Below are positions 1 through 64,000 of a DNA stretch of 64,000 nt, piece by piece. The notes beneath the pieces were generated by a model. The model did no database searches, was not told the origin of the DNA, and was given only the letters and a program-made list of their open reading frames with translations. The position numbers and the translations under genes were made by a program. Source of the stretch: Vreelandella jeotgali Hwa (GTDB lineage Bacteria > Pseudomonadota > Gammaproteobacteria > Pseudomonadales > Halomonadaceae). Position 1 is the stretch's first letter. Each line of letters begins with the position of its first letter. Location of the stretch: the NCBI RefSeq assembly GCF_000334215.1, contig NZ_AMQY01000014.1, positions 248,001 through 312,000 on the forward strand, read 5' to 3'.

Positions 1-1582
1 GGCTGAAAAGCGATAGGCCCACCAGCAGCCCGATGTTGGCTACCAGGCTCCACAGCAGCGCGTGGGTGTAGATATCCCAGCCGTCGAGGCCGAACAGCGC
101 GTAGGGAGTCAGCCAGCCGATGCCCCAGGGGCCTTCCCTGATCAGCGACATATCGATCCAGCCGGACTGGGCAAAGCCGGGGATCAGCAGGGTATAGAGC
201 CAGACGGCAAAGCCCGCCAGCAGACCGATAAGTGCCCCGGTGCGCGTCGCGCCACGCCAGTAAAGGCCGATCAGCATGGCCGGAGCGAACTGCGCCGCCC
301 CCACGAACGCCACCAGGCCGATGGTCACCAGGCTGTAGGCATCGCCGATCAGCGCGTGGTAGACGTAGCCCAGCAGCAGAATCAGGACGATGGCAACCCG
401 GCGAATGCCCAGAAGCCAGGCGGCGAGCTCGCCGCTACCGCTCAGATGGAGCAGGTTGAAGCGCAGCAGCAGCGGCATGATCAGCTGGTTGCTGACCATG
501 GTGGAGAGCGCGATGGTTTCGACGATCATCATGCCTGTGGCCGCCGACAGCCCGCCGATAAACACGAAAAGCGGCAGCGCTTCGGCGCCCGCCGAGAGCG
601 GCAGGGTGAGCACGAAGCTGTCGGGGTCGGCCTGGGGGCTCCCCAGCAGCAGCCCCGCCAGCGCGATAGGTATAACGAAAAGGTTGATCAGCAGCAGATA
701 AAGGGGAAGCAGCCAGCTGGCACGGTCGATGTGATTTTCATCGACGTTTTCCACCACCAGCACCTGAAACTGCCGGGGCAGCGTTAAAAACGCCAGCACG
801 GCAAGAATCAGTACGCCCACCCAGCCGGTAGCGCCCCCGGGCACCTGCTCCAGGCTGAGTACGTGCGACAGCTCGGGCGTGCGCGCCACCTGCGCCAGCA
901 GGTCGGCGGGGCCGTTGAACATCACGAACACCACGAAAATCCCCACCGCGAGAAACGCCACCAGCTTGACCAGCGACTCCACGGCAATGGCGGCGACCAT
1001 GCCTTCATGGCGTTCGCTGGCGTCCAGATGCCGGGTGCCGAAGAGGATGATGAAGACCGCGAGCACCAGCGCCACCCAGAACGACTTGTCGATCCAGAAA
1101 TGCGCTTCTTCCACCGCGACGTCCGCCGGCTGCGGGTAGTTCACCAGCACCGCATGGCTGACGGTAATCGCCTTGAGCTGCAGCGCGATGTACGGCGTAC
1201 TGCTGATCAGCGCCATCAGCGCGACAATGGCCCCGAGCCCCGAGCTTTTGCCGTAGCGCGCGCTGATGAAATCGGCAATCGAGGTAATACGCTGGCGCGC
1301 GGCAATGCGCACCATCTTGCGAATAATGAAGGGGGCACCGAGCATCGCCAGCGTCGGGCCCAGATAGATCAGCAGGAAGTGCGGCCCCTGCAACGAGGCG
1401 CGCCCGACGCTGCCGTAGAACGTCCAGGCCGTGCAGTACACCGCAATCGACAGCGCATAGACCGTGGGCGAGCCGATGGCCGAGCGGCCGGTTTCGGCGC
1501 GCCGGTCGCCCCAGGCGGCGACCACAAAGAGAATCGCCAGGTAGCCAAAGGCCGCTGCCAGAATGATCAGGTCGTTACGCAT
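1..1582 (-). CDS. CrbS-like sensor: sodium:solute symporter-type N-terminal half (partial)
   Basis: The visible 527 residues begin MRNDLIILAAAFGYLAILF and form a long run of hydrophobic segments typical of the SSS transporter fold, with the motif YCTAWTFYGSVG early on and GTRHLDASERHEGM in the middle. This version of the fold is characteristic of hybrid sensor kinases such as CrbS/CbrA, where the transporter-like part is followed by PAS, histidine kinase and receiver domains. The C-terminal part lies beyond the left edge, so the kinase is inferred, not seen. The start overlaps the end of the small membrane gene upstream by 8 bases, and the four genes here look like one transcript. CrbS/CrbR systems control acetate assimilation in related bacteria; that role is inference. 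A plain solute symporter is the alternative. Confidence 0.72.
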   Translation of the reverse strand, partial: MRNDLIILAAAFGYLAILFVVAAWGDRRAETGRSAIGSPTVYALSIAVYCTAWTFYGSVGRASLQGPHFLLIYLGPTLAMLGAPFIIRKMVRIAARQRITSIADFISARYGKSSGLGAIVALMALISSTPYIALQLKAITVSHAVLVNYPQPADVAVEEAHFWIDKSFWVALVLAVFIILFGTRHLDASERHEGMVAAIAVESLVKLVAFLAVGIFVVFVMFNGPADLLAQVARTPELSHVLSLEQVPGGATGWVGVLILAVLAFLTLPRQFQVLVVENVDENHIDRASWLLPLYLLLINLFVIPIALAGLLLGSPQADPDSFVLTLPLSAGAEALPLFVFIGGLSAATGMMIVETIALSTMVSNQLIMPLLLRFNLLHLSGSGELAAWLLGIRRVAIVLILLLGYVYHALIGDAYSLVTIGLVAFVGAAQFAPAMLIGLYWRGATRTGALIGLLAGFAVWLYTLLIPGFAQSGWIDMSLIREGPWGIGWLTPYALFGLDGWDIYTHALLWSLVANIGLLVGLSLFS

Positions 1583-1856
1583 GGTGCGACGACGTCGCCT
1601 GATCCGCTGCGGCTCGAGCCTCGGGCTCGGGGGGAGGCGCAGGCGGCTGGCGGCCTTCCATCAGCCAGGCCGCCAGCCCGATCACCAGCGCCCAGGCGCC
1701 AAACAGCCAGATCACCAGCCAGACGCCGGTGACCGAGGGCAGCCGGTCGACCACCAGCAGCAGCGGCGGGCAGAACAAAATGGCGGCGGTGATGATCAGC
1801 GCGACCAGGCGCTCGTTATGGCGCGATGGCGGATGCAGGGAGCGAGGAGCACTCAT
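1575..1856 (-). CDS. small two-helix membrane protein in the sensor locus
   Basis: A 93-residue protein with two predicted membrane helices (about residues 17-35 and 45-65) and a Pro/Ala-rich, soluble C-terminal tail. It overlaps its upstream neighbour by ATGA and the symporter-like sensor downstream by 8 bases, so it is almost certainly co-translated with them. Small membrane proteins commonly precede SSS-family permeases and CrbS-type sensors, where they are thought to be accessory subunits; that is family knowledge applied by position. I do not recognise the sequence itself. Confidence 0.7.
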   Translation of the reverse strand: MSAPRSLHPPSRHNERLVALIITAAILFCPPLLLVVDRLPSVTGVWLVIWLFGAWALVIGLAAWLMEGRQPPAPPPEPEARAAADQATSSHHA

Positions 1857-3919
1857 AAGTTGGCATCTTCCGTATCGACCGCGCTGGCCTGCAGCGCCAA
1901 TAGCGACTCGAGACTATCGATGCCGCGCGCTTCGAGTCGCGGCAGCAGCGCCAGCCACAGGGCCGCGGTCACCCGGGCGTCGCCCAGGGCGGTGTGGCGC
2001 GTGCCCGGCGGGAAGGTAATGTCGTAGCGCCGGGCGAGGCTGTCCAGGTCATGGCCGTCCAGCGCCTCGTCCAGCGCCCGTGAAATAAGCAGGGTGTCGA
2101 GTACCGGCATGGTAAATTCGACGCCCTGGCGGCTGATGGCGAGCATATCAAAAGACGCATTGTGCGCCAGCAGGATGGCGTCACCCACGTAGTGGCGAAA
2201 GCGTTCCAGCACCGTGTCCAGCGGCGGCGCGCCGGCCACATCGGCGTCGGTAATGCCGTGGATGGCCGTGCTCTCGGCGGGAATGGGGCGTTGCGGGTCC
2301 ACTTTTTGGGTAAAGGTTTCGCTCGCCATCGCCTGGGCGTTGACGATACGACACGCGCCCATGCTGATCACGGTATCGCCCTGGCGCAGCGCCAACCCGG
2401 TGGTTTCGGTATCAAACGCCACGATTTCGAGGCTGCGCGGCTCGAGCCTGGCGCGCGCTTCGTCGGGCGGAGGCAGATTGGCGATGCCGAAGTCGTGAAA
2501 CTCGGGTCGTGGCGGCACCCGGCGGGGCGGGGTGTCGCCCTGGTCGATCATCGGCAGCGGCAGGCGAATGCGGGCCCGGGGGTCACCCTTGTCGACCAGG
2601 CTCCAGATTTCGCTGGCGTGCTGTCGCAGGACTTCGGCGGCGCTGGGGGAGAGCGGCAGGGCTTCGAGCGGCTGGCGCTGCCAGCGGGATATTTCACCTT
2701 CCGGCAGCGGGTGGCCCTGCCAGATCATGTCCAGATAAACGCACTGATTCCCGGGGGATATCTCGCCTTCAAAGCCGCCGGGTGGCAGGTGCTGTTCCAG
2801 GTGTTGCAGCAGCGAATCGATCAGCGCGATCAGCGCGGGGGCATCGCCCTTGAACCAGGCGGGCATGCCCACCGGTGTGATCAGCCGGCGCGAGGGATCG
2901 ATGCGTTCGTCGAGCGCCTGCCAGAAATCGTTGGACCAGATCGGCGTCAGCTGCTCGCCCCGGCGCTGCATGTCGTCGATCAGCTCGCCCATGCGCGCGA
3001 TGCTGTGGCTCAGCGCCAGGCCATCTTCGTCCAGGGCGTTTTCCAGCCGGGCGCGCAGCTCGCTGTTGTCGGTGTCGGCGGTGCCCAGGGTCTTGAGCAC
3101 GTCGGCGGCGCTGGTCACGCTCGCGGCCTCGCGGCGCAGCTCGGCGAGCCGGGCGCCCAGCTGGGCGCGCACGCCCATTTCGGTGCTCCAGGCGTGTGTC
3201 GCGTCGTTGAGCGTGACCAGGCTTTCGCCGTCGCTTTCCGGCAGCCGGCGCAGCGTGACCTTGAGCCAGCGCTCGTCGCAGGGGAGCAGCAGCTCGCGCG
3301 GGGTGCCGTCGTCGGGCAGCCGGGCAAGGGCGTTCTGCAGGGTGGCGGTGGGCAGCAGCGCGTCGATGCGCTTGCCCAGCCCCAGGCCGGTATGGCCGTC
3401 AAAAAACGTGTCGGCCGCCGCGTTGAGCAGCAGTAACCGCCGATGGCGATCGCAGAGCAGCAGCGGTGTCTGCAGGATTTGCAGCACGGCCTCCAGCCGC
3501 TGGCTGATGCGTGCAGCATCGCGGGCGCCGTCGCTGCGCGCCTGGCTCAGACGGCTGCGGTCGGCACGCCAGCTTTCGCGTATCCGCGCCAGGTCGGGCC
3601 CCAGCCCGGTGAGCCAGCCTTCGGGAGGGTGCTCGTCGCCGGCGTCGGGGTTGGCGACCAGGCGTGCCAGCTGCACATGCAGGTGGCGCAGCGGGGCAAA
3701 GAGCATGCGCTCCAGCGCCACGCCGACCAGCAGAATCGTGGTGCCGCCGGAAAAACTGCCCAGCCAGATGGCGGCGCGTTCCCAGCCGCTGGCGTTTATC
3801 CCGGCGTCCAGCCAGGCGGCAAAAATGGCCCCGCCCAGCAGGCTGATGCCGCCCAGCAGCAGCCAGAGGCCGATCAGCCGCTGGCGTTTGGGCAGGCGTT
3901 GGCGATCACGGCGTGTCAT
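1853..3919 (-). CDS. membrane-anchored sensor-like protein fused to a DEDDh 3'-5' exonuclease
   Basis: A 688-residue protein. Two membrane helices lie near the N-terminus (about 17-36 and 48-68), then a long soluble region that includes a PAS-like stretch (LLLCDRHRRLLLLNAAADTF, about 150-170) and a linker resembling a degenerate kinase region. The C-terminal 190 residues are a DnaQ/PolC-epsilon-type exonuclease: DTETTGL (503-509), HNASFD, and the late H...D pair in RHTALGD. Exonucleases of this class are a regular member of CrbS/R-type loci, although their job there is unclear. It overlaps the response-regulator gene by 14 bases. The DEDDh residues are all visible, so catalytic activity is likely. 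Confidence 0.85.
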   Translation of the reverse strand: MTRRDRQRLPKRQRLIGLWLLLGGISLLGGAIFAAWLDAGINASGWERAAIWLGSFSGGTTILLVGVALERMLFAPLRHLHVQLARLVANPDAGDEHPPEGWLTGLGPDLARIRESWRADRSRLSQARSDGARDAARISQRLEAVLQILQTPLLLCDRHRRLLLLNAAADTFFDGHTGLGLGKRIDALLPTATLQNALARLPDDGTPRELLLPCDERWLKVTLRRLPESDGESLVTLNDATHAWSTEMGVRAQLGARLAELRREAASVTSAADVLKTLGTADTDNSELRARLENALDEDGLALSHSIARMGELIDDMQRRGEQLTPIWSNDFWQALDERIDPSRRLITPVGMPAWFKGDAPALIALIDSLLQHLEQHLPPGGFEGEISPGNQCVYLDMIWQGHPLPEGEISRWQRQPLEALPLSPSAAEVLRQHASEIWSLVDKGDPRARIRLPLPMIDQGDTPPRRVPPRPEFHDFGIANLPPPDEARARLEPRSLEIVAFDTETTGLALRQGDTVISMGACRIVNAQAMASETFTQKVDPQRPIPAESTAIHGITDADVAGAPPLDTVLERFRHYVGDAILLAHNASFDMLAISRQGVEFTMPVLDTLLISRALDEALDGHDLDSLARRYDITFPPGTRHTALGDARVTAALWLALLPRLEARGIDSLESLLALQASAVDTEDANL

Positions 3920-4289
3920 CGTCGGCCTCGCTTAGCAGTGCCTGCACCTTGTCCACCAGCGCCCGGGTCGAAAACGGCTTGGTAATGTAGTCGTCGGCAC
4001 CCAGCGCCAGGCCTTTCTCGCGCTCGACTTCGCGGCCGTGGGCGGTGAGCATGATAATCGGCATGTCGCGGGTCGCCGAGGCAGCGCGCAGACGCTCCAG
4101 CACGTCAAAGCCGCTGATGCCGGGCAGACTGATATCGAGCAGCATCAGGTCCGGCGGGGTGTCATCCACGCGCTCGAGCGCGCTTTCGCCGTCGTCGGCC
4201 GTGGTGACCGTAAATCCCGCCTGCTGCATCAGGAATTCCAGCGACAACAGGATGTTGGTTTCGTCATCAACCACCAGTACCCGAGGCAT
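3906..4289 (-). CDS. single-domain response regulator (receiver only)
   Basis: A 127-residue CheY-like receiver with no output domain: acidic pocket VVDDE at the N-terminus, phosphoacceptor Asp52 in LLDISLPG, Thr82 in LTAHG and Lys104 in TKPF. I start it at MPRVLVV because GAAGGAG sits six bases upstream; an in-frame ATG 18 bases further up lacks such a site. It is the first gene of the sensor operon. A receiver without a DNA-binding domain suggests a phosphorelay intermediate or protein-protein output, unlike CrbR, which is a LuxR-type regulator. Confidence 0.9.
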   Translation of the reverse strand: MPRVLVVDDETNILLSLEFLMQQAGFTVTTADDGESALERVDDTPPDLMLLDISLPGISGFDVLERLRAASATRDMPIIMLTAHGREVEREKGLALGADDYITKPFSTRALVDKVQALLSEADDDTP

Positions 4290-4474
4290 GGCGTTCTCCT
4301 TCGGCATTGTTGTGCTTATTGTGTTTAGTTGTGTTTTTGGTATTCGGTTGAGCTTATTTTAACGGTCGTGTTTATCGCGTGCCTGCTGCTTGCTGTGGTG
4401 CAGCTATTGACGTGTATCCAGCGTGATCAAGCCGGTTGCGCCCTGCCACCGAGTTTAGGCATCGGGCGCGCCGT

Positions 4475-4493
4475 GGCCAAGGCGACCTTGGCC
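4475..4493. repeat. perfect 8-bp hairpin between nth and the response regulator
   Basis: GGCCAAGG, three bases, CCTTGGCC. It has no T-run on either side, so it is not a classical terminator. It lies in a 280-base spacer that also carries two copies of CCGAAGGCAG about 22 bases apart. Both nth and the response regulator are on the minus strand, so it could stabilise the 3' end of the nth transcript. Confidence 0.4.
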
Positions 4494-4571
4494 GAAGGCA
4501 GGCAAGAGGCTGCCGAAGGCAGAGGAGACAGAATGAAGTAGAAGAGACAGAGGAGGCAGGCGCGGGCGCTG

Positions 4572-5207
4572 TTACGGCGCGGTTTTTTCCGGGTAGTCGC
4601 ACAGATCGGCGATGAGGCAGCCGGGGCAGCGGGGCTTGCGCGCTACGCAGGTATAGCGGCCGTGAAGAATCAGCCAGTGGTGGGCGTCGCGCTTGAACTC
4701 CCGGGGGACGTGGCGCAAGAGTTTCTGCTCGACTTCCACCACGTTTTTGCCCGGGGCCAGCCCGGTGCGGTTGGCGACGCGAAAGATATGCGTATCCACG
4801 GCGATGGTGGGGATGCCGAACGCCGTATTGAGAATGACGTTGGCGGTCTTGCGCCCGACGCCGGGCAGCGCTTCCAGCGCCTTGCGCGTGCGGGGCACCG
4901 CGCCCGAGTGCTTTTCCACCAGCAGGTGGCAGGTCTTCATCAGGTTCTCGGCCTTGGTGTTGTAGAGGCCGATGGTTCTGATGTGCGCCTTGAGGCCGTC
5001 AAGGCCCAGCGCGATTATCGCTTCCGGGGTATTGGCGACCGGAAACAGCCGGGCTGTGGCCTTGTTGACCCCCACGTCCGTCGCCTGGGCAGAGAGCAGT
5101 ACCGCGGTCAGCAGCTCGAATGGCGTAGTCCAGTGGAGCTCGGTTTCCGGGTGCGGGGTTTCTGCCTGCAAGCGGGCAAAAATCTCATGGCGTTTATCGG
5201 CGTTCAT
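4572..5207 (-). CDS. nth: endonuclease III
   Basis: Bifunctional DNA glycosylase/AP lyase of base excision repair, removing oxidised pyrimidines. The 211-residue length matches the family. Helix-hairpin-helix LPGVGRKTA carries catalytic Lys120, and VDTH carries Asp138, both at the numbers used for the E. coli enzyme. The C-terminal 4Fe-4S cluster pattern C-x6-C-x2-C-x5-C is intact. It follows rnfB with an ATGA overlap, an arrangement also seen in E. coli, where nth ends the rsx/rnf operon. Confidence 0.97.
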
Positions 5208-6025
5208 GATGTGCCTTCGGCGTTGGTGGCGGCCGCCTCCCGGCCGAGTTGTTCCAGCGCCTGCCGGGCTTCGGCCTGCTGGCGCTGCGCGGCGGGTAGC
5301 TGCTCCCGGGCAGTGGCTTCGGCTGCGCTGTCCCGGCGGCGTATGGCGCTTTCCAGCTGCTGCTCCACACGCCTGAGCGCCTGATCGGCGGCCCGAGCAG
5401 CGAGTTTTTTCTGGCGTTGCAGCGCGGCCGAGGACATATCCCCGGCGTTATCGGAACGGCCCGCCGCGCGGCGTTTTTGCAGCCGCCGTTGACGTTTTTC
5501 CTGACGCTTTTCCCGGGCGTCACGCGCCAGGCGCCGCTGGCGCGCACGATGGCGTTGGCGCCCCAGGGAGGCGCGGCGCGCCAGATAGGCGTCCTGTTCA
5601 TCCCGGCTGTACGCGGCCTGCCAGGCGGGGTGCGGCAGCATGTCGATGCAGTCCACGGGGCAGGGAGCCACGCACAGCTCGCAGCCGGTACATTCGTCGG
5701 TGATCACGGTGTGCATGCGCTTGGCCGCCCCGACGATGGCATCCACCGGGCAGGCGTCGATACATTTGGTGCAGCCAATGCACTCATTTTCGCGGATAAA
5801 CGCCGTCAGCGGCGGCTGGGGCGGTTCGGCCAGCGGTCGATACGTCTGGCCGGTGAGCTCCGTCAGCTGCTCAAGCGTAGCGTCGCCGCCGGGCGGGCAG
5901 CGGTTGACCGGCTCGCCGTCGGCAATCGCCTCGGCGTAGGGCCGGCAGCCGTCGAAACCGCATTTGCCGCACTGGGTTTGCGGCAGCAGCGCATCGACGG
6001 CTTCGATCAGGTCGCTGCGCGACAT
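5204..6025 (-). CDS. rnfB: RnfB-type electron transport subunit
   Basis: A 273-residue iron-sulphur protein. An N-terminal 4Fe-4S domain (CGKCGFDGC...NRCPPGG, about 19-45) is followed by two ferredoxin-type clusters ([12 protein letters not shown] and [12 protein letters not shown], about 82-130) and a long basic, Gln/Ala-rich coiled C-terminal tail. RnfB passes electrons within the Rnf/Rsx NADH:ferredoxin complex. The usual N-terminal membrane helix is missing: the protein starts directly at the cluster domain. No rnfA, C, D, G or E lies nearby; instead metG precedes it with a TGATG overlap and nth follows. It may be a stand-alone ferredoxin-like paralogue. Confidence 0.85.
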
Positions 6026-8085
6026 CAGGTCACGCGCTGGCCGGGCTCGGCGCCGTCATCGGGCGAGAGCAGGTAGATGCCGTCGTCGTTGGCGGAGGCC
6101 AGCACCATGCCGTCGGAGACGCCGAAACGCATTTTGCGCGGCGCCAGGTTGGCGACCATGATTGTCAGCCGGCCTTCCAGCGCCTCCGGGGCGTAGGACG
6201 AGCGGATACCCGAAAACACGTTGCGCGTCTCGCCGCCCAGGTCCAGCGTCAGCTGCAGCAGCTTGTCCGCCCCTTCGACGTAGGAGGCGCTGGCAATCCG
6301 GGCGATGCGCAGGTCCACCTTGCTGAAATCGGCAAAGCTGATTTCGTCGGCGATCGGATCCCGAGAAAGCGGATCGTCGGCCAGCGGGCCGGCAGCCTGG
6401 GCGCCGCCGTCCTTGAGCTTCTTCTCCTCGGCGATGTCTTCCCTGGAGGCGTCGAGCACGGCGTCGATTTTGCTGCGTTCGATGCGCGTCATCAGCGGCT
6501 TGAATTTGTTGATGGCGTGATCGGTGAGCACATCGTGGCGGCTGGCCCAGCTCAGGGTATCCAGCCCGAGGAAGGTCTGCGCCTGCTCGGCCATGGCGGG
6601 CACCACCGGGGCGAGGTAGACCACCAGCTGGCGGAAGAGGTTGATCCCTACCGAGCAGATGTCGAGCACCTCCTGATCGCGGCCTTCCTGCTTGGCCAGC
6701 ACCCAGGGCTCGGCCTCGGCGATGTAGGTGTTGGCCTCGTCGGCCAGCTCCATGATCCGGCGCATGGCCCGGGCAAACTCCCGGGTTTCGTAATAGTCGG
6801 CGATGTCGTCGCCGGCCTCGATAAAGCGCGCGAGCATGGTCGGCTCGGCGCAGTGCGCCGAAAGCGTGCCGCCGCCCAGCTTTTTGACAAAGCCCGCACA
6901 GCGGCTGGCGATGTTGACCACCTTGCCCACGAGATCCGAATTGACCCGCGCTTCAAAGTCCTCGAGGTTGAGGTCCAGGTCGTCGACCCCGGCGGTCAGC
7001 TTGGCGGCAAAGTAGTAGCGCAGGTACTCCGGGTTCAGGTGGTCGGCGAAGGTGGCCGCCTTGATAAAGGTGCCCCGGGATTTGGACATCTTGGCGCCGT
7101 CCACGGTGACAAAGCCGTGGCAGTTCACCGCGGTGGGCGTGCGAAAGCCCGCGCCGTGGAGCATCGCCGGCCAGAACAGCGCGTGGAAGTAGACGATATC
7201 CTTGCCGATGAAGTGGTAGACCTCGGCGTCGGAGTCGGGTCGCCAGTAGCTGTCGAAATCCAGCCCTTCACGCTCGCAAAGGTTTTTGAAGCTCGCCAGG
7301 TAGCCGATCGGCGCATCCAGCCAGACGTAGAAATACTTGCCCGGCGCATCGGGAATCTCGAAGCCGAAATAGGGCGCATCCCGGGAAATATCCCACTCGT
7401 TGAAGCCGTCGTCGAACCACTCCATCAGCTTGTTGCGGATCTGCGGCTGGACACGGTCGTCGTTGATCCAGCGCTGCATGAAATCGGCAAAATCCGGCAG
7501 CTTGAAGAAAAAGTGCGTGGACGTGCGCTCTTCGGGGGTGGCGCCGGATACCGCCGAGACCGGATTGATCAGCTCGGCGGGGGTGTAGGTGGCGCCGCAG
7601 GCTTCGCAGTTGTCGCCGTACTGATCGGCCTGGTGGCACTTGGGGCAGGTGCCCTTGATAAAACGATCGGCGAGAAACAGGCCGCGTTCCGGGTCATACA
7701 TCTGGTCGATGTCCCGGGTGGCAATGTGGCCGGCGTCGCGCAGGCGGGTGTAAATCAGCTCGCTGAAGTGGCGGTTTTCGGCCGAGTGCGTCGAATAGTA
7801 GTTGTCGAAGCGGATGCCGAAGCGCGCGAAGTCGGTCTGGTGATGGCGGGAAACGCGTTCGATCAGCGTTTCCGGCGTGATACCTTCCTGCTCGGCGCGC
7901 AGCATGATGGCGGTGCCGTGGGCATCGTCGGCGCAGACGTAGTGGCACTGCTGACCGCGACTTTTCTGGAAGCGCACCCAGATGTCGGTCTGAATGTATT
8001 CCAGCATGTGGCCCAGATGGATGTCGCCGTTGGCGTAGGGAAGTGCACTGGTAACCAGAATCTTGCGCGTCGCGGTGTTAGACAT
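6025..8085 (-). CDS. metG: methionyl-tRNA synthetase
   Basis: Class I aminoacyl-tRNA synthetase that charges tRNA-Met. The 686-residue protein has the nucleotide-binding HLGH signature ([12 protein letters not shown], about 16-27), a zinc-knuckle region (CPKCHQAD...NCEACG, about 144-162) and the KMSKS loop (GAKMSKSRG, about 333). Residues from about 580 form the C-terminal Trbp111-like tRNA-binding/dimerisation domain ([11 protein letters not shown]...). The length matches the E. coli-type dimeric enzyme. Its stop overlaps the rnfB start. Confidence 0.98.
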
Positions 8086-8148
8086 GAAAGGGGATCGTTC
8101 CGTTAACGTCGGGCAATGGATGAAAAACGCGGTCGGGGAGACAGCTGG

Positions 8149-8430
8149 CTAGTACAGCGCCTGCTCTTCGAGCACTACCTCACGCAGCAGGGCGAGAAAC
8201 AGCTTGTCGGCTTCCGAATGTTCGGCCGGGTCTTCGGGAATGTGAACGCTGGTGATATCCGAGATTTCGTTGGCAATGGTGGCCATGCTGTCGGCGCTGC
8301 CGCCGTTATCCAGCTCATGCCGGGCCACCGCCAGCGACTGCTCGAGGATTTTGGGATCCTGCAGCAACTTGCGGATAAATCCCTGTAGTTCATTGATAAC
8401 GCGCGTTTTTTGAATTTCTGAAGCAGACAT
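8149..8430 (-). CDS. small acidic hypothetical protein
   Basis: A 93-residue acidic, probably helical and soluble protein with no signal peptide or membrane segment. I start it at the ATG preceded by GAGGAGA seven bases upstream; a TTG codon directly before it is less likely. It lies just upstream of metG on the same strand, about 60 bases apart, so it could be its transcriptional leader gene. I do not recognise a family. Confidence 0.7.
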   Translation of the reverse strand: MSASEIQKTRVINELQGFIRKLLQDPKILEQSLAVARHELDNGGSADSMATIANEISDITSVHIPEDPAEHSEADKLFLALLREVVLEEQALY

Positions 8431-8560
8431 CAAGACTTCTCCTCAAGACTCTTAAAGACTCTCCTGTAGACGCCCGGTACGCGGCTGGCTCCGTGACCCG
8501 GCTCCGGGCCGGGACCGGCAGTGTCCCAACCGCTCGACCATAGCATTTTTCCCCGCCTGT

Positions 8561-8600
8561 CTCACGAGAGGCGACCTCACGAGAGGCGATCTCAAGAGGC
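8561..8600. repeat. 15-bp tandem repeat at the end of the acyltransferase gene
   Basis: Two adjacent 15-base units (CTCACGAGAGGCGAC and CTCACGAGAGGCGAT, 8561-8590) are followed by a decayed third copy (CTCAAGAGGC) that contains the stop codon of the acyltransferase gene. The repeat may have arisen by slippage from the gene end. Confidence 0.8.
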
Positions 8601-9779
8601 CACGCGCCCGGCCTTGTGCTTCACCGGGTTGGCGTATTGCGCGAGCCAATAAGGGCGCAGGGCCTCGGGCACCTCGCTCAGGCGCTGGTTGAAGCGTTCG
8701 CGGTCCTGACGGCTGATGGACCCGTGCGCGACCAGTTCGGGAGCGTCGCCCTGGGCCTCAAGCGCCAGATAGTGGGTCGGAAACAGCCGGTAGCCGCCGA
8801 TGACCTGGCGGTCGATCTCGGCGGCGACTTCCTCGGCGCTGCCGGCCTCGGCCCCCAGCGGCGTGCCGAAGTGGAGCTGGACGCGACCCTTGTTACCGGT
8901 AATGCCGGCGACAATCGACTGAATATCCTCGAACTCGCTTTTATCGTAGCCGCCCCGGGTATCCAGGTCGTACTGCTCGCGGGCTTTCTGAACGTCGCAG
9001 GGGTCCAGCTCATAGCTGATGGAAACCGGCACCATGCGCAGCTCGGTAATGGCGTCGCCGGTACCTGCTGCCTTGTCTTCCTTGCGCCGGGCCATGGTCA
9101 GCATCTTGACGATCGCCGGGTCGGTGAGGTCGATGCCGGTCTTGGCGCGGCCCTCGCGCTGGGCCATCCAGATCGAGTGGTTATCGGCGGTAATCGAGTG
9201 GCGAATATACGCCGACAGATTCTGGTAGGCGGCGAGCATGGCGCGCTTGCCGCGCGCGCTGCGGGGCACGATGAAGCTCTTGTTGAGCCGCATCAGGTCG
9301 GTGACATAAGGCTTTTTCAGCAGATTGTCGCCGATGGCAATGCGCACCGTGTCGCGCCCGGCCTGATACAGCGCGTAGTTGACGAACGCCGGGTCCAGCG
9401 AAATATCCCGGTGGTTGCCGATAAACAGGTACGCGGTGTTGGCGTCCAGGCGTTCGAGTCCCGATACCTCGAAGGCATCGGTGCTGGTGCGGATCATGCG
9501 CGCCATGTAGCCGGCAATGCGCTGCTGAAAGGCCCGCACGTCGCGCACGCCCCGGACTTCACGCTTGACCGCGCGGCTGGCCAGCAGGCGTGCCAGCGGC
9601 GGAGCAAAGCGGGCCAGGCGCGGCAGGCGGAACCGCGTCAGCGCGTTGAGCAGCTCGTTGTCCCGGGTCAGTCGCTTGAGCACGTCTTCGACTTCATCGT
9701 CCTCATAGGGGCGAATGTCGGCCCAGGGATCGGTGGCGGCGTCCGCAGACGTGTGATGGCTTGTGTCGTGGTCAGTCAT
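8592..9779 (-). CDS. PlsB/PlsC-like glycerolipid acyltransferase
   Basis: A 395-residue soluble or peripheral protein. NHRDISLD (about residue 127) resembles acyltransferase motif I, though spacing from His to the second Asp is one longer than the standard HX4D; SIWMAQREGRAKTG resembles the downstream substrate-binding motif. The family transfers fatty acyl groups to glycerol phosphate or lysophospholipid. The specific substrate cannot be told. I chose the start MTDHDTSHH; 63 further in-frame upstream codons read like non-coding sequence and run into the spacer before rdgC. Confidence 0.75.
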   Translation of the reverse strand: MTDHDTSHHTSADAATDPWADIRPYEDDEVEDVLKRLTRDNELLNALTRFRLPRLARFAPPLARLLASRAVKREVRGVRDVRAFQQRIAGYMARMIRTSTDAFEVSGLERLDANTAYLFIGNHRDISLDPAFVNYALYQAGRDTVRIAIGDNLLKKPYVTDLMRLNKSFIVPRSARGKRAMLAAYQNLSAYIRHSITADNHSIWMAQREGRAKTGIDLTDPAIVKMLTMARRKEDKAAGTGDAITELRMVPVSISYELDPCDVQKAREQYDLDTRGGYDKSEFEDIQSIVAGITGNKGRVQLHFGTPLGAEAGSAEEVAAEIDRQVIGGYRLFPTHYLALEAQGDAPELVAHGSISRQDRERFNQRLSEVPEALRPYWLAQYANPVKHKAGRVAS

Positions 9780-9840
9780 GAATCCGTTCCGTCGGGTAGA
9801 GGAGACAGCCGCTGGCGGGCGGTACGGCCGGTGTTGGCCG

Positions 9841-10767
9841 TCAGTGGGTATCGCCGGTGCGCGCTTCGCCGCCGAGCCATTCCAGCAGGCGAACCACATC
9901 GGTGGAAAGCGCCTGCGCCATGAGAACGAAATCGGTTTCCAGCCGCGCCAGGGCATCGTCGCCATCATCCGCCTGGTCGGCTTCCTCGATCAACGCGTCG
10001 CCAAAGCGCAGCGACTTGAGCGTGAGTTCGTCGGTCAAGACAAAGCTCAGGCGGCTCTCGATCCCCAGCGCCAGTTTGCTCGCCTGGCGGCCGCCTTCCA
10101 GCAGCTGCTGAATGTCGTCGCCGTCGAGATCGACCTGGCGGGCGCGCAGCACGCCGTCGTCGCCCTTGGCGTTGAGCTCGACCTGATCGCCGAGCGTCAT
10201 GTCGCCCGGGCGGCTGGCGGGGTTGCCAAGCCACTCGGTCATGGCGCGGATGGGCAGCGTCTGCGCCGTCAGCGGCGTTACCTGGAGGCTGCCCAACGTC
10301 TCGCGCAGCAGATCAAGAATGTCCTCTGCCCGGGCGCGCGACGCCACATTGATGCCGATCAGCCCCCGGTCAAGGTCCCACCAGAGATCGGTTTTTTGCC
10401 GGCGGACAAAGGCCTGGGGCAGTAGAGCCTCGGTGATTTCCTCCTTGAGCGCGGTCTTTTCCTTGCGGGTGACCTTGCGACCCTCGGCCTGCTCGATATC
10501 CGCCACGCGCTCGTCCACTTCTTCGCGAACCACGGAGGCCGGCAGCAAGCGTTCCTGGCGCAGCACCGAGAGCAGCCGCTGGCCCTGGATATCGTGAACC
10601 AGCCGACCGCCGCCCAGGCGACCGGCCGGAGCCGTCCAGCCCAGACGGCGGGCATCCGCCTGGCCCAGCGGCGCGGCGGCGTGGTCAGCCAGCGCGTCTT
10701 CAAGCGTTGCGCCGTCAAGCTCGGAGGCGCCGTGTAAACGGTAAAGCAGCAGGTTTTTAAACCACAT
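9841..10767 (-). CDS. rdgC: recombination-associated protein RdgC
   Basis: A 308-residue RdgC, a ring-shaped DNA-binding protein that restrains RecA. The start MWFKNLLLYRL and the end region (DALARLETDFVLMAQALS) are diagnostic, and the length is typical (about 300). The 43 in-frame codons upstream of this start are not conserved family sequence. The gene is followed 61 bases later by the acyltransferase on the same strand. A 316-base divergent spacer separates it from the thioesterase gene. Confidence 0.95.
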   Translation of the reverse strand: MWFKNLLLYRLHGASELDGATLEDALADHAAAPLGQADARRLGWTAPAGRLGGGRLVHDIQGQRLLSVLRQERLLPASVVREEVDERVADIEQAEGRKVTRKEKTALKEEITEALLPQAFVRRQKTDLWWDLDRGLIGINVASRARAEDILDLLRETLGSLQVTPLTAQTLPIRAMTEWLGNPASRPGDMTLGDQVELNAKGDDGVLRARQVDLDGDDIQQLLEGGRQASKLALGIESRLSFVLTDELTLKSLRFGDALIEEADQADDGDDALARLETDFVLMAQALSTDVVRLLEWLGGEARTGDTH

Positions 10768-11083
10768 GTGCCTGTCCTTGAGGTTGGCTCCGGGGGTTAC
10801 GAGGTCTGCATTGTGCTCCGGCCAAGCTGCGTCGCGCCGGGCAGAAAAAAACCGGGCAGAGATAAAGCCGCTCGCAACCGGGGCCGGTGAAGGCAAAAGG
10901 CGCCTATTATGTCGAAAGCCGCGCTTTCCTTCCAGCCATATTGCGCTTGTCCGATAGGCTGCTATCCATGTTGCAGGTGTTTCAAACTTGTGTTTGATTG
11001 AGCCGGTTATGGTCGAGGCCGTTCAGCATGAATGGCCCGCCAAAACATTCGTCTCAATGACACTGCATCAGGGAGTTAACCGT
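10768..11083. other. divergent spacer between rdgC and the thioesterase gene
   Basis: It must hold the promoters of both flanking genes. I see no strong sigma-70 consensus, hairpin or small ORF with a good ribosome site. Confidence 0.5.
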
Positions 11084-11521
11084 ATGAGCGATTTGCTTTC
11101 GCGCACGGCGCTACGGGTTCGTGGCTACCATCTGGATGGCTACGGCCACGTCAACAACGCCCGCTATCTGGAGTTCATGGAAGATGGTCGCTGGGCCTTT
11201 TTCGACCAGCAACCGCAGCTGATGGCGGGCCTGCATCAGGTCGGCCGCGCTTTCGTCGTGGTCAATCTCAATATCGATTACCGCAACGCCGCGGTGCTGG
11301 GGGACGACCTGGCCGTGCTGACCGGCATTACCCGGGTCGGCGAGCGCAGCGGGATCTGCCATCACCGGATCATTCGCCGACGCGACAGCGCCACGGTGGT
11401 CAGCGCCGACCTGACGTTCGTGCTGCTGGACATGAAGGCCAACCAGGCCGCCACGATCGACGGCGAGGTGCGTGACGCCCTGGGTGCGCTGACGGTTGGG
11501 CGCGAGGCATTCGATAATTGA
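11084..11521 (+). CDS. hotdog-fold acyl-CoA thioesterase
   Basis: A 145-residue YbgC/4-hydroxybenzoyl-CoA-thioesterase-like protein. The family signature is at the N-terminus: GHVNNARYLEFMEDGRWAFF (about residues 20-39), with the conserved Asn-Ala-Arg-Tyr of this class. These enzymes hydrolyse short or medium acyl-CoA thioesters in the cytoplasm. The start at MSDLLSRT is preceded by GGGAGTTAA; the longer in-frame extension is poor coding sequence. It stands alone, ahead of gyrA. Confidence 0.85.
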   Translation: MSDLLSRTALRVRGYHLDGYGHVNNARYLEFMEDGRWAFFDQQPQLMAGLHQVGRAFVVVNLNIDYRNAAVLGDDLAVLTGITRVGERSGICHHRIIRRRDSATVVSADLTFVLLDMKANQAATIDGEVRDALGALTVGREAFDN

Positions 11522-11670
11522 TCCGGGCCAGTCGGATCCCGATGCACCGGCGGCTGCCCTTGGCGCCTTAGCAGTGGTATGATGGCGCGTTATTGCGCGC
11601 CGTTATTCGGTGTTCGCGCTTCTCGCTGTTTCGCAGTGCTTCATCACGCAGTGCAAAGGATCTGACTTTC

Positions 11671-14415
11671 ATGGGTGACATCGCCAGAGACATTCTGCCC
11701 GTTAATATAGAAGATGAGCTTAAGCAGTCGTATCTCGACTATGCCATGAGCGTCATTATCGGCCGTGCGCTGCCCGACGTGCGCGACGGTCTGAAGCCCG
11801 TGCACCGGCGTGTGCTGTTTGCCATGCACGAGCTCAACAACGACTGGAACAAGGCGTACAAGAAATCGGCGCGCGTGGTTGGCGATGTTATCGGTAAATA
11901 CCACCCCCACGGCGACAGTGCGGTATACGACACCATCGTGCGCATGGCGCAGGACTTTTCCATGCGCCACGTGCTGGTGGACGGCCAGGGCAACTTCGGC
12001 TCCATCGACGGCGACAACGCCGCCGCCATGCGCTACACCGAGGTGCGTATGGCGCGGCTGGCCCACGAGCTGCTGGCCGACCTGGAAAAGGACACCGTGG
12101 ACTGGGTCGACAACTACGACGGCACCGAGCGTATTCCCGACGTGCTGCCGACCCGGGTGCCCAACCTGCTGATCAACGGCTCCTCGGGCATTGCCGTGGG
12201 CATGGCAACCAACATTCCCCCGCACAACATGAACGAGATCATCGATGCCTGTCTGGCACTGGTCGATGATTACACCCTGTCCATCGATGAGCTGATGGAA
12301 TACATCCCCGGGCCGGATTTTCCCACCGGCGGTATCATCAACGGCCGCGCGGGGATTCTCGACGCCTACCGTACCGGCCGCGGCCGCATCCATGTGCGCG
12401 CCGACCATACCATCGAGCACGATGAAAAGACCGGCCGCGACCACATCATCATCACCGAACTGCCGTACCAGGTGAACAAGGCGCGGCTGATCGAAAAGAT
12501 TGCCGAGCTGGTCAAGGACAAGCGCATCGAGGGCATTGCCGAGCTGCGCGACGAGTCCGACAAGGACGGGATGCGCGTGGTCATCGAGGTCAAGCGCGGC
12601 GAATCCGGCGAGGTCGTGGTCAACAACCTCTTTGCCCAGACCCAGCTGCAAAACGTCTTCGGCATCAACATGGTGGCGCTGGAAAACGGCCAGCCGCACT
12701 TGCTGAACCTCAAGGAGCTGCTGGAAGCCTTTGTCCGCCATCGCCGCGAGGTGGTCACCCGGCGTACGATCTTCGATCTGAAAAAGGCCCGCGAGCGGGG
12801 CCATATTCTGGAAGGTTTGACCGTGGCCATTTCCAGCATCGACGAGGTTATCGAGCTGATCAAGGCCGCGCCCAACCCCGCAGAGGCGCGGGAGAGCCTG
12901 CTGACGACCACCTGGCAGCCGGGGCAGGTCACCGGCATGCTCGAACGCGCCGGGGCGACCTCGTGCAAACCCGAGGATCTGGACGAAGGCTACGGCCTCA
13001 ACACGTCGGCTACCGCCTACCAGCTGTCGCCGGCGCAGGCCCAGGCGATTCTTGAACTGCGTCTGCACCGCCTCACCGGGCTGGAAACGGAAAAACTGCT
13101 CAACGAATATCTGGGGATTCTCGAGCGCATTGCCGAGCTCACCGAGATTCTCGCCTCGCCGGACCGGCTGATGGAAGTCATCCGCGACGAGCTGGTGGCC
13201 GTGCGCGATCAATACGGCGAAACGCGTCGTACCGCGATTCAGGCGAGCCATCTGGATCTGTCCATCGAGGACCTGATCGCCGAGGAAGACATGGTGGTCA
13301 CGGTGTCGCGGTCGGGCTACGCCAAGACCCAGCCGCTGTCGGACTATCAGGCCCAGCATCGCGGGGGGCGCGGCAAGTCGGCCACGGCGATGAAGGACGA
13401 GGACGTTATCGAGCATCTGCTGGTGGCCTCGACCCACGACACCGTGCTGCTGTTCTCCAACCGCGGCAAGGCCTACTGGCTCAAGGTCTACGAAATGCCC
13501 AACGCCAGCCGCGGTTCCCGGGGCAAGCCGCTGGTGAACATGCTGCCGCTGGCGGAAGACGAGGCGATCAACGCCATGATGCCGGTGCGCGACTATGATC
13601 CCGACCACTACATCTTCTTCGCCACGGCCAGGGGAACGGTCAAGCGCACCAGCCTGGCGCAGTTCTCGCGGCCGCGCAGCGTGGGCCTGATCGCCATCGA
13701 CATCGACGACGATGACCGCCTGGTCGGCGCGGCGATCACCTCGGGCAGCGACCACGCCATGCTGCTGTCGTCCAACGGCAAGGCCATTCGCTTTGAGGAA
13801 CGCGACGTTCGCGCCATGGGGCGTACCGCCCGAGGCGTACGCGGCATGCGCCTGGCCGACGAGGCCGAGGTGATCAGCCTGATTATTCCCCAGCATCAGC
13901 AGATCGACGCCGAGGACGAGCAAGCCGAGACCGTCGTCGCCGACGAGGCGCCTTCGCCGATTTATATCCTCACGGCCAGCGAAAACGGCTACGGCAAGCG
14001 CACGCCGTTGGGCGAATTCCCGCTGCGCGGGCGCGGCGGGCAGGGCGTCATCGCCATGCAGACCAGCTCACGCAACGGCGCGCTGGTGGCCGGCATGCAG
14101 GTTTACGACAGCGATGAAATGATGCTGATCACCGACCGCGGCACCCTGGTGCGCACCCACGTCGACGAGGTGTCGATTACCTCGCGCAATACCCAGGGCG
14201 TGATGCTGATTCGTCTGGGCAAGGAAGAACATCTGGTCAAGACCGTCCGCGTCGACGAGCCCAGCGAGGCGGAAGGCGACGCCGATCAGGACGCAGCCGA
14301 GCCGGGCGAAGAAGACGGGGAAGTCGAAGACACCCAGGCAGTGGAAGAAAATCAGGAAAATTCGGTAAACCCGGAAAACCAAAAGGAGCAGGGCAGCGAT
14401 GACCCGTCAGTATAA
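11671..14415 (+). CDS. gyrA: DNA gyrase subunit A
   Basis: The 914-residue breakage-reunion subunit of DNA gyrase. The catalytic tyrosine is Tyr122 (in AAAMRYTEV). The quinolone-resistance region reads [10 protein letters not shown] with Ser83 and Asp87, the susceptible wild-type residues. The GyrA box QHRGGRGK is intact and six C-terminal pinwheel blades follow. The C-terminal tail (about 875-914) is strongly acidic, Glu/Asp-rich with Asn and Gln. It overlaps serC by 17 bases, so gyrA is translationally linked to the serine/aromatic operon. Start chosen at [12 protein letters not shown], the conserved N-terminus. Confidence 0.99.
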
Positions 14416-15502
14416 CTTTTGCGCGGGTCCGGCTGCGCTGCCCACGGCGGTTCTCGAGCGCGCTCGGGATGAAATGCTGGACTATCGCGGGCGCGGGCTT
14501 TCCGTCATGGAAATGAGCCACCGCAGCGCCGACTTTACCGCCATTGCCGAGCGCGCCGAAGCCGACCTCCGCGAGCTGCTGGCCGTGCCGGACAACTACC
14601 GGGTGCTGTTCTGCCAGGGCGGGGCGACAATGCAGTTTTCCATGCTGCCCATGAACCTGCTGGGCAGTGGCGGTCGCGCCAACTTTATTCAGACCGGCAT
14701 CTGGAGCAAAAAGGCGCTGGTTGAAGCGCAGAATCTGGGCATGGCCTGTCACGTCGCGGCCGATACCGACGCCGAAGGCAATCTTGCGGTGCCGCGCCCC
14801 GACGCGCTGGATATCAGCGACGACGCCGCCTACCTGCACTACGCCGCCAACGAAACCATCGGCGGGCTGGCGTTTGACTACGTGCCCCGAACGCAGCGGT
14901 CGGACGGCGCGGCAGTGCCCGTCGTCGGCGATCTGTCGTCGACGATTCTTTCCGGTCCCATCGACGTTTCGCAGTTCGGAATTATTTACGCCGGCGCGCA
15001 GAAAAATATCGGCCCGGCGGGGCTGACGCTGGTAATCGTGCGCGATGATCTCCTCGACCAGGCGCAGGCCGTGATGCCCGGGCTTTTCAGCTACAGGGCC
15101 ATGGCCAGTGCCGGTTCGATGGTCAACACGCCGCCCACCTACGCCTGGTATCTCGCCGGGCTGGTATTCGAGTGGCTGAAAAACGACATCGGCGGCCTGG
15201 CGGCCATGAGTGCGATCAACCAGCGCAAGGCCGATAAACTGTATACCGCCATCGATGACAGCGGGCTGTATGCCAACCCCGTTGCGTCGCACAACCGCTC
15301 GCGGATGAACGTGCCCTTTACTCTGGCCGACGCCCGGCTCGACGGCGAGTTTCTCCGCGAGGCCGGTGACGCCGGGCTGTTGAATCTGAAGGGGCATCGC
15401 AGCGTGGGCGGCATGCGCGCGAGCCTGTATAACGCCGTGCCCGAAGCCGCCGTGGACGCCCTGACCGCGTTCATGGCCGATTTTGAACAACGAAAAGGCT
15501 AA
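14399..15502 (+). CDS. serC: phosphoserine aminotransferase
   Basis: PLP enzyme converting 3-phosphohydroxypyruvate and glutamate to phosphoserine and 2-oxoglutarate, in serine (and pyridoxine) synthesis. The 367-residue protein starts [11 protein letters not shown]; the PLP-binding lysine is in [12 protein letters not shown], and the C-terminal [15 protein letters not shown] is typical. Its start lies inside the end of gyrA with AAAAGGAG upstream, and pheA follows five bases after its stop. Confidence 0.98.
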
Positions 15503-15507
15503 CGACC

Positions 15508-16599
15508 ATGTCTGATGCGTCAGCCCGGCTGGATACGTTGCGCGAGCGCATCGATCAGCTGGACAGCGATATTCTGCAAAAAATCAGCGAGCGCGCCCAG
15601 TGCGCCAGCGATGTTGCCGAGGTCAAGCTGGCGGAAGACCCGGGCGCGCTGTTTTACCGCCCCGAGCGCGAGGCCCAGGTGCTGCGCCGGATCATGGCGG
15701 CCAACAAGGGGCCGCTTTCCGATGAAGAAATGGCGCGGCTGTTTCGTGAAGTCATGTCGGCCTGCCTGGCGCTGGAAAAACCCGTCAAGGTGGCCTATCT
15801 GGGCCCCGAAGGCACCTTTACCCAGCAGGCCGCGCTCAAGCACTTCGGTGAAAGCGCGGTAAGCCTGCCCATGGCCGCGATCGACGAGGTGTTTCGCGAG
15901 GTGGAAGCCGGCGCGGCGAACTACGGCGTGGTGCCGGTGGAGAACTCCACCGAAGGCGTGGTCAACCATACGCTGGATACCTTTCTCGAATCGTCGATCC
16001 ATATCTGCGGCGAAGTCGTACTGCGTATTCACCACCACCTGCTGGTGGGCGAGAACACTCGGCGCGACAAAATCTCGCGGATCTACTCGCATCCGCAGTC
16101 CTTCGCCCAGTGCCGCAAATGGCTGGACGCCCACTATCCTCAGGCCGAGCGGGTGGCGGTGGCTTCCAACGCCGAAGCGTCCAGGCTGGTCAGGACCGAG
16201 TGGCACAGCGCGGCCATCGCCGGCGACATGGCGGGCAAGCTTTACGGCCTGGAAGTGATCGCCGACAAGGTCGAGGATCGTCCCGACAACTCCACGCGCT
16301 TTTTGATTATCGGCAGCCGGGATGCACCGTTTTCCGGGAACGACAAAACCTCGCTGGTCGTCGCCATGCGCAACCAGCCCGGCGCGCTGCATGACCTCCT
16401 GGAACCCTTCCACCGCCATCGCATTGACATGACCCGGCTGGAAACCCGGCCCTCGCGTAGCGGCGTCTGGAACTATGTGTTTTTCATCGACTTTGTCGGC
16501 CACCACGAAGAGCCTCATATCACCGCGATGCTCGATGAAGTCCGCCTGCGCGCGGCCGACCTGAAAGTACTGGGGTCGTATCCGCAAGGTGTGCTGTGA
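15508..16599 (+). CDS. pheA: bifunctional chorismate mutase/prephenate dehydratase
   Basis: A 363-residue P-protein of phenylalanine synthesis: AroQ-type chorismate mutase (about 1-90, LDTLRERIDQLDSDIL), prephenate dehydratase (about 95-270, YLGPEGTFTQQAA) and a C-terminal ACT domain that binds phenylalanine for feedback (about 275-360, NQPGALHDLLEPF ... ETRPSRSG). It overlaps the next gene by GTGA. In Pseudomonas a hisC paralogue sits between pheA and the tyrA-aroA fusion; it is absent here. Confidence 0.98.
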   Translation: MSDASARLDTLRERIDQLDSDILQKISERAQCASDVAEVKLAEDPGALFYRPEREAQVLRRIMAANKGPLSDEEMARLFREVMSACLALEKPVKVAYLGPEGTFTQQAALKHFGESAVSLPMAAIDEVFREVEAGAANYGVVPVENSTEGVVNHTLDTFLESSIHICGEVVLRIHHHLLVGENTRRDKISRIYSHPQSFAQCRKWLDAHYPQAERVAVASNAEASRLVRTEWHSAAIAGDMAGKLYGLEVIADKVEDRPDNSTRFLIIGSRDAPFSGNDKTSLVVAMRNQPGALHDLLEPFHRHRIDMTRLETRPSRSGVWNYVFFIDFVGHHEEPHITAMLDEVRLRAADLKVLGSYPQGVL

Positions 16600-18860
16600 G
16601 CCAGGCACCGGGTAAGCCAACGCGCCTGCTGATTGTCGGCCTGGGACTGATCGGCGGCTCGCTGGCCGCCGCGCTGCACGCCGCCGACTACCCCGGTACG
16701 ATTGTCGCCTGCGACCCGGATGCCCGGGAAATCCAACGCGGCATTGATATGGGGCTGATCGACTCCGGCAGCACGCAGCTGGCCGAGCTCGCTCCCGGGG
16801 CCGACATCATCGTGCTCGCCGTGCCGGTGCTGGCGATGGAAGCGGTAATGCGCGAACTGGCCGCATTGAACCCGACCCTGGCCGGGCAGACGGTGACCGA
16901 CGTGGGCAGTACCAAGGCGGTAATACGCGATACGGCTCGGCGCTTATTCGGCTGCATGCCGCCGACGCTGGTGCCGGGACACCCCATCGCCGGGTCGGAA
17001 AAAAGCGGCGTGGCGGCCGCCAACCCCGAGCTGTACGTTGGCCGCAACGTCATTGTCACCCCGGGGGGAGAAACGGATGCCCGTGCGCTGGCCGAGGTGC
17101 GCGCGCTCTGGCAGGCCTGCGGCGCCAGAGTGCTGGAAATGGAGGTCGAGCGCCACGACGAAGTGCTGGCGCAAACCAGCCACCTGCCGCACCTGTTGGC
17201 GTTTTCGCTGGTGGATACCCTGGCCCGCCAGGACGAGCGGCTGGATATCTTCCGCTACGCCGCCGGCGGCTTTCGCGACTTCACCCGGATTGCCGGCAGC
17301 GACCCGGTGATGTGGCGGGATATCTTTACCGCCAACCGCGACGCCGTGCTGGCCTCCCTCGATGACTTCGAGGCAGGGCTGGCGCGGCTGCGTACCGCTG
17401 TGGAAGCCGGCGACGGCGATGCCATGCTCGCCACCCTGGGTCGAGCCGGCCACGCCCGCCATTATTTTGAATCACTGCTCAACAAGACCAGCTATCAGAC
17501 GGAATATGCCATGCAATCACAGGGTCAGGTGACCTACCGGATGCGTCCGGGAGGTAGCGTAGCAGGGCGCATGCGCGTGCCCGGCGACAAGTCGATTTCC
17601 CACCGCTCGATCATGCTCGGCGCTCTGGCCGACGGTGTGACCACCGTAAGCGGCTTTCTCGAAGGCGAAGACAGCCTCGCTACCTTGCAGGCGTTCCGCG
17701 AAATGGGCGTGGCCATCGAAGGCCCGCACCAGGGCCGCGTGGTGATCCACGGCGTGGGACTTCACGGTCTAAAACCGCCGGCGGGGCCGATCTACGTGGG
17801 CAATTCCGGCACCGCCATGCGTCTTTTTGCCGGGCTGCTGGCGGGGCAGCGCTTTGCCAGCGAGCTATCCGGCGACGACTCGCTGACCCGGCGGCCCATG
17901 AATCGCGTGGCGGAGCCGCTGCGCGAGATGGGCGCGACCATTGATACCGCCGAGGGCGGCCGCCCGCCGCTGCATATTCACGGCGGCAGCACGCTGTCCG
18001 CCATGCACTACGACATGCCCGTGGCCAGCGCCCAGGTCAAATCCTGCCTGCTGCTCGCCGGCCTTTACGCCGACGGCGAAACCCGGGTGCGCGAGCCGGC
18101 GCCGACGCGCGACCACACCGAACGCATGCTCGGCGGCTTTGGCTACCCGATAGCGCGCAAGGGCGACACCTGCTGGCTGGCAGGCGGCAAGCCGCTGACG
18201 GCCTGCGCCATCGACGTGCCGGCGGATATTTCCTCGGCGGCGTTTTTCATGGTCGCCGCGGCGATAACGCCGGGATCGGACCTGGTCCTCGAACACGTGG
18301 GCGTTAATCCTACCCGGATCGGGATCATCAATATCCTCCAGCTGATGGGCGCTGACCTTGAACTGATCAACGAGCGCGAAATCGGCGGCGAACCGGTGGC
18401 GGACATCCGCGTGCGCTACGCGCCGCTCAAGGGCATCGATATTCCCGAGGTGCAGGTGCCGCTGGCGATCGACGAGTTCCCCGCGCTGTTTATCGCCGCC
18501 GCCAACGCCACCGGCACCACCCGGCTCAGCGGCGCCGCCGAGCTGCGGGTGAAAGAGTCCGACCGCCTGGCGGTCATGGCTGATGGCCTTGGTGCCATCG
18601 GCGTGGAGCATCGCCTGCGGGAAGACGGTATCGAGATTGTCGGCCACGGCCATACTGATACGCCCGCCTACGGCGGTGGACGCATTGACAGCCTGGGCGA
18701 CCACCGTATTGCCATGGCCTTTGCCGTGGCCGCGCTGCGGGCAGGCGACGATATCATGATCGACAACTGTGCCAACGTCGCGACGTCTTTCCCCGACTTT
18801 GTGGAAATGGCGACGCACACCGGCATCCGGCTGGAAGTGGAGGCTGACCATGAGCGCTAG
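16596..18860 (+). CDS. fused prephenate dehydrogenase / EPSP synthase
   Basis: A 754-residue TyrA-AroA fusion. Residues 1-300 are prephenate dehydrogenase (NAD-binding VGLGLIGGSLA; catalytic PGHPIAGSEKSG). From about 306 the chain is 3-phosphoshikimate 1-carboxyvinyltransferase (VPGDKSISHRSIMLGAL, GNSGTAMRLF, RVKESDR, LGDHRIAMAFA). The two activities lie at different points of the aromatic pathway. The fusion is known in Pseudomonas and Halomonas relatives. It starts with GTG overlapping the pheA stop and ends inside the cmk start region. Confidence 0.97.
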   Translation: MSQAPGKPTRLLIVGLGLIGGSLAAALHAADYPGTIVACDPDAREIQRGIDMGLIDSGSTQLAELAPGADIIVLAVPVLAMEAVMRELAALNPTLAGQTVTDVGSTKAVIRDTARRLFGCMPPTLVPGHPIAGSEKSGVAAANPELYVGRNVIVTPGGETDARALAEVRALWQACGARVLEMEVERHDEVLAQTSHLPHLLAFSLVDTLARQDERLDIFRYAAGGFRDFTRIAGSDPVMWRDIFTANRDAVLASLDDFEAGLARLRTAVEAGDGDAMLATLGRAGHARHYFESLLNKTSYQTEYAMQSQGQVTYRMRPGGSVAGRMRVPGDKSISHRSIMLGALADGVTTVSGFLEGEDSLATLQAFREMGVAIEGPHQGRVVIHGVGLHGLKPPAGPIYVGNSGTAMRLFAGLLAGQRFASELSGDDSLTRRPMNRVAEPLREMGATIDTAEGGRPPLHIHGGSTLSAMHYDMPVASAQVKSCLLLAGLYADGETRVREPAPTRDHTERMLGGFGYPIARKGDTCWLAGGKPLTACAIDVPADISSAAFFMVAAAITPGSDLVLEHVGVNPTRIGIINILQLMGADLELINEREIGGEPVADIRVRYAPLKGIDIPEVQVPLAIDEFPALFIAAANATGTTRLSGAAELRVKESDRLAVMADGLGAIGVEHRLREDGIEIVGHGHTDTPAYGGGRIDSLGDHRIAMAFAVAALRAGDDIMIDNCANVATSFPDFVEMATHTGIRLEVEADHER

Positions 18861-19548
18861 TGCATCGACCGTTAATGTGTTGACCATTGACGGCCCCGGC
18901 GGTGCGGGCAAGGGCACCATCAGCAGCCTGATCGCCGAGCGGCTGGGCTGGCACCTGCTGGACAGCGGCGCGCTGTATCGGCTGACCGCTTACGCGGCTG
19001 GCAAGCACGGCGTTGAGCTGAACGACGAAACCGGCCTGGCCCGGGTGGCCGAAAACCTCGACGTCGCCTTCCCGGTGGCCGACGGCGCGGTGCAGACGCT
19101 GCTCGAAGGCGAAGACGTTACCCGCGCCATTCGGACCGAGCAGGCCGGCGAGCGGGCTTCCCGGGTCGCCGCCATTCCCGTCGTGCGCGAAGCGCTGCTC
19201 AAACGTCAGCGGGACTTTGCCGTCGGGCCGGGCCTGGTCGCCGACGGCCGCGACATGGGCACGGTGGTATTCCCCGGCGCAGGGCTGAAAATATTCCTCA
19301 CGGCCAGCGCCGAGGAGCGCGCCCGGCGGCGCCATGAGCAGTTGCGCCAGGCCGGCGTGAATGCTACCCTTCCGAATCTTTTGCAGGAGATTCAGGCACG
19401 CGATGCGCGCGATACGCAGCGCAGCGTGGCACCGCTCAAGCCGGCAGACGATGCCGTAACCCTTGATACCACGCGCCTGAGTATACCGGAAGTGGTGGAA
19501 CAGCTGACCGAATGGTTGACCCGAAAGGGCATGGCCTCCGGCGAATGA
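18850..19548 (+). CDS. cmk: cytidylate kinase
   Basis: Phosphorylates CMP and dCMP. The 232-residue protein has the P-loop GPGGAGKGT (about 14-22), DSGALYR and DGRDMGTVVFP, all diagnostic. It overlaps the end of the tyrA-aroA fusion by 11 bases and precedes rpsA by 186 bases, the conserved order in gammaproteobacteria. Confidence 0.98.
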   Translation: MSASASTVNVLTIDGPGGAGKGTISSLIAERLGWHLLDSGALYRLTAYAAGKHGVELNDETGLARVAENLDVAFPVADGAVQTLLEGEDVTRAIRTEQAGERASRVAAIPVVREALLKRQRDFAVGPGLVADGRDMGTVVFPGAGLKIFLTASAEERARRRHEQLRQAGVNATLPNLLQEIQARDARDTQRSVAPLKPADDAVTLDTTRLSIPEVVEQLTEWLTRKGMASGE

Positions 19549-19668
19549 TTCTCCCTTGCGGCGCTTTCGATGTGGCGTCATGGCGTGACCGGGCAGACAA
19601 CTTGCACACGGTGAGCCCGTTCAGGTCCAACCAGCGTTAACGTCCGCGAAAGCAGAGTGACATTAGGC

Positions 19669-19689
19669 CCGTACTTGCTGGTGGTACGG
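19669..19689 (+). promoter_or_regulatory. hairpin in the rpsA leader
   Basis: CCGTAC, nine bases, GTACGG, about 45 bases before the rpsA start. S1 represses its own translation in E. coli through a structured leader; that this hairpin does so here is inference. Confidence 0.35.
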
Positions 19690-19734
19690 AGAAGGCAGCG
19701 ATGCCTCAAACAACGTTGATCACGTAGGAACACC

Positions 19735-21414
19735 ATGAGCGAAAGCTTTGCTGAACTGTTTGAACAGTCCCTTAACGACATCAATATGGAGCCGGGTGCC
19801 ATTGTGGCAGCCCAGGTGGTCGACATTGACGGTGACTGGGTTACCGTCAACGCCGGCCTGAAATCCGAAGGTCAGATCCCCGCGTCGCAATTCCTCGACG
19901 AAAACGGCAACGTCGCCATTGCCGTGGGTGACGAAGTCCACGTCGCTCTGGAAGCCGTTGAAGACGGTTTCGGTGCTACCCGCCTGTCCCGCGAAAAGGC
20001 CAAGCGCGCCGAAGCGTGGAAAGTGCTGGAAGCCGCTTTCGAGAAGGAAGAAATCGTCAAGGGCGTGATCAACGGCAAGGTCAAGGGTGGCTTCACCGTT
20101 GACGTTGACTCCATTCGCGCCTTCCTGCCGGGTTCGCTGGTGGACGTTCGCCCCGTGCGCGACACCACGCACCTGGAGAACAAGGAGCTGGACTTCAAGG
20201 TCATCAAGCTCGACCCCAAGCGCAACAACGTCGTGGTATCGCGCCGCGCCGTGCTCGAAGCGGAAAACAGCGCCGAGCGTGAAGCGCTGCTCGCCACGCT
20301 TCAGGAAGGCCAGCAGATCAAGGGTATCGTCAAGAACCTGACCGACTACGGTGCCTTCGTCGATCTCGGCGGCGTAGACGGCCTGCTGCACATCACCGAC
20401 ATGGCCTGGAAGCGCATCAAGCATCCGAGCGAAATTGTCTCCGTCGGCGACGAGATCAACGTCAAGGTGCTGAAGTTTGACCGCGAGCGCAACCGCGTAT
20501 CGCTGGGTCTCAAGCAGCTGGGCGAAGATCCGTGGGTCAACATCAAGGGTCGCTACCCGGAAGGCACCAAGGTGCACGCCAACGTCACCAACCTCACCGA
20601 CTACGGCTGCTTTGCCGAGCTGGAAGAGGGTGTCGAAGGTCTGGTTCACGTCTCCGAAATGGACTGGACCAACAAGAACATCCACCCGTCCAAGGTTGTG
20701 CAGGTGGGTGACGATGTTGACGTCATGGTGCTGGATATCGACGAGGAGCGTCGTCGTATCTCTCTGGGTATCAAGCAGTGCACTGCCAACCCCTGGGAAA
20801 CCTTCAACGCCGAGTACAACAAGGGCGACCGCGTTGCCGGTACCATCAAGTCGATCACCGACTTTGGTATCTTCATCGGCCTGCCCGGCGGCATCGACGG
20901 CCTGGTTCACCTGTCCGATATCTCCTGGACCGAAACCGGCGAAGAAGCGGTACGCCAGTTCAAGAAGGGCGAAGAAGCCGAAGCCGTTATTCTGTCCATC
21001 GATCCCGAGCGCGAGCGCATCTCGCTGGGCATCAAGCAGATGGATACCGATCCGGTTGCCGAGTATCTGTCCGTCAACGACAAGGGCTCCATCGTCACCG
21101 GCCGTGTGGTCGAGGTTGATGCCAAGCAGGCGCAAGTTGAGCTGGCCACCGACGTCGTTGCCGTGCTCAAGGCGTCCGAGATCAGCGCCGACCGCGTGGA
21201 AGACGCGCGCAATGCGCTGAACGAAGGCGACAGCGTCGAAGCCCGCATCGTCAGCGTTGACCGCAAGAGCCGCCAGATCAATCTCTCGGTCAAGGCCAAG
21301 GATCAGGACGATACTCGCCAGAACATGAAGAAACTGCGCGAGGAAGATCAGGATGCCGCCGGCGGCGCCACCACGATCGGCGATCTGATCAAGCAGCAGA
21401 TGGGTCAGGACTAA
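19735..21414 (+). CDS. rpsA: 30S ribosomal protein S1
   Basis: The 559-residue S1 with six S1/OB-fold repeats spread over residues 20-530 (for example [25 protein letters not shown] and later copies). It binds mRNA upstream of the start codon on the small subunit. Its own start has GTAGGAA seven bases upstream. The gene ends with a strong terminator. ihfB, which often follows rpsA, is not here. Confidence 0.99.
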
Positions 21415-21455
21415 ACCTCCAGAGGTTCCCGACGGTAGCCTCATGACTGCCGCAT

Positions 21456-21488
21456 AAAACGCCGCCCCGACCGGGGCGGCGTTTTTTT
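21456..21488 (+). terminator. Rho-independent terminator after rpsA
   Basis: GCCGCCCC, loop GACC, GGGGCGGC, flanked by AAAAC and GTTTTTTT, giving a 13-bp stem and T-run about 40 bases after the rpsA stop. Confidence 0.95.
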
Positions 21489-22059
21489 GGCACAGTATCC
21501 TGTTCACGCCTTACAAAAGCCCTTGCCGAAGCGCGGGTATTATCATTTCAACGTGGTAACTATTATCCCCTGGCACTCGATATTAAACTGATTTATCAGC
21601 GATATCGAAAGTTTTTATTAAACTGTGTCAACTTCGTGCAAGAAGGGAATTTCAGTGGCTTTGTATCCGTTTGTTATCGAGTTTCCATTGGATTCATCTC
21701 CGCTATTTCCCGATACGCCGGTTTTCACCCGCTGGCGTTGTGGCAGCTTTGTCGTTTTAACAGAGTGTCGGGAAGAGGGTGTCTATTAGCTTCCGGCACG
21801 GCCTGAATAATTAAATAAATAATGAAAGGTTGCGAGTTGGCATTTATAGCGTAATAATGTGCTCGCACAGTATGGAGCATTAACAAGCGGATCGTTGATC
21901 ATTCGACCTGTCGTTTTCCATATTGAAGTCTGCCCCTCAAAGCCTCCTTTAACGCCTTTGGCAGACATAATCAAAGCCGCTTGCCGGGTCGCAAATAACC
22001 GCGGCTCCTTCCCGGCAAGGTCTGTCGGTTGGCCACTTTTACTTTGCAAGGATTTTTCC
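21489..22059. other. AT-richer spacer upstream of mvaT
   Basis: About 570 bases, clearly richer in A and T than its surroundings. It holds the mvaT promoter region and possibly one 44-codon reading frame. MvaT/H-NS-type proteins bind such DNA, so autoregulation is plausible. Confidence 0.5.
21655..21789 (+). CDS. possible 44-aa small protein
   Basis: A GTG-initiated frame of 44 codons with AAGAAGGGA nine bases upstream. The predicted peptide starts VALYPFVIEFPLDSS and ends EEGVY, with two cysteines. There is no recognisable family and the spacer is AT-rich, so it may be chance. Confidence 0.25.
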   Translation: MALYPFVIEFPLDSSPLFPDTPVFTRWRCGSFVVLTECREEGVY

Positions 22060-22425
22060 ATGTCGCTAATCAATGAATATATCCAGAAAGAACAGCAGCT
22101 AAAGCAGCTCCAGCAAGACCTGGTGCGCCTCGAGGAAGACCAGCGTCTCAAAAGCGAGCTGGAGCTCAAGGGCAAACTCGAAAGTCTGATGGAAGAGTTC
22201 GACAAGCGTCCGTCCGACATCATCGCACTGCTGGACCCCGAACAGGCCAACAGCAAGAGCACAACCACAACCGGTCGTCGCAAGCGTCGTCTGAAAATCT
22301 ATGAAAACCCGCATACCGGCGATGTCATCAAAACGCGCGGCGGTAACCACAAGGGGCTGCGCAGCTGGAAGAGCGAATACGGTGATGAAACCGTCGAATC
22401 CTGGCTGGTACGCATGGAAGACTGA
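22060..22425 (+). CDS. MvaT/MvaU-type H-NS family xenogeneic silencer
   Basis: A 121-residue protein beginning MSLINEYIQKEQQLKQLQQDL, the typical MvaT N-terminus. Residues 1-60 are a coiled-coil oligomerisation region. The C-terminal half has the MvaT DNA-binding signature (YENPHTGDVIKTRGGNHKGL, then LRSWKSEYG and VESWL). Such proteins coat and silence AT-rich horizontally acquired DNA in pseudomonads and relatives. GCAAGGA lies nine bases before the ATG. In-frame codons upstream lack family similarity. Confidence 0.93.
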   Translation: MSLINEYIQKEQQLKQLQQDLVRLEEDQRLKSELELKGKLESLMEEFDKRPSDIIALLDPEQANSKSTTTTGRRKRRLKIYENPHTGDVIKTRGGNHKGLRSWKSEYGDETVESWLVRMED

Positions 22426-23196
22426 GGCCGCCTCGGCCTCTGGCAGGCGCGCCCGGGCGTTAAGCCGATGCCCGGGAGCCTGTGTTGTTACACTCAACCC
22501 GGCCTCCAGTTCCTTGACCTTCAGTGCTTCGGCCTTCAATGGCCATTGTTTTCAGTGGTCGGCCTTCAACTCTTCAATCTGGAACTCACCGGCTTGCACG
22601 TCACTTTCCGGGTAAAATTGACCGGGCATTGCCGGGAAGGTTCGGCAGAGAAGGCCAGTGAGAGAAGGTCTGGCCGGAAAAGCTTTGCTGGTAAAGCCCA
22701 ACAGAGCAAGCTCGACCGAGAAGGTTCAACAGCGACAGCTGGGGATATTCAGGGCGCACAGCTCAGATGGGCCACCCGTTTTGCCATTCATGGGGTAACG
22801 CTTCCTGTGCCCCTGAGGTCAGGCTCTGAATCCGGCCAACAGCGGCGTTAACCCCTGTTTATCGGCAAAACACTCGAGACCCGGATTCAGCCGACCGAAA
22901 TCCAACAAGAGTTTTTATAAAGCAATCTATAAGATTTTTCTTGATTGCATTTTGTTATAAGTTTTTACCATAGCATTCAACGATCATTCCCATGATGGTT
23001 GGCTATCGTCGTTTATCGTGTCGGTTTCAGCTAAAGGCTTTAGAGAAAAGCTTGGGCAAAAAGCTCTGTGAAAAAGCTCTGGCAAAAAGCTTTAGCGACA
23101 CGCTATTGCGACAGCGCTTGATTGCGACAGTCGGTAGCGTCGGTATGCCACACCTTCATCAATACAGCCTTTTTCTCAGGTGACAATGGAATACGC
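22426..23196. other. 770-bp repeat-bearing spacer without a convincing gene
   Basis: It contains two imperfect copies (about 31 bases apart) of a 20-base segment ending CGGCCTTCAA (22520-22539 and 22551-22569), four scattered GAAGG motifs at about 22635-22727, an AT-rich stretch at 22908-22990 that could hold a promoter, and a four-unit tandem repeat at 23045-23096. Reading frames here have no good start site or family similarity. Confidence 0.6.
23045..23096. repeat. four tandem 13-bp units
   Basis: GAAAAGCTTGGGC, AAAAAGCTCTGTG, AAAAAGCTCTGGC and AAAAAGCTTTAGC follow each other without gaps. The period is not a multiple of three, so a coding origin is unlikely. The array ends 100 bases before the small gene at 23197. 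Confidence 0.85.
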
Positions 23197-23526
23197 ATGA
23201 AGCAACGTAAAGCGGCCAAACCGGAGAGCGAACGCGATAAGCTGCGTCAGTTTCAGCAGCTGGACGACGATTTTGCCAGGGCGCTACAGGACCTGGATGA
23301 CCCACAGAGCGCGGACGATATTCCCACCGGCCCTCCCGTGCGTTCGCTTGCCGCCATGGAAGAAGATGACAGCGCCGCCCGGGCCGAGACGGCTCGCCAG
23401 CAGGCATTCAGCCGCCAGGTAGAAACGCTGCTCAGCGATTACCAGATATCCCATGCCGGGCTCAAGGCGCTGATTGATACCCTGATGGCCAACGGCCTCT
23501 GGCAGGACGAGGGGCCGGCTGCCTAG
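23197..23526 (+). CDS. hypothetical 109-aa charged protein
   Basis: An acidic, helical protein starting MKQRKAAKPESERDKLRQF and ending DTLMANGLWQDEGPAA. It has no signal peptide or membrane segment. I chose this ATG because the family-like charged sequence begins here; the 25 codons upstream read as spacer. It meets the Tus-like gene tail to tail with a 4-base overlap. No family recognised. Confidence 0.6.
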   Translation: MKQRKAAKPESERDKLRQFQQLDDDFARALQDLDDPQSADDIPTGPPVRSLAAMEEDDSAARAETARQQAFSRQVETLLSDYQISHAGLKALIDTLMANGLWQDEGPAA

Positions 23527-24401
23527 CGGTAGCGGTATACCCGCAGGCTGGGCAGGAAGGGTTCGTTTTCCAGCTTCTCGTCCCGGCGCCGGGCGCGGGT
23601 GCGTTTTTCCGGCGGCGCGGCGGGCGGTTGGTTGGTATGCGGCAGGCGGCCATCTTCACGAGGAATGAAAATCGGCATGGCGACGTTGAGCGCACGCCGA
23701 ACGCGGCCGTCTTCCAGCGGGGTCGTAAAGAACAGGTTGGCCCGCATCAGCGGTGCCTGGGGCTGCACCTGCGCCAGCGGCTCGCCGGCGGGAATGCCCG
23801 CCAGTTTTTTGAGCTGAATGCGGATGTGCGCCGCTTCGCTGTCCAGCGCCAGTAGCTTCTTCTCTGCCTGCGGCACGTCGAGTCGTTTGATCGAACGACC
23901 GCTGCTGTACCAGGCAAAGCGCACCCGCGATACCGGTCCTTCGGCGGTGGGCAGCTGGCGCCAGCACTGTTTCAGGTGCAGGCGCGCCAGGCCGTTGCGT
24001 TCCAGCACCTGCTCGACCTGCGGATGGCGCCCGGGCAGCCGCGAACGGCTTTCGCTGAGCAGGGCGGGGGATTGCTGCTTGATGGCCTGCAGGCATTCGC
24101 TGAACGCGCTCTTGGCCGCGTTGGCGGCGGCGACTGCCTGCATCAGCCGCTCATCGGCGGCGATCAAACCGATATGGTTGCGTGTTTCGCGGCCGTCCTG
24201 GCCGGGCAGGTGCCACATATCCAGCAGCGCCGCGGTAAGCCACTCCACCCCCGGCGCCGGGTCGTACAGCGCCCAGGCGCTGGCGGGCCCTTCGGCAAAG
24301 CAAACGATGACCTGATTCAGCGTGGCCAGCACCTCGTCGAAGGCGGCGTCCAGACGCTGCAGCAGCCGGTAGTCCACCGGGCGGGCATCTTCGGGCGGCA
24401 T
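23523..24401 (-). CDS. Tus-like DNA replication terminus-binding protein
   Basis: A 292-residue basic protein that I read as a diverged Ter-binding (Tus) homologue. Landmarks shared in order with E. coli Tus are a central RLPG segment, a VRFAW...IKRLDVPQAEKKL stretch corresponding to RFGW...IKNLHRDEVLAQLEKSL, a KVQP-like VQPQAPLMRANLFF segment, and a C-terminal LPSLRVYRYR corresponding to IPRLHLYVAD. Tus binds Ter sites and blocks the replisome in one direction. GAGGAG is six bases before the start. The assignment is from recalled sequence similarity and is weak in the N-terminal half. Confidence 0.6.
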   Translation of the reverse strand: MPPEDARPVDYRLLQRLDAAFDEVLATLNQVIVCFAEGPASAWALYDPAPGVEWLTAALLDMWHLPGQDGRETRNHIGLIAADERLMQAVAAANAAKSAFSECLQAIKQQSPALLSESRSRLPGRHPQVEQVLERNGLARLHLKQCWRQLPTAEGPVSRVRFAWYSSGRSIKRLDVPQAEKKLLALDSEAAHIRIQLKKLAGIPAGEPLAQVQPQAPLMRANLFFTTPLEDGRVRRALNVAMPIFIPREDGRLPHTNQPPAAPPEKRTRARRRDEKLENEPFLPSLRVYRYR

Positions 24402-24437
24402 CAGGGCTCCTCGCCGGGATGAGTGGCACGGCCGCTG

Positions 24438-24686
24438 TCAGGACAGCGGCGCATCGCGGTCGGCCTGCTGCAGGAGCGCATCGATATCGGCTTCATCCAT
24501 GGCCGACTCGCCGCCGATGCGGTGGCTTTCGTCGGCCCAGGCGCCCAGGTCGAGCAGTTGGCAGCGCCGGCTGCAAAACGGCCGCCAGGGGTTGTCTGCC
24601 GACCAGACGACGCGGTGATGGCACTGCGGGCAGGGCACTTCACCGGGCGTTGGAGAAGTGCTGTCACGAGATGGGCGGGAAGGCAT
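24438..24686 (-). CDS. yacG: DNA gyrase inhibitor YacG
   Basis: An 82-residue zinc protein with Cys19, Cys22, Cys38 and Cys42 and the signature FCSRRCQLLDLGAW. YacG binds GyrB and blocks DNA binding by gyrase. CAAGGAG lies a few bases upstream. It follows coaE by 21 bases, the conserved pilD-coaE-yacG order. Confidence 0.95.
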   Translation of the reverse strand: MPSRPSRDSTSPTPGEVPCPQCHHRVVWSADNPWRPFCSRRCQLLDLGAWADESHRIGGESAMDEADIDALLQQADRDAPLS

Positions 24687-24707
24687 AAAAACTCCTTGGC
24701 AGGCGGA

Positions 24708-25304
24708 TCAAACAGGCGCCCGATAGCGGGCGTCCAGAGCGCTGACCTGTTCGCGCATGAACGGCGTATCGCCGCTATTATCCACCAGGTCGCAGCCACG
24801 GGAAAGGCGCTGATCGCGGGACAGCTGGGCGTCAAGAATGGCGTCGACCTGTTCCCGGCTGACGCCGTCCCTCGCCAGGGTGCGCTCGCGCTGTAGCGCT
24901 TCGGGCACATCCACGACCAGGCAGCGGTCGATCAGCGCGTCCTGCCCGCTTTCAAACAGCAGCGGCGAGACCAGCAGCACGTAGGGCGCCGGGCCGGCTT
25001 CCAGACGCTGCAGGTGCGCCAGCAGGCGTTCGCGCACCCGGGGATGGGTGATGCTTTCCAGCCACTCGCGTTCCGCCGGCGCGGAAAATATGCGTTCGCG
25101 CAGTGCGGCGCGGTTCAGGGTGCCGTCCGGGTGCAGTACGGCCCGGCCATAGCGACGGTGGATGGCGTCAAGCGCCGGTTCGCCGGGGGCGACAATTTCC
25201 CGGGCAACGTCGTCGGCGTCGACCCAGGCCGCGCCGAGTTCGGCAAAGGCGCGCGCGACGGTCGATTTGCCCGAGCCGATGCCGCCGGTCAGACCGATGA
25301 TCAT
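24708..25304 (-). CDS. coaE: dephospho-CoA kinase
   Basis: Last step of coenzyme A synthesis. The 198-residue protein has the P-loop GLTGGIGSGKST (5-16) and the family segments WVDADDVAREIV and VLLVSPLLFESG. It overlaps pilD by ATGA. Confidence 0.97.
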   Translation of the reverse strand: MIIGLTGGIGSGKSTVARAFAELGAAWVDADDVAREIVAPGEPALDAIHRRYGRAVLHPDGTLNRAALRERIFSAPAEREWLESITHPRVRERLLAHLQRLEAGPAPYVLLVSPLLFESGQDALIDRCLVVDVPEALQRERTLARDGVSREQVDAILDAQLSRDQRLSRGCDLVDNSGDTPFMREQVSALDARYRAPV

Positions 25305-26143
25305 GTCATCAGCCCCAGATAGGCGGCCATCAGCTCATTGCCGGCCAGCAGCCCGGCCCAGCCCGCTACGGCGAGAAAGGGGCCGAAGGGCATGGGCAGG
25401 CCCCGGCGCTCGGGGCTGGTTTGCAGCGCCAGGCCGATCAGCGCCCCGAAGCCGGCAGACATCACCAGCAGCAGCGGCAGAAAGCTCCAGCCCAGCCAGG
25501 CGCCCAGCGCGGCCAGCAGCTTGAAATCGCCGTAGCCCATGCCTTCCTTGCCGGTGACCAGCTTGAAAAGCCAGTAAAAGCCCCACAGCACCAGATACCC
25601 CGCTATCGCGCCGATGACGGCGGAAGGCAGCATCAGCGGCTGAAACAGCAGCTGATAGACCAGCCCCGCCCACAGCAGGGGCAGCGTGATGACATCGGGC
25701 AGCAGTCGGGTGCGAAAATCGATAACCGCCAGCGCCAGCAGCGCCAGGCAGGCGGCGAAGATAAAAGCCGCTTCTGCGGTCACGCCAAACAGCGCCACGG
25801 CGGTTACGCCCAGCACGCCGCCGGCGAGTTCCACCAGCGGGTACTGCACGCTGATGCGCGCCTGGCAATCGGCACAGCGGCCGCGACGCTTGAGCCAGCC
25901 GACAAGCGGGATGTTGTCGTGCCAGCGAATCGGCGCCTCGCAGGACGGGCAAATCGAGGCGGGCACCGCCAGATCAAAGCGCGATGACGGTTCGGCCGGC
26001 AGCTCCAGCGCCGCCCGGGCTTCGCTACGCCAGGTGCGCATCAGCATGACCGGCAGGCGGGTAATCACCACGTTGAGAAAGCTGCCCAGGCAAAGTCCCA
26101 GGAGCAGCACCGGTAGCCAGACCAGCAGCAGAGACGGGGTCAT
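25301..26143 (-). CDS. pilD: type IV prepilin peptidase/N-methyltransferase
   Basis: A 280-residue inner-membrane aspartic protease that cleaves prepilin leaders and methylates the new N-terminus. The N-terminal methylase part has a four-cysteine zinc motif (CPSCEAPIRW...CADCQA, about 63-95). Catalytic aspartates are in AVIDFRTRLLPD and GYGDFKLLAALG. About eight hydrophobic segments are visible. It processes the three pilins encoded at 29.4-32.0 kb. Confidence 0.97.
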   Translation of the reverse strand: MTPSLLLVWLPVLLLGLCLGSFLNVVITRLPVMLMRTWRSEARAALELPAEPSSRFDLAVPASICPSCEAPIRWHDNIPLVGWLKRRGRCADCQARISVQYPLVELAGGVLGVTAVALFGVTAEAAFIFAACLALLALAVIDFRTRLLPDVITLPLLWAGLVYQLLFQPLMLPSAVIGAIAGYLVLWGFYWLFKLVTGKEGMGYGDFKLLAALGAWLGWSFLPLLLVMSAGFGALIGLALQTSPERRGLPMPFGPFLAVAGWAGLLAGNELMAAYLGLMT

Positions 26144-26153
26144 GCAGTTCCTT

Positions 26154-27383
26154 TTAGATCGCCGTACCCAGATTGATGATGGGAAGATACATGGAAATCA
26201 CCACGCCGCCAACGAGTGTCCCCAGAACGACAATGATCAGCGGCTCCATCAGCGACGTCAGCGCATCCACCTTGTTGTCCACTTCTTCCTCGTAGTAGTC
26301 CGCCACGCGGTTGAGCATGGCATCCAGCGCACCGGATTCCTCGCCGATGCTGATCATCTGCACCACCAGCGAGGGAAAGCGGTTGGTCATGCGCATGGCA
26401 AAATGCAGCGGCTGACCGGTGGACACATCCTGTCGCGCGCGCATCACCGCTTGCTGATACACCTTGTTGCCGGTGGCCCCGGAGCAGGTCTGAAGCGCCT
26501 CGACAAGCGGCACCCCGGCCGCGAAGGTGGTCGCCAGGGTGCGCGAAAAGCGCGCCACGGCAGATTTTTGCAGGATATTGCCGATAATCGGTAAGCGCAG
26601 TATCAGGCTATGCAGGCGGTAGGCCACCCGGGGCGAGCGGCGGGCCGCCCGGCGCAACAGGAAGATGCCACCCGCCAACCCTGCCGCGGCGTGCAGCCAG
26701 TACTGCTGCGCCAGGTCCGAGAGGTGCAGGGTCACCTGCGTCATGGCGGGGAGCTCGGCGCCGAAGTTGTTGAACATTTCCTCGAACTGCGGCACCACCT
26801 TGATCAACAGCAGCAGAGTGATGCCGATGCCGATCGACATCACGGCTGCCGGATACCACATGGCCTTTTTTACTCGCCCCTTGAGCATTTCCACCTTTTC
26901 CTTGTAGGTGGCAACACGCTCCAGCATCTGGTCCAGCGAGCCGGATTGCTCGCCGGCTTCCACCAGGTTGATGAACAGGTGGTCAAAATGCCGGGGATGG
27001 CGCCGCAGGGCATCGGAAAAGCTCGCACCGGCCGCGACATCGTTCATTATCTGCTGAATGATCACCACCATGGCGGGCTTTTCGACACTTTCGGTGACGA
27101 TGTCGAGCGACTGCAGCAAAGGCACACCGGCACGGATCATGGTCGCCATCTGACGGGCAAAAACGGCGATGTCCTGCGGTTTGACGCTGCCGCGGCCCTG
27201 CATACCGCCTTTCCGTCGAATGCGGCGAACGATGATGTCATGGCGTTTGAGCTCGGTGCCGACTTCGGCCTTGCTGCGGCTGACGACTTCACCGCTGAGC
27301 TTGCGCCCGGTGGTGCTGTGGCCGCTCCACTTGAAGCGGTGGAGTTTGGCGGGTTTGCGTCGTTGACGAGGGGATTGCGCCAT
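26154..27383 (-). CDS. pilC: type IV pilus inner-membrane platform protein
   Basis: A 409-residue GspF/PilC protein: two cytoplasmic GspF domains (about 75-200 and 280-400) with three membrane helices, and the typical FSRTLATTFAAGVPLVEAL repeat of VFARQMATMIRAGVPLLQSL. It anchors pilus assembly and couples to PilB. AAAGGAAC precedes the start. It lies between pilB and pilD with short gaps. Confidence 0.97.
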   Translation of the reverse strand: MAQSPRQRRKPAKLHRFKWSGHSTTGRKLSGEVVSRSKAEVGTELKRHDIIVRRIRRKGGMQGRGSVKPQDIAVFARQMATMIRAGVPLLQSLDIVTESVEKPAMVVIIQQIMNDVAAGASFSDALRRHPRHFDHLFINLVEAGEQSGSLDQMLERVATYKEKVEMLKGRVKKAMWYPAAVMSIGIGITLLLLIKVVPQFEEMFNNFGAELPAMTQVTLHLSDLAQQYWLHAAAGLAGGIFLLRRAARRSPRVAYRLHSLILRLPIIGNILQKSAVARFSRTLATTFAAGVPLVEALQTCSGATGNKVYQQAVMRARQDVSTGQPLHFAMRMTNRFPSLVVQMISIGEESGALDAMLNRVADYYEEEVDNKVDALTSLMEPLIIVVLGTLVGGVVISMYLPIINLGTAI

Positions 27384-27411
27384 GCCTGTTCCTTTGTCGG
27401 TGGCTGTGTCC

Positions 27412-29166
27412 TTATTCCTTCGTGACCCGGTTGACTTCCTCGAGGCTGGTAATACCCTCCATCACCTTCATCAGACCGCTGTGATGCAGGTTGGTAAAGC
27501 CTTCCTGGCGGGCCTGGCGGTCGATATCCAGAGAGTTGGCATCGCGCATGATCAGCTGGCGCATGGCCTCGGTGACCGGCACAACCTCGTAAATGCCGAT
27601 ACGCCCCTTGTAACCCTGGGTACACTGCTTGCAGCCCGCCGGCTGGTAGATGGTCGAGCGTTCGATATCGGCCTCGCTGAAGCCTTCATGGCGCAGCGCT
27701 CGGGCGGGAATGTCCGCCGGCTCCTTGCATTGCGGGCAGAGAACCCTGACCAGACGCTGGGCGATAATCAGACTCACCGCGCTGGCAATGTTGAACGGCG
27801 ACACGCCCATGTTGGATAACCGCGTCAGCGTCTCGGCGGCGGAGTTGGTGTGCACTGTGGAAAGCACCAGGTGGCCGGTTTGCGCGGCCTTGACCGAAAT
27901 CTCGGCGGTCTCCAGGTCGCGCACCTCGCCCACCATGACCACGTCGGGGTCCTGACGCAAAAACGCGCGCAGGGCACTGGCAAAGTCCAGCCCGATTTTG
28001 GGCAGCACGTTGACCTGGTTGATGCCGGGCACCTTGATCTCCACCGGGTCTTCGGCGGTGCAGATGTTGCGCTCGATCTGGTTGAGGATATTGATGCCGG
28101 TATACAGCGATACGGTTTTACCGCTGCCCGTCGGGCCGGTCACCAGAATCATGCCCTGGGGCTGGGCCAGCGCCTTTTCATAGTGGGCCTTCTGATCCTG
28201 GGTAAAGCCCAGCTGGTCGATGCCCAGCTGAGCGGCGGTGGGGTCCAGCAGCCGCAGCACGATCTTCTCGCCGTAGACCGTGGGCAGCGAGTTGACGCGG
28301 AAGTCCAGCGAACGGGTACGCGACAGCTTCAGCTTGATGGCGCCGTCCTGGGGCAGGCGGCGTTCGGAGATATCCAGCCGCGACATGATTTTCAGCCGCG
28401 CGGCGATGCGGTGGCGCATGGCAAACGGCGGGCGGGCCGCTTCCAGCAGCATGCCGTCCACCCGGAAACGCACACGGTAGCTGTGTTCATACGGCTCGAA
28501 ATGGATATCCGACGCCTCCTGGCGGATGGCATCGAGCAGGATCTTGTTGACGAACTTGACCACCGGAGCGTCGTCGCTGCTGTCGGAGGTTTCCTCCAGC
28601 GGCACATCTTCCCCGCCCCCACTCTGGACGTTAAGCGACGACACGGCATCATCGACGTTGTCCAGATCCTCGAGCATCTTGCGCTCGCTCTGGGCCAGAT
28701 AGGAGCGCAGGGTGGTGTCAAGCTGATTGACGGGCGCCAGCACGCCGTCAACGCTGAGCCCGGTGGCAAACTGCAGCTCGTCCAGCTGGGTCAGCGTCGC
28801 CGGGTAGGGCACCGCAACCGTCAGGCGGTGCTCATGCCGAGCCAGCGGCAACACGCCCAGGTTTCGCAATACCCTGGCCGGATAGTGCTCGGCAGGGGGC
28901 AGCGCGCCCAGGCGCACGGCGTCCAGATCCACCACCGGTAGCCCGTACTCCCGGGCAGCGGCGACCGTCGCCTCGACCGGATCCACCAGCCGATGTTCCA
29001 CCACATGGCGCAGCAGCGGAATTTCCTGCTGTTCGGCGGCCGCTCGGGCTCGGGTTACCTCGGTTTCCGTCAGCAGGCCGTGATTGACCAGCCGCTCGGC
29101 TATACCGCGCAGCCCGCCCCGGGCAGCCGCGTGGCTCAGCGTTGACTCGGAGGAAGGTTGGCTCAT
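27412..29166 (-). CDS. pilB: type IV pilus extension ATPase
   Basis: A 584-residue hexameric ATPase that powers pilus growth. N-terminal MshEN/GspE-II-like domain (about 20-160), then the motor domain with Walker A GPTGSGKTVSLYT, Walker B VGEVRDLET, and a four-cysteine zinc site (CPQC...CKQC) near 450-490. I start at MSQPSSEST; a TTG two codons upstream is possible. It is transcribed away from the pilin genes across a 240-base spacer. Confidence 0.97.
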   Translation of the reverse strand: MSQPSSESTLSHAAARGGLRGIAERLVNHGLLTETEVTRARAAAEQQEIPLLRHVVEHRLVDPVEATVAAAREYGLPVVDLDAVRLGALPPAEHYPARVLRNLGVLPLARHEHRLTVAVPYPATLTQLDELQFATGLSVDGVLAPVNQLDTTLRSYLAQSERKMLEDLDNVDDAVSSLNVQSGGGEDVPLEETSDSSDDAPVVKFVNKILLDAIRQEASDIHFEPYEHSYRVRFRVDGMLLEAARPPFAMRHRIAARLKIMSRLDISERRLPQDGAIKLKLSRTRSLDFRVNSLPTVYGEKIVLRLLDPTAAQLGIDQLGFTQDQKAHYEKALAQPQGMILVTGPTGSGKTVSLYTGINILNQIERNICTAEDPVEIKVPGINQVNVLPKIGLDFASALRAFLRQDPDVVMVGEVRDLETAEISVKAAQTGHLVLSTVHTNSAAETLTRLSNMGVSPFNIASAVSLIIAQRLVRVLCPQCKEPADIPARALRHEGFSEADIERSTIYQPAGCKQCTQGYKGRIGIYEVVPVTEAMRQLIMRDANSLDIDRQARQEGFTNLHHSGLMKVMEGITSLEEVNRVTKE

Positions 29167-29662
29167 GCGCAACTCGCTGATGGCTTATGGCTGAGTGATT
29201 TATGTTGTGGCAGCTTCCGGCTGTGAAGCCCCTTGTAACACATTCGGCGCCGGCACCACAGCACGGCCGCCGGGGGCGAAAGGCGCTTGTTCGAGTATTT
29301 TGAGGTCACCGAAAACGCTTGAAAGATATCCGATCGTAATCTATTGTAACAGTCAGACGGCAGCGCATACCGCATCACTGCCGCTTTACCGTTCAAGGAG
29401 TCACTATTATGCACGAAACACCGAACGTACAGCTCCCGAAGCAGGCCGGCTTTACGCTGATCGAGCTGATGATCGTGGTCGCGATCATCGGCGTACTCGC
29501 CTCCATCGCCATTCCGCAGTACCAGAACTACACCGCCCGCGCCCAGGCCAGCGAGGCGCTGTCGATTACCGCCGGAACGCGAGCTGATATCGCCGAGCAG
29601 TACTCGCTCAAGGGATCAATGCCTGGGGATGATGATGTTGAAACGGATAACATCTCTGGTCG

Positions 29663-30653
29663 TTACGTGTCGGGTCCCGTGTGATTGACAACTCGTTTGG
29701 TAAATAGCTCAGGTCGCTTGGCCTGCCACTCCTTCATCGCCGTGATCGGTGATTGATGATGCAGCGCCTTCTGAGAGATGTGGTGATTGTACAGCCAAGC
29801 GTAGCGTTTGAGCGTCTTGCTCCAGGTCCTCGCCTGAGGTATAGCGCCGGGTCGCCAGCACGTCGCTGATGCGGCCGTTGAACCGCTCTACCATACCGTT
29901 TGTCTGCGGCCTTCCCGGCTTGATCAGGCGATGGTCGATACCATGGGTCTGGCACTGCTGGTCGAAGGGGTGGCGGCCGCTGGGCTTGCGCTCACCTGCC
30001 CGCGTAAAGCGATCGGTGAACGACTTGCCGTTATCAGTCAGCACCGTCTGGATCGTGAAGGGAGCCTTCTCCTCCACACGCTTCATGAACGCCTTGGCAT
30101 CCTTGGCGGACTGGCTGCTCCTGACCTCCAGATAGACCCAGCGTGTGGCACGGTCGATGGCGACATACAGGTAGCGCTTCTGCTCCTCGTCGGGCATCTG
30201 GGGCAGGTGCTTGATGTCGATATGCACGTACCCGGGCTCGTAGTCCTTGAAGGGCTTGTGCCGGGGCTTGTCATCATCTCCGGCATCCTGACGGGCCAGT
30301 TCTGCCAGTGTCGGCACCTCGCGGCGCTTGAGCATGCGATGCAGGCCTGAGCGGGACAGTCGAGGGTTCAAGAACTCACGTGCCACGACAAGCAGGTCAT
30401 CCAGACCGAGGCGCAGGAATTCGCGGGCGGCGATCAGCACCTCCTCCTGCTCGGACGTGAGCGTGGCCAGCAGGTTATGACGCGTATGGGGCCGATCATA
30501 AACATCCTCACGGTACCGCCAACGCCGGATGGTCGCGGTGGAGACGCCAAACTGGCGGGCCAGCTCGCTATCCGTGATGCTGGAGGGTGCCGCCTGGATC
30601 TCGGCACGAATCTTCGGTGTCGTCGTGGCCTGCTTATGCAGCTTGATGTCCAT
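29663..30653 (-). pseudogene. IS481-family transposase with a late single-base frameshift
   Basis: Helix-turn-helix N-terminus (SDSELARQFGVSTATIRRW-like, about 27-45) and an rve/DDE core with Asp in HIDIKHLPQ, Asp in VLTDNGKSF and Glu in NGMVERFNGRI. As written the frame gives 314 residues ending ...AGQAT at 29709. After RYTSGEDLEQ the other frame continues as KRYAWLYNHHISQKAL...MKEWQAKRPELF up to a stop at 29663-29665, the usual family C-terminus. One extra T in the TT at 29817-29818 explains the switch. It is either a mutation that inactivates or weakens the enzyme, or a sequencing error. Confidence 0.85.
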
Positions 30654-30744
30654 GAACCTGCTCCCGAATGAATTGCTGTAGAAGCTCTCTGGCTGCGAGC
30701 AGAGGATAACTCCTATAGCTCATTTGATCATCCGGGACCCTACA
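29668..30744. mobile_element. IS481-family insertion sequence, 1077 bp
   Basis: Ends are inverted repeats: TGTCGGGTCCCG at the left and, read inward, TGTAGGGTCCCG at the right, with further matches beyond. It is flanked by the 6-base direct repeat GTTACG (29662-29667 and 30745-30750). It carries one transposase gene on the minus strand. Confidence 0.95.
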
Positions 30745-31003
30745 GTTACGTTAAAAGTTTAACTATAGAGACAATGCCATCTATGTAATTTTCGGATCTG
30801 ATAGTGCTTTGGAAGACGAAAAGATGAAAATTGCACCGATATCAGATGACGGTAATGACGGTGAAGCCAACCCCGGCAACGGCTGGACGTGCTCCTGGAG
30901 CAGCGACGCAGATGAAAGCTGGCTGCCTTCCGGTTGTGAGGAAGAAAATGATTCGACTGGTGGAAATGGAGGCGAAGGTTGAAGTTAAGTAACAACCACG
31001 AAT

Positions 31004-31030
31004 AAAAAAGGGGCCAGTGGCCCCTTTTTT
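31004..31030 (+). terminator. Rho-independent terminator after the broken pilin gene
   Basis: AAAAAAGGGGCC, loop AGT, GGCCCCTTTTTT: a 12-bp perfect stem with a T-run, just before the second pilin. It isolates the first pilin transcript from the next. Confidence 0.92.
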
Positions 31031-31047
31031 ATAACGGAGACAAAGAC

Positions 31048-31557
31048 ATGAAGAAATTTCAGCGTGGTTTTACCTTGATCGAGCTGATGATTGTGGTAGC
31101 GATCATCGGCGTGCTGGCGTCCATCGCCATTCCGCAGTACCAGAACTACACCGCGCGGGCGCAGGTGGCAGAAGGGATTAGCCTGACCGCTCCGCTGAAA
31201 TCAGCGCTGTCCGAATTTGTTGCCCTGACCGGGGATATGCCAAAGGATACAGATGAATTAGAAGATGAGTTTGAGGACCTGACAAGTGGCATGAGCGGTA
31301 AGTATGTGGATGAGGTAACGCCTCATGGTGTTTTTGATTCCAGTTATAGAGGCAGCACCAGGAAAAGAAGTCTGTTTCGTTTGACATTCAAGGATTCAGG
31401 CATTAATCCGGATCTCCAGGAGAAGTCCATGATCATGTTTGGCCGCTTCGCCGATGACGGCAAAACCATCGAGTGGTTTTGTGAATCTGCATCAAATGAC
31501 GATGCCTCCATACCCGACAAGTATTTCCCCGGCTCTTGCCGCACCGCAAAAGACTAA
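31048..31557 (+). CDS. type IV pilin (second of three)
   Basis: A 169-residue prepilin with leader MKKFQRG and mature N-terminus [20 protein letters not shown], Glu at position 5. The variable C-terminal half is charged and ends with a two-cysteine loop (WFCESAS...FPGSC), the pilin D-region. The first 30 or so mature codons are nearly identical in DNA to the genes on either side. AACGGAGA lies upstream. It may be the major pilin now that the first gene is broken. Confidence 0.93.
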
Positions 31558-31569
31558 AAGGACATTTTT

Positions 31570-32037
31570 GTGACTGTAGTTAAAAACCGTGGTTTTACTC
31601 TGATCGAGCTGATGATCGTGGTAGCGATCATCGGCGTTCTGGCGTCCATCGCCATTCCGCAGTACCAGAACTACACCGCGCGGGCACAGGTGTCCGAGGC
31701 GTTGAGTGTTTTGAGCGGCGTCAAGGCCAAGCTGGCAGAGGAATACGCGTTTGAGGGCACTTTCGGTGATGCAAAGGATTTAGGAGAGGAGGAGCTTGTC
31801 AGTCAAGCTCGCTACATCCAGAGCGTGGACTATTATTATAGCGATCAAGATGTTGCGATCGGTATGGAGATGCGTAATGAAGCTCCGGTGGCTTCCGCGA
31901 TACAAGGTAGGAGGCTGCGTATCGAATTGAAAGCCAATGACGGAGCGATCACGTGGGAGTGTATGTCAGCCAAGGATAGCCCGATCAAAAAGAAGTACCT
32001 GCCGGGCAGCTGTCGCGGCGACACAAGTGATTTCTAG
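31570..32037 (+). CDS. type IV pilin (third of three)
   Basis: A 155-residue prepilin starting with GTG (AAAAGGA eight bases upstream, overlapping the end of the second pilin's spacer). Leader MTVVKNRG, mature start [10 protein letters not shown] with Glu5, C-terminal disulphide loop WECMSAK...LPGSC. It follows the second pilin by 12 bases, so the two are probably co-transcribed. Confidence 0.93.
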
Positions 32038-32144
32038 AACCTTGAAGCTCTGACGAAAGAAAGCGCTGCCAGGGCTTTTCTTTGCCAGCCAAACGCGCTA
32101 TAGTGCGCCCCGTCTTGAGGCCACCCGCCCAAGACACAAAGAGC

Positions 32145-32221
32145 CGGAGCGTGGCGCAGCTTGGTAGCGCGTTGCAATGGGGTTGCAAAGGTCGCAGGTT
32201 CGAATCCTGTCGCTCCGACCA
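32145..32221 (+). tRNA. tRNA-Pro (anticodon GGG)
   Basis: A 77-base cloverleaf: acceptor CGGAGCG/CGCTCCG, anticodon stem TTGCA/TGCAA around loop ATGGGGT with anticodon GGG, T-arm GCAGGTTCGAATCCTGT, and encoded CCA end. It reads proline CCC codons. Confidence 0.97.
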
Positions 32222-32234
32222 GAAATATGTTGAG

Positions 32235-32275
32235 AAAACGGCCACTTGGCGCATTCGCTGAGTGGCCGTTTTTTT
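32235..32275 (+). terminator. Rho-independent terminator after tRNA-Pro
   Basis: AAAACGGCCACT, a 14-base loop region, AGTGGCCGTTTTTTT; the 12-bp stem starts 13 bases after the tRNA. Confidence 0.93.
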
Positions 32276-32487
32276 GTGCGTTTGGCTCCAGGTGACAAAT
32301 ATTACAAGGTGAGAGCGGTCTTGTCGGAGGGTCTCCAACACCGGTGATACAAGCGGTATTCACTGCCTCGTAATAGTCTAGCCACTCATCTATGCAGGTG
32401 CGTCCAAATGCCCCTATGCAGAAGATTCGTTATGGGATTAGATTCAGAGTCTTCAGCATATTAGTTATTTACTTAGAGGTTTTTGTT

Positions 32488-33075
32488 ATGAAAATGACGC
32501 ATCTGCTGGCGAGCTCACTGCTGACGGCGACGCTGGTGGCCGGTCCGGCGCTGGCCGAGGGTGACGCTGCCGCCTATCGAGAGACGCAACTGGGGCTCTA
32601 TCTGACGGCAAGCGAGGCTTATGAGCTGATGCAGGAGAACGCGCAAGCCGTGCTGATCGATGTGCGCGACCCCGTTGAGGTCAAGTTCACCGGTTTCGCC
32701 GAGCCCACCGACATTCACGTGCCCTGGGTTCTGGCGGACCGCGACAACTTCGATGAAGAGGCCGGCACCTGGTCGATGGTCCGGAACACCGATTTTGAAG
32801 CCCAGGTGCGTGCCGAGCTGGAAGCGCTCGATGTGGCCGAGGATGACCCGATTATCGTCATGTGCCGTTCCGGTTCCACGCGTAGCGCACCGAGTGCGGA
32901 TGTGATCACCGAGATGGGTTTCAGTGACGTCTATTCCGTAACCGACGGCTTCGAGGGCAGCAAACTTGAGAAAGGCGACTCTCAAGGCGTGCGTGCCGTC
33001 AACGGCTGGCGCAATTCCGGGCTACCCTGGAGCTACGAGATCGCCCCTGACGTTGCCTGGCGCCCGGCCGAATAA
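32488..33075 (+). CDS. exported rhodanese-domain protein
   Basis: A 195-residue protein with a Sec signal peptide (MKMTHLLASSLLTATLVAGPALA) and one rhodanese domain (about 45-170) with active-site loop CRSGSTRS around residue 130. Rhodaneses carry sulphane sulphur on this cysteine. The periplasmic location and the exported DsrE-like protein next door suggest sulphur handling outside the cytoplasm; the partner is not known. I start at MKMTH since the signal peptide begins there. Confidence 0.88.
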   Translation: MKMTHLLASSLLTATLVAGPALAEGDAAAYRETQLGLYLTASEAYELMQENAQAVLIDVRDPVEVKFTGFAEPTDIHVPWVLADRDNFDEEAGTWSMVRNTDFEAQVRAELEALDVAEDDPIIVMCRSGSTRSAPSADVITEMGFSDVYSVTDGFEGSKLEKGDSQGVRAVNGWRNSGLPWSYEIAPDVAWRPAE

Positions 33076-33091
33076 GCGATTGTCACGAGAC

Positions 33092-33115
33092 CGTGCTCGG
33101 CTACTGCCGAGCACG
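33092..33115 (+). promoter_or_regulatory. perfect 10-bp intercistronic hairpin
   Basis: CGTGCTCGGC, loop TACT, GCCGAGCACG, 16 bases after the rhodanese stop. There is no T-run, so it is more likely an mRNA-stabilising element or weak terminator than a full terminator. Confidence 0.6.
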
Positions 33116-33153
33116 CTTCCCCCTGATTGACCCCAATGACTCGAGGTAACACC

Positions 33154-33627
33154 ATGAGCTTCAAGACGATTCTTGGCGCAGCCATTGCCGCTGGCACCAT
33201 GAGCCTGGGAAGCATTGCCCTGGCCGACACTTCTGGCGGGAATGCTGCCGATGACAAGGCGCTGGTGACATTGACCAGCGACTCGCTGCAGACCCAGGGC
33301 ATGGCGATGATCCTCTCCAACGCCATGCAGCAGCAGGGTGCTGACCTGAATGTTCTACTCTGCGATGCCGCCGGCGACCTGGCTGTCCAGGGCCATGAGA
33401 GCGCCGAGCCGTTCAAGACGCCTGCCATGAGCGAGGTGGATCAGATGACCCCGGAGGCGATCCTGGGCAAGCTGGTCGATAATGGTGCCCAAGTGGATGT
33501 TTGCGCCATCTATCTGCCAAACAGCGAGTATGGTGAGGCAGACCTGCGTGAAGGCGTCGGTGTCGCAGCGCCCGGGCCGATTGCCGAGATGATGCGTGAC
33601 TCGTCCATCCCGGTGTATAGCTTCTAA
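33154..33627 (+). CDS. exported DsrE/DsrF-like protein
   Basis: A 157-residue protein with a signal peptide (about 1-26, ending IALA) and a DsrE/F-like fold pattern: VTLTSDSLQTQGMAMILSNAMQQQGADLNVLLCDAAG, then LLGKLVDNGAQVDVCAIYLP. Two cysteines (in LLCDAAG and VDVCAIY) sit where sulphur-trafficking members carry reactive ones. It lies 78 bases after the rhodanese gene. Family membership is from overall pattern and is moderate. Confidence 0.65.
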   Translation: MSFKTILGAAIAAGTMSLGSIALADTSGGNAADDKALVTLTSDSLQTQGMAMILSNAMQQQGADLNVLLCDAAGDLAVQGHESAEPFKTPAMSEVDQMTPEAILGKLVDNGAQVDVCAIYLPNSEYGEADLREGVGVAAPGPIAEMMRDSSIPVYSF

Positions 33628-33840
33628 ACTAAACCGAAGAAGTTGCTCATGAGTAGCCTTCGGTTTGCCGAGCCGTCGGCCACCTGGCGATATTGCCTTG
33701 CAGGCACGAATTTCGTCCACGAATTGAGCGGCCAGGTGTTTCTGAGCACCCATGACGCCTGGCAGGGGCTGCGTGGCGAGCCGGCTCTCCCCCGGCTCGG
33801 TTCTCCGCTACATCCTTATTCCCCGTGAACGAGGCCACGC

Positions 33841-34584
33841 ATGGACACTTCGCTCTGGTTTATCGCCGCCGCCGCTATGCTGACTGCCGTCATGACGGGT
33901 GTCGGCGCGCTACCCCTGGTGTTCGTCAAACGCCTGGGGCAACGTACTGTGGGCTGGTCGAACGCCGCCGCAGCGGGCTTGATGCTGGCTGCGAGCCACA
34001 GCCTGATTACCGAGGGTGTCACGCTGGATGTCACGCTGACGTTTATCGGTGTACTGCTCGGGCTGGGTGCCATTGTGGTGTCGGATAAACGGCTGTCCAG
34101 CAAGGGCGAGGTCGAGATAGCGGAGTTGAGAGGGGCGAATGCGACCCGGGCATTGATTATTCTTGGCATTATGACGGCCCACTCTTTTGCAGAAGGCGTC
34201 GGCGTGGGCGTCTCCTTCGCGGGTAGCGAAGGACTTGCCACCTTCATTACCACCGCCATTGCCTTTCACAACGTGCCCGAAGGCCTGGCTATCGCACTGA
34301 TTATGGTGCCGCGCGGTACACCGGCCTGGAAGGCCGGCCTATGGGCTATCTTCACCAGCCTTCCACAGCCGCTGATGGCGGTTCCCGCCTATCTCTTCGT
34401 TGACACCTTCAGGCCGCTGCTGCCGGTTGGCCTCGGGCTCGCTGCCGGGGCCATGATCTGGATGGTCTTCTCGGAGCTGTTTCCCGAGGCGTTGGAGCGT
34501 GTCAGTAGTGGGTCGGCCGCCACGGTTGTCACCCTGGCGTTCGCCGCCATGATGGTGTTCCAGATGTTGGTGCTGGCTCAATAA
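33841..34584 (+). CDS. ZIP-family divalent metal transporter
   Basis: A 247-residue membrane protein with about seven helices. The paired metal-binding signatures of the ZIP family are both present: HSFAEGVGVG (about residue 114) and HNVPEGLAIAL (about 142). Such proteins import Zn, Fe or Mn; direction and metal cannot be told. It lies between the sulphur proteins and the TetR efflux operon on the same strand. Confidence 0.88.
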   Translation: MDTSLWFIAAAAMLTAVMTGVGALPLVFVKRLGQRTVGWSNAAAAGLMLAASHSLITEGVTLDVTLTFIGVLLGLGAIVVSDKRLSSKGEVEIAELRGANATRALIILGIMTAHSFAEGVGVGVSFAGSEGLATFITTAIAFHNVPEGLAIALIMVPRGTPAWKAGLWAIFTSLPQPLMAVPAYLFVDTFRPLLPVGLGLAAGAMIWMVFSELFPEALERVSSGSAATVVTLAFAAMMVFQMLVLAQ

Positions 34585-34597
34585 CCCAAGCTGCCTC

Positions 34598-34642
34598 TTC
34601 ATTGAGCGGTGCGTCATTGAACGGCGCGTCATTGAACAGCGC
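34598..34642. repeat. three tandem 15-bp units
   Basis: TTCATTGAGCGGTGC, GTCATTGAACGGCGC and GTCATTGAACAGCGC are adjacent in the spacer between the ZIP gene and the TetR gene. Confidence 0.85.
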
Positions 34643-34675
34643 GGCCTGCTGGCAAGAAAGGATCTTTGCCACTAG

Positions 34676-34695
34676 GATAGTAACTAATTACTATC
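34676..34695. promoter_or_regulatory. palindromic operator upstream of the TetR-RND operon
   Basis: GATAGTAA and TTACTATC form perfect 8-base arms around a CTAA centre, ending 15 bases before the TetR start. Such sites are typical of TetR autorepression, so induction by an RND substrate is likely. Confidence 0.75.
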
Positions 34696-34710
34696 TTTTG
34701 GAGAGCGGCC

Positions 34711-35322
34711 ATGCCAAAAACGCATTCCCTGCCCGCGGAAGAGCGCAAGGAGCGTACCGTGCGTACCGTGGTGGAGCTTTGCGCCGAACAGGACCCCGCC
34801 CGCATCACCACCGCCGCTATCGCCGAGCGCATGAAGGTGACTCAGGGGGCGCTGTTTCGTCATTTCGCCGGCAAGGACGAAATATGGCAGGCGGTCGTGG
34901 CCTGGATTACCGAGCGGCTCATGCGGCGTCTGGAAGCAGCCGTTGATTGGCGCGAGACACCGTTGACGACCCTGGAAGCGATGTTCATGGCGCATACCGA
35001 CTTCATTGCCGAGTATCCCGGAGTGCCGCGTCTGATGTTCGGGCAGCTGCAACACGCGGAGCCGACGGATGCCACACGGCTGTTACGCGCCATGCTGGCA
35101 AAATACCGTCAACGACTCGCGGCCATTCTGACAGAGGGCAGGGCGAGCGGTGAGCTGCGTGCCGATCTGCATATCGAGACGGCGGCCACTCAGTTTATCG
35201 GCACCGTGCAGGGGCTGGTGGTGCAGTCGTTGGTCGACGGCGAGGTCATGCGGATCGCCGAACGGGCACCCTGTGCCTTTCTGCTCTACCGCCGCGGCAT
35301 TCAGGCCGGGGAGGCGACATGA
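34711..35322 (+). CDS. TetR-family repressor of the RND operon
   Basis: A 203-residue regulator. The N-terminal helix-turn-helix (about 25-60: ITTAAIAERMKVTQGALFRHFAGKDEIWQAV) is the TetR pattern; the rest is the ligand-binding helical part. It is the first gene of a three-gene operon (ATGA overlap with the MFP gene) and has its own palindromic operator. Confidence 0.92.
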   Translation: MPKTHSLPAEERKERTVRTVVELCAEQDPARITTAAIAERMKVTQGALFRHFAGKDEIWQAVVAWITERLMRRLEAAVDWRETPLTTLEAMFMAHTDFIAEYPGVPRLMFGQLQHAEPTDATRLLRAMLAKYRQRLAAILTEGRASGELRADLHIETAATQFIGTVQGLVVQSLVDGEVMRIAERAPCAFLLYRRGIQAGEAT

Positions 35323-36686
35323 GATCTTCGCTCAGGCGCTGGGGACGCGGCCTGTTAATCGCCGCGGGACTGGCAGTCGGCAGCCTGCTGATCGTGGTTT
35401 TCGTCGTCAATCGCCAGGCCCCATCGCGGGATGCGGCCGCTGCAAACGCCCCCGTCGTTCGAGCCATCGAGGCCGAGCCGTTGCCCTTTGTCATTGAAGC
35501 CCGTGGCTACGGCACCGCGCGACCCGCGCGCACCTGGGATGCTACCGCCAACGTGCCGGGGCGGGTCGTCGAACGCCATGAGAACCTGGAGAGCGGCACG
35601 CTACTGACGAAGGGCACCTTGTTGCTGCAGATCGATCCCGGTCGCTATCGGCTGGCCAGGGCCGAAGCACAGGCAGAAATGGCGAGCCTGGCCGCGGAGC
35701 AGGCGCAGCTGGAGAGGGAAGCCGAGAACATCCGGCGTCTGGTCGCTCTGGAGCGCGAGCGTCTGGCGCTGGCCGAACAGGAGCTGACGCGCATTCGGCG
35801 CCTGGCGGACAGCGGCTCGGTATCCCGCTCGCGGCTGGGCGCCGAGCGCCGCACCGTTCTCGCTCAGCGCCAGACCGTGCAGTCGCTGGAAAACGAGCTT
35901 CAGCTGGTTCCCTCACGGCGCCAGCGTGTGAAAGCGGAAACCGAGCGGGCCGCCACGCGTCTGGATCAGGCACGCCGGGATCTTCAGGATACGCGTTTCG
36001 AGGCGCCCTATGACCTGCGCCTGGGCGAGGTCGAGGCCGAGAGGTATCAGTATGTCAGTGCCGGTCAGCGGCTGTTCCGTGCCGAGAGTATCGAGGCCGC
36101 CGAGGTGGTGGCCCAGGTACCGATGAACATGCTGCGCCGTCTGCTCGGCACCCAAACCGTCCGCGATGCCCATGACGAGGTTCTGGATATCGCCCAGCGT
36201 GTGGATTTTTCCGCCATTGATGCCGAGGTAACGCTGGCCGCGGGGAAAAACGCCCGCTGGCCGGCTCGGGTCGTGCGCATTGCCAACGGCCTGGACCCGA
36301 CCACGCGTACCGCCCGGGTCGTGGTGCGAGTTGACGACCCCTACCGTCAGGTGGCGCCGCTGACGCACCCTGCGCTGGTGCGGGATATGTACGTGCGGGT
36401 GCGGCTGGCGACCGGAGCGCCGGCGCCGCGGATGGCGCTGCCGGCGTCGGCGGTCCATCAGGATGAGGTTTACCTGATCGATGATGAAAACCGCCTGATG
36501 CGTCAGCCGGTTCGAGTGGCCTTCGAGCAGCACGACCTGGCCGTCATCGCGGAAGGGCTCGAAAAGGGGGACCACGTTATACTCGATGATGTCGTGCCGG
36601 CGATAAGCGGCATGGCCATCGAGCCGCAGCGCGACAAGGGCGCGGCGAGACGTCTGCGCCGGCGAGCGCTGGGAGAAGCACCATGA
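35319..36686 (+). CDS. RND efflux periplasmic adaptor (membrane fusion protein)
   Basis: A 455-residue HlyD/AcrA-type adaptor: N-terminal membrane anchor (about 12-31), lipoyl/barrel-sandwich halves (VPGRVVERHENLESGTLLTKG and EAPYDLRLGEVEAERYQYVSAGQ), and a long coiled-coil hairpin at about 105-215. It links the pump to an outer-membrane channel. The start overlaps tetR and the stop overlaps the pump gene. Confidence 0.93.
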   Translation: MRSSLRRWGRGLLIAAGLAVGSLLIVVFVVNRQAPSRDAAAANAPVVRAIEAEPLPFVIEARGYGTARPARTWDATANVPGRVVERHENLESGTLLTKGTLLLQIDPGRYRLARAEAQAEMASLAAEQAQLEREAENIRRLVALERERLALAEQELTRIRRLADSGSVSRSRLGAERRTVLAQRQTVQSLENELQLVPSRRQRVKAETERAATRLDQARRDLQDTRFEAPYDLRLGEVEAERYQYVSAGQRLFRAESIEAAEVVAQVPMNMLRRLLGTQTVRDAHDEVLDIAQRVDFSAIDAEVTLAAGKNARWPARVVRIANGLDPTTRTARVVVRVDDPYRQVAPLTHPALVRDMYVRVRLATGAPAPRMALPASAVHQDEVYLIDDENRLMRQPVRVAFEQHDLAVIAEGLEKGDHVILDDVVPAISGMAIEPQRDKGAARRLRRRALGEAP

Positions 36687-39600
36687 TTCGCTGGTTCGCC
36701 GGCCACCCCACCGCCGCCAATCTGCTGCTGATTCTGCTGCTGGCGGTAGGGCTGCTCGCCGTACCCAACCTCAAGCGCGAGACCTTTCCCGATTATCGCC
36801 CCGGCGAAGTCAGTATCGAAATGAAATATCGCGGCGCCACCGCCGCGGATGTCGAGGATCAGATCTGCCGTCGCTTTCACGATGCCCTGAGCGGCGTAGA
36901 CTTCCTCGACGAGTTCAACTGCGTGGCTCAGGACAATCTGGCCAGCGCCACGGCCACCATGGAAGGCGATGGCGACATTGCCCGCTTCCTGGACGATATT
37001 TCCACCGAGGTCGAGGCCATTACCGACTTTCCCCGGCGCGCCGATCCTCCGGTCGTCCGCGAGCTGCACCGCAGCAATCCGGTGGCGGCGGTGGCCGTGG
37101 GCGGCGACATGCCGCTATCCGATCTGGAAGACCATGCCAAAACCCTCGAGGACCGGCTGGATCGCTTGCCGGGAGTCGCCAGGGTCGATATCCAGGGGCT
37201 CTCCCAGCGCCAGTGGCAGATCGAGATTCCCCGGGAGGTGCTGGGTCAGTACGGTCTCTCGGCGCATCAGCTGGCGGGAATCCTGGCCCGCCAGAACATC
37301 GACATGCCGCTGGGCAGTCTGGAAACCCCGGATCAGGACATCCAGCTGCGCTTTACCGACCAGCGCCATACGCTTCGCGCGCTACGCGACGTCGTGGTCG
37401 TGTCCGGCGCCGATGGGGCCGAGCTGACCCTGGGACAGATCGCCACGCTGCGAGAAACACCCGAGCGCGAGGAAGCGAAGATTCGGTTCGACGGTCGGCG
37501 CGCTCTGGTTCTGGAGGTGCACAAGACGCTACGCGACGACGCTCTGGACGTGATGAATGGCTTGCAGACGGTCATCAAAAACGAGCGGCACCGCCTGGAC
37601 GGCGACGTTTCGCTGACCCTGACCCAGGACACGACCAGCATCGTGCGCGACCGTCTGCAAATGCTGGTCGAAAACGGCGTCATGGGGTTTGCGCTGGTGA
37701 TGCTGGTGATGAGTCTGTTCTTCCGACCGCGGCTGGCGCTCTGGGCGGTGCTGGGGCTGCCGGTAGCCTTCCTGGGTGCCTTCGCGGTCATGGGACTCGG
37801 CGGCCTGTCGCTGAACATGATCACCCTGGTGGGGCTGCTGATGGCGATCGGTATCGTCATGGACGACGCCATCGTAATCACCGACAGCATCGCTACTCAT
37901 GCCCGCACGGCGGCCAATCCTCGGGAGGCGGTGGTCGCGGGAACACGCAGCGTGCTTGCCGGGGTTGTCTCTTCCTTTCTGACCACGGCGGCGGTCTTCG
38001 TGCCGCTCGCTTTTCTGGTCGGCGAGCTCGGCGAGGTACTCAAGGTACTGCCGGTCGTTCTGGTTGCCGCGCTGGCGGCGAGTTTGATCGAAGCCTTCTT
38101 CATTTTGCCTCATCACCTGAAGGGCAGTATTGACCGTCTGCAGGCCGATCCGTCGCGGCGGCGCGCCGGCTTCGAGCGTCGTTTCGAGCAGTTTCGCGAA
38201 CGGGTCGGGTGCCTGGTCGATGCCGGCATTCGCTGGCGGTATGCAGTACTGGGCGGCGTGTTGATCCTGCTGCTGGGCTCCGGCGGCTACCTCGCCGGGG
38301 GCCATGTCGGCAGCGAAGCCTTGCCGGAGATCGACGGCGACGTGCTTGAGGCGCGCATCCTGATGCCCCAGGGGACGCCGCTGGCACGCACCGAGGCGGT
38401 CGCGTCCCGAGTCGAGAAGGCCCTGCGCGATATCGATGAGCGGCTGACCCCCGAGCAGCCCAATGGCGCGTCGCTGGTGCGCGCCATCCAGGTACGCTTC
38501 AATCATAATCCCAGCGCCCGCGAGGCCGGTGCCCATGTCGCCACGGTGTTCGTCGATCTGCTTGGCGCCGAGCGGCGCAGCCTGAGCCTGAATGAGTTGA
38601 CTGCGGCCTGGCAGGACGAGATCGGCGATATTCCCGGACTGCTCAGCCTGATCATTCAAGAGCCGGGCTTCGGACCGGCGGGCATTCCCATCGAGGTGCG
38701 TTTACAAGGAGAGAACCTGGATGAGCTGAAGGCCGCTTCTCTGGAGCTCAGCGAGCATCTCAACGGCTACAAGGGCGTATACAACGTCATCGACGACCTG
38801 CGTCCCGGCAAGCCCGAACGCCGTCTATCGCTGGCTGAAGGCGCCCACGGGCTGGGGCTGAGCACCGAAGAGGTCGCCACACAACTGCGCGCCGCCATGC
38901 TCGGGGAGGTCAGCGATACCCTGCGCATCGGTCAGCGCGATGTGGAGATACTGGTACGCCATGCCGAAAAGGATCGGCAGAGCCTGGATGACCTTCAGGA
39001 CCTGACCGTGCAGCTCCCGGAAGGAGGTCGAGTGCCCCTGGAGGTGGTGGCGCACATCGACAAGGCGCGAAACTGGGCGCGTATCAGCCGCATCGACGGC
39101 CGGCGTACGGCCACGGTAACCGCCAGCGTGGATGCGACATCGGCCAATGCCCAGGCGATCGTCAATGACCTCCGGCAAGGCTGGCTGGCCGACTTCCATT
39201 CACGCCACCCCCGGGTGACGGTCGACTTCGAGGGGCAGGTCGCCCGCTCCGCAGAGACTGGCGGCTCAATTCGGCGCGCGCTGCTGATCGGGCTGCTCGG
39301 CATCTTCGTCATTCTCTCCTTCCTGCTCAGGAGCTACGCCGAGCCGCTGATCGTCATGCTGTCGATTCCGCTGGCCTTCGTCGGTGCGCTATGGGGTCAT
39401 GTGGCGATGGGCTTCTACCTCTCGATGCCCTCGCTGATCGGCGCGGCGTCGCTGGCCGGCATCGTGGTCAACAACGCCATCCTGCTGATTCACTTCATCA
39501 AAAGCTATCGCACCTCAGGGGAGTCGGCTATTGCCGCGGCGGGTCAGGCCAGCCGTGATCGCCTGCGCGCCATTCTGATCTCGACAACGACCACGGTTGC

Positions 39601-39808
39601 CGGGTTGCTTCCGCTACTGGCCGAGACCAGCGCCCAGGCGACGGCGGTACAGCCGCTGGTTATTGCGGTGGTGTTTGGCCTGTTGACCTCCACCGTGCTG
39701 GTATTGGTGGTGATCCCGGCACTTTATGTAATCTTCGATGACCTGGGCTGGACAAGGGTAGAGGACGCTGCGCCCGGCGCCTGGCGTCAGGAGGTGAAGG
39801 CGAGTTGA
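36683..39808 (+). CDS. RND efflux pump inner-membrane transporter
   Basis: A 1041-residue AcrB/hydrophobe-amphiphile-type or MdtB-like pump with 12 predicted helices arranged 1+5 and 1+5 around two large periplasmic loops. The region LVGLLMAIGIVMDDAIVITDSI (about 390) holds the proton-relay Asp pair of helix 4. It exports drugs or other amphiphiles using the proton gradient. No outer-membrane TolC-like gene follows, so a channel encoded elsewhere is needed. Confidence 0.94.
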   Translation: MIRWFAGHPTAANLLLILLLAVGLLAVPNLKRETFPDYRPGEVSIEMKYRGATAADVEDQICRRFHDALSGVDFLDEFNCVAQDNLASATATMEGDGDIARFLDDISTEVEAITDFPRRADPPVVRELHRSNPVAAVAVGGDMPLSDLEDHAKTLEDRLDRLPGVARVDIQGLSQRQWQIEIPREVLGQYGLSAHQLAGILARQNIDMPLGSLETPDQDIQLRFTDQRHTLRALRDVVVVSGADGAELTLGQIATLRETPEREEAKIRFDGRRALVLEVHKTLRDDALDVMNGLQTVIKNERHRLDGDVSLTLTQDTTSIVRDRLQMLVENGVMGFALVMLVMSLFFRPRLALWAVLGLPVAFLGAFAVMGLGGLSLNMITLVGLLMAIGIVMDDAIVITDSIATHARTAANPREAVVAGTRSVLAGVVSSFLTTAAVFVPLAFLVGELGEVLKVLPVVLVAALAASLIEAFFILPHHLKGSIDRLQADPSRRRAGFERRFEQFRERVGCLVDAGIRWRYAVLGGVLILLLGSGGYLAGGHVGSEALPEIDGDVLEARILMPQGTPLARTEAVASRVEKALRDIDERLTPEQPNGASLVRAIQVRFNHNPSAREAGAHVATVFVDLLGAERRSLSLNELTAAWQDEIGDIPGLLSLIIQEPGFGPAGIPIEVRLQGENLDELKAASLELSEHLNGYKGVYNVIDDLRPGKPERRLSLAEGAHGLGLSTEEVATQLRAAMLGEVSDTLRIGQRDVEILVRHAEKDRQSLDDLQDLTVQLPEGGRVPLEVVAHIDKARNWARISRIDGRRTATVTASVDATSANAQAIVNDLRQGWLADFHSRHPRVTVDFEGQVARSAETGGSIRRALLIGLLGIFVILSFLLRSYAEPLIVMLSIPLAFVGALWGHVAMGFYLSMPSLIGAASLAGIVVNNAILLIHFIKSYRTSGESAIAAAGQASRDRLRAILISTTTTVAGLLPLLAETSAQATAVQPLVIAVVFGLLTSTVLVLVVIPALYVIFDDLGWTRVEDAAPGAWRQEVKAS

Positions 39809-39842
39809 GGCGTATCGACTCGTTTATCGAGCATCGCTGCCC

Positions 39843-39898
39843 GGTGAATACAAGCCGTTGAATACTAATTGTTAAATACAAACTGTTGAATACAAACC
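39843..39898. repeat. four tandem 14-bp units upstream of the cytochrome gene
   Basis: GGTGAATACAAGCC, GTTGAATACTAATT, GTTAAATACAAACT and GTTGAATACAAACC follow without gaps; a partial fifth copy (GTACAAACC) abuts the cytochrome start at 39926. The array lies in the likely promoter and leader of that gene. Confidence 0.88.
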
Positions 39899-39925
39899 AA
39901 CCAACGTGACCGTGAGGTACAAACC

Positions 39926-40435
39926 ATGAGCAAACGACAGACACATCGCATCCTTGTATCGGCTGCCGCACTGGCTGGCCTGACATTGAGTGCTACCGTT
40001 TTCGCGGCGCAGCCGGTAGGTCCCGATTTGACCGAGAAGCTGCGTGGGCTTCTGGTCAAGGAGATGGTCGAGGTCGAGGCGACGATGCAGGAGACCTATA
40101 GCGCCATCATCCAGGGCCGTCATGATGAAGTCGCGCAGAAGGGCCGGGCCATTCACGACAGCTTCATTCTGGAACAGTCATTGACCAAACAGGACCGTGA
40201 GGACTTGAAGGCGGCGGTTCCCGAGGCGTTTCTGCAGATGGACACGCACTTCCACCAGCTGGCGGCATCTCTGGCCGAAGCGGGCAAAGAGCAGAATACC
40301 CAGGCTCAGGTCAGCACCTTCAGCCGCATGACCGAATCCTGTGTGGCCTGTCACAGCCGCTATGTGACGGACCGCTTCGAGGGGCTGGAAGGCCAGTCAT
40401 TGCCCGAGGACTGGGGGACCAACGCAGTGCGCTGA
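39926..40435 (+). CDS. periplasmic cytochrome c'-like protein
   Basis: A 169-residue protein with a signal peptide (about 1-28, ending VFA) and a single C-terminal haem site CVACH at about residue 136-140 within a helical body, the arrangement of cytochrome c'. Such proteins bind NO or act in electron transfer; the exact role is unknown. Its start codon abuts a partial 14-bp repeat. Confidence 0.8.
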   Translation: MSKRQTHRILVSAAALAGLTLSATVFAAQPVGPDLTEKLRGLLVKEMVEVEATMQETYSAIIQGRHDEVAQKGRAIHDSFILEQSLTKQDREDLKAAVPEAFLQMDTHFHQLAASLAEAGKEQNTQAQVSTFSRMTESCVACHSRYVTDRFEGLEGQSLPEDWGTNAVR

Positions 40436-40495
40436 TCGCTTGCGCCCCCGCGGGTGCGTGAGCGCTGCCGGTGCGCCGCCCATGATCGGCAACAT

Positions 40496-41719
40496 CTATT
40501 CGGCTTGTGGCCCAAGCCAGGCCTGAATCGCCTTCATTGCCGCGGCTGAAGGGCGGGCGTTGGCTTTGCCGCTGGCTTCGCTGAGCAGCCAGGTACGTCC
40601 TTGAGGGCGTAGCGCGACGGTGACCGGCTCCGGGCTATGCAGGTGATAAATGGCTATCTGCCCGGCGGCAATGGCACCGTCGTAGGCGCCAATGCAGTGG
40701 CGCATTGTTTTCCCTTCCTGCAGCAGTCCGTCCCAGCTGATGATGGGGTCGATGTGTTTATTGCCGGGCAGCGGCGGGTCGGGATAAAAGCCGTGCCGCT
40801 GCAGCAGGGTGATGGGGTGCGATGTTCGCTCGGTTTCATGCCGAGCGGCGTTAAGCCGCTCCACCAGGCGGTCGTGAAGTCGGTTGAGTGTCGCCAGCGA
40901 ATCTACGCGTTCGGGTCTGCGGTCGCCTGCCGGCAGCATGCGTTCCACATCCTGCAGCGTGCTTTGCAGCCGGGAGGTAGTGCCCACCGGCAGTTGTTGA
41001 TCGCCCGGCGCGTTGTAGGTGAAAAGCTCATCAATCATGGCGGGCAGGCCAGGCCAGCGGTCACCGTTAAAACGCCCGAGAAAGAGCAGGTGATCCAGGC
41101 TCGGGGTGGCGTAATGGCGCAGTATGGCCAGGTTGGGCTCATGGGTCAGCGCACGGCGTATGGCCACAATATCGCCGCGGGTCATCGGGCGTAGCCGGCA
41201 GCGCCTGATCAGCCGCGCGCAGGATTTTGTGCCGAGAATCCCGACGGCGCTGCATACGTCGGCCTGCTTGTTGGCCAATACGTGAGCCAGAACTTCCGGC
41301 GTCCACGTTTCCTCAACGCCACGCTCGACGAGCATGATCAGTAGAAGCGGCGCGCTGGCCGCGAGGTCGCGTGCGGCACTTAACCGGCCGCATGCCTGTG
41401 CCAGTTCCACGCCGATAAAAGGCGCCAGCGATATGGCGCCCCGGACGGTTTCCGGCATACCTGCCAGCAGCTCTTCTCCCTGTATCGTTTCCAGCATTGT
41501 CCATTCAATGCCCGGTGACGCCAAAAAGTCGCCGCGAGCGAGCAACTCGCCGTCGTGCAGACTGTGCCAGGTGAAGGGAGTCGCCGAACGCCACGCGGCT
41601 ACGTGCAGAGTCAACGGATAGCCCACGGCCCGGGAGACGTCCAGCGTTCTGATGGGAGGGTGGCATCCATCGTTGACCGGCACCTTACGGCGTCGTGCAA
41701 CAAACCATTTTTTCAGCAT
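40496..41719 (-). CDS. PcfJ-domain-like protein
   Basis: A 407-residue protein. The C-terminal 100 residues show the PcfJ-like pattern: EGKTMRHCIGAYDGAIAAGQIAIYHL, then TVALRP...WLLSEASGKANARP and a final WLG. The N-terminal 270 residues are helical and unassigned. PcfJ was first noted on conjugative plasmids of Gram-positive bacteria; its function is unknown. In-frame codons continue upstream to 41887, but the chosen start MLKKWFVARRRKV is the first plausible soluble N-terminus. It converges with the cytochrome gene. Confidence 0.7.
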   Translation of the reverse strand: MLKKWFVARRRKVPVNDGCHPPIRTLDVSRAVGYPLTLHVAAWRSATPFTWHSLHDGELLARGDFLASPGIEWTMLETIQGEELLAGMPETVRGAISLAPFIGVELAQACGRLSAARDLAASAPLLLIMLVERGVEETWTPEVLAHVLANKQADVCSAVGILGTKSCARLIRRCRLRPMTRGDIVAIRRALTHEPNLAILRHYATPSLDHLLFLGRFNGDRWPGLPAMIDELFTYNAPGDQQLPVGTTSRLQSTLQDVERMLPAGDRRPERVDSLATLNRLHDRLVERLNAARHETERTSHPITLLQRHGFYPDPPLPGNKHIDPIISWDGLLQEGKTMRHCIGAYDGAIAAGQIAIYHLHSPEPVTVALRPQGRTWLLSEASGKANARPSAAAMKAIQAWLGPQAE

Positions 41720-42463
41720 CGGTCCGTTCCGTCCGAGGAGCAAAAGGGGCGCGGCATTGCCAACAGAGGCGTCTCGAACGCAGAGGCACAGGTCAATGCG
41801 GCGCGGGGGGAATGTGATCGCTGCGAAGAAGCGGTAGCAAACATGCGGTGAGTGCCTCCAGGCGAGTAACAGGGCAGCATCATGCATGGCGAATGCGACA
41901 TACCGAGTCGCATGGTGATTGCACCCGTGCTGGTGCTCCCGGACACCCGCGAATGAATGGATCGATTGTTCATTGCCCGGCAGCGGCGGGTCCGGAGACA
42001 GGCCTGACGGACAATCGCGCTATGTAGGCGAGCACTGTGGTGCCACACGCAGTTGCCGAAAATGCCTAAAAGAAGTACTCTCATAAGTGAAAGTTATGGA
42101 TGCCGCAACGGCTCCGGCTACCCGTGCGAATTTTCCCCCACGGTAGCCGCCAGGTAGTGCAAGGACAGGCAGTTCAGGATACCACTTCGGCCCATGCGCC
42201 ACCCCCTGATATGTTTTCGGCACGCTTCGCCGCCGCCTGCGCACTACCTCCGCACACGATACGTGACGTAAGCGCCTGTCTATCCCGGCCGGCATACGGT
42301 CCGGTGATGCTTTAGGCCTGCCCGCACCGTGCAGGCCCGGGTATGTTTTGTGTTTTCAATCAGGCTGTACCACGCAGCGGGCGTCCATGACATCCAGCCA
42401 TGCGGTTATTGCGCAGTGCTCTGAGCCTGCCTGCGCGGTACTCGTCGACCGGAGCATGATGAT
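41720..42463. other. 740-bp spacer before tmm
   Basis: It includes the possible N-terminal extension of the PcfJ-like gene up to 41887. At about 42311-42332 GGCCTGC and GCAGGCC form a hairpin around CCGCACCGT. I see no convincing gene; small frames on both strands lack ribosome sites and family similarity. Confidence 0.5.
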
Positions 42464-43864
42464 ATGACCCAACGCGTTGCCATTATTGGGGCCGGCCCCA
42501 GCGGCCTGGCCCAGCTGCGTGCCTTCCAGTCCGCTGCCAAACAAGGCGCCGAAGAGATTGAACTGGTGTGCTATGAGCGCCAGAGCGACTGGGGCGGCCA
42601 GTGGAACTATACCTGGCAGACCGGCCTGGATAAAAACGGCGAACCCGTGCATAGCAGCATGTACCGCTACCTGTGGTCCAACGGTCCCAAGGAATGCCTG
42701 GAGTTTGCCGACTACAGCTTTGAAGAACACTTCGGCAAGCCGATTGCGTCCTACCCGCCCCGCGCCGTGCTCTGGGACTACATCCGGGGCCGCGTGGAAA
42801 AGGCTGACGTCCGCCGCTTCATCCGCTTTAACTGCCCGGTACGCCACATCAGCTTCGACGATGCCAGCAGCCAGTTCACCGTGACCGTGCACGACCACGA
42901 GACCGACACCGTGGAATCGTCCACCTTTGATAATGTCGTGGTCGCTTCCGGTCACTTCTCGACGCCCAACAAGCCCGAATTCCAGGGCTTTACCGACTTC
43001 AACGGCCGCGTACTCCACGCCCACGACTTCCGCGACGCGCTGGAATTTCAAGGCAAGGACCTGCTGCTTATCGGCTCCAGCTACTCCGCCGAAGACATCG
43101 GTTCGCAGTGCTACAAGTACGGTGCGCGCAGCATCACCACCAGTTACCGCTCCGCCCCCATGGGCTTCGAATGGCCGGAAAACTGGGAAGAAAAGCCGCT
43201 GCTGGAGCGCGTTTCCGGCAACGTCGCGCACTTTATCGACGGTACCAGCAAGCGCGTGGACGCTATCATCCTGTGCACCGGCTACCTGCACCACTTTCCC
43301 TTCCTGCCGGACAGCCTGCGGCTGAAAACCAACAACCGCCTCTGGCCGCTGGATCTCTACCAGGGTGTGGTCTGGGAAGACAACCCGCAGATGTTCTACC
43401 TGGGCATGCAGGATCAGTGGTACACCTTCAACATGTTCGACGCCCAGGCCTGGTTTGTGCGCGACGTGATTCTGGGCCGCATTGCGCTGCCGGAAAAAGC
43501 CGAAATGCAGCGCGACAGCGCCGAGTGGCGCGCCCGCGAGGAAGGGGTTGACGATCCCGAGGCGATGATCCGCTTTCAGGGCGACTACGTGCATCACCTC
43601 ATCGAGCAGACCGACTACCCCAGCTTCGACATCGAAGGCGTGAACCAGACGTTCCTCGCCTGGGAGCGCGACAAGCACGCCGGTATCATGACCTTCCGCG
43701 ACCGCTCCTATCGCTCACTGATGACCGGCACCCAGGCACCGGCCCACCACACCCGCTGGCTGGACGCCATGGACGACTCGCTGGAAGCCTTTCTCAACGA
43801 CCCGCGTGAAGACAAGCCCGCCACGCGCAAGGCCAGGGAAACGTCCGGCTCACGCAGCGCGTAG
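42464..43864 (+). CDS. tmm: trimethylamine monooxygenase
   Basis: A 466-residue class B flavin monooxygenase that oxidises trimethylamine to its N-oxide with NADPH and O2. FAD site [10 protein letters not shown] (about 8-17), the FMO fingerprint [11 protein letters not shown] (about 181), and NADPH site [10 protein letters not shown]. It closely follows the Methylophaga-type Tmm through long stretches: [48 protein letters not shown] and NMFDAQAW. It is followed on the same strand by a membrane protein and a molybdopterin enzyme. Function as Tmm is established for the family; substrate range here is not tested. Confidence 0.93.
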
Positions 43865-43957
43865 CTCGGGTCGCTACCGTCACCGCCCGGGTCAACAGAC
43901 TGACCCGCATTATCCCGCGTCAATTCCGATGATCCTTGATGGAGGCAGCCCATAGTA

Positions 43958-44485
43958 ATGGAAGACGAAAACTCTCCGGCTCTGCGTGCCGGCGTGGACT
44001 TTCGCGGCAGCGAAAATGCCACTCGGCGGGTGCTTCGGCACGTCAAGCCGGGCAAAAATCGCGCTCCGCTGTTGCGCTACGTGCGCTTCAACCTCCCGCG
44101 AACCACGCGGCTGCTGCTGATTGCCATGGTGGCGCTTATCGGCGGTGCGTCGGCGGCCGTGGCGCTATCGAGCCACGCGCCGTTTCCCTTCGCGATGCCC
44201 GTTCTGTGGGGTGTCGTCGGCGCATCAGCCGTGTTTGTCGCCGTAGGTTTGCTGACCGCAGCTCGCCTGTGGAACTGGGGGCTTGGAATCGCGCTGGCAT
44301 CCCTGCTGGTTTACCTTGGCGGCCTTGTGGGCAATGCGCCGTATGTCTGGAACGGGGCCAGCGTGGCGGCCGCCGCGATCTGGAACCTGACGCTGGTAGG
44401 CGCTACCGGCTACGTCGTGCTGTTTGCGGCACTGCGCTACGGGATGATCGTCGCCGCTCCCGACAATCAACACTTCTTGGACTGA
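43958..44485 (+). CDS. hypothetical membrane protein downstream of tmm
   Basis: A 175-residue protein with an N-terminal soluble part of about 50 residues and four hydrophobic helices from residue 52 on. GGAGGCAG lies upstream of the ATG. It ends within a 15-bp duplication that also spaces it from the next gene (30 bases). I do not recognise the family. Confidence 0.75.
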   Translation: MEDENSPALRAGVDFRGSENATRRVLRHVKPGKNRAPLLRYVRFNLPRTTRLLLIAMVALIGGASAAVALSSHAPFPFAMPVLWGVVGASAVFVAVGLLTAARLWNWGLGIALASLLVYLGGLVGNAPYVWNGASVAAAAIWNLTLVGATGYVVLFAALRYGMIVAAPDNQHFLD

Positions 44486-44507
44486 CATAAGCTGGACTGA
44501 CATAAGG
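44478..44507. repeat. 15-bp tandem duplication across a stop codon
   Basis: TGGACTGACATAAGC is followed directly by TGGACTGACATAAGG. The first copy holds the stop of the membrane gene and the second supplies the AAGG before the next gene's start. Confidence 0.9.
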
Positions 44508-44514
44508 CTTGGCA

Positions 44515-46032
44515 ATGGATCTCGGATTTCCGTGGTGGCTTCGCGTAGAGCACTTCCTCAATATCATTTTTATTTCTTTTCTGGTGCGCTCGGGTCTCGA
44601 GATTCTGGGCTCGTACCCCAAACTTTACCGCTCGCAGCATAGCGTGCCCGGCTCCTCCTGGGCGCAGTTTACCAATCGCGAGGAGTCGAAGCATAAGTAC
44701 TACACCGTGGGCGAAGAGTACAACGACTACTCCCCGCGCGTGTCGCTGCCCGGGCGCGGCCTGCTGGGGCTCGGGCGCTATTGGCACTTCATCACGGTGA
44801 CGGGGTTTGTGAGCTGCTGGTTTATCTATTTTGTGTTGCTGCTGGCAACCGGCCAGTGGCGGCGCTATGTGCCCACCAGCTGGGACGCGTTTCCCCAGGC
44901 GGGTCAGGATATGCTGGCCTATCTCGCCTTTACCATGCCCCACGCCGTGGAAGGCTCAGTGTTCAACTCTCTCCAGCAGCTGTCCTACGGCTTCGTGATA
45001 CTGGTGCTGACGCCGCTGGTGATTCTGACCGGTGCCTTTCAGTCGCCGGCCATTGCCAACCATTTTTCGCGCATGAACCGTATCCTCGGCGGCCGCCAGG
45101 TGATTCGTAGCGTCCACTTTTTTTGCCTGGTGGGGTATCTGGCCTTCTTCTCCATACACGTGCTGCTGGTCTTTGCTCACGGCTATTTGCACGAGACGTC
45201 CAAGATGGTGCTGGGGCACTCCAGCAGCCCGCTGTTGGGCGGCGCTATTTTTACCCTCGGCCTCGCCCTGGTGGTGACGCTGCACGTGGTGGCTACGCGA
45301 TGGTCGCTGGCGGACGGCCGCGCCGTTGAGAGGCTGCACAACCGGATTGTGCGGCCGTGGTCGAACCTGCTGTATAAGCTGCCCGCGCGCATGCACTACG
45401 ACCGCTCGAATATCACCGGCAAGGACGTGGGGCTTGCCAACACCACCCAGCACTTCCGTGGCAGCGGGCGCCCGCCGGAAGCGGACGAATACCTGGCGCT
45501 GATGGCCAACGGTTACGAAGACGACTACGTGCTCGAGATCGGCGGCTACGTGGAGCGCCCGATGACGCTGACGGTGGCGGAGCTGCGCGAGCTGGCCGCG
45601 GGCTACTCACAGACGACGCTGCACCACTGCGTGCAGGGCTTCACCTCGATTGGGCGCTGGCGCGGCATTGCCCTGGCGGACCTGCTGGACATGGCGGGGC
45701 CCCTGCCCGGCGCGACCGACGTCGTCTACACCAGCTTCCAGAACATGGGCCGCGATGACGCCCTGTATGAAGGCGGCACCTACTACACGTCCACGCCGAT
45801 GGTGGAGGCGCGGATGCCCCAGACGATGATTGCCTTTGAGCTTAACGAGGAAGGCGAGATTCCGGCCAAAAACGGTGCGCCGGTGCGACTGCGGCTGGAA
45901 ACCTCGACCGGGTTTCGCAGCCTCAAGTGGCTGGAGCGTATCGAGGTAGTAAACCGCTACGATATTATCCTTGAGGGTCGCGGCGGCTTCTTCGAGGACA
46001 CGGACTTTTTCGACCGCAACCAGCTGATCTGA
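44515..46032 (+). CDS. cytochrome b / molybdopterin oxidoreductase fusion
   Basis: A 505-residue fusion. Residues 1-270 are a di-haem cytochrome b561-type membrane domain with several helices and conserved His. Residues 310-505 are a sulphite-oxidase-like molybdopterin domain: LEIGGYVERPMTLTVAELREL, then LHHCVQGFTSIGRWRGI with the Cys that ligates molybdenum, and LRLETSTGFRSLKWLERIEV. This joins the electron carrier and the catalytic subunit that in MsrPQ (YedYZ) are separate. Substrate unknown. I chose ATG 44515 (AAGG eight bases upstream); TTG at 44509 is too close to it. Confidence 0.85.
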   Translation: MDLGFPWWLRVEHFLNIIFISFLVRSGLEILGSYPKLYRSQHSVPGSSWAQFTNREESKHKYYTVGEEYNDYSPRVSLPGRGLLGLGRYWHFITVTGFVSCWFIYFVLLLATGQWRRYVPTSWDAFPQAGQDMLAYLAFTMPHAVEGSVFNSLQQLSYGFVILVLTPLVILTGAFQSPAIANHFSRMNRILGGRQVIRSVHFFCLVGYLAFFSIHVLLVFAHGYLHETSKMVLGHSSSPLLGGAIFTLGLALVVTLHVVATRWSLADGRAVERLHNRIVRPWSNLLYKLPARMHYDRSNITGKDVGLANTTQHFRGSGRPPEADEYLALMANGYEDDYVLEIGGYVERPMTLTVAELRELAAGYSQTTLHHCVQGFTSIGRWRGIALADLLDMAGPLPGATDVVYTSFQNMGRDDALYEGGTYYTSTPMVEARMPQTMIAFELNEEGEIPAKNGAPVRLRLETSTGFRSLKWLERIEVVNRYDIILEGRGGFFEDTDFFDRNQLI

Positions 46033-46119
46033 TCGTCTGTGAACAGATAAAGGAGGCCGCACCATGACCTTGAAGAAAAACACACGCCCGCGTACCCAGG
46101 CCGAGCTCGATGCTGTTAT

Positions 46120-47837
46120 CCCGCCTCATTCACGAGGGGGCTGATCGGGCTGTCTGAAGGTGCTGGTTGACGGAATTGCTCATTAGGACCGTAATTTCTG
46201 ACGCGAGCGGCCGCTGAGTAATGCTCACACGCGTCTTTTAGCCCGCTTTCTTATAGCTTTTGGGAATCAATTCCAACCGTCAAAGCAGCCGAGACCGCCG
46301 GCCGCCGCTGCGGTCGCTTGATGTCGGGTCCTGTAGTGGTCTCGCGGGGTGTCAGCTCAGCGCGGCCAACTTCGGCAGCCCCTTCAGCAGTGCCGGCCAC
46401 CACTTGTCGGCGGCGGCGCCGAGGTGAACCGTGATGCGCCGAGCGTGCAGCCTCAGCGTGGCGGCCACCTTGAGCACCTGCTCGCGCATCCGGCTCAGGC
46501 TCCAGCCTTGCCGGGTCTGCCGCTCCAGCAGGCAGCGCAGGCCATGTAGCACCTGATAGGCGTAGAGGCTCAGCAGCAGGCTCACCTCGTTGCGGGCCAT
46601 CACGTCCTGGACGGTGGAGGCGCCGCGATCGGTCGACGAGAGGTGTACGTCGAGCGCCGACTTCACCTCGCCCATGTGCGCCTCGGCGCTGCCGCGCTTG
46701 CGGTAGAGCGCCAGAACCTTCTCCGGCGGCCAGTCGAACTTGCCGAGGTTGGTGACCAGGAAGAAGGCATGCAGCAGCAGATCATCGGGGCGTTCCTGCA
46801 CCACCAACACCACGCGCCGTGGCGTCGGCCAGGTACCGGCCTGGTATTCAAGGTCGTGGCACCATTCCCGAGGCTGCTCGGGCGGCCGGCCGCGGGGCCG
46901 CTTCAGGTAAGGCGCCGCCAGCTTCTGCAGGCCGGTGTGACTGCGCAGCCGGCCCAGGTACTCGATGTCCCGCTCTTCTAGGGCCTCCAGCGTGTCGTTG
47001 TCGGTGAAGCCGGCGTCGATGCGCACCCGAACCTGGGCGCCAGTGCTTTCGTTGAGCCGCTTCACCAGGTGAGGGATCCAGGTATCGGCGTTCTCGGCGG
47101 GGCCAGCGTTACCTTCGCGCAACAGGCCGCCCACCATGTCACCGGTTTCGGCCAGTGAGGCGACCAGCGGCGAGTAGATGCGGGCCCCGTACAGGCCATG
47201 ATAGGCCGAGCCGCCCTGGTGGCCGTGGACCTCGATCGGCAGGCCGTCGATATCCAGCGTCAGCTGCTTGGGGCGTTCACCGTTCTTCAGCGAGGTCAGG
47301 CGCCAGAGCACCAGCCGCAGCAGGCCTTCGTGCACGGTATCGATGTTGTCGTTGCGCCCGAGACAAGTCAGCAACCGCGACAGCGTGGCTTGAGACGGCC
47401 GCTCTTGGGCCAGGGGCGTCATGCCACGTGCATCGCTGCAAGCCAGCTGCCAGAGCGGATCGTGACGCAGCGTGTCGGTATCGTCCAGGTCGATCCAGCC
47501 CATCGCCCGCTGCATGACCACGGTGCGTAGCTGGCTGGCCAGCGAATGACGGATACGCAGTGGGTGTCGTCGATCGACCAGGTTGTCGTCGAGGGCCTCG
47601 ATCACGCCGCTGTTGTCGAGGGCTTCACGCAGCAGCAGAGCGCCGCTGTCACTAGTGGTGCGGTGGCCGCTCAGCTCGACACGGACGGAGCCGTTGCACG
47701 AGGGCGACCAGGTCGTTAGGGTTTCACCCATGGCGAGTGGTCCTCTTGAATCGTGTTCTGGCAGGAACATCCTGATTCTACAAGAGAAAACCACTCGCCA
47801 TCTTCGTTTTCAGGCCGGCTTCATGAATAAGCCAGGG
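46120..47837. mobile_element. IS1380-family insertion sequence, 1718 bp
   Basis: Left end CCCGCCTCATTCACGAG and right end (read inward) CCCTGGCTTATTCATGAA are imperfect inverted repeats. Flanks show the 4-base duplication TTAT (46116-46119 and 47838-47841). One transposase gene lies on the minus strand. Confidence 0.9.
46352..47731 (-). CDS. IS1380-family transposase
   Basis: A 459-residue transposase beginning MGETLTTWSPSCNGS (GAGGA nine bases upstream). It has the family core: LTLDIDGLPIEVHGHQ (first catalytic Asp), RIDAGFTDNDTLEALE (second Asp) and YRKRGSAEAHMGEVKSAL (Glu). The frame looks intact, so the element may still be mobile. The 21 codons before the chosen start are inside the element but lack a ribosome site. 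Confidence 0.95.
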   Translation of the reverse strand: MGETLTTWSPSCNGSVRVELSGHRTTSDSGALLLREALDNSGVIEALDDNLVDRRHPLRIRHSLASQLRTVVMQRAMGWIDLDDTDTLRHDPLWQLACSDARGMTPLAQERPSQATLSRLLTCLGRNDNIDTVHEGLLRLVLWRLTSLKNGERPKQLTLDIDGLPIEVHGHQGGSAYHGLYGARIYSPLVASLAETGDMVGGLLREGNAGPAENADTWIPHLVKRLNESTGAQVRVRIDAGFTDNDTLEALEERDIEYLGRLRSHTGLQKLAAPYLKRPRGRPPEQPREWCHDLEYQAGTWPTPRRVVLVVQERPDDLLLHAFFLVTNLGKFDWPPEKVLALYRKRGSAEAHMGEVKSALDVHLSSTDRGASTVQDVMARNEVSLLLSLYAYQVLHGLRCLLERQTRQGWSLSRMREQVLKVAATLRLHARRITVHLGAAADKWWPALLKGLPKLAALS

Positions 47838-48856
47838 TTATGGCCGCGCGCCCCAGGCCGGTGCGCAACACCTTTGAAGGCATGTACCCGCTGCACGAGG
47901 ATCTGGAGCTCTCGGACGAACAGGTGCAGATCGTGCGGGACTACCTGCAGGAGGTGAACTTTCACCTGCCCGGCGCCGCACCACATGAGTTTCTCGTAGT
48001 CCGCTGGGCCCGCTATAGCGGGTTTCAGTTTATGCATGAACCGCTGGAAGCCTACGCCGTCGGGCTGCGCTGCACGCACCCCGGCATGGAAGACCAGCAC
48101 ACCTTCATTCGCATGTCCTGGGGCCAGCTGATGGGCGACCCCGAGGCCGTGCGTCTGCCGGTCAACGAGCCGGTGCTGGCAAGCGACATGATGACGCTGG
48201 CACGCTATCGCGATACCCGTACCGGGCCTTCTCGCACGGGCGTTGACGCCTATGATGCTGGGTCCGATGGCGCTGTGGCCGAGCCGGTGCCGGGCGCCGA
48301 TTTCGATCTGAAGCTGTTGAACGGGGCGCTCGACGACGTGCTGGAGCAGCAGCGTACCGGCAAGGGCCGCGAAATAAACTCATGGTGGAACCCGGCGCTT
48401 TATTGGGGCGTTGCTCTTGCCGGGCGCTACCCGCGACTCAAGTATTTTGAGTCCAAGGGGCTTGAGTCAAAAGGGCACCTCGATGAGAACACCCTGGCGG
48501 CCTTGCACGCTTTCGAAGCGCGGGCTGCGCGCGCGGAAGCAGTGTTGGAGGAATTGGGGCTGGCCTCGCCTGAATCCGTGGCCGAGTCTGCGCTCAAACA
48601 GGCGGAGCAAGCGGAGAGTGGCAGGTTTTCCCGCCGGCATCGTATCCGTGACCCAGAGTCGCTCACCGAATCAGAACCTGACACCCGGCGCCAGTAAGCA
48701 GGCCGTCTTGTTATCCTGGATCAATGAATCTCTGGTGGCTAAAACCTACGCCACCAGGGTGCCATGAAGCCATCTATCTGCTCCTGGCTCCCTTCCTCAT
48801 CTGCTCGGTCGACGATGGCAGCTATCCTGCCACGAAGCCTGAATTAATAAATCTTC

Positions 48857-48870
48857 TTGTATACATACAA
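48857..48870. promoter_or_regulatory. near-palindrome upstream of the OmpV/MipA gene
   Basis: TTGTAT and ATACAA arms flank AC in a strongly AT-rich stretch 56 bases before the start. It could be an operator or promoter element. Confidence 0.4.
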
Positions 48871-48925
48871 ACATGAACGTATATTAGCCGATCACTCTAT
48901 ATATTGAAAATGGCTAATCAAAGTA

Positions 48926-49702
48926 ATGAAACAGAGTAACCTGTTGATAAACCTGCTCGTAGTGCCACTGGCCATGACGGCGTTGGCCGGGCCGACTCAG
49001 GCCGCTGGCGCCGACGATGAATGGTCAGTCGGTCTGGGGGTGGGCGCTGCCTGGTCGCCGGAATATCGCGGCGCTGATCGCAATGACTGGGAAGCGCTGC
49101 CCTGGATTCAGGCAAACAAGGGCCGCCTGTCCCTGGACCCCGTTGAAGGGCTGAGCTATGACCTTCTCGCGGAGGAGAACTGGACGCTGGCCCCCACGCT
49201 GTCTTATGCCCGAGGGCGTGATAACACGGGCGCCCTGGATGACTTTGACGACGTGCATGGCAGTCTCATGGCCGGTTTTTTGGCCAGCTGGACGCATGGC
49301 CCCTGGCAGCTGAACGGTGATATTGCCGGGCCGGTAACGGGAGACCTTGAAGGAGTGCGTGCGCGCGGCTATCTGCGCTATCGAGGCCAGTTCAGTCAGC
49401 GCCTGAAATTTGCCGTTGGCCCAGGGGTTACCTGGGGTAACGGGCGCTGGAATCAGGCGCTGTTCGACGTTTCCGCCAGGGACGCGGCGAACTCGGGTTT
49501 GCAGCGCTATCACGCCGGGGGAAGCTACATTCGGAGCAGTATGAACGGTCGCCTGACCTTCCTGTTGACTCGCAAGCTGAGTGTGTCGGCCATTACTCGG
49601 TATAGCCGTTTGATGGGCGACGCAGCCGACAGCCCGATCGTCGATGATGTGGGTGACAGGAATCAGTGGCTGGGCAGCCTGGCACTGAACTATCAGCTCT
49701 GA
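48926..49702 (+). CDS. MipA/OmpV-family outer-membrane protein
   Basis: A 258-residue protein with a signal peptide (about 1-26, ending TQA) and a beta-barrel pattern ending in the typical outer-membrane C-terminus (LALNYQL). WSVGLGVGAAWSPEYRGAD after the signal and the final RNQWLGSLALNY match the OmpV/MipA family, which includes MltA-interacting scaffolds and osmoregulated porins. The specific role is not known. It stands alone between the IS-split gene and hdhA. Confidence 0.85.
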   Translation: MKQSNLLINLLVVPLAMTALAGPTQAAGADDEWSVGLGVGAAWSPEYRGADRNDWEALPWIQANKGRLSLDPVEGLSYDLLAEENWTLAPTLSYARGRDNTGALDDFDDVHGSLMAGFLASWTHGPWQLNGDIAGPVTGDLEGVRARGYLRYRGQFSQRLKFAVGPGVTWGNGRWNQALFDVSARDAANSGLQRYHAGGSYIRSSMNGRLTFLLTRKLSVSAITRYSRLMGDAADSPIVDDVGDRNQWLGSLALNYQL

Positions 49703-49864
49703 TGAGCTGGCCGCCACGGCGTTGTCTGGTACGTTGATAATGCCGTGGTCACGATTGAGTGTGTCGTCTTTTGAATGTGTCTTTTCTGTGTGCTTTGGGC
49801 GCACGGTCATGAATGCAGGATTCTTCAGTACTGATGAAACCAAGCAATGAAAAGAGAGGTTGGT

Positions 49865-50632
49865 ATGTACGATCCGAAAAATTTCACCCTTGAAGGCCAG
49901 GTCGCCGTCGTTACCGGGGCCGGGGCGGGTATCGGTCGCGCTATTGCCGAGACCTTTGCCGCTGCCGGCGCTGCGGTGATGGTCAGCGACCTGAAGGTGG
50001 AAACCGCGCAGCAGGTCGCAGACGAGATCAAGCAGCAGGGCGGCAAAGCCGCGGGCATCGCCTGTGATATCACCAGCGAAGATGACCTGATCAAGCTGGT
50101 CGACGCTACCACAGAAGCATTCGGCAAGCTCACGACGCTCGTCGGCAATGCCGGCGGCGGCGGGCCGAAACCCTTCGACATGTCGATGGAAGAGTTTCGC
50201 TGGGCTTATGAGCTGAACGTGTTTTCGCTGTTTCGTCTGTCGCAGCTGGCCGCGCCCGAGATGGAAAAGGCCGGGGGCGGTGCGATCCTTGCCACTACCT
50301 CAATGTCGGCGGAGAACAAGAACCAGCGCATGGCGTCTTACGGCTCCTCCAAGGCTGCAACAAGCCACCTGGTGCGCAACATCGCGTTTGACCTGGGGCC
50401 CAGGGGTATCCGGGTGAATGCCGTTGCGCCCGGTGCGACGCGTACCGACGCGCTGAAATCCGTGCTCAACGACGAGATCGAGCAAACCATGCTGGCGCAT
50501 ACGCCGATCAAACGGCTGGGCGAGCCCGAGGATATGGCCAACGCCGCGCTGTTTCTGTGCTCGCCGGCGGCAAGCTGGGTCAGCGGTCAGATCCTGACCG
50601 TATCCGGCGGCGGCGTGCAGGAACTGGACTGA
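49865..50632 (+). CDS. hdhA: 7-alpha-hydroxysteroid dehydrogenase
   Basis: A 255-residue SDR oxidoreductase, the same length as E. coli HdhA. NAD-binding TGAGAGIG (17-24) and catalytic Ser146, Tyr159 and Lys163 occur at the E. coli positions. Extended shared stretches include GGGGPKPFDM, AYELNVFS and LFLCSPAASWVSGQILTVSGG. The enzyme oxidises the 7-alpha hydroxyl of bile acids; in a free-living bacterium another secondary alcohol may be the real substrate. I start at MYDPKNF with AGAGAGG seven bases upstream. Confidence 0.9.
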   Translation: MYDPKNFTLEGQVAVVTGAGAGIGRAIAETFAAAGAAVMVSDLKVETAQQVADEIKQQGGKAAGIACDITSEDDLIKLVDATTEAFGKLTTLVGNAGGGGPKPFDMSMEEFRWAYELNVFSLFRLSQLAAPEMEKAGGGAILATTSMSAENKNQRMASYGSSKAATSHLVRNIAFDLGPRGIRVNAVAPGATRTDALKSVLNDEIEQTMLAHTPIKRLGEPEDMANAALFLCSPAASWVSGQILTVSGGGVQELD

Positions 50633-50734
50633 GCCATCCCCAAAGAGCTGCCATAGGCAGATTCAGCGGCCGGATTATGACGATGCACGGCAGTGGTTCG
50701 GCCGTGCGCCTATGCAATGCCTGAAGGAGATACC

Positions 50735-51208
50735 GTGACAGAGGCAAGTCCCATGCCCACGCAGGGAAAAATCCTGCGGGGCGCGGTTTTAAACGGCTTC
50801 GTCAATGCCGTCATCAACGGCGCGATCCAGATCTATTTTCTTTGGGGCAGCGCGACCATTCCGCTGTCGGTGAACAAGATCGTCAATGACAGCCACACGG
50901 TGTTGGGATCGGCTGTGCCGCTGGCGGTTTCCCTGGCGATGATCCTGACGGTAGTTGCCTACGCGACGCTCAAGGCGCCGAAAAAGCCTTTTTGGCCGTC
51001 GGTACTCTGGCTGACCTTCAAGCACGGCATGTTTGCGTTTGGGCTCTGCGTAACAGGGGCCGTTATGTGGCAGAACGCGAGTGGAACGGTAACCGTGTCG
51101 CTGACGACGGCGGTGACGGTGCTGGGCATTATCGCTGGACTGGTTGCGGGAGTGGTCAACTATATGACGATTCGGGCCAGTGTATTGTCTGAACACGATC
51201 GCATTTGA
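50735..51208 (+). CDS. small four-helix membrane protein
   Basis: A 157-residue protein starting with GTG (AAGGAGAT five bases upstream) and four hydrophobic segments. It is 103 bases after hdhA on the same strand. No family recognised. Confidence 0.75.
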   Translation: MTEASPMPTQGKILRGAVLNGFVNAVINGAIQIYFLWGSATIPLSVNKIVNDSHTVLGSAVPLAVSLAMILTVVAYATLKAPKKPFWPSVLWLTFKHGMFAFGLCVTGAVMWQNASGTVTVSLTTAVTVLGIIAGLVAGVVNYMTIRASVLSEHDRI

Positions 51209-51390
51209 TCGATACAGGTCGATATTCGCGGGCGATCAGCAGCTGGTCCTGCTTAAGAATAGCAAGGTTCAGTGGGTTGCTCAGGGGAGCTGCATTATCT
51301 TTATGGTGCCCTGGTTTGCCGGTTGGACGCGCGGTCTGGTGACCGGATATTTCGGCTTGTAGTGACCCTGCTGGATCGCAAGTGGGGTGA

Positions 51391-51433
51391 TTGCAGAAAA
51401 ATGCAACAGACACTATGCGACACGGATTGTCGC
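51391..51433 (+). promoter_or_regulatory. possible promoter with overlapping palindromes before the helicase operon
   Basis: TTGCAG, 17 bases, TATGCG is a weak sigma-70-like pair. TTGCA and TGCAA form one inverted repeat at 51391-51406; GCGACA and TGTCGC around five bases form another at 51417-51433. A repressor bound at the second would cover the start point, 56 bases before the helicase ATG. The 280-base spacer otherwise holds no gene. Confidence 0.4.
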
Positions 51434-51488
51434 TTAAATATGCCAAGCTTGAGCCATATTCCGGCAGAGTAAAGGAGGCAGGCTGCGT

Positions 51489-54400
51489 ATGAAGGACGAC
51501 GCCAACCAACATCCAATAGGGCTCATTTACAGGTCGATCCACCGAGCGGTTCGAGAAGCGACCGAGCCGCATATCCATCAGAGCAATCAGGCGACGGGTA
51601 CGGGCAAGACCTATCAGGCACTGATGACCTCCGTAGAGGCGCTTGAGCAGGCCAAGGCGGCCGGCGAGTCGCTGATTGTGGTCTACGTAGCGCCGCAGCA
51701 TCGCCATATTCCCTTTGAAAATCGCGCGGGGCGGCACCCGTCAGGCAGCCCCCAGGCGCTGTTGGCCGCGGCGGATATTCCTGCGGTCAAGGTGAATTCG
51801 CGCACGCTGCTCACCGACCCCGAAGAAGCGCACAATCTGTATCAGGATCTTAACCAGACCGAGCGGCACCTGAAATCCAGCTATGATGATAAAGCCGCCC
51901 CGAGCCTGGTGCGTTGCCTGCAGCAGCTGCTCTATCAATTTCAGAGCCCCCAAACGGTAGAACAGGAGCTGCCCGAAAACGCGCTGGATATCACGCGAAG
52001 CCTTATCCAGCGCCAGCAAAAAACGCTTGGGCGGCTGCGCCAGGAAGGCTTCACCGAGGCCGAACTGGAGCGCAATCTGGAACGGTTGCAACACGCCCAT
52101 GATCGGCTATTTAGCGAGCTGCAGCGCGCGGTGGACGTTGCGCTTAAGCAAAGTACGTTGGACGGCAAAACGCTGGAGAGCGTGTTGGGGCACAAGGCAC
52201 TGGTTGCGCCGTTTCGTTTCTTCCAGCGCCAGCTATTCCCTTGGTATGAGGTGGTGCGCCGCCCGGGCGGCCCGCTGGGCATGGTCGCCATGACCGCCTC
52301 GCGGCTGATGACGCGCCACCGGTTTCCGTGCCCGCGGCGGGCCCTTGCGTCAGCGGACAAGGGCGACTTCACTACCACGCAGTGCTATGTGGAAGACGCC
52401 ATTCACGGCGCCGGTGCAGGCAGCGATGTTAGCGGCTTGAATGAGGGGCGCACGCGCTTTTTGCTGCTGCTGGATGAGTCCGATGAGGTCAAGCAAGTGC
52501 TGAATCAGGCCGCGAGCGTCGGTAAAACAGCGAGGCGTCGCTACCTCAGCGGTATGCTGTTGGATCAGGCCCGCGCTACCCAGATTGGCAATACGCTGCT
52601 TAATGAAATGCCGTTGGTGTTTTGCACGGCGGCGCACCGCGACGCGGTATGGGAGGGCTACAAAGCGCTGGAGGAAGCTCATCCAGGCCTTGTTGGGCAC
52701 AACGAGGCAACGACTCCCGACAAAGTAGAAAAGCTGCGCCCGCTGCCACCGGAGGCGGAGCTAGCGCTGCGCCAGCATCAGCGTCGGCACAAGCTGGGTA
52801 CCGGCAGCCCGGCGCATCATCTACAGCAGCTGCGTCTGCGCGAGCGGCTGGTGGAACTGATCGACCGGCAGTATTGCGAACATGCGGTGATTCATGGCAG
52901 CGGCGAAGACAAGCTTGGGCTGTTTGTGCGTCAACTGAAGGCGTTTTGCCAACGGGTTTCCTGGATTAACCTGAATCTGGGCGATCCCACTGTGGCGGCG
53001 GCAGGCAGCACGGGCACCTTTACCGCCGGCAGCTGGGCGTTCGTCAACCTTGACGATGAGCGCCTGGCCGGCCTGCTGGCGCACCGCGACAGCGCCGACG
53101 TCAATGAGCTGGATATCATCAGCGAGGCATTTTTGCACCGCTCCGGCGGCGAGACGAGCGGCACGACCTTTGCCCTGGCGGATAGCTTTGAGCTGATGCT
53201 GACGCTGACCGGCCTTGTGCATCTGATGGAAAATACCGCCGAGCAGCGCGCGTTTAGACTGCTTAAAGCCCCTTACCGTGGCAATAACCGCACTTCGTCT
53301 GCGCCGCTGACCGAGATGCTTGAGCGTCTGGCCGGCGTGCAGATGCGCGAGCTGATGACCGCACGCCGTGATCTCGCCCCCGGGGCGGTGATCGACGACG
53401 ATATCGCCTTTCGCTTTCCGCACCTGATCATGCAGTGGGTGCCGGATTTTGCCCGTCGCTTTGTGCCCGGTGCGCCGGGGGAGTCCGTGGTGCCCGCGAT
53501 CGGCTTTCGCGCCTGGTCAGCCGAGCACCATCTGGAGCAGCTGATTTCACCGCAGGCTTACGCGTTCAGCCGCCCCGACATGGCGGATAGCGTCTCCGGC
53601 CGCCAGCGGCCGGCGCACAGCCTGGTGCTTATTAGCGCGACCGGCGGTTTCGCCGCGACGCACCTTGGAGGCTTTGCCGGCGCTATGTTGGCGCACTCCC
53701 GCTTTGTGCGCTATGTGCCCATGTCAAAAGCGGATCTGGAGCTGGCGCGTCAGGCACGAGACATACGCCATCAGGGGCAGGACGGTAAGTCGGGCCGGCC
53801 CAAGCCCTGCGTGGCACAGCTGCCCGAGCATGCGGGCCTGCTGGCGGAAGACGCGCGCGGGCCGCTGCTGGTTGAGCTTGATGAGACGTTGGCGCAGACC
53901 ACCACCAACTCGTTCAAGCGCCGTGAAACCCGCCGCGTGGTCGAGCTAATTACGCTGCTGGGGCATGCGCCGCGACGTATAGCGCCCGATACAATGTCAA
54001 CGGCGGACATTCATGGGGCAGTGCAGCCGGCGCTGGTGGAAAACGCTGAGCCCTGCATGGCGCTGATGCTGATCCAGTCGCTGAAAACGCCGGTAGCGGT
54101 GCTCAAGCAGCTGTGTGGCAAGCGCTTGACGTCGATTATCGACGGCCACCTGTACGGCTATGATACCGGACGCCGCGACGGCAGCCGGCCAGTACTGCTG
54201 GTGACCTACTACAGCGGCCGAGAGTCTGGCACCGATGCGCGAATTAACCAGATGCTGCGCGGTGAAGGAAGCGGCAGCCAGCAGGAGCGCCAGACGTTTG
54301 CGCAGTTTTTGCAGCGGGCCAATCCGGCTCTCGATTTGGCACGTGCCTTTCCCGCCGAAGATGCCTCCGGCACGCCGCAGCAGTACGCGGCGACCGACCT

Positions 54401-56153
54401 GCTGCGCCGCGATATGGGCTACCACGCCGCGATCATTACGGCGTTTCAGTCCGCCGGATTGGGGCTCAATTTCAAGGTGGATACCCACCTGGGGCGGGAC
54501 GGCGAGCGCGATGTGGATATGCTGGTGCTGGGTATGTCGCCGCACTTTACCGCGGCGCGTCCGCGCTTTGAGCGCTACCAGGGTCCGCCTGGCGAACGCC
54601 AGCCGGAAGAACCCCAGTTCAAGCGCGATAGCCGCGGGGAGCACAATCGACGCGCTTTTGTGCATAACAACCGCGTGATTCACGGCGTGGCGCTGACCGG
54701 CATGGAGCTTGCCGCGCGGCTTAACCAGCAGCGCTGGGGACGCGAAGAGGATATGCCCGCTCGGCATTATCGCGCCCGCCATATTCGCTTGCATCCGGAC
54801 AGCTACCTGGCGGCATTCCCCGCTTTCCTGCGCGAACAGCATGTCGTGGATCTGGCGCGGACGGTATTTCAAGCAGCGGGGCGTGGCGAGCGCACCCAGG
54901 CGGCACAGCCGCAGACGCTCTTGGTGTGCGATGAGATAATCACCGATCTGGTAGCGGCAGATCCTTATCTTTACGGCGATGACGGCCATGGCGGCTCACG
55001 CGCGGATCAGCAGCACGCGGCTTCGCTCAACAGCCTGGCGCTGATGGAGTACGCCCGTCGCTATCGTCGCCGCATGTATGGCTATCCTGCCCCTGAAGAC
55101 CGCGCCGCCGCTGAGGTTCAGCTGCGCCAGGCGGAGCAGGCCTTCAGCGATAATCCGGCGGTGCCCGGCTTTAAAAATCGCTTGTTACAGCGTATCAAGC
55201 AGATGCAGGCCGGTGAGCTTGCGTCCAGCGAGGCTGCGGAGCTGATACGCCAGTGGGAAGCCTGGCGAGATCCGGCGCTACTATTCGCCCAAACGCGCAA
55301 GGCTTACCGCCACCAGGCGCTTGCGGCCGGCGTGCCGGAAAAGATACTGGCGCTGATGTGGTGGCCGCTATCGGCTAACTGCCGGCTGCCTGTTTACAAG
55401 GGGGCCAACGGTTACGCGGGCATAGCGCTGGTGCCGCCCCATGACGATGAGGCCGATAACGCCACGCCTTATCCCCACGCCGCCCAGGGGTTTCGTCTGC
55501 CGAGCGATATGCTTCAGCACATGCAGCGTCACGGCATCGCACATCCGGACTGGACGGCTCCCACGCTACACGATGTGGATAACGCCAGCGTACTGCATCC
55601 GATACTGGAGCCGGACGCCAACGGCATCTGGGGCGAGCTGGCGCTGGACGGCTGGTTTGCCGACGTGAAGGCCGAGCTAGCGGGCGCTGAACGCCTGAGC
55701 GGTATCGACACCCAGCGCATCTACGAGCTGTTTGATCGCTACTGGCGCTGCCGAGCGGCAGACGGCGAATACGTGCTGATCGCGCTGGATGCCAAGCACT
55801 ACGCCCGCGCCACAGATCGGCGGCTGGGTACCGCCGTAAGCGATGACGCGCAGGGCAAACAGGACGCCGTACGCCGCTGGGCTCGGGAGCACGGCTATGG
55901 TCGCACGGTGATGGCCTACGTTAATACGCGGCCGTGCCCGCAGGAAGAGGCCCGCGCCGGCATTCAGCGGGCCGATCTGCTGTCTTTCAGCGCCTTTGTG
56001 CGCACGCTGCCTACGGACGTCAACGCCCCTCGTGATGTGTCGTTTGCCGAGACCAGCGTGCCCTCGGGCACCCCGCTGGAGTCACCGCTGTTGGCAGTTA
56101 ATCCCGTTGCGGCCGAACGCTTGCTGGCCGCCGTTCAAGGAGATATTCCATGA
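51489..56153 (+). CDS. 1554-aa SF2 helicase-like protein with a C-terminal PD-(D/E)XK-type nuclease region
   Basis: A very large protein with AAAGGAGG ten bases before ATG. Visible SF2-type motifs in order: Walker A TGTGKT (36-41), Walker B LLLLDESD (325-332), motif III-like LISATGG (714-720), motif IV-like VLLVTYYSG (902-910), motif V-like FQSAGLGLNF (986-995) and motif VI-like QAAGRGER (1128-1135). About 380 residues separate motifs II and III, far more than in ordinary helicases. Near the C-terminus IYELFDRYW (1411-1419) and YVLIALDAKHY (1428-1438) match the Glu helix and the (D/E)XK strand of PD-(D/E)XK nucleases. The stop overlaps the next gene by ATGA. I cannot assign it to a named system. 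Overlapping codons and close GC to the surroundings suggest an established island, not a recent arrival. Confidence 0.75.
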   Translation: MKDDANQHPIGLIYRSIHRAVREATEPHIHQSNQATGTGKTYQALMTSVEALEQAKAAGESLIVVYVAPQHRHIPFENRAGRHPSGSPQALLAAADIPAVKVNSRTLLTDPEEAHNLYQDLNQTERHLKSSYDDKAAPSLVRCLQQLLYQFQSPQTVEQELPENALDITRSLIQRQQKTLGRLRQEGFTEAELERNLERLQHAHDRLFSELQRAVDVALKQSTLDGKTLESVLGHKALVAPFRFFQRQLFPWYEVVRRPGGPLGMVAMTASRLMTRHRFPCPRRALASADKGDFTTTQCYVEDAIHGAGAGSDVSGLNEGRTRFLLLLDESDEVKQVLNQAASVGKTARRRYLSGMLLDQARATQIGNTLLNEMPLVFCTAAHRDAVWEGYKALEEAHPGLVGHNEATTPDKVEKLRPLPPEAELALRQHQRRHKLGTGSPAHHLQQLRLRERLVELIDRQYCEHAVIHGSGEDKLGLFVRQLKAFCQRVSWINLNLGDPTVAAAGSTGTFTAGSWAFVNLDDERLAGLLAHRDSADVNELDIISEAFLHRSGGETSGTTFALADSFELMLTLTGLVHLMENTAEQRAFRLLKAPYRGNNRTSSAPLTEMLERLAGVQMRELMTARRDLAPGAVIDDDIAFRFPHLIMQWVPDFARRFVPGAPGESVVPAIGFRAWSAEHHLEQLISPQAYAFSRPDMADSVSGRQRPAHSLVLISATGGFAATHLGGFAGAMLAHSRFVRYVPMSKADLELARQARDIRHQGQDGKSGRPKPCVAQLPEHAGLLAEDARGPLLVELDETLAQTTTNSFKRRETRRVVELITLLGHAPRRIAPDTMSTADIHGAVQPALVENAEPCMALMLIQSLKTPVAVLKQLCGKRLTSIIDGHLYGYDTGRRDGSRPVLLVTYYSGRESGTDARINQMLRGEGSGSQQERQTFAQFLQRANPALDLARAFPAEDASGTPQQYAATDLLRRDMGYHAAIITAFQSAGLGLNFKVDTHLGRDGERDVDMLVLGMSPHFTAARPRFERYQGPPGERQPEEPQFKRDSRGEHNRRAFVHNNRVIHGVALTGMELAARLNQQRWGREEDMPARHYRARHIRLHPDSYLAAFPAFLREQHVVDLARTVFQAAGRGERTQAAQPQTLLVCDEIITDLVAADPYLYGDDGHGGSRADQQHAASLNSLALMEYARRYRRRMYGYPAPEDRAAAEVQLRQAEQAFSDNPAVPGFKNRLLQRIKQMQAGELASSEAAELIRQWEAWRDPALLFAQTRKAYRHQALAAGVPEKILALMWWPLSANCRLPVYKGANGYAGIALVPPHDDEADNATPYPHAAQGFRLPSDMLQHMQRHGIAHPDWTAPTLHDVDNASVLHPILEPDANGIWGELALDGWFADVKAELAGAERLSGIDTQRIYELFDRYWRCRAADGEYVLIALDAKHYARATDRRLGTAVSDDAQGKQDAVRRWAREHGYGRTVMAYVNTRPCPQEEARAGIQRADLLSFSAFVRTLPTDVNAPRDVSFAETSVPSGTPLESPLLAVNPVAAERLLAAVQGDIP

Positions 56154-58957
56154 CCGTGATTTCTTCTGCGACTGTCGGCGTTGCTGCGCTTGACGCCGAG
56201 ACGCCGCTGATGGATTTGCGCACCAACCAGATAGACCTGGGGCTTGCGCCGGAAAAACCGGGTGCCGGCGACCGCGCCCTTGATCTGGGCGAGAAGCTGT
56301 TGGCTTACTGCGCCGCCGCGGCGCGGACCGAACACGGCGAACGGCTAATGGCGGTTGCGCTGCTGTCGGCTGACGAGATGTACGCCCGTGGGCCGGTGGC
56401 GGCAGACCCCGATGCCCCGTCCGAGGTGCTGAAAACGCTTGAAGAGCAGGGTGGCGATGCGCCAGGCGAGTCAGAGGCTCTTGAAGCTATTGGTCGGACC
56501 GGCTCGCTGTTTGCCTCACCCGAGGCAAGTGAGATTCCGCAGCCCAAGGCCGCGCCGGCTCCCGAACGGCTACCTTATCGCTGGCTTAACCGCCAGGCGA
56601 CCCAACGCTTCACCCAGCTGATGGCGGCTACCCACGGCCAGGCAGCGGGTGCGGTGCGCAGCAAGCGCTTTGCCGGCGTGTTAGATATCTATGTAGGCAA
56701 CGGCCGGCATATCAAGCCGCGTGCCACGGGGCTAATGCTGCTGGGCGGCGAGGCGCCCGCTGACCCTGCACTGGCCGCACGGCTGTCAGACCCTGACACC
56801 GTGGCGCTGGACACGCCCGAAGCGCGCCGCGAATGGCTCGGCGCTCTGGCCCACTGGGGCGACCAGTACCGCTACGGCGCGCATGTTCAGGCCAACATTC
56901 GGTTGCAGCAGCTGATGGAGCTGGCGCTGCGCGTCTATCTGCGCCGGCAGGGCATAGAGGACGGCGCTCCGGAAGACGAGCTGGGGCTGCTGCTGGGCAG
57001 TACGTTGATGCTGCGCGTGTCGCTGAAAGCCGGCATGCTCAAGGGCTACCGCCTTGAGATTGCCATCGACAAGAGCGGTAGGCTCAGCGTGAAAACGATC
57101 AAAAGCGCACAGTCGATCGGCTCGCTGAACGCCCAGCGCGAGGTCGCAGACGCGCTGGGCCGAGGGGTTGTGGAATACCCTGGTTTGCCGCTGCTGGAAT
57201 GCCAGGCGCTCGCTCCCCAACACCGGCGCGACGCGACGCGCTTTTGCAGCGATATGGATTTTTTCCACGCAGTATATCTCGGAGCTGATTCAACCCGCGA
57301 CGAACGGCGGGAAAAATGGGCCGCCAAGCACGGTCAGGAACAGGCAGATGAGTTAGAGCGCAAGCACCGCCGAGCCGTGTTGAAGAGCGGCATTGTGCGC
57401 AAAAATCGCGCCCAGGATCTGGTCGAGCACTGCCTTGATGAAGCGCTAGGGAAGGATGCCGTGACACCGTGTCGTTTTCAGCCCGTAGAAGGGCGGCGGG
57501 TGCCCGTGCGCAGCAAGGGCAAAGAAGCGGATGCGCTGCCCGTGTTTTTGCGCGAAGGGCTGCCCGGCCTGCAGGTGGTATACGGTGAAAACCTGCCCAA
57601 AAGTGCCGAACGCCGCGAGCTACACGCCGCTCTTGAGCGGGCGCTGATACGCCACGGCGTTTTTGGCCACGATGCCAAGTACTCGTCCAAACAGCGCATT
57701 CGCGTATGCGAGAACCTTAAGCAGACCCAAGATAGCGATCACCCCGTGCTGGTTGTGCAAGTGCCGACAGCCGAGCGCACATCGCGCGGCGCAAGTGTGG
57801 CCACCAGCGGCTGGGTAGCGCTTGGCGGCGACGCTCGCAGGCCGCTGACCGGCAACGCCACGGCGCACGCGCTGGCGGCCAGGGAGTACGCCGGCGAGCA
57901 AAAAATCGGCTGGCGGGCGGATGCTTATACCCAAGCCAAGCTAACGCTTTACGACACTGGCCGTGACGACTGGCGCGCTCTGCAGGGGCTAAACCTGTCC
58001 TCGGCGGATATGGATCAGCTCATGGTTGATAAAGAGCGGGGAGAGCTTCAGCACAAGCTGGCTAACATCAGCCACGAGCTGAAATACAAATACCGCCTGC
58101 AGCAGGGCGAGGATTTCCCGCTGAGCGGTGCCTGGCGGGCGCTATCCCGCCAACAGCTGGAAGGTTCAGACGCAGGCCAGCGTTTTGTTTGCCTGTACGG
58201 CCACTCGCCCAAGGGCTCGGCGGCCCGAGCCGCCGTGCTCGAATACGCGCTAAGCGGTGATACGCTTCGGGTGCTGCGCTGGGCCACCGGCACCTGCCGG
58301 CTGCCCGGGTCGGAGCGCACGACGTTTTCGGCTGCTGCGGCTAACAGAACTCAGCTGTATAAAGCCTATTGCGCTGCGCTTGAAAGCTGGCCTCAATCCT
58401 CGGCCGTGCGGCTGGAGGCGATGCTTGAAGGCATGGTAGCAGGGCATCACCCGCTTAACGACGCGCTGCTGGTGTACTCGCCGGATGACAACCAGCTGCT
58501 GGTAGAGCAGCAGCGCTGGGGCAGCGCCGAGCTATTGGGCGCCACGTGGCGCGACTTTCCTTTTACGCGCATTCTGCGCGACGGACCGCAGCAGGGCGAT
58601 AAAAAGCTGCCCAATCTTGCGCGTTCCAATGAAGGCGGTCCGGCCGCCGCCGCGCAGCTCATCCCGTTACCGCACCAATACGATGTGCTGCTGGAGCCTG
58701 CAGGCGCGAAAGTGCACGGCATCCGCGCCATGCGTAACGCCCAAGGGAAAGAAAAGCGCAACAACCCCTTGATCAGCTGGCAGGTGCTTGAGCCCCAGCG
58801 CCAGGGTAAAACCCAGCTTCAGGCAGTTGACGCGCCGCACCAACAGCCGGTGTTTCACAGCTTTATCGAGACACTAACGGACAACCTGATCAAGCAGGGC
58901 AGCATCAGCCGCACGCCGCTGCCCGGCAAGCTGGTTAAGCTGCTGGTGAGTAATTGA
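56150..58957 (+). CDS. 935-aa protein of unknown family, partner of the helicase-like protein
   Basis: Starts in the stop of the helicase-like gene (AAGGAGAT before the ATG), so the two are translationally coupled and probably made in fixed ratio. It has no signal peptide or membrane helices. Residues 85-140 are a flexible acidic/Pro-Ala-rich linker; the rest has alternating strands and helices, with a charged helical segment at about 380-425 and a conserved-looking C-terminal part (VFHSFIETLTDNLIKQGS, about 901-918). I see no catalytic motif I can name. Possibilities are a nucleic-acid-binding guide or sensor, or an RNase H-fold (Argonaute-like) protein as in helicase-nuclease-PIWI-RE operons; neither is shown by the sequence. 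Confidence 0.75.
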   Translation: MTVISSATVGVAALDAETPLMDLRTNQIDLGLAPEKPGAGDRALDLGEKLLAYCAAAARTEHGERLMAVALLSADEMYARGPVAADPDAPSEVLKTLEEQGGDAPGESEALEAIGRTGSLFASPEASEIPQPKAAPAPERLPYRWLNRQATQRFTQLMAATHGQAAGAVRSKRFAGVLDIYVGNGRHIKPRATGLMLLGGEAPADPALAARLSDPDTVALDTPEARREWLGALAHWGDQYRYGAHVQANIRLQQLMELALRVYLRRQGIEDGAPEDELGLLLGSTLMLRVSLKAGMLKGYRLEIAIDKSGRLSVKTIKSAQSIGSLNAQREVADALGRGVVEYPGLPLLECQALAPQHRRDATRFCSDMDFFHAVYLGADSTRDERREKWAAKHGQEQADELERKHRRAVLKSGIVRKNRAQDLVEHCLDEALGKDAVTPCRFQPVEGRRVPVRSKGKEADALPVFLREGLPGLQVVYGENLPKSAERRELHAALERALIRHGVFGHDAKYSSKQRIRVCENLKQTQDSDHPVLVVQVPTAERTSRGASVATSGWVALGGDARRPLTGNATAHALAAREYAGEQKIGWRADAYTQAKLTLYDTGRDDWRALQGLNLSSADMDQLMVDKERGELQHKLANISHELKYKYRLQQGEDFPLSGAWRALSRQQLEGSDAGQRFVCLYGHSPKGSAARAAVLEYALSGDTLRVLRWATGTCRLPGSERTTFSAAAANRTQLYKAYCAALESWPQSSAVRLEAMLEGMVAGHHPLNDALLVYSPDDNQLLVEQQRWGSAELLGATWRDFPFTRILRDGPQQGDKKLPNLARSNEGGPAAAAQLIPLPHQYDVLLEPAGAKVHGIRAMRNAQGKEKRNNPLISWQVLEPQRQGKTQLQAVDAPHQQPVFHSFIETLTDNLIKQGSISRTPLPGKLVKLLVSN

Positions 58958-59102
58958 CATTGATAGCTGACAAAAAAGCAAGGCCTATGCGATGAGTAGC
59001 ACCGATGCTCCTGTAATAGCTGTCGGGCGGATCGATTTTTCTACTTTTTAAATAACTGCCTCAACAAGGTATCTGATGTTGTTGGGCAGCATCAGGACCG
59101 CT

Positions 59103-59537
59103 TCAGTCATCATCGTGTTTGAAAAACGGCGATAGCCCCTGCTCGATAAAGGTTTCCAGTCCGGCGGCTTCCAGTGCGGGGCGGCAGGCGTCGCGGGCTT
59201 CATCGGGCAGTTTGAAGCGGCTTATTTCCTTGTGCAGCGCCAGCAGCATGTCGTTATCGCTCAGGTGACGGGCGGTTTCCGGTGTCCAGCTGTACTTTTC
59301 CATGACCATCAGTTCGAGTATCTCGCGTCCGGGCAGCGGGGCCCAGGGGGCGGCGCGGGTTTGGCGGGCTTCCTGTCCGAAACAGGCCAGCAGATAACCG
59401 GGAAAGCAGGTATCGATGGTTTTCTCGGCAGCTTGTTGGGTATCCAACGCGGGGTATTGCTCGCTGACCCAGCGCTGCGCGTCCGCCAACATTTCCTTCC
59501 ATACGGCGGTATAGTCCATGGTAATCAGGCAGGACAT
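59103..59537 (-). CDS. hypothetical 144-aa protein
   Basis: A soluble protein starting MSCLITMDYTAVWKEML with AGGAAGA seven bases upstream; an internal ATG six codons later is the alternative start. It is about 145 bases from the preceding convergent gene and about 50 bases downstream of ppnN on the same strand, so it could be the last gene of that transcript. No family recognised. Confidence 0.65.
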   Translation of the reverse strand: MSCLITMDYTAVWKEMLADAQRWVSEQYPALDTQQAAEKTIDTCFPGYLLACFGQEARQTRAAPWAPLPGREILELMVMEKYSWTPETARHLSDNDMLLALHKEISRFKLPDEARDACRPALEAAGLETFIEQGLSPFFKHDDD

Positions 59538-59590
59538 ACAGTCTTCCTTGCGTCGATGAATGGATGAGTGACCCGGATGATTGGGGTGGC

Positions 59591-60973
59591 TTATTCGAGA
59601 GTGTAGCAGGGGGTGTACGGCTGGTCGCCCAGCTTCATGCGGCCCTGGGCGGCGAAGGACGTGAGCAGGGTATCGAGTTTTTGCATCATATCCGGCTCGG
59701 CGCTGAGTTGGAACGGGCCTTTGGCGGCAATCGCGCGGATACCGTCTTCCTTGACGTTGCCCGAGACAATGCCCGAAAACGCGCAGCGCAGGTTGGCGGC
59801 AAGCTCGTGGGTGGGCTGGTCCCGGTGGAGCTTCAGGTTGCGCATGGCCTCGTGGCTGGCATCGAAGGGCGCCTGAAAGCCCCGTGCAATGGTCAGCCGC
59901 CAGTTATAGTAAAAGGCATCCTGGTGGGTACGACGAAACCGGGTAATGTCGTCAACGCCCTGGCGCATGACGCGGGCCACTTCCGCCGGGTTGCCGGTAA
60001 CGATGCGGTAGTAGCGGCGCACGTCTTCGCCCAGGGTGCAGACCAGAAATTCGTCGATGGTGCGGAAGTAGTCGGCCGCGCTGGCCGGGCCGGTGAGAAT
60101 CAGCGGGTAGGGAATATCGGCGTTGTCCGGGTGGAGGAGGATGCCCAGCAGGTAGAGGATTTCCTCGGCCGTACCCACGCCGCCGGGAAAGACGATAATA
60201 CCGTGCCCCAGACGCACGAACGCTTCCAGACGCTTTTCGATGTCCGGCATCACGACCAGCTCGTTGACAATGGGATTGGGCGCTTCCGCGGCGATGATGC
60301 CAGGTTCCGAAATGCCCAGGTAGCGGCTGTCGGAGCGGCGCTGCTTGGCGTGGGCCAGGTTGGCGCCTTTCATCGGGCCTTTCATCGCGCCGGGGCCGCA
60401 GCCGGTGCAGATATCGAGCTCGCGCAGGCCCAGCTGGTAGCCCACGTCCTTGGTGTATTCGTATTCCTCTCGGGAAATGGAGTGCCCGCCCCAGCAGACC
60501 ACCATGCTGGGGTCATGTTCGGGCCGGAACGCGCCGGCCTTGCGCAGAATGTGGAACACCGCATTGGTGGTGCCTTCTGCAGTCGACAGGTCGAAGCGGT
60601 CGTGTTCCTGAATTTCGTTGTAAACGTAGACAATATCGCGGATAACGGCGGACAGATGCTCGCGGATACCGCGAATCATGCGGCCGTCGACAAACGCCTC
60701 GGCCGGGGCGTTGCTGAGCTTGAGGCGGACGCCGCGATCCTGTTGCAGCACTTCAATGTCGAAGTCCTTGTACGCTTCCAGCAGCGCCAGGCTGTCATCG
60801 GTGGGCATGCCGCTGTTGAGGACCGCCAGCGAGCAGCGGCGCAGCAGCTCGTGGAGCCCCGTTCTGGAGGTGTGCTTGAGCCGGTTGACTTCGTGTTGCG
60901 AGAGCACTTCCAGACTGCCTTCCGGGGAAATGATGCTGGAAAGCGTGGGGCGCTGCGGGGCGGTATCGCTCAT
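59591..60973 (-). CDS. ppnN: nucleotide 5'-monophosphate nucleosidase
   Basis: A 460-residue PpnN (YgdH) of the LOG-like family, close to the 454 residues of the E. coli enzyme. It splits purine and pyrimidine monophosphates into base and ribose 5-phosphate and is activated by (p)ppGpp. Landmarks: LSQHEVNRL, CTGCGPGAMKGPMKGA, and the signature FPGGVGTAEEILYLLGI. Two upstream in-frame ATGs (60988, and one further up) have no better ribosome site; the start is uncertain by up to 5-20 residues. Confidence 0.93.
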   Translation of the reverse strand: MSDTAPQRPTLSSIISPEGSLEVLSQHEVNRLKHTSRTGLHELLRRCSLAVLNSGMPTDDSLALLEAYKDFDIEVLQQDRGVRLKLSNAPAEAFVDGRMIRGIREHLSAVIRDIVYVYNEIQEHDRFDLSTAEGTTNAVFHILRKAGAFRPEHDPSMVVCWGGHSISREEYEYTKDVGYQLGLRELDICTGCGPGAMKGPMKGANLAHAKQRRSDSRYLGISEPGIIAAEAPNPIVNELVVMPDIEKRLEAFVRLGHGIIVFPGGVGTAEEILYLLGILLHPDNADIPYPLILTGPASAADYFRTIDEFLVCTLGEDVRRYYRIVTGNPAEVARVMRQGVDDITRFRRTHQDAFYYNWRLTIARGFQAPFDASHEAMRNLKLHRDQPTHELAANLRCAFSGIVSGNVKEDGIRAIAAKGPFQLSAEPDMMQKLDTLLTSFAAQGRMKLGDQPYTPCYTLE

Positions 60974-61094
60974 CGTGGGGCTGTCCATCCTTGCGTTGGG
61001 TGCTGCATTCAGCGGGGTCGAATCGGCGGCCATATTAGCATGCTGCCTGCGGTGATACAGCGCTGGCGCCGCCCTGTAGGGGCTCGTTTCAAGC

Positions 61095-61125
61095 AAAACG
61101 CCCCGCGCTCGGCGAGCACGGGGCG
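61095..61125 (-). terminator. Rho-independent terminator after gcvP
   Basis: Read on the minus strand, CGCCCCG, an inner paired loop, CGGGGCG and TTTT form a strong hairpin about 40 bases beyond the gcvP stop. It separates gcvP from ppnN. Confidence 0.8.
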
Positions 61126-61164
61126 TAGCGTTACGGCGCGGCCGGCATCCGGCAATCGTGGCGT

Positions 61165-64000
<2,836 letters not shown>

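Follow-up and report, generated by a model that had tools for sequence, protein, structure and literature searches.

The operon examined here is most probably (roughly 0.82) an anti-plasmid system of the ApsAB/DdmDE family, and a highly divergent one. It lies in a window of 64,000 nucleotides, the whole stretch of DNA analysed, from Vreelandella jeotgali Hwa (NZ_AMQY01000014.1). ORF1 (51489..56153, + strand, 1554 aa) reads as an ApsA/DdmD-family SF2 helicase with a C-terminal PD-(D/E)XK nuclease, and ORF2 (56150..58957, + strand, 935 aa) as a putative ApsB-like (Argonaute-like) partner. A previous sequence-only reading had presented the pair as a candidate new defence or nucleic-acid-processing system. 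Its outline of a helicase-nuclease with a large partner, likely serving defence, stands; the novelty does not, since both proteins match the described ApsAB system, ORF1 clearly and ORF2 in its guide-pocket motif and C-terminal end. The anti-phage character that it read from the shape of the operon also gives way, as the relationship to ApsAB makes plasmids, not phages, the likely target.

The gene structure agreed in full with that reading, including both sets of coordinates and lengths and the ATGA overlap, in which the ATG of ORF2 (56150-56152) interlocks with the TGA of ORF1 (56151-56153). A strong ribosome-binding site read from the sequence, AAAGGAGG (51471..51478, + strand), ends 10 bases 5' of the first ATG of ORF1. 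It had also been claimed that the unit contains no other gene, and this was borne out: the 5' neighbour, a 171-aa open frame with no PADLOC match, ends 280 bp upstream of ORF1, the 3' neighbour lies on the opposite strand, and no third gene is clearly part of the unit. A sigma-70 consensus scan returned 0 promoter sites versus 2.3 expected, and terminator-like sites were at chance level (5 found, 7.1 expected). GC3 was 0.73 for ORF1 and 0.72 for ORF2, in the same range as 11 other measured window genes (0.70-0.83).

Searches of Pfam, NCBIfam, PHROGs, PADLOC (2023 version) and PDB sequences named neither protein, in keeping with the earlier statement that neither could be matched to a named system. 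No Pfam model, PIWI-RE or other, was significant on either, and what weak library matches there were fell within the helicase part of ORF1: PhoH (E = 0.18), TIGR04121 (E = 0.08) and PbeA (E = 0.005) around Walker A, and typeIV_DinG (E = 0.03) over residues 113-224. The proposed likeness to Hachiman, DISARM and Druantia is unsupported, with the PADLOC models of these systems giving no match to either protein at E ≤ 5. Searches with tblastn against 72,556 plasmids and 50,697 phage records returned nothing for ORF1 or ORF2, and scans of genome and viral contigs yielded no relatives; five genome loci from one scan were judged unrelated, and one viral-contig candidate (L004) reads by eye as a generic phage SF2 helicase. 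ApsA and ApsB themselves have no significant match in Pfam, NCBIfam or PADLOC (2023), and relatives at the distance of the window pair therefore go unseen in these libraries.

ApsAB is an anti-plasmid operon of Escherichia coli ST38 that its authors group with DdmDE (PMC11096173, here and below from excerpts of the article). Within the literature searched, this was the only article with many mentions of ApsAB. The excerpts give the ApsA motifs as GFGKS 218, DELH 532, SAT 823, QAVGRVER 1140 and D1420...DVK 1433-1435, and a conserved Y409-x3-K413...Q431-G...K489 in ApsB. They also report that plasmid removal was abolished by mutating the ApsA helicase residues K221 or E533 or the ApsB pocket residue K413, and weakened by mutating the ApsA nuclease residue K1435. 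The genes were reached from an ST38 genome named in the consulted part of PMC6963479, through its tRNA-Leu integrase to other genomes and their island, where two genes are annotated as 'hypothetical protein' (E. coli NZ_CP032145.1, 5037026-5043963). The listed residues of both proteins, together with N743, all fall at the published positions, which identifies the products as ApsA (1569 aa) and ApsB (743 aa). As in the window pair, the helicase-nuclease gene comes first and the genes overlap by 4 bp. DNA resembling apsAB was present in 147 of 5,426 complete E. coli genomes, 141 of them covering 80% or more of the query. The tRNA-Leu island of E. coli 266917_2 (L100:4195-23663) keeps the integrase and contains IS26-flanked resistance genes, in the place taken by fimbrial and apsAB genes in two genomes with the same integrase (L101, L102).

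A tblastn search with ApsA uncovered a second, uncharacterised pair of 1372 and 727 aa on plasmid NZ_AP029020.1 of Acidovorax sp. DW039 (L104:5331-11632), with the same gene order and a 1-bp overlap. The pair is plasmid-borne, though characterised family members remove plasmids, and is followed by a TIR-domain gene (L104:12072-12455). With its second protein as query, a 414-aa fragment was found in Comamonas. This is an isolated plasmid gene (L105:7995-9239) with 60% identity to the C-terminal part only of the Acidovorax ApsB-like protein, and no ApsA-sized gene is listed in its 17-kb stretch, for which the gene table is incomplete.

By sequence, ORF1 is an ApsA homologue in which the motifs of an SF2 helicase are intact and a PD-(D/E)XK nuclease site is present. 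The helicase assignment of the earlier reading is upheld by Walker A TGTGKT (motif I, residues 36-41, 51594..51611), which aligns with ApsA TGFGKS (GFGKS 218-222), DESDE (motif II, residues 329-333, 52473..52487), matched to DELH 532 by order and not by residue alignment, SAT (motif III, residues 716-718, 53634..53642), aligned with ApsA SAT 823-825, FQSAGLGLN (motif V, residues 986-994, 54444..54470), aligned with YKSAGTGLN, and QAAGRGER (motif VI, residues 1128-1135, 54870..54893), aligned with QAVGRVER 1140-1147; all lie on the + strand. The suspected nuclease tail is likewise present: Y1412-E-L-F-D1416...D1434-A-K1436 (55722..55796, + strand) aligns with the mutagenised ApsA site D1420...D1433-V-K1435 and resembles YELFD...DFKNW of DdmD. 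Motif order is that of ApsA, and no interval departs from its ApsA counterpart by more than about 100 residues.

Pairwise and profile comparisons gave the same picture. BLASTP matched ORF1 collinearly with the Acidovorax protein at E values, in a tiny database, of 3e-7 (motifs V-VI), 0.002 (nuclease) and 0.015 (Walker A), and with ApsA, again collinearly and in a tiny database, at 0.002, 0.004, 0.027 and 0.042, the ApsA stretches (not the full length) being 22-33% identical. The Acidovorax protein is the best pairwise match of ORF1 (24% identity, or 22% in another alignment). A profile of ApsA and the first Acidovorax protein (A5) aligned with ORF1 in hhalign at 97.4% probability (E = 1.4e-11, 590 columns, ORF1 residues 509-1266). 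In hmmsearch it ranked ORF1 first of 1576 sequences (E = 1.9e-10; next, E = 3), a set made up of ORF1 and ORF2, 1002 window proteins in shuffled or reversed form, and 572 real open frames (300 aa or longer), of which many are probably non-coding. Because the real frames were drawn from loci that include the L004 phage SF2 helicase, along with the five unrelated genome loci, generic helicase similarity is unlikely to explain this score. After addition of ORF1 (profile A3), a PDB search returned one distinct sequence up to E = 10, DdmD (9ix4, E = 0.0032), through Walker A, motif VI and the nuclease YELFD...DFKNW, in order, each stretch being weak alone; neither A5 nor a profile of ORF1 with the Acidovorax protein (A7) reached DdmD.

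The resemblance of ORF2 to ApsB is concentrated in two separate stretches. In a MID-like motif of the kind that would form a 5'-guide-end pocket (57926..58090, + strand), Y593-x3-K597-x14-Q612-G613...K647 matches all four ApsB positions, Y409, K413, Q431-G432 and K489. A conserved C-terminal stretch of 32 residues (58859..58954, + strand) ends in N935, as ApsB ends in N743. A three-row profile of ApsB, the Acidovorax partner and the Comamonas fragment (A6) aligned with ORF2 in hhalign over 69 columns corresponding to the guide-pocket region (E = 5.9e-4, probability 28.9%), with a score of 39.2 versus best scores of 26.1 among 400 shuffles and 26.3 among 155 real frames. The last 32 residues scored 43, compared with at most 11.7 in the 572 frames, and exceeded all 20000 of 20000 shuffles. 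Over the whole length, hmmsearch was marginal (E = 0.028, with one shuffle at 0.043). A tight pocket pattern, written after seeing the sequences, occurred in none of the 572 frames and none of the 1002 shuffles or reversals, and a loose one in 6 and 62, respectively. Similarity was limited to the MID-like region and the C-terminal tail: the N-terminal half of ORF2 gave no match, and the alignment with the Acidovorax partner is 17% identical. The PDB matches listed for a four-protein profile including ORF2 (A4) were all antibody chains (best E = 0.056), with neither an Argonaute nor DdmE among them, and AlphaFold run without an alignment gave a pLDDT of 34 for ORF2 and 43 for its MID region, values unusable as support for a fold. 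Judged by the two matching stretches, ORF2 is nonetheless ApsB-like in sequence.

Taken together, the pair belongs with ApsAB by sequence and would be predicted to work like it, the two sharing gene order, the 4-bp overlap, the helicase motifs, the D..DxK nuclease, the Y-x3-K..QG..K pocket and the C-terminal asparagine. They differ in that ApsA carries an N-terminal extension of about 180 aa that ORF1 lacks, and in that ORF2 is 192 aa longer than ApsB, the extra length going with the unmatched N-terminal half. By way of profile A3 only, ORF1 lines up with DdmD at a Walker A close to the N-terminus, at motif VI and at the YELFD..DxK nuclease. ORF2 does not fit a DdmE-type partner, as no DdmE was listed with the A4 profile and as it has the MID-like motif that DdmE lacks according to the excerpts of PMC11096173. 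The combination of a short DdmD-like N-terminus with an ApsB-type partner is already found in the Acidovorax pair, which shares gene order and motifs but is only 24% identical to ORF1 and is set apart by its plasmid location and the TIR-domain gene. What sets the window pair apart is ORF2, longer than its counterparts and unmatched in its N-terminal half.

In the DdmDE system, as described in the available part of PMC12409362, DdmE is catalytically inactive and, once loaded with a guide, locates plasmid DNA. The DdmD dimer dissociates, and DdmD engages the non-target strand, moving 5' to 3' and cutting. One sentence in section 3 of PMC12904381, also consulted in part, swaps the two names; its table and PMC12409362 both give DdmD as the helicase-nuclease. 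Given that the residues mutated in ApsAB have counterparts in ORF1 and ORF2, we infer a DdmDE/ApsAB-like cycle. By analogy, ORF2 would anchor the 5' end of a short guide in its MID-like pocket without cutting DNA itself. Pairing of the guide with plasmid or other invading DNA would lead ORF2 to recruit ORF1, which may then load on the displaced strand, translocate with ATP and nick or degrade the invader.

Several other explanations were weighed against an anti-plasmid system. The same guided helicase-nuclease action might now be directed mainly at phages or integrating elements, given that family membership of ORF1 is well supported and that target range is unreadable from sequence; we regard this as unlikely, as ApsAB and DdmDE, the two branches characterised so far, both target plasmids. 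An alternative in which ORF1 is related to ApsA and ORF2 is a different DNA-recognition subunit of a non-guided, restriction-like machine draws on the unmatched N-terminal half of ORF2, its 17% identity to the Acidovorax partner, the marginal hmmsearch result and the lack of an Argonaute among the PDB matches of A4. It is nevertheless improbable in view of the four guide-pocket residues and the C-terminal tail kept in ORF2, and of the pairing of the same helicase family with ApsB-like proteins in both E. coli and Acidovorax.

Still less credible is a housekeeping or mobile-element DNA-processing pair, such as a replication or conjugation helper. An IS1380-family transposase gene and a PcfJ-like gene do lie about 4 kb and 10 kb upstream, respectively, but sporadic occurrence (1 of 275 genomes of the family, the window's own) and homology to ApsA with intact catalytic sites speak against such a role. 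A PIWI-RE type system, comprising a DinG helicase, a restriction nuclease and pPIWI-RE, offers the same functional parts of helicase, nuclease and large last gene, as well as the weak typeIV_DinG match. The described triad, however, has three genes, one of them for a separate nuclease, and a DinG helicase rich in cysteines (PMC3702460), whereas in the window pair the nuclease is fused, the stretch from motif I to motif II contains only 3 cysteines, and no Pfam model is significant. The PIWI-RE comparison drawn in the earlier reading is therefore apt as an analogy and fails as membership, and we give it hardly any credence as an account of the operon.

Within the ApsAB/DdmDE family, the pair could represent a separate deep branch, in which an ApsA-type motor that has a short DdmD-like N-terminus is combined with an ApsB-type guide protein carrying an extra unmatched N-terminal module, and its guide, guide source or target may differ from those of the known branches; we put this forward only tentatively. 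The window and Acidovorax pairs are both farther from E. coli ApsAB than the second E. coli system tested in PMC11096173 (28/25% identity, from its excerpts), and the tree in that article may hold members equally distant. They provide a small set for building better profiles. If active, the window pair would offer an independent way to test which parts (guide pocket, C-terminal tail, short motor N-terminus) are essential in guided plasmid removal.

No close relatives of the pair were found in the sampled genomes. In overlapping draws, ORF2 was found in 1 of 293 genomes of the order and ORF1 in 1 of 275 of the family, each time the window's own genome, and ORF1 in 2 of 369 genomes of the class and 2 of 398 of the phylum, where the second match looks like chance; a draw of 289 genomes from another class held none. 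Two candidate relatives of ORF1 were rejected as looking like chance: one (L003) aligned at 28-29% over roughly 100 residues of a 222-aa open frame, and the other (L010) over 59 residues of a frame judged by eye to encode a GGDEF protein. Genome searches with family queries gave 0 of 185 for ApsA, 0 of 70 for A6 and 1 of 71 for A3, the last being the window itself. This search is insensitive: in the window's own genome ApsA missed ORF1 and A6 missed ORF2, so that the absence counts exclude closer relatives only, and the rarity of the pair holds for these alone. An ApsA-motif pattern applied to viral contigs picked out 32 loci; at 24 of them the motif was read in a frame, and inspection by eye showed the rest of the ApsA order in none of the 24.

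Finally, we compared the chromosomal setting with that in relatives. The pair adjoins ppnN and gcvP, and in roughly 20 kb examined in each of 20 same-genus genomes (taken from 40 with ppnN among 41 searched) gcvP and ppnN were adjacent in 20 of 20, the pair was present in 0 of 20, and the sequence after ppnN varied. The pair thus looks like an accessory insertion. Location in a defence island, a check proposed in the sequence-only reading, is not borne out: PADLOC found no defence genes among 10 other window proteins, and the ppnN flank finds no support as a hot spot for defence. Pfam was run on 9 of the 52 large downstream frames from the relatives: 8 were metabolic, transport, signalling or phage frames and 1 had no match. 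The accessory stretch upstream of the pair includes the PcfJ-like gene (40496-41887) and the IS1380-family transposase gene (46352-47794), the latter 90% identical in DNA to a Pseudomonas putida plasmid copy and 88% to Halomonas plasmid copies. The gap between gcvP and ppnN is about 0.2 kb in the window (60956-61164) versus 1.1-1.2 kb separating the two matches in the 20 relatives, 19 of which have in common an extra opposite-strand frame there.
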